Shown: positions 1 through 64,000 of the stretch, piece after piece | Layout: each line of letters starts with the position of its first letter | Position numbering within the stretch: the stretch's first letter is position 1 | Assembly (NCBI RefSeq): GCF_039555755.1 | Contig: NZ_CP154631.1 | Span: 1,302,001 to 1,366,000, forward strand | Source: Pseudomonas sediminis | Lineage (GTDB): Bacteria > Pseudomonadota > Gammaproteobacteria > Pseudomonadales > Pseudomonadaceae | DNA: 64,000 nucleotides | Direction of reading: 5' to 3' | Program-made: the position numbers and the translations under genes | Notes under the pieces: model-generated | Database searches by the model: none | Told to the model about the DNA's origin: nothing | What the model saw: only the letters and a program-made list of their open reading frames with translations

Positions 1-512
1 ATGATCTTCGGCTTGTGCTCCACGGCCAGGCGCTCGACCTCGTCGTAGTCGATCAGCCCGGTAGCGGTGTCCAGGCCGTACTGCACGGCGTTGTAGAGTT
101 TGCCCGAGGACGACACCTTGGCGCCGTGAGTCAGGTGGCCGCCGTGGGCCAGGCTCATGCCGAGGATAGTGTCGCCGGCATTGAGCAACGCCAGGTACAC
201 GGCGCTGTTGGCCGAGGAACCGGAGTGCGGCTGAACGTTGGCGTAATCGGCGCCGAACAGCGCCTTGGCGCGGTCGATGGCCAGTTGCTCGACCTTGTCG
301 ACATACTCGCAGCCACCGTAATAACGCTTGCCCGGATAACCTTCGGCGTACTTGTTGGTCAGGCCGCTGCCCTGCGCTTCCATCACCCGCTGGCTGCAGT
401 AGTTTTCCGAGGCGATCAGCTCGATGTGCTCTTCCTGACGGCGTTCTTCCTGATCGATCGCCGCGAGCAACTCGTCGTCGTAACCCTGAATCTGATCCTG
501 CTTGCTGAACAT
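1..512 (-). CDS. glyA: Serine hydroxymethyltransferase, N-terminal part (cut by window edge)
   Basis: PLP enzyme that interconverts serine plus tetrahydrofolate and glycine plus 5,10-methylene-THF in the cytoplasm. The first 170 codons are present and the rest lies left of the window. Visible SHMT signatures are the N-terminal ELIASEN block ([11 protein letters not shown]), the [16 protein letters not shown] block that helps bind substrate and cofactor, and AHGGHLTHG. The PLP lysine is beyond the edge. The start at 512 follows a GGAGAG ribosome binding site at about 518-524. With the neighbouring betaine genes it fits the glyA1 copy that uses the glycine end product of betaine/sarcosine breakdown. 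The downstream sox genes expected by synteny would lie outside the window, so that pairing is inferred. Confidence 0.97.
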
Positions 513-685
513 CTCAACTCTCCTGCAGCGCCTGTGGGCGGCGGTCTTGGACGGGCAGGCCGGCAAGGCCCTGTGCAGCGATGGTAGGGCCGCCCCTGCC
601 CGCCCAAATGCCTGCCAACGCCGTGAGAGCATTCGTTTGCGACATGGCCTTGTCGCAATCAGGCGCGTCGCGGGTGCGCCGCTGG

Positions 686-1147
686 TTTGCACACAAATCA
701 CGGGGATCAAACTGTGGATAAACCGTGCATACAACGCCCGCCCCCAGGAATGGCAGGGGCTCCCGCAAAAAGGTCATTCCTGATCGATATCAAGCAGTTA
801 ACAACATCAGCCATACACAGAAGCCGTGGACTAGCCTGTGGAAAAGCTGTCAGCAGATTGCTGCCGGCCTTGCACTCACTGCGATACAGGGCTGCGCTCA
901 ATATCCATACACCCGCACCGCCACCCTGGCTTATCCACCAGCGACATGAGCGAGAGGCAGGGATCGGTTGGGGATATGCACAGAAGATGTGGATGAAACT
1001 GTGCATAGGCTGTTCGACGCAGGCGCGAAGCCAGAGCAGCCGGGGCTTGCCGAGATACGGCTAAAAATCGAACAGGATCAAATAGATAGACGCGGCTTGT
1101 GCACAAATACTGTGGGCGCCACTGTGCACTGCCTGTGGAAATCCGGC
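686..1147. repeat. Four-unit degenerate repeat with DnaA-box-like cores
   Basis: Four related blocks begin near 690, 813, 976 and 1099. Each has the pattern CACA(A/G)A(A/T) followed by (T)GTGG and then CTGTGGA or CTGTGCA about 10-20 bases on. DnaA-box-like words (consensus TTWTNCACA) are TGTGGATAA at 713-721 (exact, reverse), TGTGGAAAA at 837-845 (exact, reverse), TTATCCACC at 931-939, TGTGGATGA at 988-996 and TGTGGAAAT at 1134-1142 (each one mismatch). Block spacing is about 123, 163 and 123 bases. Function is unknown; DnaA titration, transcriptional control or nucleoid binding are all possible. Confidence 0.6.
931..947. promoter_or_regulatory. 17-mer shared with the gbcB/gbcA intergenic region
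   Basis: TTATCCACCAGCGACAT here differs at one base from the 17-mer at 4035-4051. In both places it lies upstream of genes for betaine/glycine catabolism, and in both it has the same orientation relative to a minus-strand gene (glyA, gbcB). In Pseudomonas these genes are controlled by AraC-family activators (GbdR, SouR). Calling it an operator is inference; its overlap with a DnaA-like box is an alternative reading. Confidence 0.35.
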
Positions 1148-1202
1148 GCCAGGCCAGAGCCCACGGGGCTCCGGCACAAGCGCACGTTATTTACTCAGCC
1201 AC

Positions 1203-1502
1203 TTATGGCTTGAGTTTCTCTCCGCAACTGCTGGAGGCATTCACCAGGCGCTGCTGCATGGTAGGGTCAGGCGGAGACTGGCGACTCATTTCCTGCAACT
1301 CGGCCTCGCTGAATTCCTTGCTGACGCTGGTCGCAGCGCAGTCGCAATAAGCACGCAGTTGTGGCTCCTCGTAGCCTGCCGGTGCGCCAGCGATGCACTG
1401 CTGAACGAATTCGGTCTTGGCATCATCCGACCACTCGGCAGCGGAAACGGGCAGCGCCACGGCCAGCGGCAGAGCAAGGGCGAGCAGGTGACGATAAGTC
1501 AT
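1203..1502 (-). CDS. Small secreted four-cysteine protein, function unknown
   Basis: A 99-residue protein. The start at 1502 follows GAAGGAG at a good distance, so the longer upstream reading is rejected. Residues 1-21 form a clean Sec signal peptide (hydrophobic LLALALPLAVALPVSA, then AE), giving a mature periplasmic protein of about 78 residues. It has four cysteines, two of them in a YCDC motif, one before (QQC) and one near the end (SSSC), which suggests two disulfides. The mature part is otherwise acidic and helical-looking. It lies between ltaA and glyA, a position where I recall a hypothetical gene in other pseudomonads. No function can be assigned. Confidence 0.85.
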   Translation of the reverse strand: MTYRHLLALALPLAVALPVSAAEWSDDAKTEFVQQCIAGAPAGYEEPQLRAYCDCAATSVSKEFSEAELQEMSRQSPPDPTMQQRLVNASSSCGEKLKP

Positions 1503-1741
1503 GGGAAACTCCTTCTCTTGATTGCGGAGAGCGGATCGACTGCCGCCCTCTGGTAAGTGTGAACGCCAGAGCAAGCTTCAAGTTCCATCTGCTAGCCGAA
1601 CGTTTGGCCACGAACCGACTCGGCAGTACGCTTCAGCGCAACAACTCGTCGCGGCGACGGACGCCTGACAGATAGCCGCAGGGTTAAAGTAGAGGCTTTC
1701 CCGGCAGACCCGCCGGCAGGTTTTTCAGAAGGAACGCGCCA

Positions 1742-2782
1742 ATGCCCGACAATGCCCAGCAATTCGCCAGCGACAACTACTCCGGCATCTGTCCCGAAGC
1801 CTGGGCCGCCATGGCCGAGGCCAACCAGGGCCACCAGCGCGCCTACGGCGATGACGAATGGACGGCGCGCGCTGCCGATCACTTCCGCCGCCTGTTCGAG
1901 ACCGACTGCGAGGTGTTCTTCGCCTTCAACGGCACCGCGGCCAACTCCCTGGCCCTGGCCTCGCTGTGCCAGAGCTACCACAGCGTGATCTGCTCGGAGA
2001 CCGCCCACGTCGAAACCGACGAATGCGGCGCACCGGAGTTCTTCTCCAACGGCTCCAAGCTGCTGCTGGCCAAGACCGATAACGGCAAGCTGACCCCGCA
2101 AGCGATCCGCGAGATCGCCCGCAAGCGTCAGGATATCCACTACCCGAAACCGCGCGTGGTCACCCTCACCCAGGCCACCGAAGTAGGCACCGTCTATCGC
2201 CCGGAAGAAGTCCGCGCCATCAGCCAGGTCTGCGAGGAGCTGGGCCTGCACCTGCACATGGACGGCGCACGCTTCTCCAACGCCTGCGCCTTCCTCGGCT
2301 GCACCCCGGCAGAGCTGACCTGGAAGGCCGGCGTCGATGTGCTGTGCTTCGGCGGCACCAAGAACGGCATGGCCGTCGGTGAGGCCATCGTCTTCTTCAA
2401 CAAGGATCTGGCCGAGGACTTCGACTACCGCTGCAAGCAGGCCGGCCAACTGGCCTCGAAGATGCGCTACCTGTCCGCGCCCTGGGTCGGCATCCTGCAG
2501 AACGATGTCTGGCTGAAATACGCCAACCACGCCAACCGCTGCGCGCAGTTGCTGGCCAACCTGGTGGCGGATGTACCCGGCGTCAGCCTGATGTTCCGGG
2601 TGGAAGCCAACGGCGTGTTCCTGCAACTGTCGGAGCCGGCCATCGCTGCCCTCACCGCACGCGGCTGGCGTTTCTACACCTTCATCGGCGCTGGCGGCGC
2701 GCGCTTCATGTGCAGCTGGGATACCGACGAAGCCCGTGTGCGTCAGTTGGCTGCAGATATCCGTGAAGTGATGAGCGCCTGA
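1742..2782 (+). CDS. ltaA: Low-specificity L-threonine aldolase
   Basis: PLP-dependent cytoplasmic enzyme that cleaves L-threonine and L-allo-threonine to glycine and acetaldehyde. The 346-residue length is normal for the beta-eliminating lyase/threonine aldolase fold. MDGAR (residues 173-177) carries the aspartate that contacts the PLP ring nitrogen, and CFGGTKNG places the Schiff-base lysine at Lys207. The N-terminal FNGTAAN block binds phosphate. The start at 1742 follows AAGGAA. It is divergent from the small secreted protein gene and convergent with gbcB. Neighbouring glyA and the betaine genes place it in a glycine-metabolism cluster. Confidence 0.95.
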   Translation: MPDNAQQFASDNYSGICPEAWAAMAEANQGHQRAYGDDEWTARAADHFRRLFETDCEVFFAFNGTAANSLALASLCQSYHSVICSETAHVETDECGAPEFFSNGSKLLLAKTDNGKLTPQAIREIARKRQDIHYPKPRVVTLTQATEVGTVYRPEEVRAISQVCEELGLHLHMDGARFSNACAFLGCTPAELTWKAGVDVLCFGGTKNGMAVGEAIVFFNKDLAEDFDYRCKQAGQLASKMRYLSAPWVGILQNDVWLKYANHANRCAQLLANLVADVPGVSLMFRVEANGVFLQLSEPAIAALTARGWRFYTFIGAGGARFMCSWDTDEARVRQLAADIREVMSA

Positions 2783-2817
2783 AACGCCTTAAGGCCACGA
2801 ACGGTGTTTATGGCTAA

Positions 2818-2842
2818 GTAGCCCGGATTTCATCCGGGCTAC
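2818..2842. terminator. 11-bp perfect hairpin between convergent ltaA and gbcB
   Basis: GTAGCCCGGAT, loop TTC, ATCCGGGCTAC: a perfect 11-bp stem between two converging stop codons. It has no U-run on either side. It resembles a dispersed Pseudomonas intergenic palindrome, so it may be a repeat doing the work of a bidirectional terminator. Confidence 0.6.
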
Positions 2843-2857
2843 GGATATTCATGACGA

Positions 2858-3964
2858 TCAATAGTCGATTGCCACATCCCCTTTCGGCACGCTGCAGCAC
2901 GACAGGATGTAGCCCTCGGCCACATCCTCGTCGGTGATGCCGCCGTTGTGCTCCATTTCCACTTCCCCGGCAGTCTTCATCACCTTGCAGGTACCGCAGA
3001 TACCCATGCCACAGGCCTTGGGGATATGCAGGCCAAGCTTGGCCGCAGCGGCGTGCACGGTTTCGCCAGGCACCACACGGATGCTCTTGCCGGTACTGAT
3101 GAACTCCACCTGATTGAGCTCGGCCACCGGCACCTCGGGCGCCTCGGCGGCTTCGGCGGCCAGTTCCTTGACCTCGGCGCGGATCTCCGGTGGCGTCGGG
3201 CCGAAGGCCTCCTCGTGGTAGCGGCTCATGTCATAGCCCGCCGCCTCGAGCAGACGCTTGACCGCGCTCATGTAGGGCGTCGGACCACAGCAGAATATTT
3301 CGCGTTCGAGGAAGTCCGGTGCCATCAGCTCCAGCATTGGCTTGTTCAGGTAACCGCGATAGCCAGCCCAGGACTCACCCAGGCCATGCTTCTCGCAAAT
3401 CACGTGCAGGCTGAAGTTGTTGATGCGCGCGGCCATGTGCTCCAGCTCGCGCTGGTAGATGATGTCCTTGGGCGAGCGCGCGCTGTGCACGAAGATCATG
3501 TCGACGTTGGCGTTGGTGTCGTAGAACCAGCGCGCCATCGACATCACCGGGGTGATGCCGACACCGCCGGAGAGATAGAGCACCTTGTCGGAAGGGAAAT
3601 CGATGGCATTGAACAAGCCGACCGGGCCGTGCACCGGTACCTCGTCGCCTTCCTTGAGGTTGTCGTGCAGCCAGTTGGAGACCTTGCCGCCCGGCACCCG
3701 CTTGATGGTGATGGAGAAGCTGTAAGGCACCGAAGGCGAGCTGGAAATGGTGTAGGAGCGCATGATCGGCTGGCCATCGATCTCCAGCTCCAGGGTGACG
3801 AACTGCCCGGGCTTGAAGAAGAACAGCACGGGCTGGTCGGCCATGAAGCAGAAGGTGCGCACATCCCAGGTTTCCTGGATCACCTTGACGCAACGCACCA
3901 GGTGGCGGCCGTTGGTCCAGGTCTGCGTGGTAACCGGGTTGAGGAAGGCGTTGGTGGTGGTCAT
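2858..3964 (-). CDS. gbcB: Glycine betaine demethylase, reductase subunit (FAD/2Fe-2S)
   Basis: Electron-transfer partner of GbcA: it takes electrons from NAD(P)H through a flavin and a plant-type 2Fe-2S cluster to the Rieske oxygenase that demethylates glycine betaine to dimethylglycine. The protein has 368 residues. The ferredoxin-reductase module has RSYT (69-72) for flavin, GGVGITP (133-139) for the nicotinamide nucleotide and CGPTPYM (226-232). An Ala/Glu/Pro-rich linker spans about 262-284. The C-terminal ferredoxin has ligands Cys318, Cys323, Cys326 and Cys356. It is divergent from gbcA across 314 bp, the usual arrangement. The name rests on family architecture plus this pairing. Confidence 0.93.
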   Translation of the reverse strand: MTTTNAFLNPVTTQTWTNGRHLVRCVKVIQETWDVRTFCFMADQPVLFFFKPGQFVTLELEIDGQPIMRSYTISSSPSVPYSFSITIKRVPGGKVSNWLHDNLKEGDEVPVHGPVGLFNAIDFPSDKVLYLSGGVGITPVMSMARWFYDTNANVDMIFVHSARSPKDIIYQRELEHMAARINNFSLHVICEKHGLGESWAGYRGYLNKPMLELMAPDFLEREIFCCGPTPYMSAVKRLLEAAGYDMSRYHEEAFGPTPPEIRAEVKELAAEAAEAPEVPVAELNQVEFISTGKSIRVVPGETVHAAAAKLGLHIPKACGMGICGTCKVMKTAGEVEMEHNGGITDEDVAEGYILSCCSVPKGDVAIDY

Positions 3965-4278
3965 GAACAGCTCTCCACACGGCCGGATGTCGGCCTATAT
4001 GTCACCGATTGTGCGAAAGGCCGAGCGCCGTCATTTATCTACCAGCGACATCCACATGCTTATCGCGACCTGCCTGATAGCACGGGGGCTAGCGCGTCGG
4101 AAACGCATCCGGCCATGTCGCCCATGGATAAGGTTTCGCCTTGGCTCGGCTCCACACTCCGCCTCACCAAGCATGCACGCCCATCGCAGGCGGCAGTGAT
4201 AAACGACCACCTTGCGGCACATACCGTATCAGCCACTTTTTCCGGCAGGCATAACGCGCCAGCCACTGAGGAGCCAAC
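3965..4278. promoter_or_regulatory. Divergent control region of gbcB and gbcA
   Basis: This 314-bp gap must drive both genes. It contains TTATCTACCAGCGACAT (4035-4051), near-identical to the 17-mer upstream of glyA. A direct repeat of GCGAC occurs at 4045-4049 and 4065-4069, 20 bases apart or about two helix turns, which is the geometry AraC-family activators use. In Pseudomonas this locus is activated by GbdR; that this repeat is the site is inference. GAGGAG precedes the gbcA start. No sigma-54 motif was found. Confidence 0.5.
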
Positions 4279-5565
4279 ATGGACTGCACCCAAAATCTGA
4301 GCCTGGGCGACCCGCTGGAGCCCGTCCGCAAGGCCACCGCGCAGATGCTGCACGAACGCGACCACAGCTTCTCGCTGCCGCAGCCGTTCTACAACGACGA
4401 GCGCCTGTTCCAGGTCGACATGCAGGAGATCTTCCACAAGGAATGGTTGATCGCCGGCATGACCAGCGAAATCCCGACCAAGGGCAACTTCCTCACCCTG
4501 CAGATCGGCGACAACCCGATCATCGTCATCCGCGGCGCCGAAGGTCAGATCCATGCCTTCCACAACGTCTGCCGCCATCGTGGTTCGCGCCTGTGCGTCT
4601 CCGACAAAGGCAAGGTCGCCAAGTTGGTCTGCCCCTACCACCAATGGACTTATGAGCTCGATGGTCGCCTGTTGTTCGCCGGCACCGAGATGGGCGAAGG
4701 CTTCAAGCTCTCCGACTACAACCTCAAACCGGTCAACTGCAAGACCGCTGGCGGCTTCATCTTCATCAGCCTGGCGGACAACCCGCCGGCCATCGACGAG
4801 TTCCTGAGCACCCTGGCTCATTACATGGAGCCGTACGACATGGAGAACACCAAGGTCGCGGTGCAGAGCGTCATGCACGAGAGGGCCAACTGGAAGCTGG
4901 TGATCGAGAACAACCGCGAGTGCTACCACTGCAACGGTTCGCACCCGGAACTGCTCAACACCCTGCTGGAATGGGATGACGTCACCGACCCACGCGCCAG
5001 CCAGGCATTCAAGGATCAGGTGGCCGAATGCACCGGCCGCTGGGACAAGGACAACATTCCCTACGCCCACGCCAGCTTCGGTCTGCGCAACCGCATCGTG
5101 CGCATGCCGCTGCTCAAGGGCACCGTTTCCATGACCATGGACGGCAAGCCGGGCTGCAACAAGCTGATGGGACGCATCACCGACCCGGACCTGGGCTCCA
5201 TGCGCATCCTGCACCTGCCGCATTCGTGGAACCACTGCATGGGCGATCACCTGATCAACTTCACCGTATGGCCGATCAGCGCCCAGGAGACGATCGTCAT
5301 CACCAAATGGCTGGTGCACAAGGACGCCGTCGAAGGCGTCGACTATGACGTGGCTCGTCTGCGCCAGGTATGGGATGCCACCAACGACCAGGATCGCCGT
5401 CTCGGTGAAGAAAACCAGCGCGGCATCAACTCCACCGCCTACCAGCCGGGCCCGTACTCCAAGACCTACGAGTTCGGCGTGATCAACTTCCTCGACTGGT
5501 ACAGCGAGCGCATGCTCAACAACCTCGGCGACACCCCGGCGCAACTGCGCCAGGTTGAGGGCTGA
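4279..5565 (+). CDS. gbcA: Glycine betaine demethylase, Rieske oxygenase subunit
   Basis: Rieske non-heme iron monooxygenase that removes one methyl of glycine betaine as formaldehyde, giving dimethylglycine. The protein has 428 residues. The Rieske cluster ligands are Cys98-x-His100 and Cys118-x-x-His121. The catalytic-domain block NNRECYHCNGSH supplies mononuclear-iron ligands His217 and His222, with Glu214 as the likely bridging acidic residue. The distal Asp is in the C-terminal quarter. The start at 4279 follows GAGGAG. It is divergent from its reductase gbcB and close to glyA and ltaA, consistent with a pathway running from betaine to glycine and serine. Confidence 0.94.
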   Translation: MDCTQNLSLGDPLEPVRKATAQMLHERDHSFSLPQPFYNDERLFQVDMQEIFHKEWLIAGMTSEIPTKGNFLTLQIGDNPIIVIRGAEGQIHAFHNVCRHRGSRLCVSDKGKVAKLVCPYHQWTYELDGRLLFAGTEMGEGFKLSDYNLKPVNCKTAGGFIFISLADNPPAIDEFLSTLAHYMEPYDMENTKVAVQSVMHERANWKLVIENNRECYHCNGSHPELLNTLLEWDDVTDPRASQAFKDQVAECTGRWDKDNIPYAHASFGLRNRIVRMPLLKGTVSMTMDGKPGCNKLMGRITDPDLGSMRILHLPHSWNHCMGDHLINFTVWPISAQETIVITKWLVHKDAVEGVDYDVARLRQVWDATNDQDRRLGEENQRGINSTAYQPGPYSKTYEFGVINFLDWYSERMLNNLGDTPAQLRQVEG

Positions 5566-5587
5566 CAACGCCCCGACGGGCCATGCC

Positions 5588-5615
5588 AGTGGCCGGCCTC
5601 ATTAGGCCGGCCACT
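5588..5615 (+). terminator. 12-bp perfect hairpin after gbcA
   Basis: AGTGGCCGGCCT, loop CATT, AGGCCGGCCACT, 22 bases after the gbcA stop. It has a strong GC stem but only TCCCC follows, so termination may need Rho. It also lies downstream of the converging rlmE-like gene. Confidence 0.65.
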
Positions 5616-5707
5616 TCCCCCGTAAGCCTCCCCGCAGCAAGCGCATCACTGAACGCCGAGCGCTGGCTGGCTCAGCACAAACGCCGCGCGTGCGCGCAAA
5701 CTGATCC

Positions 5708-6337
5708 TTACTGAGCGTCGCCCTTGAAGCCCTTGGCGACGAAGTACACCTCACGCGAACGCGGACGCGAGGCTGCCGGCTTGCGCACCATGACCTTCTC
5801 GAAGGAACGCCGTACGTCGCGCAGGTACTCATCCGAACCCTCGCCCTGAAACACCTTGGCGACGAAGTTGCCGCCAGGTTTGAGCACCTGTCGGGCCATG
5901 TCCAGCACCAGTTCCACCAGATACATCGACGCTGCCTGATCGGCCACGCCGACGCCGCTGATATTGGGGGCGATGTCAGAGACGATCAAATCCGGGCGAC
6001 GACCATCGAGCAGATCGAGAATCTGCTGGAACACCTTGTCGTCGGTGAAGTCACCCTGAATGAAGTCGACGTTATCGAGCGAATCCATCGGCAGGATGTC
6101 GCTGGCGATTACCCGGCCGGTGGCCCCCACCATACGTCCGGCGATCTGCGACCAGCCACCGGGGGCCGAGCCCAGGTCCATCATCAGCATACCGGGACGA
6201 ATCAGCTTGTCCTTTTCGTTGATCTCGATCAGCTTGTAGGCGGCACGCGAGCGGTAGCCGTCCTTCTGCGCCTGCTTCACGTAGGGATCGTTCACATGTT
6301 CGTTCAGCCAGCGGCTGCTGCTTTTTGAGCGTTTCAT
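5708..6337 (-). CDS. rlmE: RlmE/FtsJ-type 23S rRNA 2'-O-methyltransferase
   Basis: SAM-dependent methyltransferase; E. coli RlmE methylates the 2'-OH of U2552 in the 23S A-loop. It is 209 residues, full length. The catalytic K-D-K-E tetrad is intact (Lys35, Asp121, Lys161, Glu196), and the SAM-binding [12 protein letters not shown] is at 53-64. Two things are odd. The gene is not beside ftsH, its usual partner. The segment after Asp121 reads [14 protein letters not shown], where family members I know have an A-VD-x-PRAM-type stretch. This may be a second, diverged copy; the true rlmE-ftsH pair would then lie elsewhere. No clear ribosome binding site precedes the start. The symbol denotes the family. 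Confidence 0.85.
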
Positions 6338-6453
6338 CGTTCAACCAGATCAATTCCAGGAAGGCAGCCCGCCGGCATGGTGACCCGGGCTGCACAATTG
6401 TCGCGAGTATAAGCCATCGCAGCCCTCCGGCTCACGCCGGCCGGCCCTGCAGC

Positions 6454-6482
6454 CTGACAGCCCGCCGGGTGGCAGGTACAAT
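6454..6482 (+). promoter_or_regulatory. Sigma-70-type promoter upstream of the SpoU methyltransferase
   Basis: CTGACA (6454-6459), a 17-base spacer and TACAAT (6477-6482) make a good vegetative promoter pointing at the gene starting at 6540. Predicted transcription starts near 6489. Confidence 0.55.
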
Positions 6483-6539
6483 CGCAGCGGCCTCGCTACC
6501 GCGAGGAGCCCCGCTTTCACGCCCCTTTCCAGGCCTTCC

Positions 6540-7265
6540 ATGAAACTCGACGACGTCAAGAAACTGCAGCAGAAAAAGTACCGGGAGCAATTCGGCCACT
6601 TCCTCGTCGAGGGCGAACACCTGGTACTGGAACTGCAGAAAGCGGCGCAGCACGCGCCCCTGCTGGCAAGCAGCGAACTCTACGTCACGGCCGCCTACGA
6701 GCACTGGCAGAGCCCGTTCAGGACGCACCTGATCAGTGACCGGCAGATGGCGCAGATCGCCGACACCAAGACCCCCCAGGGGATCATCGCGGTAGTGCCG
6801 ATGGCGGCGATTGGCTCCGGCCCGTCGGCGCCGGCCGGCAAGGCCATCTACCTGCACGAGATCCAGGACCCCGGCAACCTCGGCACCATCCTGCGCAGCC
6901 TCGCCTGGTTCGGCGGCTTCCGCTGCCTGCTCAGCCCCGGCAGCGTCGACCCCTTCAATCCCAAGGTGGTGCGCGCCAGCATGGGGGCAATCTTTCACAC
7001 CTCCATCGAGCAGGATGTCAGCCTCGACAACCTGAGCACGCGCTTTGCACGCATCGCCTGCCTCGACATGCAGGGCCAAAGCCTGCGCGCACCGGCCTTC
7101 GCGCAGGCCGAGTGCTACCTGTTCGGCAACGAAGCGCGCGGCGTCCCAAGCCAGGCGCTGAGCGAGCTCAACGCCACGCCGTTCACCATCGCCGGCAGCG
7201 GCGCGATCGAGTCACTGAACCTGGCCAGCACGGTAAACATCTGTGTGTATGAGCTGAGCCGCTAG
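6540..7265 (+). CDS. SpoU (TrmH) family RNA 2'-O-methyltransferase
   Basis: SPOUT-class methyltransferase with a trefoil-knot SAM site. The protein has 241 residues. An N-terminal substrate-binding module (about 1-95, with EGEHLVLE) precedes the catalytic domain. SpoU motif 1 is IQDPGNLGTILRS (108-120), motif 2 LFGNEARGVP (194-203), and motif 3 IESLNLASTVNI (223-234). These are the family's dimerisation, SAM and knot residues. The target base (rRNA or tRNA) cannot be told from sequence. The ribosome binding site is weak. It is divergent from the RlmE-type gene and convergent with typA through a shared terminator. Confidence 0.9.
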   Translation: MKLDDVKKLQQKKYREQFGHFLVEGEHLVLELQKAAQHAPLLASSELYVTAAYEHWQSPFRTHLISDRQMAQIADTKTPQGIIAVVPMAAIGSGPSAPAGKAIYLHEIQDPGNLGTILRSLAWFGGFRCLLSPGSVDPFNPKVVRASMGAIFHTSIEQDVSLDNLSTRFARIACLDMQGQSLRAPAFAQAECYLFGNEARGVPSQALSELNATPFTIAGSGAIESLNLASTVNICVYELSR

Positions 7266-7310
7266 CCCGCGACTCATGCCCGCGCGTCCCGGCGCTCGGC
7301 GAAAGCCCAC

Positions 7311-7346
7311 AAAAAAGCCCCGCCAGATCGCTCTGGCGGGGCTTTT
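7311..7346. terminator. Bidirectional intrinsic terminator (SpoU gene / typA)
   Basis: The stem AGCCCCGCCAGA / TCTGGCGGGGCT (7316-7327, 7332-7343) has a TCGC loop. It is flanked by A6 on the left and T4 on the right, so it works for both converging transcripts. Confidence 0.9.
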
Positions 7347-7371
7347 CAGTTACAGCGCTAAGCTAGCCGCA

Positions 7372-9195
7372 TCAAGCCTTGTTGGCTTTCTTGGCAGCGC
7401 GGGTGCGCTCGCCTTCGTCGAGGATCTTCTTGCGCAGACGGATCGACTTCGGCGTCACTTCGCACAGCTCGTCATCCTGGATGAACTCCAGAGCCTGCTC
7501 CAGGGTGAAGCGAACCGGCGGTACCAGGGCGATGGTTTCATCCTTGCCCGAAGCACGCATGTTGTCGAGCTTCTTGCCCTTGGTGGGGTTGACGCCCAGG
7601 TCGTTGTCGCGGCTGTTCAGGCCGATGATCTGACCGTTGTAGATTTCCTGGCCGTGCTCGATGAACAGCTTGCCGCGCGCCTGCAGGGTTTCCAGGGAGT
7701 AGGTCAGCGCCTTGCCGGTATCGATCGACACCAGTACGCCGTTCTGACGGCCAGACATGGTGCCCGGCTTAACGGTGTCGTAACGGTCGAAGATCGAGGT
7801 CAGGATGCCGGCACCGTTGGTCAGGGTCAGGAACTGGTTACGGAAACCGATCAGACCGCGAGCCGGGATGTTGTATTCCAGGCGCACACGGCCTTTGCCG
7901 TCCGGCGCCATGTTGGTCAGGTCGCCCTTACGCAGGCCCATCTCTTCCATGACCTTGCCCTGGGATTCTTCCGGGATGTCGATGGTGACGTTCTCGTACG
8001 GCTCCTGCTTGACGCCGTTGACTTCACGGATGATCACTTCCGGACGGCCGACGCCCATTTCGAAGCCTTCGCGGCGCATGGTTTCGATCAGTACCGAGAG
8101 GTGCAGCTCGCCACGACCGGAGACCTTGAACTTGTCGGCGCTGTCGCCCTCTTCAACGCGCAGGGCCACGTTGTACAGCAGCTCCTTGTCCAGACGCTCC
8201 TTGATGTTGCGGCTGGTGACAAACTTGCCTTCCTTGCCGCAGAACGGCGAATCGTTGACCTGGAAGGTCATCGACACGGTCGGCTCGTCGACGGTCAGCG
8301 GCTTCATCGCCTCGACATGGTTGATGTCGCACAGGGTGTCGGAGATGAACAGCTGGTCCATGCCGCTGACGCAGACGATGTCACCGGCGGTGGCTTCTTC
8401 GACGTCTACGCGGTGCAGGCCGTGGTGGCCCATCAGCTTGAGGATACGGCCGTTACGCTTCTTGCCGTCGACGTCGATGGCCACTACCGGCGTGTTCGGC
8501 TTGACGCGACCACGGGCGATACGGCCGACACCGATGATGCCGAGGAAGCTGTTGTAGTCCAGCGCGGAGATCTGCATCTGGAACGGGCCGTCGAGGTCGA
8601 CGTTCGGCGCCGGCACGTGGTCGACGATGGCCTGGTACAGCGGGGTCAGGTCTTCGGCCATGGCGGTGTGGTCGAGACCGGCGATGCCGTTCAGGGCGCT
8701 GGCGTAGACGACCTGGAAGTCGAGTTGCTCATCGGTGGCGCCGAGGTTATCGAACAGGTCGAAGATCTGATCCATGACCCAGTCAGGACGCGCGCCCGGA
8801 CGGTCGATCTTGTTGATCACGACGATCGGCTTGAGGCCGGCTTCGAAGGCCTTCTTGGTCACGAAGCGGGTTTGCGGCATCGGGCCGTCCTGGGCATCAA
8901 CGACCAGCAGTACGGAGTCGACCATGGACATCACCCGCTCTACTTCACCGCCGAAGTCGGCGTGGCCGGGGGTGTCGACGATGTTGATGCGGTAGTCGTT
9001 CCACTTGATGGCGGTGTTCTTGGCCAGAATGGTGATGCCGCGCTCTTTTTCCTGGTCGTTGCTGTCCATCACGCGCTCGTCGTTGAGCTCGTTACGCTCC
9101 AGGGTGCCGGATTGACGCAGCAGGGCGTCGACGAGGGTGGTTTTGCCATGGTCGACGTGGGCGATGATGGCGATGTTGCGCAGTTTTTCGATCAC
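7372..9195 (-). CDS. typA: Ribosome-associated GTPase TypA/BipA
   Basis: Translational GTPase of the EF-G/LepA class that binds 70S ribosomes and supports 50S assembly and stress growth. Starting at the GTG at 9195 gives [20 protein letters not shown] and 607 residues, the family length; longer readings run into the upstream inverted-repeat element and are rejected. G1 is AHVDHGKT (12-19), G3 DTPGHAD (74-80), G4 [10 protein letters not shown]. The C-terminal BipA domain ends in lysine-rich [19 protein letters not shown]. The ribosome binding site is weak (GAG about 10 bases upstream). A 154-bp MITE-like element sits 83 bases before the start and may influence its promoter. Confidence 0.96.
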
Positions 9196-9277
9196 TGTAT
9201 GTATCTCGATCAGAGGATTCGGTGTGTCGCCCAGCCTGGACGACGAATATGTAGAAACTGGGATCAGCGAGCTGATC

Positions 9278-9431
9278 GGGGCACCTCTAAAAACGTAGGC
9301 GAGGCAGTCAGTGCAAGGCAGAAACAAGCGAAAAACGGTCGGAGTCGCGCTCGACTTTACGAGCTATGTGAGCATTTTAAGCTTGTTTTTAACGCAGCAA
9401 TGACAACGCAGGTAGTTTTTAGAGGTGCCCC
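9278..9431. mobile_element. 154-bp MITE-like element with 17-bp perfect terminal inverted repeats
   Basis: GGGGCACCTCTAAAAAC (9278-9294) and its exact reverse complement (9415-9431) bound a non-coding 154-bp segment. Inside lies a second inverted pair, AAACAAGC (9322-9329) / GCTTGTTT (9381-9388), so the whole could fold as a nested hairpin. There is no transposase and I see no target-site duplication. The A/T-rich interior differs from the flanks. It separates thiI from typA. It resembles short palindromic elements that recur in Pseudomonas genomes and would need a transposase in trans. A diverged relative may lie at 48969-49110. Confidence 0.75.
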
Positions 9432-9479
9432 GGGTCGGGAGGGCGATGGCGGATACTGCCGCCATTAAGCCCCGGCGTC

Positions 9480-10934
9480 TTATGTCGGACGATAAACGCG
9501 CACATTGGCATGCCCCTCGCTCAGCAGGTGATGGGCATGCAGGCGGCTCATGACGCCCTTGTCGCAATACAGCAGGTACTGGCGGTTCTCATCCAGTTCC
9601 TTGAATTTGTTGTTCAAAGCATAGAACGGCAGCGCCTGCACCTCGATACCCGGCACGTCGAGCGGCTCGTCTTCAGCGGCGTCGGGGTGGCGAATGTCGA
9701 TGACGATCTGCCCGGCCAGTGCTTCGCGCACTTCCTCGACCTGCACGTCCTTGCCCAGTTCGTCGATCACGCGGTCGATGGGCAGTTGAGTCGCGCGTTC
9801 GAGGGCGCGTTCGAGGATGGCCATGTCGAACTGCGCCTCCTCGTGCTCGATGCGGTAACCGCGCGCCTTGGTGGTCGGGTTGACCGAGATCACGCCGCAG
9901 TACTCGGGCATGTTCTTGGCGAACTCGGCGGTACCGATTTGCGTGGCGGTGTCGATGATGTCCTGCTTGTGGCTGGCAATCAGCGGGCGCATGACCAGCA
10001 TGTCGGTCGCCGAATCGATCACCGCCAGGTTGGTCAGAGTCTGGCTCGACACCTGGCTGATCGCCTCGCCGGTGACCAGCGCTTCGATCTGCAGTTTTTC
10101 GGCAACACGGGTGGCGGCGCGCAGCATCATGCGCTTGAGGATCACACCCATCTGGCTGTTGTCGACCTTACCGAGAATCTCGCCGACCACTTCCTCGAAC
10201 GGCACGCTGACGAACAGCACACGCTGCGAGCGGCCGAACTTCTGCCATATATAGTGCGCCACTTCCATCACGCCCAGTTCATGGGCACGGCCACCGAGAT
10301 TGAAGAAGCAGAAGTGGCTGACCAGGCCGCGGCGCATCATCTGATAGGCCGCGACGGTGGAGTCGAAGCCGCCGCTCATCAGCACCAGGGTCTGTTCCAA
10401 CGAGCCCAGCGGGTAACCGCCGAGGCCTTCGTGGCGGTTATGCACCACGAAGAGGCGCTGGTCGCGAATTTCCATGCGCACTTCGACGTCCGGTTTCTTC
10501 AGGTCGATACCGGCTGCACCGCACTCCTGACGCAGACGTGAACCAACATGGCGTTCGACATCGATTGAGCTGAACGCGTGCTTGCCGCCACGCTTGCAAC
10601 GCACGGCGAAGATCTTGCCCGGCAACTGGTCGGCGTAGTGGCGCTTGCAGTGTTCGGTGATCTCGTCCAGATCGCCCAGCGGGTACTCATTCACCTCGAG
10701 GAACAGACCAATGCCCGGCGTGTTGCGCAGGCGTTCGGTCATCTCGGCCAGCAGCTTGGGATCGTCCAGGTCGGTCTCGACCTCGAGGTTATCCCAGACA
10801 CCCGTGACCCGCAGAGCAGGGTCAAGATCACGCAGCACGGAGCGAATGTTCTTCCCCAACTGGCGAATGAACTGCTTGCGCACCGGGCGGCTCTTGATGG
10901 TGATTTCCGGGAAAACTTTGACGATCAGCTTCAT
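9480..10934 (-). CDS. thiI: tRNA 4-thiouridine synthase with rhodanese domain
   Basis: Sulfurtransferase that makes 4-thiouridine at tRNA position 8 and, in some bacteria, passes sulfur to ThiS for thiazole synthesis. The start at 10934 gives [20 protein letters not shown] and 484 residues. Order: ferredoxin-like and THUMP domains (about 1-165), PP-loop ATP pyrophosphatase with SGGFDS (187-192), and a C-terminal rhodanese domain whose persulfide cysteine is Cys457 (LLYCDKGV). The partner cysteine is in MPEYCGV. The domain set is the long, catalytically complete form. thiS and thiG lie 24 kb away in the same window. Confidence 0.96.
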
Positions 10935-11029
10935 GAATAGGCCGCCCGCTTGGGGGACGAAAAAACAGGGGCGCGGATTATAGCGGAAATTGTTCAAGCT
11001 TTGACCAAAAATACTGCAACCCCAAGTTG

Positions 11030-11078
11030 GCGCACCAAAATAGGCCTTTTCCATAAACAGCAGCCCTTAAATGGTGCA
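11030..11078. promoter_or_regulatory. Two NtrC-like enhancer sites upstream of glnA
   Basis: GCGCACCAAAATAGGCC (11030-11046) matches the NtrC dyad (GCACCA-N3-TGGTGC) well in its left half. ATGGTGCA (11071-11078) is an exact right half, with a poorer left half. They lie about 75-120 bases upstream of the -24 element, the usual enhancer range. Assignment is by pattern and by the ntrBC genes downstream. Confidence 0.55.
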
Positions 11079-11150
11079 AATATCTCCGCGGAATCGGCGC
11101 GCAGCCGGCGTAGCGCCTGAGTTTCGCGGCCTCTGCCCAATAAAGGGCAC

Positions 11151-11166
11151 TGGCATGCAATTTGCT
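11151..11166 (+). promoter_or_regulatory. Sigma-54 promoter of glnA
   Basis: TGGCATGCAATTTGCT has the invariant GG (11152-11153), exactly ten bases, then GC (11164-11165), with TGGCA and TTGCT matching the -24/-12 consensus. Predicted transcription start is near 11177, about 87 bases before the glnA start. Confidence 0.8.
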
Positions 11167-11263
11167 CCCTTGTGAGGCAGGTCGCCCTGAAGGACTATCC
11201 CGCCGGGCTTCACCGCACATATCGGGGCTCCACGAAGCGAGCCTTTTCCATCTGGAGGACAAC

Positions 11264-12670
11264 ATGTCTAAGGCTGTTCAACTGATCAAAGAACACGACG
11301 TGAAGTGGGTAGACCTGCGCTTCACCGACACCAAGGGCAAGCAGCACCACGTGACCATGCCGGCCCGTGACGCCCTGGACGAAGATTTCTTCGAGCACGG
11401 CAAGATGTTCGATGGCTCGTCTATCCATGGCTGGAAAGGCATCGAAGCCTCCGACATGATCCTGATGCCGGTCGACGAAACTTCGGTACTGGACCCGTTC
11501 ACCGAAGAGCCGACCCTGATCATCGTTTGCGACATCATCGAGCCAAGCACCATGCAGGGCTACGATCGTGACCCGCGCTCGATCGCCAAGCGTGCCGAAG
11601 AGTTCCTGAAAACCACCGGCATCGGTGACACCGTATTCGTCGGCCCGGAGCCCGAGTTCTTCATCTTCGACGAAGTGAAGTTCAAGTCCGACATCTCCGG
11701 CTCGATGTTCAAGATCTACTCCGAGCAAGGCTCCTGGATGACCGACCAGGACGTGGAAGGCGGCAACAAAGGCCACCGTCCGGCCGTCAAAGGTGGTTAC
11801 TTCCCGGTTCCGCCGTGCGACCACGACCACGAAATCCGTACTGCCATGTGTAATGCCATGGAAGAAATGGGTCTGGTCGTCGAAGTACACCACCACGAAG
11901 TGGCCACTGCCGGTCAGAACGAAATCGGCGTGAAGTTCAACACCCTGGTCGCCAAGGCTGACGAAGTTCAGACCCTGAAGTACTGCGTGCACAACGTGGC
12001 CGACGCCTACGGCAAGACCGCTACCTTCATGCCCAAGCCCCTGTACGGCGACAACGGTTCGGGCATGCACGTGCACATGTCGATCTCCAAGGACGGCAAG
12101 AACACCTTCGCAGGCGAAGGCTATGCCGGTCTGTCCGAGACCGCCCTGTACTTCATCGGCGGCATCATCAAGCACGGTAAGGCCCTGAACGGCTTCACCA
12201 ACCCGTCGACCAACTCCTACAAGCGCCTGGTTCCGGGCTTCGAAGCGCCGGTCATGCTGGCCTACTCGGCTCGCAACCGCAGCGCTTCGATCCGTATTCC
12301 GTACGTTTCCAGCCCGAAAGCCCGCCGTATCGAAGCGCGCTTCCCGGACCCGGCTGCCAACCCGTACCTGTGCTTCGCTGCACTGCTGATGGCCGGTCTG
12401 GACGGTATCCAGAACAAGATCCACCCGGGCGATGCCGCCGACAAGAACCTGTACGACCTGCCGCCGGAAGAAGGCAAGCTGATCCCGCAGGTCTGCGGCA
12501 GCCTGAAAGAAGCCCTGGAAGAGCTGGACAAGGGCCGCGCGTTCCTGACCAAGGGCGGCGTGTTCTCCGACGACTTCATCGATGCCTACATCGAGCTGAA
12601 GTCCGAAGAAGAAATCAAGGTACGTACCTTCGTACACCCGCTGGAATACGACCTGTACTACAGCGTCTAA
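11264..12670 (+). CDS. glnA: Glutamine synthetase type I
   Basis: Dodecameric cytoplasmic enzyme that makes glutamine from glutamate, ammonia and ATP, the main ammonia-assimilation step. The start at 11264 ([20 protein letters not shown]) follows GGAGG and gives 468 residues. Metal and substrate blocks are present ([35 protein letters not shown]). Tyr397 in [10 protein letters not shown] is the adenylylation target used by GlnE, so post-translational control is retained. Upstream are a sigma-54 promoter and NtrC-like sites. A strong terminator follows, separating it from the DUF4124 genes and ntrBC. Confidence 0.98.
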
Positions 12671-12702
12671 GCCAGTCTGCGCCGCCTCGTGCGGCGCTTT
12701 CG

Positions 12703-12737
12703 AAAGCCCCGCCCGGCTCTGCCTGGCGGGGCTTTTT
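12703..12737 (+). terminator. Intrinsic terminator of glnA
   Basis: AAAGCCCCGCC (12703-12713) pairs with GGCGGGGCTTT (12725-12735) and continues into T's. A smaller GCGCCGC/GCGGCGC hairpin precedes it at about 12679-12697. Confidence 0.9.
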
Positions 12738-12906
12738 CATTTTCCGCCGCAGGGTACGCCGTGCGTACCGAGAGCCCGAGCCCTACGCAATCGTCTCAAT
12801 GACCGGTGCCGATTTGTAGCCAAACATCACAGCCATAGCGCCCTGCGCTTGCCAGGAACCGATAGCAGTGCAAGGCTTAGCGCATCACCCGCGGAAGGAT
12901 CGGCCC

Positions 12907-13467
12907 ATGCGCCCGTTACTCGCCTGCCTGCTGCTCGCCCTGGCCCTGCCGGCCAGTGCGCAGATCTACAAATACGCCGACGCCAACGGCAACACGGTCT
13001 TCACCAATCAGCCACCCGATGGCACGGCCGCCGAAAGCGTCAACCTGCCCCCGACCAACACGGTGGAGATGCAGACGCCGAGCATTCCTGCGACCGACAA
13101 CACGCCAGCGCAGAGCGAAGCGCCCTACTCGGTGCTGAGCCTCACCGGCATCCCTGACGACGAAGCGATGCGCGCCAACAACGGCACCTTCATCGTCGGC
13201 GTGAACATTCAGCCGCGCCTGCAGCCCGGCCACCAGCTACGCCTGATTCTCGATGGCGAGCCATACGGCCAGGCCAGCAACGTACCGAGCCTGCAACTGA
13301 CCAACCTTGACCGTGGCGCACACAGCCTGGCGGTAGCAGTGGTGGCCGGCGAACGCATCGTCCAGCAGAGCGCTACCGAAACCTTTACCGTGCAGCGCAT
13401 CAGCGTCAACAGCCCTGCTCGCCCACCGGCCACGCCACCGCGCCCGACCCCAAGACCGACGAACTGA
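12907..13467 (+). CDS. Secreted DUF4124 protein, first of a tandem pair
   Basis: A 186-residue exported protein of unknown function. The start at 12907 follows GGAAGGA. The signal peptide MRPLLACLLLALALPASA is cleaved before QIYKYADANGNTVFTNQPP, the DUF4124 hallmark. A central region resembles an immunoglobulin-like beta fold (GTFIVGVNIQPRLQPGHQLRL, LDGEPYGQ, LTNLDRGAHSL), followed by a Pro/Arg-rich tail. It shares this plan with the next gene, so the two arose by duplication. It lies between glnA and ntrB, which suggests but does not prove a link to nitrogen status. Confidence 0.88.
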   Translation: MRPLLACLLLALALPASAQIYKYADANGNTVFTNQPPDGTAAESVNLPPTNTVEMQTPSIPATDNTPAQSEAPYSVLSLTGIPDDEAMRANNGTFIVGVNIQPRLQPGHQLRLILDGEPYGQASNVPSLQLTNLDRGAHSLAVAVVAGERIVQQSATETFTVQRISVNSPARPPATPPRPTPRPTN

Positions 13468-13472
13468 CCACG

Positions 13473-14087
13473 ATGCGTGCACTGCTGCTCTGCCTGCTGT
13501 TCATCACCCAAACGGCTTTGGCTCAGGTCTATACCTACATCGACGCCGAAGGTAACCGTGTATTCACCGACAAACCACGCAACAGCAATGCCGAGCGGGT
13601 GATGCTGGCGCCGTCCAACAGCGCGGCTCTGAATCACCCCACACCCACGGTGCGCGTTGCCCCGCCTGCCGTCACCAAACCGACCGTGCATTACCAGGTA
13701 CTGCGCATCCTCGTGCCGGAGCCGGATGCCTCGATTCACAACGGCTCAGGCGACATGATCGTCACCCTCAACAGCGAGCCGGGCCTACTGCCCGGCCACA
13801 GCTACCGCCTGCTGCTGGACGGCGAACCCCAGGGCGAGATCAGCCGCAGCCCGGTGTTCTCCCTGCAGCACGTCGACCGCGGCACGCACCAACTGGTGGC
13901 AGAAATCATCGACTCCGCCGGGCTCATCGTCGAGCGCACGCCGGCACAGCCCTTCCACATGCACCGCATGAGCCTGGCGCAGAAGCGCAAGGTCAACCCG
14001 TGCAAGAAAGATGAATACGGCGTTCGCCCCGAGTGCCCGCTGAAAGACAAGCCCAAGGAAAAGGCCAGCATCCTTCCTTTCCTCTGA
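13473..14087 (+). CDS. Secreted DUF4124 protein, second of a tandem pair
   Basis: A 204-residue paralogue of the preceding protein, starting five bases after its stop with no strong ribosome binding site of its own, so it is probably translationally coupled. The signal peptide (about 1-17, ending ALA) is followed by QVYTYIDAEGNRVFTDKP, the DUF4124 motif. The beta-rich middle matches the first protein (NSEPGLLPGHSYRL, LLDGEPQGE, LQHVDRGTHQL). The tail differs: Lys-rich with two cysteines (NPCKKDEYGVRPECP). Function unknown; a periplasmic binding or envelope role is plausible. Confidence 0.88.
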   Translation: MRALLLCLLFITQTALAQVYTYIDAEGNRVFTDKPRNSNAERVMLAPSNSAALNHPTPTVRVAPPAVTKPTVHYQVLRILVPEPDASIHNGSGDMIVTLNSEPGLLPGHSYRLLLDGEPQGEISRSPVFSLQHVDRGTHQLVAEIIDSAGLIVERTPAQPFHMHRMSLAQKRKVNPCKKDEYGVRPECPLKDKPKEKASILPFL

Positions 14088-14091
14088 AAGC

Positions 14092-14116
14092 AGATTGCAC
14101 CTTAATGATGCAATCT
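14092..14116. promoter_or_regulatory. NtrC-like palindrome upstream of ntrB
   Basis: AGATTGCA, nine bases, TGCAATCT: a perfect 8-bp dyad containing TGCACC and ATGCA, close to the NtrC consensus TGCACC-N-GGTGCA. A further GCGCACCA half-site lies at about 14118-14125. It sits roughly 115 bases upstream of a sigma-54 promoter. The A/T-rich spacer and lack of a T-run argue against a terminator. Confidence 0.5.
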
Positions 14117-14228
14117 GGCGCACCACCTCCTAAGCTCTCCCTGTTTTGGGTCGCTTTTCCCCGCCCGGCCTCGCCCCAGCACCACCAAAACCTGGCAGAC
14201 CGCACAAATAATGCGTCTTTTCGGGGCC

Positions 14229-14247
14229 TTGGTTTGCTTCTTGCATT
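14229..14247 (+). promoter_or_regulatory. Candidate sigma-54 promoter of ntrBC
   Basis: TTGGTTTGCTTCTTGCATT has GG (14231-14232), exactly ten bases, GC (14243-14244) and the TTGCA -12 element. Transcription would start near 14256, about 20 bases before the ntrB start. With the palindrome upstream it suggests NtrC autoregulation. Confidence 0.55.
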
Positions 14248-14276
14248 TTCCTGCCTATCGCCGGAACGCACTGCCT

Positions 14277-15365
14277 ATGACCATCAACGACGCGCTGCAC
14301 CGCCTGCTACTCGACAATCTGACCACCGCCACCCTGCTGCTCAACAGCCAGCTGTGCCTTGAGTACATGAACCCGGCGGCGGAAATGCTCCTGGCCGTCA
14401 GCGGCCAACGCAGCCACGGTCAGTTCATCAGCGACCTGTTCACCGAATCGCCCGAGGCGCTGTCATCCTTGCGCCAGGCGGTGGAACAGGCGCACCCATT
14501 CAACAAGCGCGAAGCCGTATTGACCTCGGTCACCGGCCAGACGCTGACCGTGGACTACGCGGTAACACCGCTGTTCAGCATGGGCGAGACCCTGCTGCTG
14601 CTGGAAGTGCACCCGCGCGACCGCCTGCTGCGCATCACCAAGGAAGAGGCGCAGCTGTCCAAGCAGGAAACCACCAAACTGCTGGTGCGCGGCCTGGCCC
14701 ACGAAATCAAGAATCCGCTCGGCGGCATTCGCGGTGCGGCGCAACTGCTGTCGCGCGAACTGCCCAACGAAGAGCTCAAGGACTACACCAACGTCATCAT
14801 CGAAGAGGCCGACCGCTTGCGTAACCTGGTCGACCGCATGCTCGGCTCGAACAAGTTGCCGTCGCTGTCGATGACCAACGTGCACGAGGTGCTGGAGCGC
14901 GTCGCCAACCTGATTGAGGCGGAAAGCCAAGGCAGCATCACCTTGGTACGCGACTACGACCCAAGCATTCCAGATCTGCTGATCGACCGTGAGCAGATGA
15001 TCCAGGCCGTGCTCAATATCGTGCGCAACGCCATGCAGGCCATCGCCGGGCAGAAGCATGACATGGGCCTCGGGCGCATCAGCCTGCGTACCCGCACCCT
15101 GCGCCAGTTCACCATTGGCCATACGCGCCATCGCCTGGTGGTCAAGGTCGAGATCATCGACAACGGTCCCGGCATTCCGCCGGAACTGCAGGAAACCATC
15201 TTCTATCCCATGGTCAGCGGTCGTGCCGACGGCACCGGCCTGGGCCTGGCCATCACCCAGAACATCATCAGCCAGCACCAGGGGCTGATCGAGTGCGAGA
15301 GCTATCCCGGCCACACCGTATTCTCGATCTTCCTACCGCTGGAACAAGGAGCGCCCACGCCATGA
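14277..15365 (+). CDS. ntrB: Nitrogen regulation sensor kinase NtrB
   Basis: Cytoplasmic histidine kinase/phosphatase (also called GlnL) that, under PII control, phosphorylates NtrC when nitrogen is limiting. The start at 14277 gives MTINDALHRLLLDNLTTATL and 362 residues. An N-terminal PAS domain spans about 5-110. The H-box is LVRGLAHEIKNPLGG with His142. N-box NIVRNAMQAI and G-boxes DNGPGIPP and GTGLGLAI complete the ATP-binding domain. No membrane segments, as expected. Its TGA overlaps the ATG of ntrC (ATGA), so the two are coupled. Confidence 0.97.
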   Translation: MTINDALHRLLLDNLTTATLLLNSQLCLEYMNPAAEMLLAVSGQRSHGQFISDLFTESPEALSSLRQAVEQAHPFNKREAVLTSVTGQTLTVDYAVTPLFSMGETLLLLEVHPRDRLLRITKEEAQLSKQETTKLLVRGLAHEIKNPLGGIRGAAQLLSRELPNEELKDYTNVIIEEADRLRNLVDRMLGSNKLPSLSMTNVHEVLERVANLIEAESQGSITLVRDYDPSIPDLLIDREQMIQAVLNIVRNAMQAIAGQKHDMGLGRISLRTRTLRQFTIGHTRHRLVVKVEIIDNGPGIPPELQETIFYPMVSGRADGTGLGLAITQNIISQHQGLIECESYPGHTVFSIFLPLEQGAPTP

Positions 15366-16795
15366 GCCGCAGTGAAACCGTCTGGATTGTCGACGACGAT
15401 CGTTCCATCCGCTGGGTACTGGAAAAGGCCCTGCAACAGGAAGGCATGACCACCCAGAGTTTCGACAGTGCCGACGGTGTACTCGCCCGCCTGACCCGCC
15501 AACAGCCGGACGTGATCATCTCCGACATCCGCATGCCCGGAGCCAGCGGCCTCGACCTGCTGGCACGCATCCGCGAGCTGTATCCACGCTTGCCGGTGAT
15601 CATCATGACCGCGCATTCGGACCTGGACAGCGCAGTAGCCAGTTACCAGGGCGGCGCCTTCGAGTACCTGCCCAAGCCGTTCGACGTCGACGAGGCCGTT
15701 TCACTGGTCAAGCGCGCCTTCCAGCATGCTCAGGAACAGCAGAGCCTGGCCGTACCGGCGGCACAGGCGCGCACTCCGGAAATCATCGGTGAAGCACCAG
15801 CGATGCAGGAGGTGTTCCGCGCTATTGGCCGCTTGAGCCACTCCAATATCACCGTGCTGATCAACGGCGAATCCGGTACGGGTAAAGAGCTGGTGGCGCA
15901 CGCCCTGCACCGCCATAGCCCACGCGCAGCAGCGCCGTTCATTGCCCTGAACATGGCGGCAATTCCCAAGGACCTGATGGAGTCCGAGCTGTTCGGCCAC
16001 GAGAAAGGCGCCTTCACCGGCGCGGCCAACCAGCGTCGCGGCCGTTTCGAACAGGCCGATGGCGGCACCCTGTTCCTCGACGAAATCGGCGACATGCCGG
16101 CTGACACTCAGACTCGTCTGCTGCGCGTATTGGCCGATGGCGAGTTCTACCGCGTTGGTGGTCACACCCCGGTGAAGGTGGACGTGCGCATCATCGCCGC
16201 CACCCACCAGAACCTGGAAACCCTGGTGACAGCCGGCAAGTTCCGTGAAGACCTGTTCCACCGCCTCAACGTCATCCGCATTCACATCCCCCGCCTGGCC
16301 GATCGCCGCGAGGACATCCCGACCCTGGCCCACCACTTCCTCGCCCGCGCCGCGCAGGAACTGGCGGTGGAGCCGAAATTGCTCAAGAGCGAAACCGAGG
16401 ACTACCTCAAGCACCTGCCCTGGCCGGGCAACGTGCGCCAGTTGGAGAACACCTGCCGCTGGATCACCGTCATGGCCTCGGGGCGCGAGGTGCATGTCGA
16501 CGACCTGCCACCGGAACTGCTGACCCAGCCGCAGGACGCCGCGCCGGTGACCAACTGGGAGCAGGCGCTGCGCCTGTGGGCCGATCAGGCCCTGGCGCGT
16601 GGTCAGTCCAACCTGCTCGATGTCGCCGTGCCGGCCTTCGAGCGGATCATGATCGAGACCGCGCTCAAACACACCGCTGGCCGCCGCCGCGATGCGGCCC
16701 TGCTGCTGGGCTGGGGGCGTAACACCCTGACGCGCAAGATCAAGGAACTGGGCATGAAGGTCGACGGCGGGGACGATGACGACGGCGACGACTGA
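15362..16795 (+). CDS. ntrC: Nitrogen regulation response regulator NtrC
   Basis: Sigma-54 enhancer-binding activator (GlnG) of nitrogen genes such as glnA. The start at 15362 overlaps the ntrB stop and gives 477 residues. The receiver domain has acidic Asp12/Asp13, phospho-acceptor Asp55 (IISDIRMPG) and Lys105. The AAA+ domain has Walker A GESGTGKE (169-176) and the sigma-54-contacting GAFTGA (216-221). A C-terminal Fis-type helix-turn-helix lies near AALLLGWGRNTLTRKIKEL. The tail is Asp-rich. A terminator follows. Confidence 0.97.
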   Translation: MSRSETVWIVDDDRSIRWVLEKALQQEGMTTQSFDSADGVLARLTRQQPDVIISDIRMPGASGLDLLARIRELYPRLPVIIMTAHSDLDSAVASYQGGAFEYLPKPFDVDEAVSLVKRAFQHAQEQQSLAVPAAQARTPEIIGEAPAMQEVFRAIGRLSHSNITVLINGESGTGKELVAHALHRHSPRAAAPFIALNMAAIPKDLMESELFGHEKGAFTGAANQRRGRFEQADGGTLFLDEIGDMPADTQTRLLRVLADGEFYRVGGHTPVKVDVRIIAATHQNLETLVTAGKFREDLFHRLNVIRIHIPRLADRREDIPTLAHHFLARAAQELAVEPKLLKSETEDYLKHLPWPGNVRQLENTCRWITVMASGREVHVDDLPPELLTQPQDAAPVTNWEQALRLWADQALARGQSNLLDVAVPAFERIMIETALKHTAGRRRDAALLLGWGRNTLTRKIKELGMKVDGGDDDDGDD

Positions 16796-16811
16796 TCCCG
16801 CCAGCGCTACG

Positions 16812-16841
16812 AAAAAAGGGCATTCCGTGGGATGCCCTTTT
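16812..16841 (+). terminator. Intrinsic terminator of ntrBC
   Basis: AAAAGGGCAT (16814-16823) pairs with ATGCCCTTTT (16832-16841), then TCATTTT. It may also serve the converging TM2 gene because the stem is flanked by A's on the left. Confidence 0.85.
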
Positions 16842-16888
16842 CATTTTCCCCGGAGTGCATCCGGGCAACGGCGCTTGATTCCCCTGAC

Positions 16889-17287
16889 TCAACCGCGCTG
16901 TGCGTTCTTGATCGAGATCTGCGTATTGAGCGTCCAGAAGTCGTAGAGCACGCCGATCAGGAACAGGCCGCCGGTAAACAAGTAGATGATCCCGGTGATC
17001 CACTTGCCCTGATACATGCGGTGCACGCCGAACACGCCGAGGAAGGTCAACAGAATCCACGCCACGTTGTAATCGGTTTCACCTGCGGTAAAGCGCAGAT
17101 CGGCCTCGCGATCCATCGCCGGGATCAGGAACAGGTCGATGATCCATCCGATGAAGAGCAATCCCAGGGTGAAGAACCAGATGGTACCGGTCACCGGCTT
17201 GCCGTAGTAGAAGCGGTGCGAGCCGAGGAAACCGAAGATCCACAACAGGTAGCCGATCAGCTTGCTGTGCGTATCGGGTCGTTGCAT
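16889..17287 (-). CDS. TM2-domain membrane protein
   Basis: A 132-residue inner-membrane protein. The start at 17287 is chosen because AAGGAG lies at 17294-17299; an in-frame ATG seven codons upstream lacks such a site. Two related hydrophobic halves each carry the TM2 pattern of a glycine-rich helix, an H/R-Y-x-G-K turn and a second helix: GFLGSHRFYYGKPVTGTIWF and LGVFGVHRMYQGKWITGIIY. Each is followed by a segment ending in Asp (WIIDLFLIP, VLYDFWTL). The family's function is not known. It is convergent with ntrC. Confidence 0.88.
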   Translation of the reverse strand: MQRPDTHSKLIGYLLWIFGFLGSHRFYYGKPVTGTIWFFTLGLLFIGWIIDLFLIPAMDREADLRFTAGETDYNVAWILLTFLGVFGVHRMYQGKWITGIIYLFTGGLFLIGVLYDFWTLNTQISIKNAQRG

Positions 17288-17402
17288 GGCGAACTCCTTG
17301 ATAGACATATAGCTTCAGACGCTGCCTGCAGACATAAGGTTTCACGCGCTCAGAGGCGACACGACACAACGAATGACTTGATAGCTGTACGGAGCCCATA
17401 TA

Positions 17403-17418
17403 CTGTATAAAAAAACAG
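17403..17418 (+). promoter_or_regulatory. LexA (SOS) box
   Basis: CTGTATAAAAAAACAG is an exact CTG-N10-CAG LexA box with an A/T-only spacer, flanked by TA on both sides. It lies 17 bases upstream of the radical SAM start, overlapping the likely promoter, so LexA binding would block transcription. This makes the next two genes a probable DNA-damage-inducible unit. Confidence 0.85.
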
Positions 17419-17435
17419 TATAGATATGGCCTGCC

Positions 17436-18647
17436 ATGCAACTGATCGAAAAGCTCACCATCCTCGCCGACGCCGCCAAGTACGATGCCTCCTGCGCCAG
17501 CAGCGGCGCACCAAAGCGCAGCTCCAAGGGCAAGGACGGCATCGGCTCGACCAATGGCATGGGCATCTGCCACAGCTACACGCCGGACGGTCGCTGCGTG
17601 GCGCTGCTGAAGATCCTGCTGACCAACTTCTGTCTGTACGACTGCCAGTACTGCATCAACCGTCGCTCCAGCGACGTGCCGCGTGCGCGCTTCACCCCCG
17701 AGGAAGTGGTTACCCTGACCCTGGACTTCTACAAGCGCAATTGCATCAGTGGCCTGTTCCTCAGCTCCGGCATCATCCGCTCGGCCGACTACACGATGGA
17801 GCAGCTGATCCGCGTCGCCAAGCTGCTGCGCCAGGAGCACCAGTTCCGCGGCTACATTCATCTGAAGACCATCCCCGATGCCGCACCGGAGTTGATCGCC
17901 GAGGCCGGCCTGTACGCTGACCGCCTCAGCGTCAATATCGAGCTGCCCACCGAAACCAGCCTGGTACGCCTGGCACCGGAAAAGAACGTCGGCAGCATCC
18001 ACCAGGCCATGCACAAGATTCATCTCGGCGAGCGTGAGGCCAAGGAAGAACACCGCGCGCCGCGCTTTGCCCCGGCCGGGCAGAGCACGCAGATGATCGT
18101 CGGCGCCGACGCCACCGATGACAGCACCATTCTGCACAACGCCCAGAGCCTGTATCACGACTACCGCCTGCGCCGCGTCTACTACTCGGCGTTCAGCCCG
18201 ATTCCTCAAAGCCCGAAAACCGTGCCCTTCGAGGCGCCGCCGCTGCTGCGCGAGCATCGCCTGTACCAGGCCGACTTCCTCATGCGCGGCTACGGTTTCA
18301 GCGCCACGGAGCTGCTCGCCGGTCCCGGCAACCTGGCGCTAGACATCGACCCCAAGCTGGCCTGGGCCCTGGCCAACCGCGAGCAATTTCCCGTCGATCT
18401 CAACCGTGCCGACGAATCACTGATTGCCCGCGTGCCCGGCATCGGCGTGCTCAGCGCACGGCGCTTGGGCGCTCTGCGGCGGGAACGACGTATCCGCTAC
18501 GAAGACCTGACCCGACTTCGCTGCGTACTGGAAAAGGCCAAGCCCTTTATCGTCACTCAGGACTACCGGCCACCGCGCGCCGAGCACGAGTCCATAGTGC
18601 TGCGCCAGCAACTGCGCGACACCCCGGCACAGATGGCGTTGTGGTGA
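17436..18647 (+). CDS. Radical SAM protein of the putative DNA modification/repair type, SOS-controlled
   Basis: A 403-residue protein. The radical SAM cluster motif is Cys66-x3-Cys70-x2-Cys73 (CLYDCQYC); extra conserved-looking cysteines are Cys20, Cys45 and Cys54. The C-terminus carries a helix-hairpin-helix DNA-binding motif (LIARVPGIGVLSARRLGAL, about 329-347). This matches the family annotated as putative DNA modification/repair radical SAM protein (I recall TIGR03916), which travels with the DUF4130-type protein encoded next. The LexA box upstream supports a damage response. The chemistry is unknown; by analogy with spore photoproduct lyase, direct reversal of a lesion is conceivable. 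No clear ribosome binding site precedes the ATG. Confidence 0.88.
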   Translation: MQLIEKLTILADAAKYDASCASSGAPKRSSKGKDGIGSTNGMGICHSYTPDGRCVALLKILLTNFCLYDCQYCINRRSSDVPRARFTPEEVVTLTLDFYKRNCISGLFLSSGIIRSADYTMEQLIRVAKLLRQEHQFRGYIHLKTIPDAAPELIAEAGLYADRLSVNIELPTETSLVRLAPEKNVGSIHQAMHKIHLGEREAKEEHRAPRFAPAGQSTQMIVGADATDDSTILHNAQSLYHDYRLRRVYYSAFSPIPQSPKTVPFEAPPLLREHRLYQADFLMRGYGFSATELLAGPGNLALDIDPKLAWALANREQFPVDLNRADESLIARVPGIGVLSARRLGALRRERRIRYEDLTRLRCVLEKAKPFIVTQDYRPPRAEHESIVLRQQLRDTPAQMALW

Positions 18648-19534
18648 TGCACAGCCTGCGCTTCGACGGCACCTTCGCCACCTGGCGCCAGGCCGCACGC
18701 CGCGCCTTGTTGCAAGGCCTGGCCCCGCACCAGTTGCAATGGCTGGACGAGGAGGCCCCACCCAGCCTGTTCGATAAGCCCGCCGAGGGCGCGCCGGAGC
18801 CTAGCGGCCGCTTGCGCGTCTCCCCCGAACTGCTAGATCTGCTGGAAAGCGCCGCCCAGTACCGCGGCGATGAACGTTGGAGCCTGCTCTACCGCGTGCT
18901 CTGGCGTTTCGTGCAGGGCGAACGCAGTGCCGTGCTGGCCGGCGATCCCGATGGCAGCGAGCTGCATCGCCGGCTCAAGGCGGTGCGCCGCGAGGCACAC
19001 CACCTCCATGCGTTCGTGCGTTTCCAGCCGAGCAAGGTGCGAGGCGCGCCGGACTTCGTCGCCTGGTTCGAGCCCGCGCATGACATTCTTGCCTCGGCCA
19101 GCGGGCACTTTGCCGAGCGCCTGGGCAAGCACAGCTGGCTGATCGCCACGCCACGCGACGGCGTTTACTGGGATGGCGAGCACCTGCGGCATGAGCGCCG
19201 CTGCCCGGCGCAATGGCAAGCCTGGGCACAACAGCCCGAGGATGATGGCCAAGCCCTGTGGCGTGCCTACTACGGCAGCACCTTCAACCCGGCACGCCTA
19301 AACCGAACGGTGATGCAGCAGCATCTGCCACTGAGATTCTGGAGGCATCTGCCGGAAGGCCCGCTGATTCCCCAACTGATGAGCGAGGCACGCGCCGGTG
19401 CGCAGCGCGATGGCCAGGCATTGGTGCTCGCCGGCAAGAAAGGCAAACGCATCGCTCAGATAAACGAAGGGGACGCATCGCGTCCCCCGTCTGGCAGCAT
19501 CAGCGGAAGCGACGCCCCGGATCTTCCTCGCTGA
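18647..19534 (+). CDS. DUF4130-type putative DNA repair partner protein
   Basis: A 295-residue protein whose ATG overlaps the preceding stop (TGATG), so translation is coupled. It belongs to the family of putative DNA repair proteins (recalled as TIGR03915/DUF4130) that sits beside this radical SAM family or is fused to uracil-DNA-glycosylase-like domains. Conserved-looking blocks are REAHHLHAFVRFQ, FVAWFEPAHDIL, HFAERLGKHSWLIATP and WRAYYGSTFNPARLN; the His/Arg/Tyr content suggests nucleic-acid contact. The end looks abnormal: after GKKGKRIAQ the frame runs through a GGGGACGC/GCGTCCCC hairpin and overlaps the 3' end of pilU by 35 bases. Confidence 0.85.
   Translation: MHSLRFDGTFATWRQAARRALLQGLAPHQLQWLDEEAPPSLFDKPAEGAPEPSGRLRVSPELLDLLESAAQYRGDERWSLLYRVLWRFVQGERSAVLAGDPDGSELHRRLKAVRREAHHLHAFVRFQPSKVRGAPDFVAWFEPAHDILASASGHFAERLGKHSWLIATPRDGVYWDGEHLRHERRCPAQWQAWAQQPEDDGQALWRAYYGSTFNPARLNRTVMQQHLPLRFWRHLPEGPLIPQLMSEARAGAQRDGQALVLAGKKGKRIAQINEGDASRPPSGSISGSDAPDLPR
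19469..19487 (+). terminator. Hairpin inside the 3' end of the DUF4130-type gene
   Basis: GGGGACGC, loop ATC, GCGTCCCC: an 8-bp perfect stem between the converging SOS pair and pilU. It has no T-run but is well placed to stop both transcripts. It lies within the coding tail of the plus-strand gene. Confidence 0.5.
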
Positions 19535-20645
19535 CCTCCAGCGCCAGACCCTGAGCCATGCTGGTCAGGTGATCGCCGTCGGTTTCCGATCCGAGCTTGA
19601 TCATCAGGCGCAGGTCGTTGGCCGAGTCGGCGTAGAGCAGCGCATCTTCGTAGGTGATCTCGCCCTGGGTGTAGAGGTTGTACAGCGCCTGATCGAAGGT
19701 CTGCATGCCCTGTTCGGTGGAACGCTTCATCAAACCCTTGAGCTCGTGCACTTCGCCCTTGCGGATCAGGTCAGCGGCCAGCGGGGTGTTGATCAGCACC
19801 TCGATCACCGCGCGGCGACCTTTACCATCTGGAGTTGGAATCAACTGCTGAGCGACGATGGCCTTGAGGTTGAGCGACAGGTCCATCCACACCTGGTTCT
19901 GCCGGTCGGCCGGGAAGAAGTTGATGATGCGATCCAGCGCCTGGTTGGCGTTGTTGGCGTGCAGGGTGGCCAGACACAGGTGACCGGTTTCGGCGAAGGC
20001 CACGGCATGATCCATGGTCTCGCGGGTCCGCACCTCACCGATGAGGATCACGTCCGGCGCCTGACGCAGGGTGTTCTTCAGCGCCACTTCGAACGATTCG
20101 GTGTCGATGCCCACTTCACGCTGGGTGACGATGCAGCTCTGGTGCTGGTGGATGTATTCGATCGGGTCTTCGATGGAGATGATATGGCCGCTGCTGTTCC
20201 TGTTGCGGTAGCCGATCATCGCCGCCAGAGAGGTCGACTTGCCGGTACCCGTGGCACCGACGAACAGCACCAGGCCGCGCTTGGTCAGCGCCAGTTTCTT
20301 GAGAATTTCCGGCAGCTTGAGTTCGTCGATGGTCGGGATGGTGGTCTCGATCCGGCGCAACACCATGCCCACCAGGTTGCGCTGGTAGAAGGCGCTGACG
20401 CGGAAACGACCGATACCACGGGCGCTGATGGCGAAGTTGCACTCATGGTTCTCGGCGAAGTCGCGACGCTGTGCCTCGTTCATCACGCCCAATACGGTCT
20501 CGCGGGTCTGCTCCGGCGACATGGCGTTCTTGGTCACCGGCATGATCTTGCCATTGACCTTCATCGACGGCGGTACGCCAGCGGTGATGAACAGGTCGGA
20601 GCCGCCTTTTTCGACCATCAGGCGCAGTAGTTTTTCGAATTCCAT
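19500..20645 (-). CDS. pilU: Type IV pilus retraction ATPase accessory protein PilU
   Basis: Hexameric cytoplasmic motor ATPase that works with PilT to depolymerise type IV pili for twitching. The protein has 381 residues. Walker A is GATGTGKST (130-138), Walker B DVILIGEVRTRE (198-209). The Asp box (HIISIEDPIEYIH) and His box (AETGHLCLATLHANNA) are present. The C-terminus ends EVSEEDPGRRFR, lacking the PilT AIRNLIRE motif, as expected of PilU. It lies downstream of pilT on the same strand but 126 bases away, separated by a REP-like palindrome. Confidence 0.97.
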   Translation of the reverse strand: MEFEKLLRLMVEKGGSDLFITAGVPPSMKVNGKIMPVTKNAMSPEQTRETVLGVMNEAQRRDFAENHECNFAISARGIGRFRVSAFYQRNLVGMVLRRIETTIPTIDELKLPEILKKLALTKRGLVLFVGATGTGKSTSLAAMIGYRNRNSSGHIISIEDPIEYIHQHQSCIVTQREVGIDTESFEVALKNTLRQAPDVILIGEVRTRETMDHAVAFAETGHLCLATLHANNANQALDRIINFFPADRQNQVWMDLSLNLKAIVAQQLIPTPDGKGRRAVIEVLINTPLAADLIRKGEVHELKGLMKRSTEQGMQTFDQALYNLYTQGEITYEDALLYADSANDLRLMIKLGSETDGDHLTSMAQGLALEVSEEDPGRRFR

Positions 20646-20699
20646 CGTCGTTCTCGCAGCTTCGTGTGCAATGCCGTTCGGCAGCCATCTGCCGAATCA

Positions 20700-20762
20700 T
20701 GGGAGCGAGCTGTGCCCGCGAACAGGGTGACGCAAAAGCTTCGCGAGCAACGCTCGCTCCCA
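20700..20762. repeat. REP-like inverted pair between pilT and pilU
   Basis: TGGGAGCGAGC (20700-20710) and its exact complement GCTCGCTCCCA (20752-20762) flank a 41-base centre containing TGCCCGCGAACAGGG and TTCGCGAGC. This is the look of the dispersed Pseudomonas GGGAGCGAGC...CGCGAA repeat. Lying inside a probable operon, it could stabilise or reduce downstream pilU mRNA. Confidence 0.7.
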
Positions 20763-20771
20763 CACCAGTTC

Positions 20772-21806
20772 CTAGAAGTTTTCCGGGCTCTTGGCCTTCT
20801 CGCGCGCACTGTCGCGGCTGACCAGTCCCCTGGACACCAACGTCTTCAGACAGGCATCGAGGGTCTGCATGCCCAGCGCGCCACCGGTCTGGATCGCTGA
20901 ATACATTTGCGCGACCTTGTCCTCACGGATCAGGTTACGGATGGCCGGCGTACCGATCATGATTTCGTGAGCAGCAACACGACCGCCGCCGATCTTCTTC
21001 AGCAGGGTCTGCGAGATCACCGCCTGCAGCGACTCGGAGAGCATCGAACGCACCATCGACTTCTCCTCGGCCGGGAACACGTCGACCACCCGGTCGATGG
21101 TCTTGGCGGCGGAGGTGGTGTGCAGGGTGCCGAACACCAGGTGACCGGTTTCCGCGGCGGTCAGCGCCAGGCGGATGGTTTCCAGGTCGCGCATCTCGCC
21201 CACCAGGATGATGTCCGGGTCTTCCCGCAGGGCCGAGCGCAGGGCTTCGGAGAAGCCGTGGGTGTCGCGGTGCACCTCGCGCTGGTTGACCAGGCACTTC
21301 TTCGACTCGTGGACGAATTCGATCGGGTCTTCGATAGTGAGAATGTGGTGGTACTTGTTGCTGTTGAGGTAGTCGAGCATCGCCGCCAGGGTGGTCGACT
21401 TGCCCGAACCGGTGGGGCCGGTGACCAGCACCAGGCCGCGCGGCACGTCGGTGATCTTGCGAAACACCTCGCCCATGCCCAGGTCTTCCATGGTCAGCAC
21501 CTTGGACGGAATGGTACGGAACACCGCACCGGCACCACGGTTCTGGTTGAAGGCGTTGACCCGGAAGCGCGCCACACCCGGCACTTCGAAGGAGAAGTCG
21601 GTCTCGAGGAACTCTTCGAAGTCCTTGCGCTGCTTGTCATTCATGATGTCGTAGATCAGCGCGTGTACCTGCTTGTGATCCAGCGGCGGCAGGTTGATGC
21701 GGCGTACGTCGCCGTCGACGCGGATCATCGGCGGCAGACCCGCCGAGAGGTGCAAATCCGACGCGCCTTGCTTGGCGCTGAAGGCGAGCAGCTCAGTGAT
21801 ATCCAT
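20772..21806 (-). CDS. pilT: Type IV pilus retraction ATPase PilT
   Basis: Main retraction motor of type IV pili. The start at 21806 follows GGGGAG and gives MDITELLAFSAKQGASDLHL and 344 residues. Walker A is GPTGSGKST (130-138), Walker B DIILVGEMRDLET. Asp box (HHILTIEDPIEFVH), His box (AETGHLVFGTLHT) and the retraction-specific AIRNLIRED motif are intact, so the enzyme should be active. It is divergent from yggS across 71 bp. Confidence 0.98.
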   Translation of the reverse strand: MDITELLAFSAKQGASDLHLSAGLPPMIRVDGDVRRINLPPLDHKQVHALIYDIMNDKQRKDFEEFLETDFSFEVPGVARFRVNAFNQNRGAGAVFRTIPSKVLTMEDLGMGEVFRKITDVPRGLVLVTGPTGSGKSTTLAAMLDYLNSNKYHHILTIEDPIEFVHESKKCLVNQREVHRDTHGFSEALRSALREDPDIILVGEMRDLETIRLALTAAETGHLVFGTLHTTSAAKTIDRVVDVFPAEEKSMVRSMLSESLQAVISQTLLKKIGGGRVAAHEIMIGTPAIRNLIREDKVAQMYSAIQTGGALGMQTLDACLKTLVSRGLVSRDSAREKAKSPENF

Positions 21807-21877
21807 GGGACTCCCCAATTACAAGCAAGCAGGTAGAATGCCGCAAACGCAACGGCCAGGCTTATAGAGCGCAGGTA

Positions 21878-22570
21878 ATGTCCACGATAGCAGAGAATAT
21901 TGCAAAGGTCGGAGCGCGCATCCGTGAGGCGGCGCAAGCCTCGCAGCGTAATTTGACGGATATCGGCCTGCTCGCGGTGAGCAAGACCAAACCGGCAGCA
22001 GCCATTCGTGAAGCTCATGCGGCCGGTTTGTGCGATTTTGGCGAGAACTACCTGCAGGAAGCATTGGGCAAACAGGTCGAATTGAACGATCTACCCTTGA
22101 TCTGGCACTTCATCGGCCCCATTCAATCGAACAAGACCCGGCCCATCGCCGAGCATTTCGACTGGGTACATTCGGTGGATCGCCTGAAAATCGCCCAACG
22201 CCTCTCCGAGCAGCGCCCCGCCCACCTGCCGCCGCTGAATATCTGCCTGCAGGTCAATGTCAGCGCTGAGGACAGCAAATCCGGCTGCAGCCCGGAAGCG
22301 TTACCAGAACTGGCCAAAGCCGTCGCTGCCCTGCCCAACCTGCGCCTGCGTGGACTGATGGCGATTCCCGAACCTACCGACGATGGCGCCGCGCAACATG
22401 CCGCCTTCGCCCGTTTGCGCCAATTGCGTGATGACCTGGCGCTGAACCTCGACACCTTGTCCATGGGCATGAGCCATGACCTGGAGGCCGCCATCGCCGA
22501 AGGCGCCACCTGGGTGCGCATCGGTACCGCCCTGTTCGGTGCCCGCGACTACGGCCAGCCCACTCACTGA
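21878..22570 (+). CDS. yggS: PLP homeostasis protein, YggS/PROSC family
   Basis: Fold-type III PLP-binding protein (also PLPBP) that buffers free pyridoxal phosphate; no catalytic reaction is established. The protein has 230 residues. The PLP lysine is Lys36 (LLAVSKTKP). The barrel shows FGENYLQE, HFIGPIQSNK and the phosphate-binding SMGMSHDLEAAI with GTALFG. It starts the block yggS-proC-yggT-yggU, a very common gene order. Confidence 0.95.
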   Translation: MSTIAENIAKVGARIREAAQASQRNLTDIGLLAVSKTKPAAAIREAHAAGLCDFGENYLQEALGKQVELNDLPLIWHFIGPIQSNKTRPIAEHFDWVHSVDRLKIAQRLSEQRPAHLPPLNICLQVNVSAEDSKSGCSPEALPELAKAVAALPNLRLRGLMAIPEPTDDGAAQHAAFARLRQLRDDLALNLDTLSMGMSHDLEAAIAEGATWVRIGTALFGARDYGQPTH

Positions 22571-22587
22571 ATGAAGGATTTTCTGCA

Positions 22588-23406
22588 ATGAGCAACCCGA
22601 CCATCGCCTTCGTCGGCGCCGGCAACATGGCTGCCAGCCTGATTGGCGGCCTGCGTGCGCAGGGCGTGGCAGCCAGCGCCATCCGCGCCAGCGAACCTGG
22701 CAGCGAACAACGTACTCGTCTGCAGCAGGAACACGGCATCGCCACCTTTGCCGATAACGCTGAAGCGATCAAAGGCGCGGACCTGATCGTGCTGGCGGTC
22801 AAGCCACAGGTCATGAAGACAGTGTGCCTGGACCTGGCCGCAAACCTGACGCCGAATCAGGTGATCATCTCAATCGCCGCCGGCATCAGCTGCGCCAGCC
22901 TGGAGAGCTGGCTTGGCCAGCGCCCGGTAGTGCGCTGCATGCCCAATACGCCGGCGCTGCTGCGCCAGGGTGTTTCCGGCCTGTTCGCCAACCCGCGCGT
23001 CAACGCCGCGCAGAAAACCCAGGCCGAGCAGGTGCTGAGCGCCGTCGGCCTGGCCCTGTGGCTGGACGACGAAGCGCAGCTCGATGCAGTGACTGCCGTC
23101 TCTGGCAGCGGCCCAGCCTATTTTTTCCTGCTGATCGAGGCGATGACCGAAGCTGGCGAGAAACTCGGCCTGCCGCGTGAGACCGCCGCGCGTCTGAGCA
23201 TCCAGACCGCACTGGGCGCCGCGCGCATGGCCAGTGAAAGCGATGTCGACGCGGCCGAATTGCGTCGCCGTGTTACCTCACCGAACGGAACCACCGAAGC
23301 GGCAATCAAAACCTTCCAGGCCGGCGGCTTCGAAGCGCTGGTACAACAGGCACTGAATGCCGCTGCCAATCGCTCGGCCGAACTGGCTGAACAACTGGGT
23401 CAATAA
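22588..23406 (+). CDS. proC: Pyrroline-5-carboxylate reductase
   Basis: Last step of proline synthesis: reduces pyrroline-5-carboxylate to proline with NAD(P)H in the cytoplasm. The protein has 272 residues. The N-terminal Rossmann motif is FVGAGNMAASL. The family signature region near the C-terminal half is VTSPNGTTEAAI, with TAVSGSGPAYFFLLIEAM before it. It follows yggS by 17 bases with AAGGA ahead of its ATG. Confidence 0.97.
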   Translation: MSNPTIAFVGAGNMAASLIGGLRAQGVAASAIRASEPGSEQRTRLQQEHGIATFADNAEAIKGADLIVLAVKPQVMKTVCLDLAANLTPNQVIISIAAGISCASLESWLGQRPVVRCMPNTPALLRQGVSGLFANPRVNAAQKTQAEQVLSAVGLALWLDDEAQLDAVTAVSGSGPAYFFLLIEAMTEAGEKLGLPRETAARLSIQTALGAARMASESDVDAAELRRRVTSPNGTTEAAIKTFQAGGFEALVQQALNAAANRSAELAEQLGQ

Positions 23407-23417
23407 AGGAAGCACAC

Positions 23418-24011
23418 ATGTCCGGACTCATCGAAGCCCTGATCTACATCATTCAGACCCTCGGCAGCCTGTATCTGCTGATCGTCCTGCTGCGTTTCAT
23501 CCTGCAACTGGTACGTGCGGACTTCTACAATCCGCTGAGCCAGTTCATCGTCAAGGCCACGCAACCGCTGGTGACTCCACTGCGGCGGATCATTCCGGGC
23601 TTCGCCGGGCTGGACCTGGCTTCGCTGGTGCTGGCTATCCTGGTACAGCTGCTGCTGATGATCGTCACCCTGACCCTGATGGGCTACAACGTCGGCGGTT
23701 TCATCCTGCAGCTGCTGGTGTGGTCGATGATTGGCGTGACCTCGCTGTTTCTCAAGGTGTTCTTCTTCGCCCTGATCATCAGCGTGATCCTCTCCTGGGT
23801 CGCTCCGGGCAGCTACAACCCGGGCGCACAGTTGGTGAACCAGATCTGCGAGCCACTGCTGGCGCCATTCCGTAAGCTGCTGCCAAACCTCGGCGGCCTG
23901 GATATCTCGCCGATTTTCGCCTTCATCACCATCAACCTGATCGACCGTTTCGTGATTGGCGGCCTGGCGGCCTCCACTGGTCTGCCGCCGATGCTCAGCC
24001 CCTTCCTTTAA
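23418..24011 (+). CDS. yggT: YggT family membrane protein
   Basis: A 197-residue inner-membrane protein made of two YggT repeats. Each has a hydrophobic helix, then an RADFYNP or APGSYNP loop and a P-L-x-P-(L/F)R turn (ATQPLVTPLRRIIP, CEPLLAPFRKLLP). About four membrane segments are visible. The family is linked to osmotic or cell-division functions in other organisms, but its molecular role is uncertain. AAGGA precedes its ATG, 12 bases after proC. Confidence 0.93.
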   Translation: MSGLIEALIYIIQTLGSLYLLIVLLRFILQLVRADFYNPLSQFIVKATQPLVTPLRRIIPGFAGLDLASLVLAILVQLLLMIVTLTLMGYNVGGFILQLLVWSMIGVTSLFLKVFFFALIISVILSWVAPGSYNPGAQLVNQICEPLLAPFRKLLPNLGGLDISPIFAFITINLIDRFVIGGLAASTGLPPMLSPFL

Positions 24012-24046
24012 ACATAAAAGTCGCGCAGCGACGCTTTCCTTGCCGA

Positions 24047-24081
24047 CCTTCTCCCAACGGGAGAAGGTGGCGCGCAGCGCC
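24047..24081. repeat. Hairpin repeat just upstream of yggU
   Basis: CCTTCTCCC-AAC-GGGAGAAGG (24047-24067) is followed by GGCGC-GCA-GCGCC (24069-24081), and GTCGC-GCA-GCGAC lies just before at about 24020-24033. It belongs to the same CTCTCCC/GGGAGAG family seen at 51696 and 62515, and ends only 11 bases before the yggU ATG. Confidence 0.65.
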
Positions 24082-24092
24082 AGATGAGGGGC

Positions 24093-24398
24093 ATGTCCAT
24101 CAAGACCGCAAGCTTCTACCGCTGGGACGGCGAGGACCTCATCCTCGACTGCCACCTGCAGCCCAAGGCGAGCAAGGACGAGTTCGCCGGGCTACAGGGT
24201 GAGCGGCTGAAAATCCGACTCACCGCCCCGCCGGTAGACGGCAAGGCCAACGCCCACCTACAGGCCTTCCTGGCCAAGGCCTTCGGCGTCGCCAAGAGCC
24301 AGGTGAGCCTGGAAAGCGGCGAACTCAATCGACATAAACGCCTGCGTATTCGCGCCCCGCGAAGCCTGCCGCCGATTCCTGGGCTGCAGCGCGCCTGA
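24093..24398 (+). CDS. yggU: DUF167/YggU family protein
   Basis: A small cytoplasmic protein of the DUF167 (UPF0235) family, 101 residues from the ATG at 24093; an in-frame ATG at 24084 would add three residues. The conserved core is QPKASKDEFAGL and the signature RLTAPPVDGKANAHLQAFLAKAFGV, followed by SGELNRHKRLRI. Function is unknown, though it persistently follows yggT. Its translation start lies directly behind a hairpin repeat and the ribosome binding site is poor (GAGGGG is too close), so the repeat may have displaced the original leader. Confidence 0.88.
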   Translation: MSIKTASFYRWDGEDLILDCHLQPKASKDEFAGLQGERLKIRLTAPPVDGKANAHLQAFLAKAFGVAKSQVSLESGELNRHKRLRIRAPRSLPPIPGLQRA

Positions 24399-24579
24399 CG
24401 ACCGCTCAGTCGCCGCACCCGACCATAAGGCGGGACTGTCGAAGAGGCCAATTGACGGCTGCCTTGCAGCTCGCATAATGCAAACTGTTCTCGCGAAATG
24501 CCGTGCTTCCTGGCGGCACCCCGAACCGAACCGTTACGCAGCCCCCGCAAGAGGTGATCTTGCCGAGAGGAGAGCCAGG

Positions 24580-26556
24580 ATGAGCATGGAACGTCTCAGC
24601 CAGCAGGTTGACGCCTACGTCGCCTGGAAACGCGAACTGATGCGCGAGATCACGCGTTATCGCAGCTGGCTGGAGCACAACCGGCTCAACTCCGAGGCGG
24701 TTCAGGCCAAGCTCGAACGCGCGCTGAAGATCCTGCGTACCGACCACATCACCCTGGCTTTCGTCGGCGAGTTCTCGCGCGGCAAGACCGAGCTGATCAA
24801 CAGCCTGTTCTTCTCCGAATACGGCCAGCGCATGCTGCCTTCGCATGCCGGGCGCACCACCATGTGCCCCACCGAGCTGTTCTTCGACCCACGCTCGGAG
24901 CGCCCCTACATTCGTCTGCTGCCGATCGAGACCCGTACGGCCTCGGCCAGCGTCGCGCAGTTCAAGCGTATTCCCCGGCACTGGGTGAACATCCCGCTGG
25001 ACATCAGCGACCCGGCCAACATGGCGCTGGCTTTCAGCCAGGTGGCCAAGACCAAAGCCATGCCGGTGGAACAGGCGATCCAGCTCGGCTTCCACCCAGA
25101 CATGCTCGAAGGCACCGGCAAACGCGGCCAGGTGCTGGTGCCGGCCTGGCGCCATGCGATGGTCAACTTCGATCATCCGCTGCTGCGCCAGGGCTTGCGT
25201 ATTCTCGACACCCCCGGCCTAAACGCCTTGGGCAGTGAACCCGAGCTGACCCTGTCGATGCTGCCCAATGCCCAGGCGATCATCTTCCTGCTGTCCGCCG
25301 ATACCGGCGTCACCGCCAGCGATATGCACATCTGGCAACAGCACATTCGTCAGCTCGACGAAGACACCCGAACCAGCCTGTTTGCCGTACTGAACAAGAT
25401 CGACGTGCTATGGGACGACCTGGCAGGCGAGACTTTCGTGCAGAACGCCATCGGCCAGATCCAGAGCGCCACCGCCAAACAGCTGGGCATCGCCAAGCAG
25501 GACGTGCTGCCGCTGTCGGCCAAGCAGGCGCTGCTGGCCAAGGTGCGCAAGGACGAGGCGCTGCTGGCTCGCAGCCAGATGGCCAACCTGGAAACCTTAC
25601 TGTGCGAGCGCATTGTGGCGCAGAAGGAGCGCCTGATCGAAGATCATGTGGTGCGCCAGGTCCTGGCGCTGCTGAACAACAGCCAGCATGTGCTCAACCT
25701 GCGCCTGGAGAAGGTCGGCGAACAACTGGCCTTGCTCGGCAATCATCAGCAGGACAACGGCCAACTGCTGTTCGAGCTGACCGCCAAGACCAAGGAAGAC
25801 CACAACCAGCACCACAAGCGCCTGCTCGGCCTGAAGACCAACCAGCGCCTGCTGCAACGCCAGGGCCAGTTGCTGCGTCATGCGGCACGCGCCGAGCGTC
25901 TGGAGCAACACCTGAACGAGGTGCGTCGCAACCTCACCGGCAGTTGGACCACCCTCGGCATCAACCAGGCCATCCTGCATTTCTTCCGCGCCGTCGAGCA
26001 GGACCTGCACAACCTGGAGCACGAAGCGGAGATGGCCAACAAGATGGTCGCCGCCATCTATCGCCGACACAACGAAGAAAGCCCGCTGGGCGGCGTCGAT
26101 GCGCCGCAGTTCAAGATCCAGCGCTACCTGCGCGAGCTGAAGAAGCTGCAGGACAAGGGCGATCAGTTCCGCCTGCACGTGAAAACGTTGCTCACCGAAC
26201 AACGCAGCCTGACCCGACGTTTCTTCGCCACCCTGGCCCAGGAGGTGATCGGCCTGCACCAGCGCCTGCGCCTGGACGCCGAACAGTGGGCCGCCGATGC
26301 ACTGATGCCGCTGATGCAGCACACCCTGGAACACAAGCAGATGCTGGAAAGCCACATGCTGCGCCTCAAGGCGCTGGCCCAGGAAACCCAGCAAACGCGC
26401 AAGCGCAGCCTGCAACTTGCGCGCTACCAGGAAGAGCTGGAGCAGCAACTGGCCCAGGCCAGCGACATGCTCCGCGTGCTGCGCCGCCCGGCACCAGTGC
26501 AGCGCCAGGGCAAGGTGGTCAGCCTGCCGGTGGCGGCACGGCAACAAAGCCAGTAG
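24580..26556 (+). CDS. Bacterial dynamin-like GTPase
   Basis: A 658-residue large GTPase, presumably acting at the membrane. The start at 24580 follows GAGAGGAGAG; longer readings are rejected. The GTPase domain has G1 GEFSRGKT (63-70), switch-region threonines (GRTTMCPTEL), G3 DTPG (210-213) and G4 NKID (272-275). After about residue 340 the protein is almost all helix, with long Glu/Gln/Leu/Arg heptad-like stretches (dynamin stalk) and HHKRLLGLK and related basic segments; no obvious transmembrane helix. Family roles include membrane fusion, stress repair and phage defence. It lies between yggU and metX, where I do not recall it in P. aeruginosa, so it may be a lineage-specific insertion. 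Confidence 0.85.
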   Translation: MSMERLSQQVDAYVAWKRELMREITRYRSWLEHNRLNSEAVQAKLERALKILRTDHITLAFVGEFSRGKTELINSLFFSEYGQRMLPSHAGRTTMCPTELFFDPRSERPYIRLLPIETRTASASVAQFKRIPRHWVNIPLDISDPANMALAFSQVAKTKAMPVEQAIQLGFHPDMLEGTGKRGQVLVPAWRHAMVNFDHPLLRQGLRILDTPGLNALGSEPELTLSMLPNAQAIIFLLSADTGVTASDMHIWQQHIRQLDEDTRTSLFAVLNKIDVLWDDLAGETFVQNAIGQIQSATAKQLGIAKQDVLPLSAKQALLAKVRKDEALLARSQMANLETLLCERIVAQKERLIEDHVVRQVLALLNNSQHVLNLRLEKVGEQLALLGNHQQDNGQLLFELTAKTKEDHNQHHKRLLGLKTNQRLLQRQGQLLRHAARAERLEQHLNEVRRNLTGSWTTLGINQAILHFFRAVEQDLHNLEHEAEMANKMVAAIYRRHNEESPLGGVDAPQFKIQRYLRELKKLQDKGDQFRLHVKTLLTEQRSLTRRFFATLAQEVIGLHQRLRLDAEQWAADALMPLMQHTLEHKQMLESHMLRLKALAQETQQTRKRSLQLARYQEELEQQLAQASDMLRVLRRPAPVQRQGKVVSLPVAARQQSQ

Positions 26557-26640
26557 CACAAGCGGGCGGCATGCTCGCTTGCCGCTACCGGCGGTGCTCT
26601 TTAGACTGGCGCCCTCCTCCGATTCATTAGCAGCGCCTCC

Positions 26641-27780
26641 ATGCCCACTGCCTTTCCCGAAGATTCCGTCGGCCTGGTCAGCCCCCAGGTGTTCCGTTTC
26701 AGCGAGCCATTGGCGCTCGCCTGCGGGCGTAGCCTGGCCGAGTACGAACTGGTCGTCGAAACCTATGGCGAGCTGAACGCCGCGCGCAGCAATGCCGTGC
26801 TGATCTGCCATGCCCTGTCCGGCCACCATCACGCCGCCGGCTACCACAGCCCGGATGATCGCAAACCCGGCTGGTGGGACAGCTGCATCGGCCCCGGCAA
26901 GCCAATCGACACCAACAAGTTCTTCGTCGTCAGCCTCAACAACCTCGGCGGCTGCAACGGTTCTACCGGCCCGAGTAGCACCAACCCGGCAACCGGCAAA
27001 CCCTATGGCGCCGACTTCCCGGTGATGACCGTGGAAGACTGGGTACACAGCCAGGCGCGCCTGGCCGATGTGCTCGGCATCGAGCAATGGGCAGCGGTGA
27101 TCGGCGGCAGCCTGGGCGGCATGCAGGCCATGCAGTGGACCATCAGCTACCCAGAGCGCGTGCGTCACTGCCTGGCCATCGCCTCGGCGCCCAAGCTGTC
27201 GGCGCAGAACATCGCCTTCAACGAAGTGGCGCGCCAGGCGATTCTCACGGACCCGGAATTCCATGGCGGGCATTTCCAGGAACAAGGCGTTATCCCCAAG
27301 CGCGGCCTCATGCTTGCGCGCATGGTCGGGCACATCACCTACCTGTCCGATGACGCCATGGGCGAGAAATTCGGCCGTGGCCTGAAGAGCGAAAAGCTCA
27401 ACTACGACTTCCACAGCGTCGAGTTCCAGGTGGAAAGCTACCTGCGCTACCAGGGTGAGGAATTCTCCGGCCGCTTCGACGCCAATACTTATCTGCTGAT
27501 GACCAAGGCCCTGGATTACTTCGACCCGGCCGCCGCCAACGAAGGCGACCTGGCCAAGACCCTGGCTGTGGCCAAGGCGGACTTCTGCCTGATGTCCTTC
27601 ACCACCGACTGGCGCTTCTCCCCTGCCCGCTCGCGAGAGATCGTCGACGCGCTGACGGCGGCGAAGAAGAACGTCTGCTATCTGGAGATCGACGCACCGC
27701 AGGGCCACGACGCCTTCCTCATGCCGATCCCGCGTTACCTGCAGTCATTCGGCAGCTACATGAAGCGAATCGAGGTATGA
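26641..27780 (+). CDS. metX: Homoserine O-acyltransferase (MetX family)
   Basis: First committed step of methionine synthesis: acylates homoserine. The protein has 379 residues and an alpha/beta-hydrolase fold. The catalytic triad is Ser157 (GGSLGGMQ), Asp323 (TTDWRF) and His356 (QGHDAF). MetX-named enzymes in pseudomonads are reported to use succinyl-CoA rather than acetyl-CoA; the sequence alone does not let me decide. No clear ribosome binding site is seen. It overlaps or abuts metW, the usual partner. Confidence 0.96.
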
Positions 27781-27782
27781 GC

Positions 27783-28403
27783 ATGCGTGCGGATCTGGAC
27801 ATCATCCAGGAATGGATCGCCCCGGGCAGCCGTGTGCTCGACCTGGGCTGCGGCGACGGCGAACTGCTCGCCTGGCTGCGTGACAACAAGCAGGTTTCCG
27901 GCTACGGCCTGGAAATCGACCCGGACAAGATCGCCTTGTGCATCGAGCGCGGCGTCAACGTCATCGAGCAGAACCTCGACCTGGGCCTGGGCAACTTCGC
28001 CAGCAACAGCTTCGATGTGGTGGTCATGACCCAGTCGCTGCAAGCGCTGCACTACCCGGACAAAGTGCTGGCCGAGATGCTGCGCGTCGGCAAGACCTGC
28101 ATCATCACCTTCCCCAACTTCGGCCACTGGCGCTGCCGCTGGTACCTGACGACAAAAGGTCGCATGCCGGTGTCGGACTTCCTGCCCTACACCTGGTACA
28201 ACACACCGAACATCCACTTCTGCACCTTCGAGGACTTCGAGCGCCTGTGCCACGCCCAGGGTGCCCGTGTGGAAGAACGCCTGGCGGTGGACCGTGACCA
28301 TCGCCATGGCCTGGCAAGCCGCATCTGGCCCAACCTGCTGGGCGAGATCGGCATCTACCGCATCAGCGGCGCGGACCTGTCCGCCCACCGCGTCGCGGTC
28401 TGA
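27783..28403 (+). CDS. metW: Methionine biosynthesis protein MetW
   Basis: A 206-residue methyltransferase-fold protein needed with MetX for methionine synthesis in pseudomonads and related bacteria. SAM-type motif VLDLGCGDGELL lies near the N-terminus, with GYGLEIDPDK and DVVVMTQSLQAL. The ATG at 27783 is preferred because GAGG lies seven bases ahead; an ATG at 27777 overlaps the metX stop but is too close to that site. Its exact reaction is not established. Confidence 0.94.
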   Translation: MRADLDIIQEWIAPGSRVLDLGCGDGELLAWLRDNKQVSGYGLEIDPDKIALCIERGVNVIEQNLDLGLGNFASNSFDVVVMTQSLQALHYPDKVLAEMLRVGKTCIITFPNFGHWRCRWYLTTKGRMPVSDFLPYTWYNTPNIHFCTFEDFERLCHAQGARVEERLAVDRDHRHGLASRIWPNLLGEIGIYRISGADLSAHRVAV

Positions 28404-28417
28404 ACGAGGAGAACAAC

Positions 28418-28834
28418 ATGCGCCGCATCATTCCCTTCCTGATCGCCCTGTGCCTGGCCCTGCCGGCCGCCGCCGAGCGCAAACAAAGCTTCGGCGATCT
28501 CGACGTGCACTACAGCGTGTTCAATTCCAGCTTCATCCAGCCGGATATCGCCAGCGCCTCCGGCCTGGTACGCAGCAAGACCCAGGGCGTGATCAACGTC
28601 GCCGTGCTCAAGGCCGGCAAGCCCAGCACTGCAGTGGTCGGTGGCGAGGTGAAGGACCTGTTGGGCAAGAGCACCGCACTGACGTTCCGCCAAGTCACCG
28701 AAGGCGAGGCCATCTATTACCTGGCGCAGTTCCCCTTCAAGACCCGCGAAATGCTCAGCTTCACCCTGAACGTGCGCCAGGGTGATGACGCACACCGCAT
28801 CACCTTCAACCAGGAAATGTTCCCGGATGACTAA
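28418..28834 (+). CDS. Secreted DUF4426 protein
   Basis: A 138-residue periplasmic protein with a clear signal peptide ([19 protein letters not shown], cleaved near AE). The mature part is beta-rich ([31 protein letters not shown]) and ends FNQEMFPDD. Function unknown. It sits in the conserved run metW-DUF4426-rdgB-hemW, follows GAGGAG, and overlaps rdgB by eight bases. Confidence 0.9.
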
Positions 28835-29435
28835 GCCAGTGAGTGGTTTCAAGGAGCTGGTCCTGGCCAGCCATAACGCCGGCAAGCTCAAGGAGTTGCA
28901 GGCCATGCTCGGCGACGCCGTGCGCGTGCGTTCAATTGGCGAATTCAGCCAGGTCGAACCGGAAGAGATCGGCCTGTCGTTCGTCGAGAATGCCATCCTC
29001 AAGGCGCGCAACGCCGCGCGCATCTCCGGTTTGCCGGCACTGGCCGACGACTCCGGCCTGGCGGTGGACGCCCTCGGCGGCGCCCCCGGCATCTACTCGG
29101 CGCGCTATGCCGATGGCCAGGGCGACGCGGCGAACAACACCAAGCTGCTCGATGCCCTGAAAGACGTGCCGGACGCCGAGCGCGGCGCCCAGTTCGTCTG
29201 CGCCCTGGCGCTGGTTCGACATGCCGACGATCCACTGCCGATCCTCTGCGAAGGCCTGTGGCACGGCAGCATCCTGCATGAGGCACGTGGCGAGCACGGC
29301 TTCGGCTACGATCCACTGTTCTGGGTGCCGGAAGGTGAGTGCTCCAGCGCCGAAATGCCGCCTGAGCAAAAGAACCGCCTCAGTCACCGCGCCCGCGCCA
29401 TGGCCCTGCTCAAGCAGCGCCTGGGGCTGGCATGA
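28827..29435 (+). CDS. rdgB: dITP/XTP pyrophosphatase
   Basis: House-cleaning NTPase (HAM1 family) that hydrolyses dITP, ITP and XTP to monophosphates, keeping deaminated purines out of DNA. The protein has 202 residues from [29 protein letters not shown] binds the triphosphate, [12 protein letters not shown] the metal, and [12 protein letters not shown] the base. The C-terminal [10 protein letters not shown] completes the site. It overlaps both neighbours (ATGA with hemW), so it is in the same operon. Confidence 0.96.
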
Positions 29436-30592
29436 GCGATTCCGCTGGCGGGAGTTTCCTGCTCCCGCCCCTGGCGCTCTACATCCACATCCCGTGGTGC
29501 GTGCGCAAATGCCCCTACTGCGACTTCAACTCCCACGCCGCCGGGCCGACGCTGCCTGAAGAAGAGTACGTCGACGCGCTGCTGGCCGACCTCGATATCG
29601 ACCTGCAGCACGTCCATGGCCGGCAACTGACCTCGATCTTCTTCGGCGGCGGCACGCCCAGCCTGTTCTCCGACCGCGCCCTGGGCCGTTTGCTGGAAGG
29701 CGTAGAGCAACGTGTCGGCTTTGCGCCGGATATCGAAATCACCCTGGAGGCCAACCCTGGCACCTTCGAGCAAGCCAAGTTCAAGGGCTACCGGGCGCTG
29801 GGTATCAATCGCCTGTCTATCGGCGTGCAGAGTTTTCAGGAAGCCAAGCTCAAGGCACTGGGGCGCATCCACGATGGCGGCGAAGCCATCCGCGCTGCCG
29901 ACATGGCCCGCGCCGCCGGCTTCGACAACTTCAACCTCGATCTGATGCACGGCCTGCCCGAGCAGAGCATCGAGGACGCCCTGTTCGACCTGCGCACCGC
30001 CATCAGCCAGGGCCCGACGCACCTGTCCTGGTACCAGCTGACCATGGAGCCGAACACGGTGTTCTGGAGCCAGCCGCCAACGCTTCCCGAGGACGATCTG
30101 CTGTGGGATATCCAGGAAGCCGGCCAGGCCCTGCTCGCGGCCGAAGGCTACGCGCAGTACGAAGTGTCCGCCTACGCCAAGCCTGGCAAACAGGCACGAC
30201 ATAACCTCAACTACTGGACTTTTGGTGATTTCCTCGGCATCGGCGCTGGCGCCCACGCCAAGCTGAGCACACGTGCGGGGCGTATCCAGCGCACCTGGAA
30301 AACTCGCCTACCGAAGGACTACCTCGACCCAGCCAAGGCATTCCAGGCCGGCGAACGCCTGCTGGAAGCTGACGAGTTGCCCTTCGAGTTTCTGATGAAC
30401 GTGCTGCGCCTGACCGAAGGTGCACCGGCCGAACTGTTCAGCCAGCGCACTGGCCTGCCTTTGCAGCAGCTCGAACAGGCGCGCCGCGAAGCCGAACGCC
30501 AGGGGCTGCTGCAGGCCGATCCAGCCCGCCTGGCAGCTACCACCAAGGGGCAACTGTTCCTCAACGATCTGCTGCAGCAGTTCCTGGCGTAG
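29432..30592 (+). CDS. hemW: Radical SAM heme chaperone HemW
   Basis: Cytoplasmic 4Fe-4S radical SAM protein that binds heme and delivers it to respiratory enzymes; often misnamed oxygen-independent coproporphyrinogen oxidase. The protein has 386 residues. The cluster ligands Cys23-x3-Cys27-x2-Cys30 (CVRKCPYC) lie at the start with no extra N-terminal region, the HemW rather than HemN pattern. [25 protein letters not shown] and DLMHGLPEQ follow. Its ATG overlaps the rdgB stop. Confidence 0.95.
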
Positions 30593-30681
30593 TTCACCCA
30601 CAGAGCGGCATGAATCCGGTAGGCTAGCGCGCCTGATTCGCGCGGCCATTGCTCACGTCGCGCTGCACTGAAGGAGCCCGC

Positions 30682-31005
30682 ATGGATCTGCTACTGGACC
30701 TGATCGTCACCCTTTCGCGCTGGAGCCGCAGCCACCTCAGCGATATTTCCCTGGCCATCATGGCCACGTTGCTGGTGCTGTTCGGCCCCGCCATCAACGC
30801 CTGGGTTCAACGCACCATCGGTAATCTCAATTTCGTCCTGCGTACCTTGCTGTTCGTGGTGTTCTGCGCGGTCGGCTATGGCCTGGCCATCGTCTTCCTC
30901 ACGCCCTGGCTGGCCAAGGGCCTGGCGCACTTCAACAACTACACGCTGGCGCCAGTGCTGATTCTGATCTTCGCGGTCATCGGCATACTCGCCGACCGCA
31001 ATTAG
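30682..31005 (+). CDS. DUF3392 membrane protein
   Basis: A 107-residue inner-membrane protein starting at 30682 after AAGGAG. It has an N-terminal amphipathic segment (MDLLLDLIVTLSRWSRSHLS) and three predicted membrane helices (about 22-42, 52-74, 82-103). Function unknown; it commonly follows hemW in pseudomonads. No cysteines or charged catalytic clusters are visible. Confidence 0.9.
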   Translation: MDLLLDLIVTLSRWSRSHLSDISLAIMATLLVLFGPAINAWVQRTIGNLNFVLRTLLFVVFCAVGYGLAIVFLTPWLAKGLAHFNNYTLAPVLILIFAVIGILADRN

Positions 31006-31030
31006 CGGGCGCAGCGCACAGGCTGCCCCA

Positions 31031-31579
31031 TCAACCTTGCAGCCACACCATCACCTGCTCAACCAATTGCGCAGGGGGGGCATGCGTCGAATCCAGGCGC
31101 AGCAACGGACACGTCAGGTGCTGCTCGATCCAGGTCTCGTGCATGAGTCGGCTGCGCGTGTGCCGGTCGCCCTGCTCGTAGCCGGCCGCCCAGTCGAGAA
31201 AGGCCAGACTCTGGGCGTGCATATCGCCGCCCGGTTCAATTCGTTCGCCGTAGCGCTGCGCCTCGCGCTGACGTAGCCGGTGCATGCGCTCGTCATCGTC
31301 CAGATGCAGGAACAGTGCATGACTGAACGACGGGATCAATGCCTCTCCCCAACTGCATAGAGAGCCACTCAACACCCAGCTCGACGCCTGCGCGGCGCAC
31401 TCGCGGATCAACTCCACCCGTTGTGGTGGTGGACGCTTGTGCAGGTACGGCGGCTCGCTGGGTAACCAGTAGAAGTCGTCGGTATCGAGGTGCAGCCAGC
31501 CGCAGCTATTGGACAGGGCATTGCCCAGCGTGGTGGTACCGGAGCCGGATGCGCCGAATATATGCAATCTGATGCTCAT
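31031..31579 (-). CDS. Adenylate-kinase-like P-loop protein
   Basis: A 182-residue cytoplasmic P-loop protein starting at 31579 after GGGAGG. Walker A is GASGSGTT (9-16). HLDTDDFYW follows, and WVLSGSLCSWGEALIP with FLHLDDDERMHRLRQREAQRYG looks like the AMP-binding and lid region of small nucleotide kinases. It resembles the group often annotated adenylate kinase or shikimate kinase-like, but the true Adk is normally elsewhere and longer, so the substrate is unknown. It is convergent with the DUF3392 gene. Confidence 0.8.
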   Translation of the reverse strand: MSIRLHIFGASGSGTTTLGNALSNSCGWLHLDTDDFYWLPSEPPYLHKRPPPQRVELIRECAAQASSWVLSGSLCSWGEALIPSFSHALFLHLDDDERMHRLRQREAQRYGERIEPGGDMHAQSLAFLDWAAGYEQGDRHTRSRLMHETWIEQHLTCPLLRLDSTHAPPAQLVEQVMVWLQG

Positions 31580-31611
31580 GCATCCTCCCTGATCAGATGC
31601 GCAAAAATACA

Positions 31612-31633
31612 GAAGCCGCCCAAAGGCGGCTTC
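31612..31633 (-). terminator. Intrinsic terminator downstream of the DUF1329 gene
   Basis: GAAGCCGCC, loop CAAA, GGCGGCTTC. Read on the minus strand the stem is followed by TGTATTTTTG, giving a U-rich tail just after the DUF1329 stop. Confidence 0.8.
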
Positions 31634-31652
31634 GTGAACGACCGTAGCCCCG

Positions 31653-32996
31653 TCAGTTGCCTTCGCGGCGCAGCGCCTGCGGGGTGAAGTCACGCGGGCT
31701 CAACCTGGCGTTGAAGTCGTACATCTTCTCGTTGTTATCCAGGCCGTCGGCGAAGTAGCGGCCGCCCTTGAGGTCATAGATGGTCTCCAGGGTCGAGCCG
31801 AACATCGGCACGTCGTAGTAGCTGATCGGGTGAGCTTCCTGCAGGCCGATCAGGTTGCCATTACGGTCATACAGATCGACCGCGAGGATCTGCCAGCTGT
31901 CCTCGTCGAGATAGAAACGACGCTTGCCATACGGATGGCTGAAGCCGGTGCGCAGGTCCGCCTCCACCACCCAGACGCGGTGCAACTCGTAACGCAGCAA
32001 TTCCGGATTGATGTGCTTGGCCTGCAGGATGTCGGCGTAGGGAATGCCCTTCTGGTGCACGGCATAGCTGTTGTAGGGCACCAGCATCTCGCGCTTGCCC
32101 AGCAGCTGCCATTCGTAGCGATCCGGTGCGCCATTGTAGGAGTCAACCTGGTCGGCAGTGGCCATGCCATTGGTGTCGGGTTGCAGGGTGTCGTAGGCAA
32201 GCATCGGCAGGCGGCGCACACGGCGCTCACCACGATTGAAGCGCCAGGCCTTGCGAATCGCCAGCACCTGGTCGAGGGTCTCCTGCACCACCAGCGCCGA
32301 GCCGGCCAGCTTGGCCGGCGCTACCACCTTGTACTTGTAATAGAACAGGGTGTTGTCCAGATCCTGCGGGGCAACGCCTTCGCGGCCATAGAGGAAGTAG
32401 ACGTCGCGCTCGAGCTTGAGCAGGTTGTAGCTACCGTTGGCGAGCACCGCCGCCTGGTTGGTGGCCATGCTGATCTGGTCGCCGCGGTAACGCATGACGT
32501 GGTTCCAGATGGCCTCCTGGCCGGTCTGCGGCAGAGGGAACGGCACGCCGGCAGCTGCGCCCTGCACACCATTGCCACCGGAAATCAGCTCGGCATTCTG
32601 TGCATTGAAACGCGTGGCGTCATAGATACGCTGCGGCGCAGCAGCGCTGCGGCGGGTCGGGAAGACCCGCAGGTAGAAGCTGGGGTTTTCCTGCAGCAGG
32701 GTCTTGAGGCCGATCGGCAGTTGCGGTTCGTACTGCGCCAGGTTCTGGCTGTCGACGCGATACAGCAGTTTGTCGCCTGCGTATGGGTCCGGGTGGTGCA
32801 TGCCGGGCTGGTAGCCGGCTGGCGGAGTCGCCAGGCCGCCCGTCCAGGCGGGAATGGTGCCGGCAGCATTACCTGCCCGCTCGCCACCCAGTGGTGTCAG
32901 GTCCTGACCCAGACGCGCGGCCTGGCTGGCATCGACCTTGGCCTGGACCTGAAACGCCAGGGCAGTCAGCAGAAGAAGGGAAACCGATCTCAACAC
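31653..32996 (-). CDS. Exported DUF1329 protein
   Basis: A 447-residue exported protein. The GTG at 32996 is chosen because GAGGAG lies six bases upstream and it opens a good signal peptide (LLLLTALAFQVQA before KVDASQAARLG). DUF1329 features are the TPLGGERAGN start, the IPAWTGGL motif and many aromatic beta strands, as in outer-membrane lipoprotein-sorting-like folds. These genes usually sit beside a DUF1302 protein and are linked to hydrophobic substrate handling, but no DUF1302 gene is in the window, so this copy is an orphan. Confidence 0.88.
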   Translation of the reverse strand: MLRSVSLLLLTALAFQVQAKVDASQAARLGQDLTPLGGERAGNAAGTIPAWTGGLATPPAGYQPGMHHPDPYAGDKLLYRVDSQNLAQYEPQLPIGLKTLLQENPSFYLRVFPTRRSAAAPQRIYDATRFNAQNAELISGGNGVQGAAAGVPFPLPQTGQEAIWNHVMRYRGDQISMATNQAAVLANGSYNLLKLERDVYFLYGREGVAPQDLDNTLFYYKYKVVAPAKLAGSALVVQETLDQVLAIRKAWRFNRGERRVRRLPMLAYDTLQPDTNGMATADQVDSYNGAPDRYEWQLLGKREMLVPYNSYAVHQKGIPYADILQAKHINPELLRYELHRVWVVEADLRTGFSHPYGKRRFYLDEDSWQILAVDLYDRNGNLIGLQEAHPISYYDVPMFGSTLETIYDLKGGRYFADGLDNNEKMYDFNARLSPRDFTPQALRREGN

Positions 32997-33147
32997 AATG
33001 CTCTCCTCGCGGCACCATGCAAGCGGTGCCGCTAATGTCTGCGCGCCTTGCAGGCGCACTTATCGTTGTTGTGTCTTGCGGTGAGGCGCCGTCCTGGCCG
33101 TCGGGTTATCCCGATCTAATCGTGCATCCTGCCGGTTCTATATACGG

Positions 33148-33170
33148 GCGATCCCTACGGACAGGATCGC
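33148..33170 (-). terminator. Weak hairpin downstream of trmB
   Basis: GCGATCC (33148-33154) and GGATCGC (33164-33170) pair around nine bases, eight bases beyond the trmB stop on the minus strand. No U-run follows, so function as a terminator is uncertain. Confidence 0.4.
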
Positions 33171-33177
33171 TCGGCAA

Positions 33178-33894
33178 TCACTCCTGGCGCTGAAACTTCA
33201 GATCCCATACACCGTGGCCAAGGCGCTCGCCACGACGTTCGAACTTGGTAACCGGGCGCTCTTCTGGGCGCGGCACGTAAGTGCCATCGGCCGCCAGGTT
33301 GCGGTAGCCCGGCGCCGCGTTCATCACTTCGAGCATGTGCTCAGCATAGTTCTCCCAGTCGGTGGCCATGTGCAACACGCCGCCGACCTTCAGTTTGCTG
33401 CGCACCAGTTCGGCGAAAGCCGGCTGGACGATACGGCGCTTGTGATGACGCGACTTGTGCCAAGGGTCGGGGAAGAACAGCAGCACGCGATCGAGGCTGG
33501 CGTCGGCCACGCAGTCACGCAGCACCTCCAGCGCATCGCAGCTGTAGACCCGCAGGTTGCTGAGGTTTTGCGTCATCGCACCGTTGAGCAGCGCACCCAC
33601 GCCAGGCTTGTGTACCTCGACACCGATGAAATCCTGCTCAGGCGCAGCAGCAGCCATCTCCAGGGTGGAGTGGCCCATGCCGAAGCCGATCTCGAAGGTG
33701 CGCGGTGCGCTGCGACCGAACACTTGGTCGAAGTCGCGCAGGCCGTCTTCCAGCTCGAGGCCGAACAGCGGCCAGCCCTTGTCGATGCCACGCTGCTGAC
33801 CTTCGGTCATGCGCCCGGCACGCATCACGAAGCTCTTGATGGTACGGCGCTGGCGACCGTCTTCGGTCAGTTCGGGCTGTTGGGTATCGGTCAT
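33178..33894 (-). CDS. trmB: tRNA (guanine-46-N7)-methyltransferase
   Basis: Makes m7G46 in the tRNA variable loop using SAM. The protein has 238 residues. SAM motif [14 protein letters not shown] is followed by [12 protein letters not shown], and the catalytic stretch [17 protein letters not shown] carries the family DPW signature. Near the C-terminus [16 protein letters not shown] is typical. It follows thiG on the same strand after 67 bases, the usual thiS-thiG-trmB order. Confidence 0.96.
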
Positions 33895-33961
33895 GCTGGA
33901 CTCTTGTAGATTGCGTTACGACTGGCGCGCCGGCGGACCGGCACGCAGCCAATCGTCATCC

Positions 33962-34756
33962 TTAGTTGATCAGGCCAGTCAGCGGCGACGACGCACTGGC
34001 ATAGAGTTTCTTCGGCATACGGCCGGCCAGGTAGGCCAGGCGACCGGCCTCGACGGCATGCTGCATGGCGCGCGCCATCAGCACCGGGTTCTGCGCTTCG
34101 GCGATGGCGCTGTTCATCAGCACCGCCTCGCAGCCCAGCTCCATGGCGATGGTGGCGTCGGAGGCAGTGCCCACGCCGGCATCGACCAGCACCGGCACCT
34201 TCGATTCCTCGAGGATGATGCGCAGGTTGTACGGGTTGCAGATACCCAGGCCGGAGCCGATCAAGCCGGCCAGCGGCATCACCGCGATGCAGCCGATCTC
34301 GGCCAATTGACGAGCGATGATCGGATCGTCGCTGGTGTACACCATCACATCGAAGCCATCCTTGACCAGCACTTCGGCGGCCTTGATGGTCTCGATGACG
34401 TTGGGGAACAGGGTTTTCTGGTCGGCCAGCACTTCCAGCTTGACCAGGTTGTGACCATCGAGCAGTTCGCGGGCCAGGCGGCAGGTGCGCACGGCCTCGA
34501 CCGCGTCATAGCAGCCGGCGGTATTGGGCAGGATGGTGTACTTGTCCGGGCTGATCACGTCGAGCAGGTTCGGCTCACCGGGATTCTGGCCGATGTTGGT
34601 GCGGCGTACCGCCACGGTGACGATCTCGGCGCCGGAAGCGGCGATGGCGTCGCGGGTCTCGTCCATATCCTTGTACTTGCCGGTACCGACCAGCAGGCGC
34701 GACTGGAACGTACGACCGGCCAGGGTGAAGGGCTTGTCGCTGCGAACTTGGCTCAT
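33962..34756 (-). CDS. thiG: Thiazole synthase
   Basis: Assembles the thiamin thiazole ring from 1-deoxyxylulose-5-phosphate, dehydroglycine and ThiS thiocarboxylate. The protein has 264 residues in a TIM barrel. Lys106 ([10 protein letters not shown]) forms the Schiff base with the sugar. Phosphate-binding loops are PLAGLIGSG and [19 protein letters not shown] precedes the start. It lies 18 bases after thiS in one operon. Confidence 0.97.
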
Positions 34757-34774
34757 GGAATACTCCTCGTGAGG

Positions 34775-34975
34775 TCAGCCGCCGCCGATGGCGTGCACCA
34801 CTTCCACCTGGTCGCCTTCGGCGAGCTGGGTGCTGTCGTGCTGGCTGCGTGGAACGATGTCCTGATTGAGCTCGACCGCCACACGGCGTCCGGTCAGATC
34901 GAGGCGAACCAACAGGTCGGCGACGCTCTGGTTATCCGGCAGTTCGAAGGGTTCACCATTCAACTGGATACGCAT
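34775..34975 (-). CDS. thiS: Sulfur carrier protein ThiS
   Basis: A 66-residue ubiquitin-like sulfur carrier whose C-terminal glycine is made into a thiocarboxylate and donates sulfur to ThiG. The chain ends AIGGG, giving the required terminal Gly-Gly. MRIQLNGEPFELP opens the beta-grasp fold, and AVELNQDIVPRSQH is the conserved middle. It is the first gene of the thiS-thiG-(trmB) run. No TPP riboswitch is evident ahead of it. Confidence 0.94.
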   Translation of the reverse strand: MRIQLNGEPFELPDNQSVADLLVRLDLTGRRVAVELNQDIVPRSQHDSTQLAEGDQVEVVHAIGGG

Positions 34976-35077
34976 GACGACTCGGTCACAACTGGAAAGA
35001 GGGCCGGCATTCTAGCCCGTTAACTGGCCACGACCAAGGCTAAAAGGCGCCATTCGTCCTCATTTCTGACGCCAGGG

Positions 35078-35449
35078 TCAGGTCAGCTTCCAGGCGCTCA
35101 GGCCCAGGCACAGCCAGCCAACGAGGAAGGCGACGCCACCGAAAGGCGTGATGATACCGAGCTTGCCGATGCCGCTGAGGGTCAACAGATAGAGACTGCC
35201 GGAGAACAGCAGGATACCCAGCGCGAAGGCGCCGCCAGCCAGGTTCACCAACCGTCCGGGCGCATGCATCGCCAGCAGGCCGACGCCGAACAGGGCCAGC
35301 GCGTGAGTCAGCTGGTAATGCGTACCGGTCTGGAACACCGCCAGATATTCGGGAGTCAGCCTGTGCTTCAGACCATGGGCCGCGAACGCGCCCAGAGCGA
35401 CACCGGTGAAACCGGCGAATGCGGACAACAGTAGCCAGAGACGGGCCAT
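35078..35449 (-). CDS. DUF423 membrane protein
   Basis: A 123-residue inner-membrane protein of the DUF423 (YgdD-like) family. It has four hydrophobic segments, with the family motif GAFAAHGL near the start, then FQTGTHYQLTHALALF, LFSGSLYLL and ITPFGGVAFLVGWL. Function unknown. It lies 102 bases before thiS on the same strand. Confidence 0.92.
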   Translation of the reverse strand: MARLWLLLSAFAGFTGVALGAFAAHGLKHRLTPEYLAVFQTGTHYQLTHALALFGVGLLAMHAPGRLVNLAGGAFALGILLFSGSLYLLTLSGIGKLGIITPFGGVAFLVGWLCLGLSAWKLT

Positions 35450-35571
35450 GGAAACTCCTGAATAAATCGACCTGTGCGCAGTTTAGCCATCGGGCCTGAA
35501 GACGAAATGGTCGTTATTGTCACACCTGCGCCCAACTCTGTGGTTCCGCAGCAACTGACTCGGCACTTTTT

Positions 35572-35646
35572 GTTGCCCGCCACCCCTGGCGGCAACCCTT
35601 CGGGCCGTCGCAAAGCGACGTCAAAAATCGCTCCCGGCGATTTTTT
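35572..35646 (+). ncRNA. Candidate structured RNA: four stacked hairpins ending in a terminator
   Basis: Within 75 bases on the plus strand are GTTGCC(C)GCC / GGCGGCAAC (35572-35596, one bulged C), CCC-TTC-GGG (35596-35604), CGTCGC-AAA-GCGACG (35606-35620), and AAAAATCGC / GCGATTTTT (35623-35645) followed by TGTTTTAA. The last is a good intrinsic terminator, yet no plus-strand gene ends here: DUF423 points away and mtgA starts 38 bases later. A small RNA, an mtgA attenuator, or a dispersed repeat are all possible; I could not identify a promoter. Confidence 0.35.
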
Positions 35647-35683
35647 GTTTTAATAGCGCCACATCCGATCATTGCGAGACCTC

Positions 35684-36412
35684 ATGCTCCGAGCCCTGAC
35701 CCGCCGCCTGCTTAAACTGCTGCTCTGGCTGATCCTGGCCAGCGTACTGCTGGTGCTTGCTCTGCGCTGGGTGCCGCCGCCCGGTACGGCGCTGATGATC
35801 GAGCGCAAGATCGAATCCTGGGGCAGCGAACAGCCCATCGAGCTGAAGCGCCAGTGGCGCCCCTGGAAAGAACTCCCGGATCACCTGAAGATGGCGGTGA
35901 TCGCCGCTGAAGACCAGAAATTCGCCGAACACTGGGGGTTCGATGTCGGCGCTATTCAGGCGGCGCTGGCACATAACCAGAGCGGCGGCTCACTAAGAGG
36001 CGCCAGCACCCTCAGCCAGCAGGTGGCGAAGAACCTGTTTCTCTGGTCCGGACGCAGTTGGCTGCGCAAAGGGCTGGAAGCCTGGTTCACCGCACTGATC
36101 GAAGTGCTCTGGTCGAAAGAGCGCATCCTTGAGGTGTACCTCAATAGCGTCGAGTGGGGCGATGGCATCTTTGGCGCCGAAGCCGCGGCACAACACCATT
36201 TCGGTGTCGGCGCGCCTTATCTCAATCGCCAGCAGGCCAGCCAGCTGGCAGCGGTGCTACCCAATCCACTGCGCTGGAGCGCTGGTCGCCCGAATGGCTA
36301 CGTGGTGCGACGCGCCGCCTGGATTCGCCAACAGATGAACCAGCTGGGTGGCAGCCACTACCTCGACCTGCTCAAGGCAGCGCGCCCAGACTGGTGGCCA
36401 CGCTGGCTGTAA
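35684..36412 (+). CDS. mtgA: Monofunctional biosynthetic peptidoglycan transglycosylase
   Basis: Glycosyltransferase (family GT51) that polymerises lipid II into glycan strands at the inner membrane. The protein has 242 residues from the ATG at 35684. One N-terminal membrane helix (about 10-29) is followed by the catalytic domain: AAEDQKFAEHWGFD (catalytic Glu), GASTLSQQVAKNLFLW, and KERILEVYLNSVEWGDGIFGAEAAA. No transpeptidase domain is present, which separates it from class A PBPs. It starts 38 bases after a terminator-like hairpin. Confidence 0.95.
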   Translation: MLRALTRRLLKLLLWLILASVLLVLALRWVPPPGTALMIERKIESWGSEQPIELKRQWRPWKELPDHLKMAVIAAEDQKFAEHWGFDVGAIQAALAHNQSGGSLRGASTLSQQVAKNLFLWSGRSWLRKGLEAWFTALIEVLWSKERILEVYLNSVEWGDGIFGAEAAAQHHFGVGAPYLNRQQASQLAAVLPNPLRWSAGRPNGYVVRRAAWIRQQMNQLGGSHYLDLLKAARPDWWPRWL

Positions 36413-36422
36413 GCGAGGCTAG

Positions 36423-37034
36423 CTAGCGGGTCGCGCGAAAAGCCTGGCGCGGCACCGCGTGCAGCAGCGCGACCTCATCGCCGCGCAGATGCACGGTCAA
36501 GCCCCATTGCGGATAGACCCAAGCCTGACCGTCGGCCAATTCCAAGGTCAGACGCGGCTGCCCGAGACTGGCAGCCAGGCGCTCGCTGGCCAGGGCTTGC
36601 GGGGCATTCAGATTGAGGCTGGCTATGGAAAAACCGGCCATCTGATCGACCAGTGATTGACCAAGGACCTGCTCGCTATCACCGACCTTGAGGCCTTGCG
36701 CCGTCATCAGACTGTCGCGCTGCTCCCGGCTCAACCTCAGCTCGGCCTCGAGCGACCACTCGCCCTCCTCCCCTTCGAGTGGCGCACGATAGACAAGCCG
36801 TGCGCCGTCGAGGCGCGGCTCCAGCCATAGCTCGCCCGGCGCTGACGCCTGCACATCACGCAGCGTCAATTCGTCTTCGGCCAGCGGCTGCAACAGTGCA
36901 TCGCGCCACTGCTGCAGATTGGCCACCGGCTCAACTTCAGTACTGCGCATCAGCCAGGCGCCCCAGGCGAAGAAAAGCACGGCGACGAGCGCAAATATCA
37001 GCCAGTGCTGCACTTTCAGTGGGGCTTTGTTCAA
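36423..37034 (-). CDS. Single-pass membrane protein of unknown function downstream of rpoH
   Basis: A 203-residue protein with one N-terminal membrane helix (about residues 11-29, WLIFALVAVLFFAWGAWLM) and a periplasmic beta-rich domain (ASAPGELWLEPRLDGARLVYRAP, QPRLTLELADGQAWVYPQWG). No ATG is available close by: TTG at 37034 is chosen because GGAG lies eight bases ahead and longer readings run back through the rpoH terminator. Conserved position next to rpoH, function unknown. Any transcript must start within 37035-37096 or read through that terminator. Confidence 0.75.
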   Translation of the reverse strand: MNKAPLKVQHWLIFALVAVLFFAWGAWLMRSTEVEPVANLQQWRDALLQPLAEDELTLRDVQASAPGELWLEPRLDGARLVYRAPLEGEEGEWSLEAELRLSREQRDSLMTAQGLKVGDSEQVLGQSLVDQMAGFSIASLNLNAPQALASERLAASLGQPRLTLELADGQAWVYPQWGLTVHLRGDEVALLHAVPRQAFRATR

Positions 37035-37054
37035 GGCAATTGCTCCAGACAGAA

Positions 37055-37080
37055 AAAAGCCGCACCTGGGTGCGGCTTTT
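37055..37080 (-). terminator. Intrinsic terminator of rpoH
   Basis: AAAAGCCGCAC (37055-37065) pairs with GTGCGGCTTTT (37070-37080). On the minus strand the hairpin is followed by six T's, 16 bases beyond the rpoH stop. Confidence 0.9.
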
Positions 37081-37096
37081 CGGGATAACGGCAGAC

Positions 37097-37951
37097 TCAG
37101 GCGGCGATACAGCCTTTGAGCTTGTTCATCGCGTTCTTCTCGAGCTGGCGAATACGCTCGGCCGACACGTTGTACTTGGCAGCCAGGTCGTGCAGCGTCG
37201 CCTTTTCCTCGGCCAGCCAGCGCTGGTAGAGGATGTCGCGGCTGCGCTCGTCCAGGCTTTCCAGCGCTTCGTGCAGGTTGCTGCTGGAACTGTCGCTCCA
37301 ATCGGCATCCTCGAGCTGACGAGCCGGGTCGTAGCGATGGTCTTCCAGGTAATGCGCGGGCGACTGGAAGGCGCTGTCGTCGTCGGCATCAGCTGCCGGG
37401 TCGAAGGCCATGTCCTGGCCGGTCAGGCGACTTTCCATCTCGCGCACTTCGTGCGGCTCGACACCCAGGCTGGCGGCCACGGCGGTCACTTCATCGTTGT
37501 TCAGCCAGGCCAGACGCTTCTTCTGGCTGCGCAGGTTGAAGAACAGTTTGCGCTGGGCCTTGGTGGTGGCCACTTTGACGATGCGCCAGTTCTTCAGAAT
37601 GAACTCGTGGATTTCCGCGCGAATCCAGTGCACAGCGAAAGACACCAGGCGCACGCCCATTTCCGGGTTGAAGCGCTTGACCGCCTTCATCAGGCCGACG
37701 TTGCCTTCCTGGATCAGGTCGGCCTGGGCCAGACCATAACCGGAGTAGCTGCGGGCGATATGCACCACGAAACGCAGGTGGGCCAACACCATCTGGCGGG
37801 CGGCCTCGAGATCCTGCTGGTAAAAGAGATTTTCGGCCAGTTCACGCTCCTGCTCGGGTGTCAGCAGCGGGATGCTGTTGACGGCATGCACGTATGCTTC
37901 CAGGTTGGCGCCTGGAACCAGAGCATGAACAGGTTGCAAGGAAGTGGACAT
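37097..37951 (-). CDS. rpoH: RNA polymerase heat-shock sigma factor RpoH
   Basis: Sigma-32, which directs RNA polymerase to heat-shock genes. The start at 37951 follows GGAGG and gives [20 protein letters not shown] and 284 residues. Region 2 includes [38 protein letters not shown], opening the -10 element; the RpoH box is at [15 protein letters not shown]; region 4 HTH is [20 protein letters not shown] perfect DnaA-box 9-mer lies 61 bases upstream. It sits downstream of ftsYEX on the same strand, the conserved order. Confidence 0.97.
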
Positions 37952-38011
37952 TCGAATCCTCCGATTCACGAAACTCATGCAGTGTAGCACTGCGCTATCT
38001 GATGCGGGGCC

Positions 38012-38020
38012 TGTGGATAA
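38012..38020. promoter_or_regulatory. DnaA-box 9-mer upstream of rpoH
   Basis: TGTGGATAA (reverse of TTATCCACA) is an exact DnaA box 61 bases before the rpoH start. In E. coli some rpoH promoters are DnaA-repressed, so the position is suggestive. A single 9-mer can occur by chance. Confidence 0.4.
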
Positions 38021-38094
38021 GTTCCCTGATAGATAGTCAATATCAACCAAAACAATGACTTGTCAGCTTGCGTTCAGCCTCGCCGAACAGCGCC

Positions 38095-39111
38095 CTAACG
38101 GGGTGCAAGTTCGTTCAGATGACGCGCCACCGCCAGCCAGGCACCAATATAGCCCAACAGCACGGCGCCGAGCAGCAGCGAAAAACCGTCGGAAGAAGGT
38201 ACGCCACCCAGCGCGAAATCGCTACCGTAAAGGCCGGCCAAACGTACTACAGCATCATTCAGCCAATCCAGCCCGAACGCCAGCAGCAGCCAGGCGAAGA
38301 TACCTGCGCCGAAACCGTACAACGCGCCCATATAAAGGAAGGGACGTCGCACATAGCCATCGGTTCCACCTACCAGCTTGATCACCTCGATCTCGGCGCG
38401 GCGGTTCTCGATGTGCAGACGGATGGTATTGCCGATCACCAGCAGCAGCGCCAGGATCAGCAGCAGGCTGAGACCGAAGACGAAGCGGTCACCCAGCTTG
38501 AGGATCGCGGTCAGGCGCTCGACCCAGACCAGATCGAGCTGTGCCTGCTCCACCTTGGGCAGCTCCGCCAGGCGCTGGCGCAAGGCTTCGAGCTTGGCCT
38601 TGTCGACTTCCTTCGGCGTCACCAGCACCACGCCCGGCAGCGGATTCTCCGGCAACTCCTTCAACGCCTGGCCCAGGCCGGATAGCTGCTGGAACTCTTC
38701 CAGCGCCTGCTCGCGGCTGATCCACTCGGCATCGGAGACGTCATCCATCGCTGCGATCTGCTCGCGCAACGCCTGGCCGTCGCGCTCACCGGCGGACATA
38801 TCGAGGAACAGGGAAATCTGCGCCGCCCGCTGCCAGGAGCCGCCAAGCTTCTCGACGTTGTCCAGCAGCAGCGACAGTCCCATGGGCAGGCTCAGCGCCA
38901 CGGCCATCACCAGGCAGGTGAAGAAACTGCCAATGGGCTGGCGCGCCAGGCGGCGCAGACTGTCCACCAGGCTGGCGCGGTGGCTTTCCAGCCAGGCATT
39001 GAGCAGGGTGCGAAAATCCGGCTCATCCGCCGGACCATCGACCACCTTGTTGCGCGGCGCCGCGCCGACACGTTCGGCCGGTTGCGGCGTGGGCATCTTC
39101 GATGCGCTCAT
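38095..39111 (-). CDS. ftsX: Cell division protein FtsX
   Basis: Membrane partner of the FtsE ATPase; the complex activates peptidoglycan amidases at the septum. The protein has 338 residues. A cytoplasmic N-terminal region (about 1-58) precedes TM1 (FFTCLVMAVALSLPMGLSLLL), a periplasmic loop (about 85-200, EWISREQALEEFQQLSGLGQ) and three C-terminal membrane helices. IEVIKLVGGTDGYVRRPFLYMG is the coupling region. Its ATG shares one base with the ftsE stop. Confidence 0.96.
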   Translation of the reverse strand: MSASKMPTPQPAERVGAAPRNKVVDGPADEPDFRTLLNAWLESHRASLVDSLRRLARQPIGSFFTCLVMAVALSLPMGLSLLLDNVEKLGGSWQRAAQISLFLDMSAGERDGQALREQIAAMDDVSDAEWISREQALEEFQQLSGLGQALKELPENPLPGVVLVTPKEVDKAKLEALRQRLAELPKVEQAQLDLVWVERLTAILKLGDRFVFGLSLLLILALLLVIGNTIRLHIENRRAEIEVIKLVGGTDGYVRRPFLYMGALYGFGAGIFAWLLLAFGLDWLNDAVVRLAGLYGSDFALGGVPSSDGFSLLLGAVLLGYIGAWLAVARHLNELAPR

Positions 39112-39779
39112 CAGGCAGCCTCCCCATCACCGATCAGGCGACCGCGTTGCAGGGTGAGCATGCGCTGACGCATGCGCGCGATCAGCGCCAGGTCGTGGCT
39201 GGCGATCAGCACCGTGGTACCCAACTGGTTGATGTCTTCGAACACCCCCATGATCTCGGCGGCCAGGCGCGGGTCGAGGTTACCGGTGGGCTCGTCTGCC
39301 AGCAGCAGAGCGGGACGGTGAACGATGGCACGGGCGATACCGACGCGCTGTTGCTGACCGGTGGACAGATCGCCAGGCGACTGCGCCGCCTTGTCGCTGA
39401 GGCTGACGCGCTCCAGCGCAGCGCCGACGCGTTTGCCGATCTCTGGCTTGGACAGACCGAGAATCTGCAGTGGCAGGGCGACGTTGTCGTAGACAGTGCG
39501 ATCGAACAGCAACTGGTGGTTCTGGAACACCACGCCGATCTGTCGGCGCAGGAAGGGAATCTGCGCGTTGGTGATGGTCGACAGATCCTGTCCGGCCAGC
39601 AGCAGCTTGCCGCTGGTGGGCCGCTCCATCGCCAGCAGCAGGCGCAGCAGTGTGCTCTTGCCAGCACCGGAGTGACCGGTGACAAAGAGGAATTCGCCGG
39701 GGCGAACGCGGAAGCTCAGCTCGTGCAGCCCGACATGGCCATTAGGATAACGCTTGGCGACCTGCTCGAATCGGATCAT
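39111..39779 (-). CDS. ftsE: Cell division ATP-binding protein FtsE
   Basis: ABC-type ATPase of the FtsEX complex on the inner face of the membrane. The protein has 222 residues. Walker A is GHSGAGKST, the signature LSTGQQQRVGIARA (an LSTGQ variant usual for FtsE), Walker B LLLADEPTGNLD. It overlaps ftsY upstream by four bases (ATGA) and ftsX downstream by one, so the three form one operon. Confidence 0.97.
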   Translation of the reverse strand: MIRFEQVAKRYPNGHVGLHELSFRVRPGEFLFVTGHSGAGKSTLLRLLLAMERPTSGKLLLAGQDLSTITNAQIPFLRRQIGVVFQNHQLLFDRTVYDNVALPLQILGLSKPEIGKRVGAALERVSLSDKAAQSPGDLSTGQQQRVGIARAIVHRPALLLADEPTGNLDPRLAAEIMGVFEDINQLGTTVLIASHDLALIARMRQRMLTLQRGRLIGDGEAA

Positions 39780-41107
39780 GCCCGCTCGCGCTCCTCGAAG
39801 AGTGCCTGAACGAAAGCCTGCGCCTGGAAGGGCCGCAGGTCATCGATGCCTTCGCCCACGCCGATGTAACGAATCGGCAGGCCAAACTGCTTGGCCAGGG
39901 CGAAGATGACGCCGCCCTTGGCGGTGCCGTCGAGTTTGGTCAGCGCCAGGCCGGTGAGGTTCACGGTCTGGTTGAATTGCTTGGCCTGATTGATGGCGTT
40001 CTGCCCGGTGCCGGCGTCGAGTACCAGCAGCACTTCGTGCGGTGCGGTGTCGTCCAGCTTGCCGATCACCCGACGCACCTTCTTCAGCTCTTCCATCAGG
40101 TTGTCTTTGGTGTGCAGGCGCCCGGCGGTGTCAGCGATCAGCACGTCGATGCCGCGCGACTTGGCCGCCTGCACCGCATCGAAGATCACCGAAGCCGAGT
40201 CGGCGCCGGTGTGCTGGGCGATCACCGCGATGTTGTTGCGCTCACCCCAGACCTGCAACTGCTCCACCGCAGCAGCGCGGAAGGTATCGCCGGCAGCGAG
40301 CATGACCTTCTTACCTTCGAGTTGCAGCTTCTTGGCCAGCTTGCCGATGGTGGTGGTCTTGCCCACGCCGTTCACGCCCACGACGAGAATCACGTAAGGT
40401 TGTTTGGCAGTGTCGATGACCAGCGACTGCTCGACCGGCTTGAGCAAGGTCACCAGCTCTTCCTGCAGCGCCTTGTACAGCGCACCGCTGTCTGCCAGCT
40501 CCTTGCGTGCCACTCGCTTGGTCAGGTTGCCGATGATCGCGGTGGTCGCCTCGACGCCGACGTCGGCGGTCAGCAGGCGGGTTTCCAGATCATCGAGCAG
40601 GTCATCGTCGATGACCTTCTTGCCGAGGAACAGGCTGGCCATGCCCTCACCAAGGCTGGCGCTGGTCTTGGACAGGCCTTGCTTGAGGCGGGCGAAGAAA
40701 CTCGGCTTTTCCTGAGTGGCTGGCACAGCGACGAGAGCGGGCGCAACAACCTCGGGCAAGGCTTCGGCAACAGGCTCAGGCACGGGCGGCGGCTCAACGA
40801 CAACAGGCGGGGCGACCGAGGGTTCGGCAACCAGCGGCTCAGCCTGTGGCACTGGAGCAGGCGCGGCCTCAGCCACTTCGGGCTCGAGTGCCGGCAAGGC
40901 TTCGGGCGCGCTCTCAGGTGTCGACGGCTCGGCAGGTGGTTGAGCAGACTCGGGCTGCTCGACGGGCGCGGGCTGAGTCGGCTCGGCTGCGTTCTCAGCG
41001 GGCTTCTTGCGCCACCAACTGAACAGGGATTTCTTTTCTTCGGTCACAGGCGGAGTCTGCGCGCCAGCCTCGGCCGGCGACTTCTTGTCGTCATTGGAAC
41101 CAAACAT
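39776..41107 (-). CDS. ftsY: Signal recognition particle receptor FtsY
   Basis: SRP receptor GTPase that brings ribosomes making membrane proteins to the translocon. The start at 41107 gives MFGSNDDKKSPAEAG and 443 residues. A long acidic Ala/Pro/Glu-rich A region (about 1-130) is followed by the NG domain: G1 GVNGVGKTTTIGKLA, DTAGRLHTKDNLMEEL, TKLDGTAKGG and the C-terminal IRYIGVGEGIDDLRPF. It is the first gene of ftsY-ftsE-ftsX and divergent from the M16 peptidase gene. Confidence 0.97.
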   Translation of the reverse strand: MFGSNDDKKSPAEAGAQTPPVTEEKKSLFSWWRKKPAENAAEPTQPAPVEQPESAQPPAEPSTPESAPEALPALEPEVAEAAPAPVPQAEPLVAEPSVAPPVVVEPPPVPEPVAEALPEVVAPALVAVPATQEKPSFFARLKQGLSKTSASLGEGMASLFLGKKVIDDDLLDDLETRLLTADVGVEATTAIIGNLTKRVARKELADSGALYKALQEELVTLLKPVEQSLVIDTAKQPYVILVVGVNGVGKTTTIGKLAKKLQLEGKKVMLAAGDTFRAAAVEQLQVWGERNNIAVIAQHTGADSASVIFDAVQAAKSRGIDVLIADTAGRLHTKDNLMEELKKVRRVIGKLDDTAPHEVLLVLDAGTGQNAINQAKQFNQTVNLTGLALTKLDGTAKGGVIFALAKQFGLPIRYIGVGEGIDDLRPFQAQAFVQALFEERERA

Positions 41108-41249
41108 GGGTCGCTTGCATCTCAGGGGAGCGGACGCTAACAGGCTGCAAAGCCTTGCCGTGCCGCCCCGGAAAAGGATGGGGTATCCTAGCACCTCTTC
41201 GCCCGTCGGCGGTACGACCGCCCAGGCTATCCGACAGGTCTGACTTTCG

Positions 41250-42623
41250 ATGAATGCCATTGCCCGCCGTTCCCTCGGCCTGCTGTTCGGCGCAATCTGC
41301 GTGCCACTTGCAGCCTTCGCCTCCCCCGCTCAACCCACCCACGAATTCAAACTGGACAATGGCCTCAAGGTCATCGTCCGCGAGGATCATCGCGCCCCCG
41401 TGGTGGTTTCGCAGATCTGGTACAAGGTCGGCTCCAGCTACGAAACGCCCGGCTCCACCGGCCTTTCCCACGCCCTGGAACACATGATGTTCAAGGGCAG
41501 CGGCAAGTTCGGCCCCGGCGAAGCCTCGCGCATCCTGCGTGAACTGGGCGCCGAGGAGAATGCCTTCACCAGCGACGACTACACCGCCTACTACCAGGTG
41601 CTGGCCAGTGACCGCCTGGGCGTGGCCCTGGAGCTGGAAGCCGATCGCCTGGCCAGCCTGACGCTGCCGGCCGACGAGTTCAGCAAGGAGATCGAGGTAA
41701 TCAAGGAGGAGCGTCGCCTGCGCACTGACGACCGCCCGTCCTCGCTGGCCTACGAACGCTTCAAGGCCATGGCTTATCCGGCCAGTGGCTACAGCATCCC
41801 GACCATCGGCTGGATGGCCGACCTCGATCGCATGCACATCGACGAACTGCGCGCCTGGCACCAGAAGTGGTACGCGCCGAACAACGCCACCCTGGTGGTG
41901 GTCGGTGACGTCAGCGTGGATGAGGTGAAAGCCCAGGTTCAGCGCTACTTCGGCGGCATTGCGCGCGGTGAAGTGCCGACCGCCAAGCTGCCGCTGGAGC
42001 TGGCTGCGCCGGGTGAACGCCGCACCACGCTGTATCTCAAAACCCAGCTGCCGAACCTGATCATGGGCTTCAACGTGCCAGGTCTGGCCACCGCCGAAAC
42101 GCCACGCCAGGTCTACGCCCTGCGCCTGGCCGCTGCCTTGCTTGACGGCGGCTACAGCGCGCGTCTGTCGACTCGCCTGGAGCGTGGCGAAGAGCTCGTT
42201 TCCGGCGCCAGCGCCTGGTACAACGCCTTCAGCCGCGGCGACAGCCTGTTCATCCTCTCGGCCACGCCCAACGTGCAGAAGGGCAAGACCCTGGAGCAGG
42301 CCGAAGCCGGCCTGTGGCGCGAACTGGAAGAGCTTAAGAAAGCCCCGCCGTCCGCTGCCGAACTGGCCCGCGTACGCGCCCAGGTCATCGCAGGCCTGGT
42401 CTATGAGCGCGACTCGATCACCAGCCAGGCCACCAGCATCGGCCAACTGGAAACCGTTGGTCTGTCCTGGCAACTGATCGACCAGGAACTGAACGAACTG
42501 CAGGCCGTCACCCCGGCCGATATCCAGCAGGCGGCCCGCACCTTCTTCGTCCGCGACCGCCTGAGCGTCGCCCACGTTCTGCCTGAAGCATCCCGTCATG
42601 AGGAGTCCCGCCATGAAGACTGA
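41250..42623 (+). CDS. M16 family zinc metallopeptidase, catalytic member
   Basis: A 457-residue exported peptidase with a signal peptide ending AAFA-SPAQ. The inverted zinc motif is His74-x-x-Glu77-His78 (HALEH), and the third ligand is Glu154 in IKEERR, so it should be active. It has two M16 domains of about 200 residues each. It is paired with a second M16 protein lacking the zinc motif, encoded next with an 11-base overlap. The two probably form a heterodimer in the periplasm, in the manner of mitochondrial processing peptidase. Substrate unknown. Confidence 0.93.
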   Translation: MNAIARRSLGLLFGAICVPLAAFASPAQPTHEFKLDNGLKVIVREDHRAPVVVSQIWYKVGSSYETPGSTGLSHALEHMMFKGSGKFGPGEASRILRELGAEENAFTSDDYTAYYQVLASDRLGVALELEADRLASLTLPADEFSKEIEVIKEERRLRTDDRPSSLAYERFKAMAYPASGYSIPTIGWMADLDRMHIDELRAWHQKWYAPNNATLVVVGDVSVDEVKAQVQRYFGGIARGEVPTAKLPLELAAPGERRTTLYLKTQLPNLIMGFNVPGLATAETPRQVYALRLAAALLDGGYSARLSTRLERGEELVSGASAWYNAFSRGDSLFILSATPNVQKGKTLEQAEAGLWRELEELKKAPPSAAELARVRAQVIAGLVYERDSITSQATSIGQLETVGLSWQLIDQELNELQAVTPADIQQAARTFFVRDRLSVAHVLPEASRHEESRHED

Positions 42624-44073
42624 GCACCGCCGCCTGGGCCTGCTCGGCCTGGTACTGTCCAGCGCACTGCTACTGGGCGCCTGCGCCAACCTCTCTGACA
42701 AGGCCCCGACGGGCGATGCCGCCAAGCTGCAGTCGCTGGCCGCGCTCGACGGCAAGGCACCGACCCGCCGTACTCTGGATATCCAGACCTGGAACACCGC
42801 GCAGGGTGCCAAAGTGCTGTTCGTCGAAGCCCATGAGCTGCCGATGTTCGACCTGCGCCTGACCTTCGCTGCCGGCAGCAGCCAGGACGACGGCGTGCCA
42901 GGCCTTGCCACCTTGACCAACGCCATGCTCAACGAAGGCGTGCCAGGCAAGGACGTTGGCGCCATCGCCGCCGGTTTCGAAGGCCTCGGCGCCGAGTTCG
43001 GCAACGGCGCCTATCGCGACATGGCAGTGGCCAGCCTGCGCAGTCTCAGCGCGCAGGAGCAACGTGAGCCGGCACTGGCGCTGTTCGCCGATGTACTGGG
43101 CAAGCCCACCTTCCCGGCCGACTCGCTGGCGCGGATCAAGAATCAGTTGCTCGCCGGCTTCGAGTTCCAGAAGCAGAACCCGGGCAAGCTGGCCAGCCTG
43201 GAGCTGTTCGAGCGTCTCTACGGCAAGCACCCCTACGCCCATCCGAGCGACGGCACGGCGCAATCGATTCCGGCCATCACCCGCCAACAGCTGCAGGCCT
43301 TCCATGCCCGCGCCTATGCGGCCGGCAATGTGGTGATCGCGCTGGTCGGCGACCTCTCGCGAAGCGAAGCCGAGGCCATCGCCAACCGTGTGTCGGCCGC
43401 CCTGCCGCAAGGCCCGGCACTGGCGAAGATCGCCCAGCCGCAGACGCCCAAGCCCGGCACCAGTCATATCGAATACCCGTCCAACCAGACCCACCTGATG
43501 CTCGCCCAGCTCGGCATCGACCGCCGTGATCCGGACTACGCCGCGCTGTACCTGGGCAACCAGATCTTTGGCGGCGGCGGTTTTGGCACGCGGTTGATGA
43601 GCGAAGTGCGCGAGAAACGCGGCCTGACCTACGGCGTCTACTCCGGCTTCAGCGCCATGCAGGCACGCGGCCCGTTCATGATCAACCTGCAAACCCGCGC
43701 CGAACTCAGCGAAGGCACCCTGGCGCTGGTCAAGCAACTGCTGGCCGACTACCTGCGCGATGGCCCGACCCAGCAGGAGCTGGATAATGCCAAGCGCGAG
43801 CTGGCCGGCAGCTTCCCGCTGTCCACCGCGAGCAATGCCGATATCGTCGGCCAGCTGGCATCGATGGGTTTCTACGACCTGCCGCTGAGCTACCTGGACG
43901 ATTTCATGCGTGACGTGCAGAACCTGAGCACCGATCAAGTGAAAGCGGCGATGGCCAAGCACCTCGATCCCGAGGCGCTGGTGGTGGTTAGCGCTGGTCC
44001 GACAGTAGCGCAGAAGGAGCTGCCGCCGCCCACCGAGCGCCCGGTCGAGCTGCCCAGCACGGTGCCACACTGA
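42613..44073 (+). CDS. M16 family lipoprotein, non-catalytic partner
   Basis: A 486-residue M16-fold protein starting at 42613 after GAGGAG. The lipobox is LLLGAC (Cys about 24), so it is probably a lipoprotein. The position equivalent to HxxEH reads LATLTNAML, without the zinc ligands. The second-domain motif for substrate binding (TRLMSEVREKRGLTYGVYSGF) is intact. This matches the non-catalytic subunit of M16 heterodimers. It ends in the TGATG that starts rsmD. Confidence 0.9.
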   Translation: MKTEHRRLGLLGLVLSSALLLGACANLSDKAPTGDAAKLQSLAALDGKAPTRRTLDIQTWNTAQGAKVLFVEAHELPMFDLRLTFAAGSSQDDGVPGLATLTNAMLNEGVPGKDVGAIAAGFEGLGAEFGNGAYRDMAVASLRSLSAQEQREPALALFADVLGKPTFPADSLARIKNQLLAGFEFQKQNPGKLASLELFERLYGKHPYAHPSDGTAQSIPAITRQQLQAFHARAYAAGNVVIALVGDLSRSEAEAIANRVSAALPQGPALAKIAQPQTPKPGTSHIEYPSNQTHLMLAQLGIDRRDPDYAALYLGNQIFGGGGFGTRLMSEVREKRGLTYGVYSGFSAMQARGPFMINLQTRAELSEGTLALVKQLLADYLRDGPTQQELDNAKRELAGSFPLSTASNADIVGQLASMGFYDLPLSYLDDFMRDVQNLSTDQVKAAMAKHLDPEALVVVSAGPTVAQKELPPPTERPVELPSTVPH

Positions 44074-44675
44074 TGCGCGGTCGCCCCCCTCAGAAACCCG
44101 CCGCAGGCAAGGCCCACGGCGGCCAGGGCCAGTTGCGCATCATTGGCGGGCAGTGGCGTTCACGGCGCTTCGCCTTTCCTGATGGGCCGGGCCTGCGCCC
44201 GACCCCGGATCGGGTGCGCGAGACGCTGTTTAACTGGCTGGCGCCCTATGTCGAAGGCGCCCATGTGCTCGACCCTTTCGCCGGCAGCGGCGCATTGCTG
44301 CTCGAAGCACTGTCGCGCGGCGCCGCCAGCGGCCTGGCCTGCGACCTCAGCCCGGCGTCGGTGGCCTCGCTGCGCGGGCATCTGGCGACGCTGCAATGCC
44401 GCAACGGCGAAATCCAGCTGGGCGACGCTCTGCAACTGCTGGCGCGCCCGGCGCCACGGCGCTTCGATATCGTCCTGCTCGACCCGCCGTTTCACAAGGA
44501 TCTGCTGCAAGGCGCCTGCACGCTGCTGGAGGCACAAGGCTGGCTGGCCGACGACGCCTGGATCTATACCGAAAGCGAAACAGCGCCCTCGACCTTGGGC
44601 CTGCCGGGCAACTGGCGTCTGCACCGCGAGAAGCACACCGGCCAGGTGCATTACGCGCTGTGGCAGCGTGGATGA
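44073..44675 (+). CDS. rsmD: 16S rRNA (guanine-966-N2)-methyltransferase
   Basis: Methylates G966 of 16S rRNA using SAM. The protein has 200 residues. LRIIGGQWRSRRFAFPD, RPTPDRVRETLFNWL, the SAM motif VLDPFAGSGALLLEALSRGA and the catalytic DPPF (LLDPPFHKDLL) are all present. The first base of its ATG is the last base of the M16 stop. It overlaps the following small gene by ATGA. Confidence 0.95.
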   Translation: MRGRPPQKPAAGKAHGGQGQLRIIGGQWRSRRFAFPDGPGLRPTPDRVRETLFNWLAPYVEGAHVLDPFAGSGALLLEALSRGAASGLACDLSPASVASLRGHLATLQCRNGEIQLGDALQLLARPAPRRFDIVLLDPPFHKDLLQGACTLLEAQGWLADDAWIYTESETAPSTLGLPGNWRLHREKHTGQVHYALWQRG

Positions 44676-44890
44676 AGGACTTCATCTACGCCCACCTGCC
44701 CTACCTGCTGCTGATCGTACTGGCGCTACCAGTACTGTTCAGCCAGCAGGAAATTCCGCTCAATTTAAATCGCACGATACTGTTAGAGCATCAGCACGGT
44801 ATCGTCATAGGGCTTACCAATCAGCGTATCGTCGCGTTACTGGTATTGGCCTGGTGTGCTTGGCGCATACTCCGCAAGCGCCGGCGCTGA
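44672..44890 (+). CDS. Small membrane protein coupled to rsmD
   Basis: A 72-residue protein whose ATG overlaps the rsmD stop (ATGA). It has two hydrophobic helices (YLLLIVLALPVLF and IVALLVLAWCAWRIL), joined by a polar loop (SQQEIPLNLNRTILLEHQHG), and ends in a basic tail RKRRR. Codons in the loop region (aatttaaatcgcacgatactgtt) are more A/T-rich than the surroundings. Function unknown. Confidence 0.7.
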   Translation: MKDFIYAHLPYLLLIVLALPVLFSQQEIPLNLNRTILLEHQHGIVIGLTNQRIVALLVLAWCAWRILRKRRR

Positions 44891-44933
44891 CTAGCCTGGA
44901 TCCGTGTGCGACCAACTCACTGCCCAGAACCCC

Positions 44934-45917
44934 ATGACCACGCCCTTCAAACCCGCCTGGTGGCTCCCCAGCCCGCATCTGCAGACGCTGTGGAACCCCT
45001 TCTGCCGCAAACCGCCGCAACTGGAGCGGCAGCGCGAACGGCTGTGGCTGGACGATGGTGACTTTCTCGATCTCGACTGGCACGGCCCACACGATGCCCA
45101 GGCACCGCTGGTGCTGGTACTGCATGGCCTGACCGGCAGTTCCAGCTCGCTCTATGTACTCGGCCTGCAACAGGCTCTGGCTGCGCGCGGCTGGGCCAGC
45201 GTGGCACTGAACTGGCGTGGCTGCTCCGGCGAGCCCAACCTGCTGCCGCGCGGCTACCACTCCGGCGCCAGTGAGGATCTGGCGTCGGCGGTCGCGCATC
45301 TGCGCGCGCAACGGCCGATGGCGCCGCTGTACGCCGTCGGCTATTCGCTGGGCGGCAACGTGCTGCTCAAGTATCTGGGCGAAAGCGGCGAGCAGAGCCA
45401 GCTGCAAGGCGCTGTGGCAGTGTCGGTGCCGTTTCGCCTGGATCAGTGCGCCGACCGCATCGGTCTGGGCTTCTCGCGGGTGTACCAGGCGCACTTCATG
45501 CGCGAGATGGTCGCTTATGTGAACAACAAACAGCGCCTGTTCGCCGAAAGCGGCTTGAGCGAGCGCCTGTCGGTGCTGGAGCGCTTGGGGCCGCTGGATG
45601 GCATGCGCACCTTCTGGGACTTCGACGGGCGCATCACCGCGCCGCTGCATGGTTTCGCCGATGCCCACGATTATTACCGGCGTGCCTCCAGCCGCTTCTA
45701 CCTGGGGGCAATCCGCACGCGTACGTTGATCATCCAGGCCGAGGACGATCCCTTTATCTTCCGCCATAGCCTGCCCGAGGCCAGCGAACTGGCCCCCGGC
45801 ATCGAGTTCGAGCTGCATGCCAAGGGCGGGCATGTCGGCTTCGTCGAGGGCAGCCCGCGCAAGCCGGTGTATTACCTGGAACGGCGCATCCCACAGTGGT
45901 TGGCTGACCTCGGCTAA
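44934..45917 (+). CDS. YheT-type alpha/beta hydrolase
   Basis: A 327-residue hydrolase of the UPF0017/YheT group from the ATG at 44934; a GTG at 44904 would add ten residues. The N-terminal FKPAWWLPSPHLQTLW is typical. Nucleophile serine is in GYSLGGN, acid in AEDDPF and histidine in KGGHVGFVEG. The oxyanion region is LHGLTGSS. Esterase or lipase activity is likely, with unknown substrate. The ribosome binding site is weak. Confidence 0.9.
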   Translation: MTTPFKPAWWLPSPHLQTLWNPFCRKPPQLERQRERLWLDDGDFLDLDWHGPHDAQAPLVLVLHGLTGSSSSLYVLGLQQALAARGWASVALNWRGCSGEPNLLPRGYHSGASEDLASAVAHLRAQRPMAPLYAVGYSLGGNVLLKYLGESGEQSQLQGAVAVSVPFRLDQCADRIGLGFSRVYQAHFMREMVAYVNNKQRLFAESGLSERLSVLERLGPLDGMRTFWDFDGRITAPLHGFADAHDYYRRASSRFYLGAIRTRTLIIQAEDDPFIFRHSLPEASELAPGIEFELHAKGGHVGFVEGSPRKPVYYLERRIPQWLADLG

Positions 45918-45918
45918 T

Positions 45919-45940
45919 CGCGGCTGAAGCCGCTCCTACC
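45919..45940. repeat. REP-like palindrome GCGGCTGAAGCCGC
   Basis: GCGGCT-GA-AGCCGC within CGCGGCTGAAGCCGCTCCTACC is the dispersed Pseudomonas REP motif, read here in one orientation. It sits between two converging genes (alpha/beta hydrolase and TetR regulator). Confidence 0.7.
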
Positions 45941-45961
45941 AAGGCCGAGCGCGCGAGGTCA

Positions 45962-46621
45962 TCACCCCAGCACCTGCTCCAGCGGCACATGCAGCCGGCC
46001 ATACAGCGCCTCGACCGCTTCGCGCGCCGCAGGTGCCAGGTAGCCCCCTTCCAACGCCAGAACCTGATAGATCCCGCGGCGCAGCATGTCCTGGCTGAGG
46101 TCGTCCGGGTTGGCGCCTGTGGTGCAGAGAAAGCGCACCCAGGAGGTCATGATGATCCAGCTGTTGAGCGTCAATGCCTCGATCTGCGCCGGACTCATCA
46201 GCAGGATGCCTGCCTCGACGAACCCCTGATAAATCGATTGCGCGCCCACCAGGCAGCGGCGGGCGAAGGCACGGTAGCGCTCGGCCAGCTCAGCATCGGA
46301 CTCCAGCAGATGCTCCAGATCGCGGTGCAGAAAGCGGTAGTGCCACATCGCGGCCAGCAACGCCTCCAGGTAGAAGGTCTTGTCCTCCACCGTCAGGGCA
46401 CGACCTTCGGGTGGACGCAGGAAGCTGTCCACCTGCGCTTCGTACTGGGCGAACAGCTCGGCGATGATCACCTGCTTGTTACGGAAGTGGTAATACAGGT
46501 TGCCCGGCGACATGCCCAGGTGCGCGGCAATGTGATTGGTGGTGACGTTGCGCTCGCCCTGGCTGTTGAACAGGGCCAGGCTCTCGGCAACGATGCGGTC
46601 GCGGGTCTTGGGTGGCGCCAT
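45962..46621 (-). CDS. TetR family transcriptional regulator
   Basis: A 219-residue repressor-type regulator. The N-terminal helix-turn-helix is at about 9-50 (RDRIVAESLALFNSQGERNV, TNHIAAHLGMSPGNLYYHFRNK). The C-terminal domain is the variable ligand-binding, dimerising part. It is divergent from the aldehyde dehydrogenase gene, with a perfect palindrome over that gene's likely promoter. I infer it represses the aldehyde dehydrogenase/Tat/GMC cluster and responds to an aldehyde, alcohol or fatty compound. The ribosome binding site is weak. Confidence 0.9.
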   Translation of the reverse strand: MAPPKTRDRIVAESLALFNSQGERNVTTNHIAAHLGMSPGNLYYHFRNKQVIIAELFAQYEAQVDSFLRPPEGRALTVEDKTFYLEALLAAMWHYRFLHRDLEHLLESDAELAERYRAFARRCLVGAQSIYQGFVEAGILLMSPAQIEALTLNSWIIMTSWVRFLCTTGANPDDLSQDMLRRGIYQVLALEGGYLAPAAREAVEALYGRLHVPLEQVLG

Positions 46622-46756
46622 GACGCAGCTCGATCTCGACTTCAAAAGTGGCAAAGGTACAGGCGAATCCGCCGAAGTGTTACCCCCACATGCACCGCAT
46701 AGGCTGCAGCAGGCCTTTGGTTAGGGTGCAGCGATGACAGCGACGCGGCATCCTAT

Positions 46757-46785
46757 TTGACACATTAGAGTAATTGCTCTAAAAA
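46757..46785 (+). promoter_or_regulatory. Promoter and TetR-type operator before the aldehyde dehydrogenase gene
   Basis: TTGACA (46757-46762) with a 17-base spacer and TAAAAA (46780-46785) makes a sigma-70 promoter. The palindrome TTAGAG-TAATTG-CTCTAA (46765-46782) fills the spacer and part of the -10, the classic repressor position. Confidence 0.6.
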
Positions 46786-46831
46786 TCCAGCACAGTCCCA
46801 AGCAGCCCGCTGGAACGTCGAGGAGAAACCC

Positions 46832-48262
46832 ATGGTCGCCGACATCGCCTATCTGCAGCAGAGCCAACAGCAGATCAACCAGCTGGACGCCACCTTCGCC
46901 CAGCAACGCTCTGCCTTTGCCGCCAATCCGATGCCGTCGGCTGAACAACGTATCCAGTGGCTGAAGTCCCTGAGCGAGCTGCTGACCCAGCAGCAGGACG
47001 CCCTGGTGGCGGCGATCTCCACAGACTTCAGCAACCGCTCAGCCGACGAAACCCTGCTCGCCGAACTGATGCCCAGCCTGCATGGCATTCACTACGCCAC
47101 CAAGCGCATCAGGAAGTGGATGAAACCCTCACGACGTAGCGTCGGCATGCAGTTCATGCCGGCCTCGGCTAAGGTCATCTACCAGCCGCTGGGCGTGGTC
47201 GGCATCATCGTGCCGTGGAACTACCCGCTGTTTCTCGCCATCGGTCCGCTGACCGGCGCACTGGCCGCCGGCAACCGGGTGATGATCAAGATGAGCGAAT
47301 CCACCCCGGTCACCTCGCAGTTGGTCAAGGATCTGCTGGCGCGCGTCTTTCCCGAGGATCTGGTCAGCGTCGCCCTGGGTGAAGCGGAAGTCGGCATGGC
47401 CTTCTCCAAGTTGCCTTTCGACCACCTGCTGTTCACTGGCGCCACCAGCATCGGCAAACACGTGATGCGCGCCGCCGCCGAAAACCTGACTCCGGTGACC
47501 CTCGAACTGGGTGGCAAATCACCGGCCATCGTGTCCGCCGACGTACCACTGGCCGACGCCGCCGAGCGCATCGCCTTCGGCAAGACGCTCAATGCCGGGC
47601 AAACCTGCGTGGCGCCGGACTACGTGCTGGTGCCGCGAGACCGCATCGACGGTTTCGTCAGTGCCTACCGCGACGTCGTGCAGCGCTTCTACCCGCAGCT
47701 CAAGGACAACCCGGACTACACCGCGATCATCAACGAACGCCAGTTGGCACGCCTCAACGGCTATCTGCAGGACGCACAGACCAAGGGCGCGCGCATCGTC
47801 CCGCTGTACCCCGAAGCCCAGGGCCGGCGGCTGCCGCAGATTCTGGTGCTCGACGTCAACGACGATATGAAGCTGATGCAGGACGAGATCTTCGGCCCGC
47901 TACTGCCGGTGGTGCCCTATGACCGCATCGAAGACGCCTTCGCCTACGTCAACGCCCGGCCGCGCCCACTGGCGCTTTACTACTTCGGCTACGACAAGCG
48001 CGAGCAGCAGCGCGTGCTGCACGAAACCCACTCTGGGGGCGTGTGCCTGAACGACACCCTACTGCACGTGGCGCAGGACGACATGCCGTTCGGCGGCGTC
48101 GGCCCGTCGGGCATGGGCCATTACCACGGTCACGAAGGCTTCCTGACCTTCAGCAAGGCCAAGGGCGTGTTCATCAAACAGCGCTTCAACGCAGCGCGGC
48201 TGATCTACCCGCCCTATGGCAAGGCGATCCAGAAGCTGGTCTACAAGTTGTTCGTACGCTGA
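46832..48262 (+). CDS. Coniferyl-aldehyde-type NAD(P)-dependent aldehyde dehydrogenase
   Basis: A 476-residue ALDH-superfamily enzyme oxidising aldehydes to acids. Catalytic Cys259 (NAGQTCVAPDY), general base Glu225 (ELGGKSP) and the cofactor segment PWNYPLFL are present. The C-terminal GVGPSGMGHYHGHEGFLTFS and a basic amphipathic tail (NAARLIYPPYGKAIQKLVYKLFVR) are typical of the coniferyl aldehyde/long-chain aldehyde dehydrogenase subgroup, possibly membrane-associated. The true substrate is uncertain. GAGGAG precedes the start. Confidence 0.92.
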   Translation: MVADIAYLQQSQQQINQLDATFAQQRSAFAANPMPSAEQRIQWLKSLSELLTQQQDALVAAISTDFSNRSADETLLAELMPSLHGIHYATKRIRKWMKPSRRSVGMQFMPASAKVIYQPLGVVGIIVPWNYPLFLAIGPLTGALAAGNRVMIKMSESTPVTSQLVKDLLARVFPEDLVSVALGEAEVGMAFSKLPFDHLLFTGATSIGKHVMRAAAENLTPVTLELGGKSPAIVSADVPLADAAERIAFGKTLNAGQTCVAPDYVLVPRDRIDGFVSAYRDVVQRFYPQLKDNPDYTAIINERQLARLNGYLQDAQTKGARIVPLYPEAQGRRLPQILVLDVNDDMKLMQDEIFGPLLPVVPYDRIEDAFAYVNARPRPLALYYFGYDKREQQRVLHETHSGGVCLNDTLLHVAQDDMPFGGVGPSGMGHYHGHEGFLTFSKAKGVFIKQRFNAARLIYPPYGKAIQKLVYKLFVR

Positions 48263-48267
48263 TCCAC

Positions 48268-48285
48268 ACGGGCAAAGCCCGTTTT
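48268..48285 (+). terminator. Short terminator-like hairpin after the aldehyde dehydrogenase gene
   Basis: ACGGGC-AAA-GCCCGT followed by TTTT, six bases after the stop. It may attenuate rather than end transcription into the Tat-protein gene, whose ATG is 20 bases further on. Confidence 0.6.
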
Positions 48286-48304
48286 ACGCCTGGTGATAAC
48301 AACA

Positions 48305-48850
48305 ATGAATGACACCACTCTTCACGCGCCGCAGCTGTCGCGACGCAGCCTGCTCAAGGTCGGCCTGCTGGGCACGACGCTGCTCGGTACTGCCGGGCTG
48401 ACCGCTACGCTCAGCGGCTGCTCGGCCAGCACGCCGGCCAGTGGTTATCTGATCCTGCGCAGCAGCGACCTGCCGTTTCTACGTGCGCTGATTCCAGTGA
48501 TGCTCGATGGCGCCGTCAGCGCCGAGCAGATGCCAGAGGCTATCGACGGCACACTGAAGAGCCTCGATAACAGCCTGGCGCACCTGTCGCCGGAGATGCT
48601 GAAACTCACCGTGCAGCTGTTCGACGTGCTGGCCCTGCCCATCACCCGCGGCCCGCTGACCGGCGTATGGGGCAGTTGGGAAAACGCCAGTGGCGATGAC
48701 GTGCACAACTTCCTCAGGCGCTGGCAGAACAGCAGCCTGAGCCTGCTGCGCATGGGCCATGCCTCGCTGCTGCAACTGGTGATGATGGCCTGGTACAGCC
48801 GCCAGGAAGCCTGGGCGCATTGCGGCTATCCCGGCCCACCCACCGTATAA
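48305..48850 (+). CDS. Tat-exported small subunit-like protein
   Basis: A 181-residue protein starting at 48305. The N-terminus has a twin-arginine signal (LSRRSLLKVG, Arg13-Arg14) followed by a hydrophobic stretch ending LSGCS; a lipobox-like LSGC suggests possible lipidation. The rest is helical (FLRALIPVMLDG, LKLTVQLFDVLALPI). It resembles the small Tat subunit found next to membrane GMC dehydrogenases such as gluconate dehydrogenase. The GMC enzyme two positions on lacks its own signal and could be co-exported with it; that is inference. Confidence 0.82.
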   Translation: MNDTTLHAPQLSRRSLLKVGLLGTTLLGTAGLTATLSGCSASTPASGYLILRSSDLPFLRALIPVMLDGAVSAEQMPEAIDGTLKSLDNSLAHLSPEMLKLTVQLFDVLALPITRGPLTGVWGSWENASGDDVHNFLRRWQNSSLSLLRMGHASLLQLVMMAWYSRQEAWAHCGYPGPPTV

Positions 48851-48860
48851 CGGCTGATTC

Positions 48861-48933
48861 GTAGGGTGGGCCGACCGGCGATCCGCTTAAGCCCACCAAT
48901 AGAGACAGCTTGGCGGGCTGAAGCCCACCCTAC
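48861..48933. repeat. GTAGGGTGGGC inverted-repeat element
   Basis: GTAGGGTGGGC (48861-48871) and exact complement GCCCACCCTAC (48923-48933) bound 73 bases containing inner AAGCCCACC and GGCGGGCTGAAGCCC. It is the dispersed Pseudomonas GTAGGGTGGGC...GCCCACC repeat type. Confidence 0.7.
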
Positions 48934-48968
48934 CAACTGGAACTTAGCCAACCGCGATTATCAGAATG

Positions 48969-49110
48969 AGGCCTCTGAAACCGTAGCGAGCGGTTCGAGT
49001 GCAAGGAAGGCTCGCAGCACGTGGCGAGGCTGTACTGAAGTACGCCGAGCCACGGGCGAGAACCTGACGCCGCAATCGGATCGCGCAGTAGGTTTCAGTG
49101 ACTCCGAGGA
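48969..49110. mobile_element. Diverged MITE-like element upstream of the GMC oxidoreductase gene
   Basis: The left end AGGCCTCTGAAACCGTAGCG and right end GCGCAGTAGGTTTCAGTGACT are imperfect inverted repeats. The layout (CCTCT-GAAAC-CGTAG-CGAG, then AGTGCAAGG, ending CGCAGTAG-GTTTC-AG) parallels the 9278-9431 element, whose ends read CCTCTAAAAACGTAGGCGAG and AACGCAGGTAGTTTTTAGAGG. No coding potential. It ends about seven bases before the GMC start, so it probably carries that gene's ribosome binding site (GAGGA). Confidence 0.45.
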
Positions 49111-49116
49111 AAAACA

Positions 49117-50709
49117 ATGCCTGTACCCGATCTGTTCAAACAAGGCCTGACCAAAGGTTGGAAGACATACGACGGTTCACGCCTGGAAAACGACCTGACC
49201 CTGGAAGCCGATGTCGCCATCGTCGGTAGCGGTGCCGGCGGTGGCACCACGGCGGAGATTCTCAGCGCTGCCGGCTACAAGGTATTGCTGATCGAGGAAG
49301 GCCCGCTGAAGACCAGCGACGACTTCAAGATGCAGGAGGCCGAGGCCTATCCGAACCTCTATCAGGAAGGTATCGGCCGCATGAGCAAGGATGGCGCCAT
49401 CACCATCCTGCAGGGTCGCGCCGTGGGCGGCACGACCCTGATCAACTGGACCAGCAGCTTCCGCACCCCGCCACAAACCCTGGCGCACTGGGCCGAGGCC
49501 CATGGTGTGAAAGACCATGACGTCGAGTCAATGGCGCCCTGGTTCGAGAAAATGGAGCAGCGTCTGGGCGTCGCGCCTTGGGTGGTACCGCCAAATGCAA
49601 ACAACGAGGTGATCCGCACTGGCTGCGACAAGCTCGGCTATCACTGGGCAGTGATCCCGCGCAACGTGCGTGGCTGCTGGAACCTCGGCTACTGCGGGAT
49701 GGGCTGCCCGACGAACGCCAAGCAGTCAATGCTGGCCACCACCATCCCCGCGACCCTGGATGCCGGCGGCGAGCTGCTCTATCTGGCGCGCGCCGACAAG
49801 CTGCTGATCGAGGGCGACAAGGTGGTCGGCATCGACTGCCTGGGCATGGACGAGCGCTGCGTGGCGCCCACCGGCAAGCGCATCCGGGTCAAGGCGCGGC
49901 ATTACGTGCTGGCCGGAGGCGGCATCAACACCCCCGGTATCCTGCTGCGCTCCGAGGTGCCCGACCCGCACAAACGCGTCGGCCGGCGCACCTACCTGCA
50001 CCTGGTGAACTTCTCCGCGGCGCAGTTCGAGCAGGTGATCAATCCCTTCTACGGCGCGCCGCAGTCGCTCTACTCCGATCATTTCCAATGGGACGACGGC
50101 ACCAGCGGGCGTCTGTCCTACAAGCTGGAAGTGCCGCCGCTGCAACCGGCGCTGACCGCCACTTTGCTCGGCGAGTTCGGCCGCGAGAACGCCCTGCGCA
50201 TGGAGCAGTTGCCGCATACCAACGTGATGCTCGCCCTGCTGCGCGACGGTTTCCATCCGGACAGCGCCGAGGGCCGTGTGGAACTGCGAGGCGACGGCAG
50301 CCCGGTGCTCGACTACCAGATGACCGACTACACCTGGGACGGCGTACGCCGCGCCTTCCTGACCATGGCCGAAATTCAGTTCGCGGCCGGGGCCAAGACA
50401 GTGATGCCGATGCACGCCGATGCCGGCTACGTGAAAACGTGGAAGGAGGCCAAAGAACTGATCGAACAGCTCGATCTCGCGATATACCGCACCCGCCTCG
50501 GCAGCGCCCACGTCATGGGCGGCTGCGCCATGGGCGAAGACCCGCAGCAGGCAGTGGTCGACAGCCTGGGTCGTCACCATCAGCTAGGTAACCTGTCGAT
50601 CCACGACGGTTCGCTGTTCCCCACCAGCATCGGCGCCAACCCGCAGTTGTCGATCTACGGGCTGACCTCGAAACTGGCCACCTTGCTGGCCGAACGGCTG
50701 GGGGCCTGA
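49117..50709 (+). CDS. GMC family FAD-dependent alcohol oxidoreductase
   Basis: A 530-residue flavoenzyme. The FAD Rossmann motif is VGSGAGGGTTAEILSAAGY (36-54), followed by IEEGP, the GMC signature GRAVGGTTLINWTSSFRTP, and the C-terminal FAD/active-site block SAHVMGGCAMGED...IHDGSLFPTSIGANPQ. No own signal peptide. It forms a set with the Tat-exported protein and aldehyde dehydrogenase upstream: alcohol to aldehyde to acid would be a coherent pathway. Substrate unknown (long-chain, aromatic or sterol-like alcohols are possible). Confidence 0.9.
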   Translation: MPVPDLFKQGLTKGWKTYDGSRLENDLTLEADVAIVGSGAGGGTTAEILSAAGYKVLLIEEGPLKTSDDFKMQEAEAYPNLYQEGIGRMSKDGAITILQGRAVGGTTLINWTSSFRTPPQTLAHWAEAHGVKDHDVESMAPWFEKMEQRLGVAPWVVPPNANNEVIRTGCDKLGYHWAVIPRNVRGCWNLGYCGMGCPTNAKQSMLATTIPATLDAGGELLYLARADKLLIEGDKVVGIDCLGMDERCVAPTGKRIRVKARHYVLAGGGINTPGILLRSEVPDPHKRVGRRTYLHLVNFSAAQFEQVINPFYGAPQSLYSDHFQWDDGTSGRLSYKLEVPPLQPALTATLLGEFGRENALRMEQLPHTNVMLALLRDGFHPDSAEGRVELRGDGSPVLDYQMTDYTWDGVRRAFLTMAEIQFAAGAKTVMPMHADAGYVKTWKEAKELIEQLDLAIYRTRLGSAHVMGGCAMGEDPQQAVVDSLGRHHQLGNLSIHDGSLFPTSIGANPQLSIYGLTSKLATLLAERLGA

Positions 50710-50710
50710 G

Positions 50711-52085
<1,375 letters not shown>

Positions 52086-52092
52086 TCCACCC

Positions 52093-52116
52093 CGGGAGGC
52101 AGCAGGCCTCCCGTTT
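52093..52116 (+). terminator. Intrinsic terminator of the ferredoxin gene
   Basis: CGGGAGGC (52093-52100), loop AGCAG, GCCTCCCG (52106-52113), then TTT, seven bases after the stop. Confidence 0.8.
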
Positions 52117-52192
52117 CCCCCGTGCCGTTCTGCCCTCCTCTGAGCAGGGCTGTTAAGCTTCCAGCCTCCCTCAGCCGCCCCTGGTAGATCGC

Positions 52193-53875
52193 ATGTTGCG
52201 CAAACTCCTGCTATCGACCCTGCTGCTCGGCGCCAGCCTTCTCGCCCAGGCCGCTCCGCAGCAACCCGCCATTGCCACCGCTCACCCAGCGGCGACCGCT
52301 GCAGCGCAGCAGATGCTCGATGCCGGCGGCAACGCCTTCGATGCCGCCGTGGCAGCCAGCGCCGCACTCGCCGTGGTCGAACCCTATGGCTCAGGGCTTG
52401 GTGGCGGCGGTTTCTTCCTGCTACGTACTGCCGGGGAAACGCCTGGCTACGACTTCCTCGATGCCCGCGAACGCGCGCCCCTGGAGGCCAAGCCGGACCT
52501 CTATGTCCGCGATGGCAAGGTACAGCGTGAGCTGTCGCTCAACGGTGCGCTGGCCGCTGCCATTCCGGGGCTACCGGCGGCGTTGGTCGAACTGGCCGAA
52601 AAGCACGGCCGCCTGCCGCTGAAAACCAGTCTGGCTCCGGCAATCCGTCTAGCCAGTGAAGGCTTCGCGGTCGACCGTGTCTACCGCGAACGCGCAACCT
52701 GGCGCCTGGCCGCGCTGCGTGACGATACCGAAAGTGCCAAGCTATTTCTCGACCAGGGCGAAATTCCCGCCGAGGGCCATCTGCTGCGTCAGGCGGATCT
52801 GGCTGCCACCCTGCAAGCAGTGGCCGAGCATGGCCGGGAGGGCTTCTATACCGGCCCGATAGCCGAGCGCCTGGTCAGAGGCGTGCGCCATGCCGGCGGC
52901 ATCTGGTCCGAGGATGACCTGCGTGAGTACCGTATTGCCCGCCGAGCGCCACTGCGCTTCCCCCTGGAAGATGGCCGCGAGCTGATCAGCGCACCGCCAC
53001 CCTCGGCTGGTGGCATAGCCCTGGCGCAAAGCCTGGCGATACTCGAACAACTGCCCTGGCGCGACGCCGAGCCCGTACAGCGCGTGCATTACGTGGTCGA
53101 GGCGCTGCGCCGCGCTTATCGTGACCGCGGCCTGCTGGGCGACCCCGACTTCATCAAGAATCCCGTAGAGCAATTGCTGTCGCCAGGGCATCTGGCCGTG
53201 CTCGCCGGCAGCATCGACCCCGAGCAAGCGACCCCCAGCTCGAGTCTGCCGCCTGCCGGCACCTGGCACGAAGGCGACCACACCACTCACTTTGCCGTAC
53301 TCGATGCCGAGGGCAATGCTGTCGCTGCAACGCTGTCGATCAACCTGCCGTTCGGCGCCGCCTTCACCGTGCCCGGCACTGGCGTGCTGCTCAACGACGA
53401 GATGGACGACTTCGCCGCAGACGTCCAGGGCGCCAACGCCTATGGCCTGGCCGGCAGCCAGGCCAATACCATTGCAGGCGGCAAACGCCCGCTGTCATCC
53501 ATGAGCCCGAGCTTCATCGAAAGCAGCGACGAATTCACCGCCTTCGGCACCCCCGGCGGTAGCCGTATTCCAAGCATGGTGCTGCTGTCGATGCTCGAAT
53601 ACCTGGACGACAAGCCCATCGAGCGCTGGCCCGCGGTGGCGCGCTACCACCACCAGTTCATGCCCGACGTGATCGAGCATGAGCCGGATACCTTCAGCGA
53701 TGAACAAGTCGCCGAGCTGCAACGGCGCGGCTACAGACTCAAACGCCTGGATCGGCAGTACGGCAACCAGCAGGTGCTGTTCTGGGACAAGGTCAGCGGC
53801 GAGGTACAGGCGGCGAGCGACCCACGTGGGATCGGCACAGCTCTTCCACAAGCTGTGAACGAAGGCTCGGAGTGA
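52193..53875 (+). CDS. ggt: Gamma-glutamyltransferase
   Basis: Periplasmic Ntn-hydrolase that cleaves glutathione and transfers gamma-glutamyl groups. The 560-residue precursor has a signal peptide (about 1-20, ending AQA). Autocleavage precedes Thr364 (GDHTTHFAVLD), giving large and small subunits. Substrate blocks are AVVEPYGSGLGGGGFF, LNDEMDDFA and GGKRPLSSMSPS, then GTPGGSRIPS. All catalytic residues are recognisable. Confidence 0.95.
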   Translation: MLRKLLLSTLLLGASLLAQAAPQQPAIATAHPAATAAAQQMLDAGGNAFDAAVAASAALAVVEPYGSGLGGGGFFLLRTAGETPGYDFLDARERAPLEAKPDLYVRDGKVQRELSLNGALAAAIPGLPAALVELAEKHGRLPLKTSLAPAIRLASEGFAVDRVYRERATWRLAALRDDTESAKLFLDQGEIPAEGHLLRQADLAATLQAVAEHGREGFYTGPIAERLVRGVRHAGGIWSEDDLREYRIARRAPLRFPLEDGRELISAPPPSAGGIALAQSLAILEQLPWRDAEPVQRVHYVVEALRRAYRDRGLLGDPDFIKNPVEQLLSPGHLAVLAGSIDPEQATPSSSLPPAGTWHEGDHTTHFAVLDAEGNAVAATLSINLPFGAAFTVPGTGVLLNDEMDDFAADVQGANAYGLAGSQANTIAGGKRPLSSMSPSFIESSDEFTAFGTPGGSRIPSMVLLSMLEYLDDKPIERWPAVARYHHQFMPDVIEHEPDTFSDEQVAELQRRGYRLKRLDRQYGNQQVLFWDKVSGEVQAASDPRGIGTALPQAVNEGSE

Positions 53876-53880
53876 CCGGA

Positions 53881-55722
53881 TCAGGAGAGCCGGATCAGAC
53901 TCTCCTGTTCGTCACCGAACTTGCGCAGCTCCCGGAACAAGGCCTGCTCGCTGCCCAGCATCAGCACGTTGCGCAGGCTCTGGAAGATTCGACTGACGTA
54001 GCCCAGGTCATTCATCAGCGAGCTGGTCTGCAGGCCGTCGAGATGGCCGTAGCGCACCTCAGCGAACAGCCGTTGGCGGAACTGCGCATCAAAGCTCGCC
54101 GCCTGCTCATCCAACCACCGCAGGCGTGACTGCCACATTTCGTCAGGCATGTCCGAGCGTGCCAGCTCGCGCACCTCGTGCAGAGTCGTCAACAGATGAC
54201 GACGCAACTCCACATAGGCATCGCGCGCCGCCGACGGTGGCGCATCGAGGTAATGGCCAAGGTTCTTCTGCAGGTGCTTGGCATCCTTGACCGCATCTAC
54301 CAGTTGCAGCGCCGCCAGCTGGCAGCTGATCCAGAACTGCTGGTGCGCTTCATCCATGGGCAAGTCCATGCGCCCCATGAAGCTCAGCAGATCGCCATAC
54401 ACACCCTTGATGTGAAACTGATACAGGTGCTCGGCATCGAGGCCACCCGGTGCGGGCTTGGCCTGCAACACCCGCTCATCTCCTTTGGCCTGCGCCAGTT
54501 GATCGACCGGCAGATACAGGGCATGGCAGATCACCTCCAAGCTCAAGCGGCCAAGATGCCCCAGCTCCTGCACTACCGCGCCGGATGCTGCATCGACCGA
54601 ATCCAGAGCGCGCTCGTTCAGATAGCGGGCGCGGGTACGCTCGGGCTCGGTCACCTGCTCGGACGCCAGTTCGGTAATCAATACCTGCGGCTCGACTCGG
54701 TCCGGCAGCCAACGAATCAGGTACTGAGCCAGGCGCCTCTGAAGTGGCCAGAACAGCGCCACCCCCATGGCATTGAACAGGGTGTGGAACATCGCCAGCT
54801 GAATCAGGCTGTTCTCGCCAAGGCCCAACGGCTCGGCCAAGACACGCACCAGCCAGGTCAGCGGACCGAGCAGACAGAAGGCGATAACGCCGGTGGTGAT
54901 GTTGAACAGCACATGAGCCAGCGCCAGGCGCTGGCCGTTGCGGTTACCGCCGAGCGAGCCAACGAAAGCGGTGGTCACGCTGCTGCCGATATTCGAGCCA
55001 ATGGCGATGGCCAGGCTCTGACCGAGCTCCAGCTGACCGCTGGCCAATGCCGCCAGAGTCAGCATCAGCGTGGCGTGGCTCGATTGCAGCACCACGGTAA
55101 TAGCCATGCCGATGGCGGTGAACAGCAGCGCCCCACGCAGCCCGCCTTCCTGCAGACCGGTCATGTCCAGACCATCGCCAAAACTGGCGAAACCTTCCTT
55201 GATCTGGTCGATGCCGAGAAAGATGAAAGCGATACCCAGCACGATACGTCCGGCAGCCTTGCTCTTGGGCCCGAAGAAACCGGCCAGCACACCGAACACC
55301 AGCAGCGGCAGGGCCAGCGGACTCAGGCTGAGATTCTGCCCGGCCAGTGCCAACAACCAAATGCCGCTGGTGGCGCCGAGATTGGCACCGAACAGAATGG
55401 CGATACCGCCGGCCAGCTGGATCAGGCCGGTACTGATAAAGGCGATGGTCAGCAGCGATACCAGGGTGCTGGACTGCAGCAACAGGGTGCCGCCGACGCC
55501 GAACAACAGGCTCTTGAAGGGCGTGGACGTACTGCGCCCGAGTATCTGCTCCAGCTTGCTGCCTGCCAGCTGACGCAGGCCGTCTTCCAGGCACTGCATG
55601 CCAAACAGGAAGATCGCCAGCCCGGCGCAGAGTTGCAACCAGCCCTGGCTGAACCAGAACGAGGCGATCAGCCCCGACACCACCAGCAACAGCATCACCC
55701 AGCGCAGGGACTTCATTACCAC
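53881..55722 (-). CDS. Na/Pi-cotransporter family membrane protein with PhoU-like tail
   Basis: A 613-residue inner-membrane protein. The N-terminal half has about eight to nine helices in two inverted repeats, each with the NptA/SLC34 QSS motif (LLLQSSTLVSLLTIAF and VVLQSSHATLMLTLAAL). GANLGATSG and GSNIGSSVTTAF are the paired loops. The C-terminal ~250 residues are helical and PhoU-like. It probably moves phosphate or another anion with Na+. GTG at 55722 is taken as start because AAGGA lies seven bases ahead; ATG at 55716 is the alternative. Confidence 0.88.
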   Translation of the reverse strand: MVMKSLRWVMLLLVVSGLIASFWFSQGWLQLCAGLAIFLFGMQCLEDGLRQLAGSKLEQILGRSTSTPFKSLLFGVGGTLLLQSSTLVSLLTIAFISTGLIQLAGGIAILFGANLGATSGIWLLALAGQNLSLSPLALPLLVFGVLAGFFGPKSKAAGRIVLGIAFIFLGIDQIKEGFASFGDGLDMTGLQEGGLRGALLFTAIGMAITVVLQSSHATLMLTLAALASGQLELGQSLAIAIGSNIGSSVTTAFVGSLGGNRNGQRLALAHVLFNITTGVIAFCLLGPLTWLVRVLAEPLGLGENSLIQLAMFHTLFNAMGVALFWPLQRRLAQYLIRWLPDRVEPQVLITELASEQVTEPERTRARYLNERALDSVDAASGAVVQELGHLGRLSLEVICHALYLPVDQLAQAKGDERVLQAKPAPGGLDAEHLYQFHIKGVYGDLLSFMGRMDLPMDEAHQQFWISCQLAALQLVDAVKDAKHLQKNLGHYLDAPPSAARDAYVELRRHLLTTLHEVRELARSDMPDEMWQSRLRWLDEQAASFDAQFRQRLFAEVRYGHLDGLQTSSLMNDLGYVSRIFQSLRNVLMLGSEQALFRELRKFGDEQESLIRLS

Positions 55723-55755
55723 CGCTTCTTCCTTTTCTCGGCGTTCAAACGTAAA

Positions 55756-55787
55756 CAGCCCCTGGCTCGTTACCGAGCCAGGGGCTG
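55756..55787 (-). terminator. 14-bp hairpin terminator
   Basis: CAGCCCCTGGCTCG, loop TTAC, CGAGCCAGGGGCTG: a perfect 14-bp stem. On the minus strand it follows the small exported protein gene by 17 bases and continues TTTACG. It insulates the transporter gene downstream. Confidence 0.85.
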
Positions 55788-55804
55788 CCAGAACTGCATT
55801 TTAA

Positions 55805-56137
55805 TTATTGGCGCTGGTTGTAACCATCCCCAGTACAACCCAGGCAGCGTACGAACGCTGCTTTCCCTGGCTCGACAACCAGAGCCTTGCCAGCCGCACC
55901 AATACCCCCGCCCATTGCGGAGAAAGGCAAGGAAACCACAAATAGTCCAGCACCAAGGACTGTTGCACCGATCAACAGAGGACGAGCAATCACCAAATCA
56001 GCTGCCATGGAAAAAGCACCAGGTGCTTCAACTGTATATAGCGGGTCACCACTGACGTTTTGTTGTGCCTGCGCCGGCAATGCCAACAAGCCCATAAGCA
56101 GCGACATGGCGGCTGCGGTCATGCGGAACGGGTTCAT
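55805..56137 (-). CDS. Small exported glycine-rich protein, function unknown
   Basis: A 110-residue protein starting at 56137 after GAAGGA. The signal peptide is about 1-26 ([15 protein letters not shown] region). The mature part has a hydrophobic stretch ([19 protein letters not shown]), glycine turns ([18 protein letters not shown]) and ends [16 protein letters not shown] with a CxxC. Base composition is less GC-rich than its neighbours, which may point to later acquisition. Similar small proteins are sometimes labelled multidrug transporter without evidence. Confidence 0.75.
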
Positions 56138-56213
56138 AGTGCAGTCCTTCAAATTATTCGGGAAAGTGCCATTAACTATAACAGCGCATTGATAATTGTC
56201 AGCGTGACGGACG

Positions 56214-56792
56214 TCAATCGCCGTGAAAGGCGTATTCCGGCTTTTTCGGTACATAAGGACGGAAGAACGCCAGCATCGTGGCCAGATCGGCCTTCTCGTC
56301 ACCCGTTGGCTGAAAAGTCGGACCGATCACCACGCGGCGGTTCTGGTAGTCCAGCGCCCCGAGCACGATGGGCACGCCTGCGCCCAGAGCTATATGGTAG
56401 AAGCCCATCTTCCAGCGCTCGACCTTCTTACGTGTGCCCTCGGGCGAGAGCACCAGAATGAACTCGTCATGCTCGCGAAAGGCCTGAATGGCCTGTTCGA
56501 CGGTATTCAACTGACGATCCCGACGAATCGCGATACCGCCCCAACTGCGCATCAAGCCACCGAAAGGCCAACTGAAGATACTGTGCTTGCCGAACCAGCG
56601 AGCGTTGAGGCACAGTACGAATTTCAGCGCGATGAAAATCACGAAGTCCCAGTTGGACGTGTGATGAGCGCCGATGGCGACGAACTTGTCGAGCTTGGGC
56701 AACTCGCCCTCGATACGCCAGCCCATCAGCTTCAGCACGCTGCGCCCAAGCCATTCGGCGGCCGGATTGGGCGGCAAGTAGTTACCGGACAT
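56214..56792 (-). CDS. PlsC-like acyltransferase
   Basis: A 192-residue 1-acylglycerol-3-phosphate acyltransferase family protein. The catalytic HX4D is HTSNWD (44-49), and the phosphate-binding motif is SPEGTR (116-121). It is shorter than PlsC itself and lacks an obvious long N-terminal membrane helix, fitting the small group of PlsC-like proteins with unknown acyl acceptor. It is followed by the small exported protein gene on the same strand. Confidence 0.88.
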
Positions 56793-56827
56793 CGATCAAC
56801 CTCGGTATTTCTTGTTCTTGTATCTGT

Positions 56828-56880
56828 GTAGGGCGGGTGCAACCCGCCATTGGCATTGCGGCGGGTTACACCCGCCCTAC
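56828..56880. repeat. GTAGGGCGGGTG inverted-repeat element
   Basis: GTAGGGCGGGTG (56828-56839) and exact complement CACCCGCCCTAC (56869-56880) enclose an inner AACCCGCC/GGCGGGTT pair, so the whole 53 bases can fold. It is a dispersed-repeat type, located between mutM and the acyltransferase gene. Confidence 0.75.
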
Positions 56881-56903
56881 GGTTTGATCAGGCGCGGGCT
56901 CGC

Positions 56904-57716
56904 TCAGCGTTGGCACTTGGGACAGTACACACTCGCGCGCTGCCCCAGCTTGACCTCACGCAGCGTGCTGCCACAGACCTTGCAGAACTCGCCGCCGCGA
57001 CCATAGGCGAACAGTTCCTGCTGGAAGTATCCGGGCTGACCATCGCCACCGACGAAGTCGCGCAGCGTGGTGCCGCCACGCTCGATGGCATGGGCGAGGA
57101 TACGTTTGATCTCCTCGGCCAGGCGCAGGTAACGCGCACGCGAGACTGAGCCTGCCTCGCGGCGTGGATCGATGCCGGCAGCGAACAGCGCTTCGGTGGC
57201 GTAGATGTTGCCCACGCCCACCACCACGGCGTTATCCATGATGAACGGTTTGACCGCCATGCTGCGCCCACGCGACATCTGGAACAGACGCTCACCGTCG
57301 AACAACCCGCCCAACGGCTCCGGCCCGAGTTTGCTGAGCAATACGTGAGTCAGCGGGTCCTCACTCCACAGCAGTGCACCGAAACGCCGCGGATCGGTGT
57401 AACGCAGGGCAAGGCCGGACTCCAGCTCGATATCCACATGCTCATGCTTGGCCGCAGCCAGGCCACATTCGACCAAGCGCAGACTGCCGGACATGCCCAA
57501 GTGACTGATCAGACTGCCGACTTCGGCCTTGATCAGCAGGTACTTGGCACGCCGCTCGACGCACTCGATTCGCTGGCCGGACAGGCGCACGTCCAGGTCT
57601 TCGGGGATCGGCCAACGCAGGCGGCGCTCACGCACGATCACGCGGCTGACGCGTTGGCCCTCCAGATAGGGGGCGATACCGCGGCGGGTAGTTTCGACTT
57701 CAGGCAATTCGGGCAT
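56904..57716 (-). CDS. mutM: Formamidopyrimidine-DNA glycosylase
   Basis: Base-excision repair enzyme (Fpg) removing 8-oxoguanine and Fapy lesions, with AP-lyase activity. The protein has 270 residues. Catalytic Pro2-Glu3 (MPELPEVE), Lys58 (RAKYLL), and the helix-two-turn-helix ([16 protein letters not shown]) are present. The C-terminal zinc finger has Cys245, Cys248, Cys265 and Cys268. All active-site residues are intact. Confidence 0.97.
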
Positions 57717-57813
57717 GGCAATACGGCAGAGAAACGGCGGTGCGCCACCTTAGCAGGAGCGACCCGCAAAGCGGTAGAGCGCCGCCGCGCGAACGCTGGC
57801 ACAGCGCGAAGAC

Positions 57814-58680
57814 TCAGAGCACGGCTAGATCGCGGATGCTCTCACGCAGGTTTTCGAAGTCGTACTCCGAGAGCCCCACATACTCCAGGATCGGCTGCGA
57901 AATGTACTGCCACTCCATGTCGACGGCCTGCCCCCCCAGCACACGATGGCTTTCGCAGATATGCTCGGCCATCTTCAGGATGCCCAGCAGCGTCTTGAGC
58001 TGCGCTTCGCGTCCGGAGTCATCGCTGAAGATCGACAGGGCGTTGTGGTGGTTGGCGATGACCTCGCACAGGTGCCCCGGCAACCGCCAGGAACGCGCGG
58101 TGAAGTAACCCACTACCGCGTGGTTGGTGGTCAGCAGACGGTTCTCGGTATCGACCACACGACGCTCGTCGCTGGTACTGGCGTAGGCTTCCTCCAGCAC
58201 CTGCATGTAATTGGGGAAGCGCTTGAGCATCAGCGGAATGCCGCAATCGTGGAACAGCCCCAGACTGTAGGCCTCGTCAGGCGAGTGATAACCGAGGCGC
58301 TTGGCCAGGGTCAGGCAGGTCATTGCCACATCCTGGGCGCTGTCCCAGAAACGGTTCAGCACCAGGATCGCCTCGTCGGTCAGCTCACCTTTGATCGACT
58401 GCGCGTTGATCAAGTTGATCACGGTGTTGCAACCCAGCAGGTTGACCGCCTGCTGGATCGACGCGATGCGATTGGCCAGGCCGAAATGCGGGGAGTTGAC
58501 GATTTTCAGCAGCGAGCCAGACAGCCCCGGGTCCTGACTGATCAGCTTGGCGATGCTACGCAGATCCGGACTGGGCATGATCTGCTCCATCTGCAGGTCG
58601 ACCATGATCTGCGGTTGCGGCGGTACGCTGATCCCCTGCAGGACTTGCTGGATCTGTTCGGCGGTGAGTTCGTAGGTCAT
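57814..58680 (-). CDS. HDOD domain protein
   Basis: A 288-residue cytoplasmic signalling protein. The HDOD domain spans about 20-215 (IAKLISQDPGLSGSLLKIVNS, IQQAVNLLGCNTVINLI, GLFHDCGIPLM, HAVVGYFTARSWRLP, EVIANHHN). HD-like residues remain (HDCG, NHH), but HDOD proteins are generally thought non-catalytic. Start at 58680 (MTYELTAEQIQQVLQ); no ribosome binding site is visible. Role unknown; relatives act in stress, motility or second-messenger control. Confidence 0.88.
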   Translation of the reverse strand: MTYELTAEQIQQVLQGISVPPQPQIMVDLQMEQIMPSPDLRSIAKLISQDPGLSGSLLKIVNSPHFGLANRIASIQQAVNLLGCNTVINLINAQSIKGELTDEAILVLNRFWDSAQDVAMTCLTLAKRLGYHSPDEAYSLGLFHDCGIPLMLKRFPNYMQVLEEAYASTSDERRVVDTENRLLTTNHAVVGYFTARSWRLPGHLCEVIANHHNALSIFSDDSGREAQLKTLLGILKMAEHICESHRVLGGQAVDMEWQYISQPILEYVGLSEYDFENLRESIRDLAVL

Positions 58681-58818
58681 GGAAAGGGGATCGTGCAGGA
58701 TGAGAAGTAGGGCACAGTCTAGCCAAAGCACCGACCTGCTCGCAGCCGACTTTTGTAAACGCCGGCCCGGCGCGCAAACCGCTATAATCCCGCTCTTTTC
58801 CCCGCGGAGCCCGAACTC

Positions 58819-60018
58819 ATGTCTTCCCTGCCCAGTCTGCGCCTGAAAGCCAACGCCGACCGACGCCTGCGCGCCGGCCACCTGTGGGTATACAGCAACG
58901 AGATCGATGTCGCTGCCACCCCGCTGCATGGTTTCGCTGCCGGCGACCAGGCAGTCCTGGAAGCGGCCGGCGGCAAGCCGCTGGGCATCGTCGCCATGAG
59001 TCCGAACAACCTGATCTGCGCCCGCCTGCTGTCGCGCGACGTCAAGCACGTGCTGGACAAGTCACTGCTGGTGCATCGCCTCAACGTCGCCCTGAGCCTG
59101 CGCGAGCGCCTGTTCGATCAGCCCTGCTACCGCCTGGTGTATGGCGATTCCGACCTGCTGCCGGGGCTGGTAGTCGACCGCTTCTTCGACATTCTGGTGG
59201 TCCAACTGGCTTCCGCCACCATGGAGGCGCACAAGGATGACGTACTCGCCGCGCTGATCCAAGTGTGCAAGCCCAGCGGCATCCTGTTCAAAAACGACTC
59301 CGCCGCACGCGACGCCGAAGGCCTCGAGCGCTACGTCGACACCGCCTTCGGCGTGGTGCCGGAGTGGGTCGCCCTGGAAGAGAACGGCGTGAAATTCGAA
59401 GCACCGGTGATCGAAGGGCAGAAAACCGGCTGGTTCTATGACCACCGCATGAACCGTGCGCGCCTGGCGCCCTACGTCAAAGGCAAGCGCGTACTCGACC
59501 TGTTCAGCTACATCGGCGGCTGGGGCGTGCAGGCCGCGGCGTTCGGCGCCAGCGAAGTGTTCTGCGTAGATGCCTCGGCCTTCGCCCTCGACGGCGTTGA
59601 GCGTAATGCCACGCTCAACGGTTTCGCCGAGAAGGTCACCTGCGTCGAAGGTGATGTGTTCGCCGCGCTACGCGAACTGAAATCCGCAGAAGAGCGCTTC
59701 GACGTGGTGATCGCCGATCCACCCGCCTTCATCAAGCGCAAGAAAGACATCAAGAACGGCGAAGCGGCCTATCGTCGTCTCAACGAAACCGCGATGCGCC
59801 TACTGAGCAAGGACGGCATCCTGGTCAGCGCCAGCTGCTCTATGCACCTGGAGGAAGACAACCTGCAGAACATCCTGCTGACCAGCGCTCGCCACCTGGA
59901 CCGCAACATCCAGTTGCTCGAGCGCGGCGCCCAGGGCCCGGATCACCCGGTACACCCGGCCATCAGTGAGACCCGCTACATCAAGAGCCTGACCGTACGC
60001 CTGCTGCCCAACAGCTGA
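58819..60018 (+). CDS. rlmI: 23S rRNA (cytosine-1962-C5)-methyltransferase family
   Basis: SAM-dependent methyltransferase of the RlmI/YccW family. The protein has 399 residues. The N-terminal PUA-like domain (RRLRAGHLWVYSNEID) is followed by the EEL-like linker and Rossmann domain: VLDLFSYIGGWGVQAAAFGA, CVDASAFAL, and the catalytic ADPPAFIKRKKDI with SASCSMHL. C1962 specificity is assigned by family only. TATAAT at 58783-58788 may be its -10 element. Confidence 0.92.
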   Translation: MSSLPSLRLKANADRRLRAGHLWVYSNEIDVAATPLHGFAAGDQAVLEAAGGKPLGIVAMSPNNLICARLLSRDVKHVLDKSLLVHRLNVALSLRERLFDQPCYRLVYGDSDLLPGLVVDRFFDILVVQLASATMEAHKDDVLAALIQVCKPSGILFKNDSAARDAEGLERYVDTAFGVVPEWVALEENGVKFEAPVIEGQKTGWFYDHRMNRARLAPYVKGKRVLDLFSYIGGWGVQAAAFGASEVFCVDASAFALDGVERNATLNGFAEKVTCVEGDVFAALRELKSAEERFDVVIADPPAFIKRKKDIKNGEAAYRRLNETAMRLLSKDGILVSASCSMHLEEDNLQNILLTSARHLDRNIQLLERGAQGPDHPVHPAISETRYIKSLTVRLLPNS

Positions 60019-60025
60019 GCAAGCT

Positions 60026-60054
60026 GCACCTGCCGAGTGCGTGTCGGCAGGTGC
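60026..60054 (+). terminator. Hairpin terminator after rlmI
   Basis: GCACCTGCCGA (60026-60036), loop of seven, TCGGCAGGTGC (60044-60054), then CTCTTCCCCC. A strong stem eight bases after the stop with a weak U-tract. Confidence 0.75.
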
Positions 60055-60165
60055 CTCTTCCCCCTTCCGCTGTTACCTCCTCTCACACCCCGCCTCGCAT
60101 CTCGCCCAGCATGGACTAGGCTTGAGCATGCATAGCAGAGCGCTATCAGGCAGTCAGCCGTAATC

Positions 60166-60181
60166 TGGCTTGCTTATTGCT
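60166..60181 (+). promoter_or_regulatory. Candidate sigma-54 promoter of the polyamine-type ABC transporter
   Basis: TGGCTTGCTTATTGCT has GG (60167-60168), exactly ten bases, GC (60179-60180), with TGGC and TTGCT matching consensus. Transcription would start near 60192, leaving an untranslated leader of about 96 bases. It would make the importer dependent on NtrC or another enhancer-binding protein. Confidence 0.65.
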
Positions 60182-60287
60182 TTTAGCTATCGACATAACG
60201 ATCGCCTCCCACGAAGGGGGTGAATCGACTCAGAAGTTGGAGCCTTGGCCACGAGCTGACTCCACATTGCGGATAGCGGGGAGGACT

Positions 60288-61382
60288 ATGACTGCGCAGG
60301 CTGGGAACGACGCGTTCCTGCGATTCACCAACGTCAAGAAGACCTACGATCACAAGACCCTGGTGGTCAAGGACTTCAACCTCAATGTGGCCAAGGGCGA
60401 ATTCATCACCCTGCTCGGCCCCTCCGGTTCCGGCAAGACCACCTGCCTGATGATGCTAGCCGGCTTCGAGGACGTGACCAGCGGCGAGATCCTGATCAAC
60501 GGCCGCAACGTCACCAGCATCGCCCCCTACGATCGCAACATCGGCATGGTCTTCCAGCAGTACGCGCTGTTCCCGCACATGACCATCCGCGAGAACCTGG
60601 CCTACCCGCTGAAGATCCGCAAACTACCCAAGGACGAGATTCGCGCCAAGGTCGAGGAGTACCTCGCCCTGGTCGAACTGCAGGCCTTTGGCGGTCGCTA
60701 CCCCGGCCAGCTCTCCGGTGGCCAGCGCCAGCGTGTGGCACTGGCCCGCGCCCTGATCTTCGCCCCGGACATCGTGTTGATGGACGAGCCCCTCGGCGCG
60801 CTGGACAAGAAGCTGCGCGAGCAGATGCAGTTCGAGATCAAGCGCCTGCACGAGCAGCTCGGTTTCACTGTGATCTATGTGACCCACGACCAGACCGAAG
60901 CGCTGACCATGAGCGACCGTATCGCCGTGTTCAACAACGGCGTGGTGCAGCAATGCGCGCCGCCCCACGTACTTTACGAGCGCCCGGCCAACATGTTCGT
61001 CGCCGACTTCATCGGTGAAAGCAACAAGCTGCCCGGCGTGATCGAGAGCGTTGGCGAAGAGCGCGTCGAAGTGCGCCTGCAGGATGGCGGCCTGGTCAGC
61101 ACCTTGAAGGCCAACTGCACGGAAATAGGCCAACCCACCACCGTCTCGGTGCGCCCGGAAAAACTCAACTTCACCGACTGCCTTGGCGCCGCCGGCAATC
61201 AGGTCAAGGCCCGCTTCGTCACCCGCCACTACGTCGGTGAATACATCCGCTACCACTTCGAAACCGCCAGCGGCAGCGAGCTGGTGGTGAAGAACCTGAA
61301 CGACAGTTCAGCCCCGCAACTCAACACTCAGGAAGAGGTCGCCCTGGCCTGGCTGCCGGAAGACAGCCAGGCCCTGGATTGA
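60288..61382 (+). CDS. Polyamine-type ABC transporter ATP-binding protein
   Basis: A 364-residue PotA-type ATPase starting at 60288 after GGGGAGG. Walker A is GPSGSGKT (44-51), Q-loop FQQYALFPHMTI, signature LSGGQRQRVALARAL, Walker B IVLMDEPLGALD, switch His in THDQTEA. The C-terminal TOBE domain (about 250-364) is the regulatory part of spermidine/putrescine importers. First gene of ATPase - binding protein - permease - permease, and directly behind a likely sigma-54 promoter. Confidence 0.92.
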   Translation: MTAQAGNDAFLRFTNVKKTYDHKTLVVKDFNLNVAKGEFITLLGPSGSGKTTCLMMLAGFEDVTSGEILINGRNVTSIAPYDRNIGMVFQQYALFPHMTIRENLAYPLKIRKLPKDEIRAKVEEYLALVELQAFGGRYPGQLSGGQRQRVALARALIFAPDIVLMDEPLGALDKKLREQMQFEIKRLHEQLGFTVIYVTHDQTEALTMSDRIAVFNNGVVQQCAPPHVLYERPANMFVADFIGESNKLPGVIESVGEERVEVRLQDGGLVSTLKANCTEIGQPTTVSVRPEKLNFTDCLGAAGNQVKARFVTRHYVGEYIRYHFETASGSELVVKNLNDSSAPQLNTQEEVALAWLPEDSQALD

Positions 61383-61428
61383 TCGGAAGTCCCCACCCAC
61401 AACTAGTAGAAGCAAATGGAGCACAGCA

Positions 61429-62502
61429 ATGGCTAGATCACTGACTACCAGCGTTTCCACCTTCGCCCTGGTGGCGGCACTGGGACTGGCAACGGGCAGC
61501 GCCACCGCCCAGGACAGCCTTACCGTGGTTTCCTGGGGCGGGTCCTACGGCGCCGCGCAGAAGAAACACGTCATCGACCCGTACCAGGCGGAATCCGGCG
61601 TCAAGGTCCTGTTCGAGGACTACTCGGGTGGCGTTGCCGAGATCAAGGCTCAGGTCGAATCCGGCAACATCCAGTGGGACGTGGTTGACTTCGAAGTGAT
61701 CGACCTCGAGCGCGCCTGCTCCGAAGGCTTGCTGGAAACCCTCGACCACAGCGTGTTGCCGGCCGGTATCGACGGCACCGCAGCAGCACAGGACTTCATT
61801 CCCGAAGCACTGGCCAGTGAGTGCGCGGTGGGCAACATCGTCTGGTCGGTGGTGTTCGCCTTCAACGACAACACCATCGGCGGCACCAAGGCCACCAGCA
61901 TTGGCGACTTCTTCGACACCACCAAGATTCCGGGCAAGCGCGCCATGCGCAAACGCCCGCAGGTGAACATGGAGTGGGCGCTGATGGCCGATGGCGTTGC
62001 GCCTGAGGAAGTCTACGAAGTACTGGCCACGCCGGAAGGCCAACAACGCGCCTTCGACAAGCTGGCCAGCATCAAGAAAGACATCGTCTGGTTCGACTCT
62101 TGGTCGCAGGCGCCACAACTGCTCAACGACGGCGGCGCAGTGCTGGTGCAGTCGGCCAATGGCCGCTTCTACGACGCCATCGTGCAGGAGAAGAAGCCCT
62201 TCGAAATCGTCTGGGACGGCCACGTCTACGACCTCGACGCCTGGGCCATCGTCAAAGGCTCGAAGAAGAAAGACCTGGCTATGGAATTCATCAAGTACGC
62301 CACTGGCTCCAAGCCGCTGGCCGGCATGCCGGACGTGGCCTACGGCCCGACCCGCAAGTCGTCCATGCCACTGGCTGACCAGAACGCTGCGCCGCACCTG
62401 CCGACCGCCCACCTGGACAAAGGCATCCAGGCCGGCTCCGAGTTCTGGGCTGACTATGGCGAGTCGCTGGGCGAGAAGTTCAACGAGTGGCTGTTGAAGT
62501 AA
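61429..62502 (+). CDS. Polyamine-type ABC transporter substrate-binding protein
   Basis: A 357-residue periplasmic binding protein of the PotD/PotF class. Signal peptide about 1-27 (ending ATAQ). SLTVVSWGGSYGAAQ and DVVDFEVIDLERAC are family blocks; acidic and Trp residues (WDVVDFE, WFDSWSQ, WDGHVYDLDAWAI) line the site in this class. Polyamine, or a related amine, is inferred. Three strong hairpins lie between it and the permease, which would favour more binding protein than permease. Confidence 0.9.
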   Translation: MARSLTTSVSTFALVAALGLATGSATAQDSLTVVSWGGSYGAAQKKHVIDPYQAESGVKVLFEDYSGGVAEIKAQVESGNIQWDVVDFEVIDLERACSEGLLETLDHSVLPAGIDGTAAAQDFIPEALASECAVGNIVWSVVFAFNDNTIGGTKATSIGDFFDTTKIPGKRAMRKRPQVNMEWALMADGVAPEEVYEVLATPEGQQRAFDKLASIKKDIVWFDSWSQAPQLLNDGGAVLVQSANGRFYDAIVQEKKPFEIVWDGHVYDLDAWAIVKGSKKKDLAMEFIKYATGSKPLAGMPDVAYGPTRKSSMPLADQNAAPHLPTAHLDKGIQAGSEFWADYGESLGEKFNEWLLK

Positions 62503-62514
62503 AGGCCATCAGCT

Positions 62515-62600
62515 CCCCTCTCCCACTTGTGGGAGAGGGGTTGGGGGAGAGGGTGAATCTGTCACCCTCTCCCCAGCCCTCTCCCGTAAACGGGAGAGGG
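62515..62600. repeat. Triple-hairpin repeat between binding-protein and permease genes
   Basis: Three stems follow each other: CCCCTCTCCCA/TGGGAGAGGGG (62515-62540), GGGGAGAGGGTGA/TCACCCTCTCCCC (62544-62574, 13 bp), and CCCTCTCCCG-TAAA-CGGGAGAGGG (62577-62600). The last is identical to the core at 51697-51720. This REP-like array sits within an ABC operon. Confidence 0.8.
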
Positions 62601-62648
62601 AGCTACTGATCGACACTTGCTGTGCGCCCTGTTTTACGGAGTAACACC

Positions 62649-63884
62649 TTGTCATCCCTGACCACCAGCGAAGCCGGCCAAGCCGCCAGCGCCCGTCGCA
62701 AGAAACGCCTCGCCGCCTTTCTCTTCGTGGTGCCGCTGCTGCTGTTCATCATCGTCACCTTCGTCGCCCCCATCGGTACCATGCTGTGGCGCAGCGTGTA
62801 TCACCCGACCGTGGCCGAACTGATTCCGCAGACCCTGGCCGAGCTCGAACGCTGGGACGATCACAAGCAACTGCCGGACGAGAAGACCCTGCAGGTATTC
62901 GTCAGCGAACTGCACGCGCTAAACGAGCAACGCCTGTCAGGTAAGCTGTCCGAGGAGTTCAACCGCGCCTATACGGGCATGTCCAGCGTGGTCAAATCCA
63001 CCGTGCGGCGCATCGGCCGGATGGATGCCGAAGCGCTGTCCTCCGAGGGCGTCGAAGCCCTGCTCGCCAGCCATCGCAACTGGAGCAAACCCGAGCTGTG
63101 GTACGCCATCGAGCGTTCCGGCAAGGTCTACACCTACGACTACTACCTGACGGCCCTGGATCTGGAACTGCACCCCGACGATGGCATCCAGGTGCGGCAG
63201 GACACGCAGATTTACCTGCAGCTGTATTCCAAGACCCTGAACATGGCGCTGGTCATCACCCTGCTCTGCGCCCTGCTCGGCTATCCGCTGGCCTACTACC
63301 TCGCCGGCCTGCCGTCGAACCGCGCCAACCTGCTGCTGGTGCTGGTGCTGCTGCCGTTCTGGACCTCGCTGCTGGTGCGCACCACCTCGTGGATCGCGCT
63401 GCTGCAGACCAACGGCGTGATCAACTCCTTCCTCATGGGCATCGGTATCATCAGCCAGCCCTTCGAGATGCTCTACACCTCGTTCGCCACCGTGGTGGCG
63501 ATGACCCACATCCTGCTGCCGTTCATGATCCTGCCGCTGTACAGCGTGATGCGCGGCATCGACCCCAGCTACATGCGCGCCGCACTCAGCCTGGGCGACA
63601 AGCCAATACCGGCGTTCGCCCGCATCTACTTCCCGATGACCCTGCCCGGCCTGAGTGCCGGGGCGCTGCTGGTGTTCATCATCTCGGTCGGCTACTACAT
63701 CACCCCGGCGCTGGTCGGTGGCACCGACGGGCAGATGATCAGCAACATCATCGCCTTCCACATGCAGCGCTCGAACAACTGGGAGCTGGCCGCCGCGCTG
63801 GGCTCGCTGCTGCTCGGGCTGATCCTGCTGCTGTACTGGGTGTACGACCGCTTCGTCGGCGCCAGCAACATCAAGTTGGGATGA
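62649..63884 (+). CDS. Polyamine-type ABC transporter permease
   Basis: A 411-residue inner-membrane permease of the PotB/PotH class. TTG at 62649 is chosen because GGAG lies seven bases before it; a GTG at 62622 lacks one and the resulting leader is unusual. TM1 (FLFVVPLLLFIIVTFV) is followed by a long periplasmic domain (about 55-195) and five further helices. The EAA loop is MRAALSLGDKPIPAFARIYFPM, which contacts the ATPase. The long loop after TM1 is a feature of this subgroup. Confidence 0.88.
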   Translation: MSSLTTSEAGQAASARRKKRLAAFLFVVPLLLFIIVTFVAPIGTMLWRSVYHPTVAELIPQTLAELERWDDHKQLPDEKTLQVFVSELHALNEQRLSGKLSEEFNRAYTGMSSVVKSTVRRIGRMDAEALSSEGVEALLASHRNWSKPELWYAIERSGKVYTYDYYLTALDLELHPDDGIQVRQDTQIYLQLYSKTLNMALVITLLCALLGYPLAYYLAGLPSNRANLLLVLVLLPFWTSLLVRTTSWIALLQTNGVINSFLMGIGIISQPFEMLYTSFATVVAMTHILLPFMILPLYSVMRGIDPSYMRAALSLGDKPIPAFARIYFPMTLPGLSAGALLVFIISVGYYITPALVGGTDGQMISNIIAFHMQRSNNWELAAALGSLLLGLILLLYWVYDRFVGASNIKLG

Positions 63885-63891
63885 TGAGACG

Positions 63892-64000
63892 ATGAAGATC
63901 CCCGCCTACTACGGTTTCTGGCACCACCTCGGACACTGGCTGCTCAAGGCCAGCTCCCGGCTGGTGTTGCTGTTCCTGATCCTGCCGATCCTGGTGATCG
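63892..64000 (+). CDS. Polyamine-type ABC transporter second permease, N-terminal fragment (cut by window edge)
   Basis: The start at 63892, seven bases after the first permease stop, gives MKIPAYYGFWHHLGHWLLKA followed by a hydrophobic helix (LVLLFLILPILVI) that runs off the window. Only 36 codons are seen. The position and TM1 fit a PotC/PotI-type permease. Confidence 0.8.
   Translation, partial: MKIPAYYGFWHHLGHWLLKASSRLVLLFLILPILVI

Follow-up and report, generated by a model that had tools for sequence, protein, structure and literature searches.

A LexA-preceded radical SAM–DUF4130 gene pair of Pseudomonas as a candidate SOS-induced DNA repair or processing operon

The window analysed here is a 64,000-nt stretch of the Pseudomonas sediminis genome (4.6 Mb, a single contig), and coordinates refer to this window unless the genome, G000, is named. 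Two adjacent genes on its forward strand constitute the studied pair. The first (17436–18647, +) encodes a 403-aa radical SAM protein matching TIGR03916 (rSAM_link_UDG) with 549.6 bits against a cut-off of 343.5, with model positions 2–399 of 415 covered by the alignment. The second (18647–19534, +) encodes a DUF4130 protein of 295 aa, counted from ATG 18647, that scores 206.4 bits with TIGR03915 (cut-off 112.25) and 125.9 bits with PF13566 (cut-off 27); the protein was scanned from GTG 18641, which is an alternative start, as is GTG 18644. The TGATG coupling of this two-gene unit, reported in the original prediction, is indeed present, the radical SAM stop codon TGA (18645–18647) sharing one base with the DUF4130 start ATG (18647–18649). 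In NCBIfam the two families are described as a putative DNA modification/repair radical SAM protein and a putative DNA repair protein, respectively; both cut-offs are far exceeded here, and the gene order and tight spacing are as in most relatives. Neither protein matches any family (0) of the PADLOC anti-phage defence models.

The radical SAM cluster motif Cys66/Cys70/Cys73 (CX3CX2C; 17631–17654, +; PF04055), also pointed out originally, is retained in all 140 aligned rows. Moreover, Cys20 is kept in 139 of these rows, and Cys45, His46 and Cys54 in 136 (span 17493–17597, +). These additional conserved cysteines hint at a second iron-sulphur cluster, for which the four residues are putative ligands; in the structural model the region proposed for it, residues 18–24 and 42–54, is the least confident part of the protein (pLDDT below 50). 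The helix-hairpin-helix predicted at the C-terminus (residues 319–351; 18390–18488, +) holds in part, being matched by PF12836 with E 0.00088, at a score of 19.8 bits that is below the Pfam gathering cut-off of 27. Roughly over the same region, the family profile weakly matches ComEA chains (E 0.011 and 0.02) and RuvA chains (E 0.05 and up).

A related comparison is with SplB and the PA0069 family, which we take to be SplB-like. SplB has a conserved H-donor cysteine after the cluster motif; in the present family, no column after Cys73 exceeds 30% Cys in the 140 rows, and the extra N-terminal cysteines and the helix-hairpin-helix belong to the present protein. In a BLASTP comparison of the radical SAM protein with the PA0069 protein of this genome, used as a stand-in for SplB, the best E is 1.5, that is, no usable similarity, and TIGR03916 alone was retrieved by an NCBIfam scan with E up to 0.001. 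The two have in common the radical SAM assignment and, in this genome, a LexA site in front of the PA0069-family gene; SplB is SOS-linked in several groups according to PMC8565304.

Structural matches of the radical SAM protein include LipA/LIAS (among the best), MiaB, RlmN and pyruvate formate-lyase activase. As the substrates of these enzymes are RNA or proteins, one might assume that this protein modifies, for example, tRNA or a repair factor and is merely co-regulated with DNA repair, and co-regulation with repair genes is by itself not a proof that DNA is the substrate. We consider this explanation very improbable, given the helix-hairpin-helix domain, the obligate DUF4130 partner, which in many relatives carries a fused uracil-DNA glycosylase domain, and the placement of the pair inside a DNA polymerase cassette in some loci (see below). 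For DUF4130 itself structural comparison yielded no convincing known fold, and hhalign against 17 RecJ-like proteins of the DHH/RecJ superfamily aligned 2 columns with a probability of 0.04%.

The exact LexA box CTGTATAAAAAAACAG of the original prediction is found at 17403–17418 (+). The pattern CTGTATN6ACAG has seven sites in the genome, compared to none for the reversed control pattern, and five of the other six sites precede lexA, a UmuD-like gene (assigned with 55 bits, under the family cut-off of 110), a PA0069-family radical SAM gene, nrdB, and imuA. A candidate –35-like hexamer TTGATA (17378–17383, +) and a candidate –10-like TACTGT (17401–17406, +) overlapping the box can be read from the sequence; a consensus scan gave no sigma-70 promoter at its threshold. 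The TTG position is conserved in the genus: all 30 genus loci have a TTG 23–25 bases ahead of the TACTGT that overlaps the left end of the box, with a distance of 23 bases in 24 loci, and because this distance is kept, a promoter with its –10 element inside the box is likely, so that LexA would cover the promoter.

Several neighbouring or similar sites have been observed in addition. The PA0069-family gene (L004; G000 1634506) is a second radical SAM gene in the genome with a LexA-type palindrome upstream, and one also precedes nrdB, encoding a ribonucleotide reductase subunit (L006; G000 3226687). On the opposite strand, a gene for a small membrane protein (16889–17308), presumably resembling TM2-domain proteins, begins some 95 bases away from the LexA box and could share it. 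The DUF4130 gene overlaps a convergent PilT/PilU-like gene (named by eye) tail to tail by 35 bases (19500–19534), and another exact CTGT-N8-ACAG, GC-rich in its core and probably occurring by chance, is located upstream of that gene at 20710–20725.

Conservation of the box was analyzed at two levels. In the genus draw, comprising 57 genomes (36 of the same genus, including this one, and 21 from other genera of the order), TIGR03916 is present in 30 of the 36 and in none of the 21; in the phylum draw of 299 genomes it is also found in some other genera of the family and the order. In all 30 genus loci DUF4130 adjoins the end of the radical SAM gene, and a LexA box starts 37–45 bases ahead of the profile match; its eight core bases are intact in 21 loci and carry one mismatch in nine, compared to no exact site and one site with one mismatch for the reversed control.

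The wider set consists of loci L068–L195, that is, 48 from the phylum draw and 80 named ones, with the Planctomycetota loci L246–L253 kept outside. An exact box is present within 120 bases before the radical SAM gene in 46 of the 48 and 62 of the 80 loci, or 108 of 128, which are related and should not be counted as independent events; the reversed control gives 1 of 128, and random windows, 23 of 6004. The box type follows the lineage: beta- and gammaproteobacterial loci carry CTGT-N8-ACAG, whereas alphaproteobacterial ones carry GTTC-N7-GTTC (or its complement), the alphaproteobacterial LexA motif according to PMC8565304. Inspection by eye of the 20 loci without an exact box revealed CTGT-N8-ACAG with one mismatch in five Pseudomonas loci and in L135, L145 and L168, and GAAC-N7-GAAC with one mismatch in L146 and L164. 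In the Verrucomicrobia loci L142, L162 and L176 there are TGTTC-N4-GAACA-like sites with zero or one core mismatch, resembling those before lexA in two of these Verrucomicrobia genomes; L137 has GAAC-N4-GTTC instead, the start of the radical SAM gene is doubtful in L163, and no box is visible by eye upstream of the gene in L068 and L190. In Planctomycetota, the phylum of L190, TIGR03916 is over the cut-off in 5 of 99 genomes. Judging from these sequence comparisons, SOS control of the pair appears practically certain, and both the SOS control and the DNA-related role claimed originally are well supported by the conservation of the box, its frequency among the 128 loci, and the mutasome genes found as neighbours.

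A different palindrome, GTCTCAN5TGAGAC, is seen before the pair in the remaining three of these 20 loci, L089, L138 and L159 (Xanthomonas, Stenotrophomonas and G148). It also stands before a TIGR03817-like helicase gene in all three genomes (by scanning in two of them and through a similar sequence in the third) and before uvrA, identified by motif, in two of the three; a survey (loci L138, L159, L089 and L200–L207) found two to three sites per genome, compared to zero for the reversed pattern. Of the four lexA genes identified in these genomes, three carry TTAGTAGTAATACTACTAA rather than this palindrome, which may be the operator of another DNA-damage regulator.

In the phylum draw TIGR03916 is over the cut-off in 53 genomes, and TIGR03915, in 56; a Caulobacter genome used as a control gives matches to both families. 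By-eye comparison of the two lists showed that all 53 genomes with the former have the latter, and because the radical SAM protein was never found without DUF4130, the two are taken to work as one unit. The reverse does not always hold: three of the 56 DUF4130 genomes (G253, G270 and G340; loci L264, L265 and L266), all of one genus (g100), have no radical SAM match, and here DUF4130 is divergent from imuA, a LexA-type box is present, and UdgX is still fused in two of the three (L264 and L266). The original statement that the family is known only by this association or by fusions is thus nearly right, with these three genomes as exceptions. Spacing was determined for 48 of the 53 pair loci (all except those of G000, G028, G290, G314 and G339): DUF4130 is at most 250 bases from the radical SAM gene in 45 of them, and the remaining three have distances of 558 to 2975 bases; a value of –997 at L105 is a start-site artefact. 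Among the named loci, the best 80 of at least 589 relatives, DUF4130 is present in 78, and the remaining two contigs end 140 and 20 bases past the radical SAM gene. As DUF4130 occurs without the radical SAM gene and with UdgX in some genomes, and UdgX-free pairs exist elsewhere, DUF4130 looks like a hub in this sequence comparison, required by the radical SAM protein, with UdgX optional.

Two irregular cases were noted. Distant radical SAM relatives in Planctomycetota (L250–L253) lack Cys45, His46 and Cys54 and have no DUF4130 match nearby; they possibly form a sister family with a different partner. At L086 the radical SAM gene and DUF4130-UdgX are separated by an open frame that looks hemerythrin-like by eye.

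The survey of neighbourhoods and fusions suggested originally revealed UdgX fused to the C-terminal side of DUF4130 in 94 of 127 DUF4130 proteins. The 33 proteins without UdgX include some cut by the locus end (at least L087 and L139) and L080, where a UDG match is present in another reading frame. GEQPG is found in 92 of the 94 fused proteins, and an R-loop pattern ending in His, in 84. When the fusion label is mapped onto a quick tree built from 84 radical SAM proteins, eight changes are required, at least six of them forced by well supported branches; L080, L087, L126, L139, L142 and L150, with cut or uncertain ends, as well as L196, L197 and L250–L253, were left out of the tree, and L068 was the only one of the 48 phylum-draw loci to enter it. 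This genome has no TIGR03914 match, the DUF4130 protein of the window likewise contains no UdgX, and no UDG was matched in the examined loci of ten named Pseudomonas records with DUF4130. The Pseudomonas form of the pair hence differs from most relatives, and, because UdgX is missing in this genome, the core reaction should not depend on it.

UdgX forms a covalent bond with an abasic site via its R-loop histidine, and its precise physiological role is described as largely unknown, both according to PMC10359453; the words fused, SOS, radical and operon are absent from the UdgX papers searched, including that one. Together with the fusion itself, the histidine pattern in the fused proteins, and the DUF4130-UdgX proteins standing without the radical SAM gene at L264 and L266, this bond could point to the processing of abasic sites or DNA-protein cross-links, where a DUF4130 hub would hold abasic DNA, UdgX would cap it covalently, and the radical SAM subunit would resolve adducts or sugar lesions. 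However, this UdgX-free genome and the named Pseudomonas loci in which no UDG was matched keep the pair behind a LexA box, and we find this explanation unlikely.

Genes similar to imuA, imuB or dnaE2 flank the pair in 18 of the 128 loci, counted in the flanks examined. In L141, L166 and L186 the order is imuA, imuB, LexA-type box, radical SAM, DUF4130-UdgX, dnaE2. The identities rest on phmmer for imuA, and on Pfam for the imuB-like IMS domains and the DNA polymerase III alpha-type protein, in L186; on Pfam for the imuB-like IMS domains and phmmer for dnaE2 in L166, where the frame in the imuA place matched nothing; and on phmmer for imuA and dnaE2 in L141, where imuB is assigned by position only. 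In other loci, e.g., L143 and L183, imuA and dnaE2 are divergent from the pair. DnaE2 is over the cut-off in 45 of 53 pair genomes compared to 69 of 246 others, a strong association that is confounded by ancestry; as no DnaE2 match reaches the cut-off in the remaining eight, the pair does not require the mutasome. The ImuA-ImuB-DnaE2 mutasome shares LexA-type boxes with the pair and is physically joined to it in some Alphaproteobacteria, but has a separate function, and in this genome imuA and dnaE2 are located elsewhere (G000 4.07 Mb). The linkage fits the network presented in PMC3765255.

The association with imuB and dnaE2 also bears on the possibility that the pair rewrites bases, installing a modified base, e.g., a mark that resembles uracil or derives from thymine, where DNA is damaged or gapped, to be read by UdgX, where present, or by translesion polymerases, so that mutagenesis is altered and the original base is not restored. 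LipA/LIAS, which inserts sulphur, is among the best structural matches, and a figure legend in PMC3765255 says that DUF4130-associated enzymes might modify thymines. Yet no modification-enzyme signature was found beyond the radical SAM fold, and UdgX-free lineages would miss that reader, making base rewriting rather improbable in our opinion.

We favor, at about even chances, an operon that is under LexA repression, is induced by damage and encodes a DNA enzyme with two parts; this SOS-induced, DNA-acting radical enzyme would repair or process damaged bases alongside translesion synthesis. A role of the pair in DNA repair or tolerance taken by itself is quite probable, and for radical chemistry on DNA bases the balance is roughly equal. 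LexA would cover the promoter until RecA triggers LexA cleavage, as is strongly supported by comparison, and the radical SAM protein and DUF4130 would then act as one unit, which the pairing data support. The helix-hairpin-helix and DUF4130 may guide the radical SAM site to DNA that is damaged or gapped, which is also where translesion polymerases work. There, the radical SAM cluster would generate a 5'-deoxyadenosyl radical, the putative second cluster on Cys20/45/54, with a free iron site, could position the damaged base or supply an electron or atom, and the base would be reversed or processed in place. In other lineages, the fused UdgX domain would excise uracil and cap the abasic site.

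More tentatively, with the balance leaning somewhat against it, the pair might represent a new type of direct DNA repair. Here, an SOS-induced radical SAM enzyme with two clusters would mend or rewrite the damaged base in place next to the ImuB-DnaE2 mutasome, DUF4130 would be the obligate subunit that holds the DNA, and UdgX, an optional abasic-site cap gained or lost by lineage. To our knowledge, few enzymes mend damaged bases by radical chemistry, and a radical SAM operon that several lineages keep under LexA-type sites offers a definite starting point in the search for new repair chemistry. The links to UdgX and the mutasome make two open questions addressable via one set of deletions, and the UdgX-free Pseudomonas form is the simplest version for study.

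The original claim that the system is undescribed stands for its chemistry, as no description of the reaction of any TIGR03916 or TIGR03915 member was found in the literature searched, and falls short for the genes. The radical SAM/helix-hairpin-helix protein presumably belongs to COG4277. SOS control has been predicted for an operon of UDG (COG1573) and COG4277 in Bacteroidetes in PMC8565304, which also cites reports of SOS-controlled UDG operons for Verrucomicrobia and Alphaproteobacteria (its reference 65: Caulobacter). That operon and the present one both have two genes behind a LexA site, whereas the present partner lacks a UDG domain, and the present box, CTGT-N8-ACAG, differs from the two Bacteroidetes motifs given there. 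In PMC3765255, DUF4130 is listed as an enzyme with a predicted role in mutagenesis that is found together with uracil DNA glycosylases and SplB-like radical SAM proteins. The pair is not named in the checked text of PMC7739468, PMC5554334, PMC1839093 and PMC12700426, the last of which lists 47 Caulobacter SOS genes in a supplement, and the searched terms are absent from PMC13384398. As far as these searches show, the UdgX-free Pseudomonas form, its consistent box, the lineage-dependent box type, the extra cysteines and the details of mutasome gene order are new.

Relatives occur in other kinds of records, too. In L198 (CAKLQH020000003.1), labelled as an Acinetobacter phage, the pair adjoins glyQ, glyS and an aidB-like gene, and the record probably represents bacterial chromosome. 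A radical SAM relative is present in 158 plasmid records, mostly from Phaeobacter, Paracoccus, Azospirillum and Leisingera, 142 of which are predicted to be non-mobilizable.
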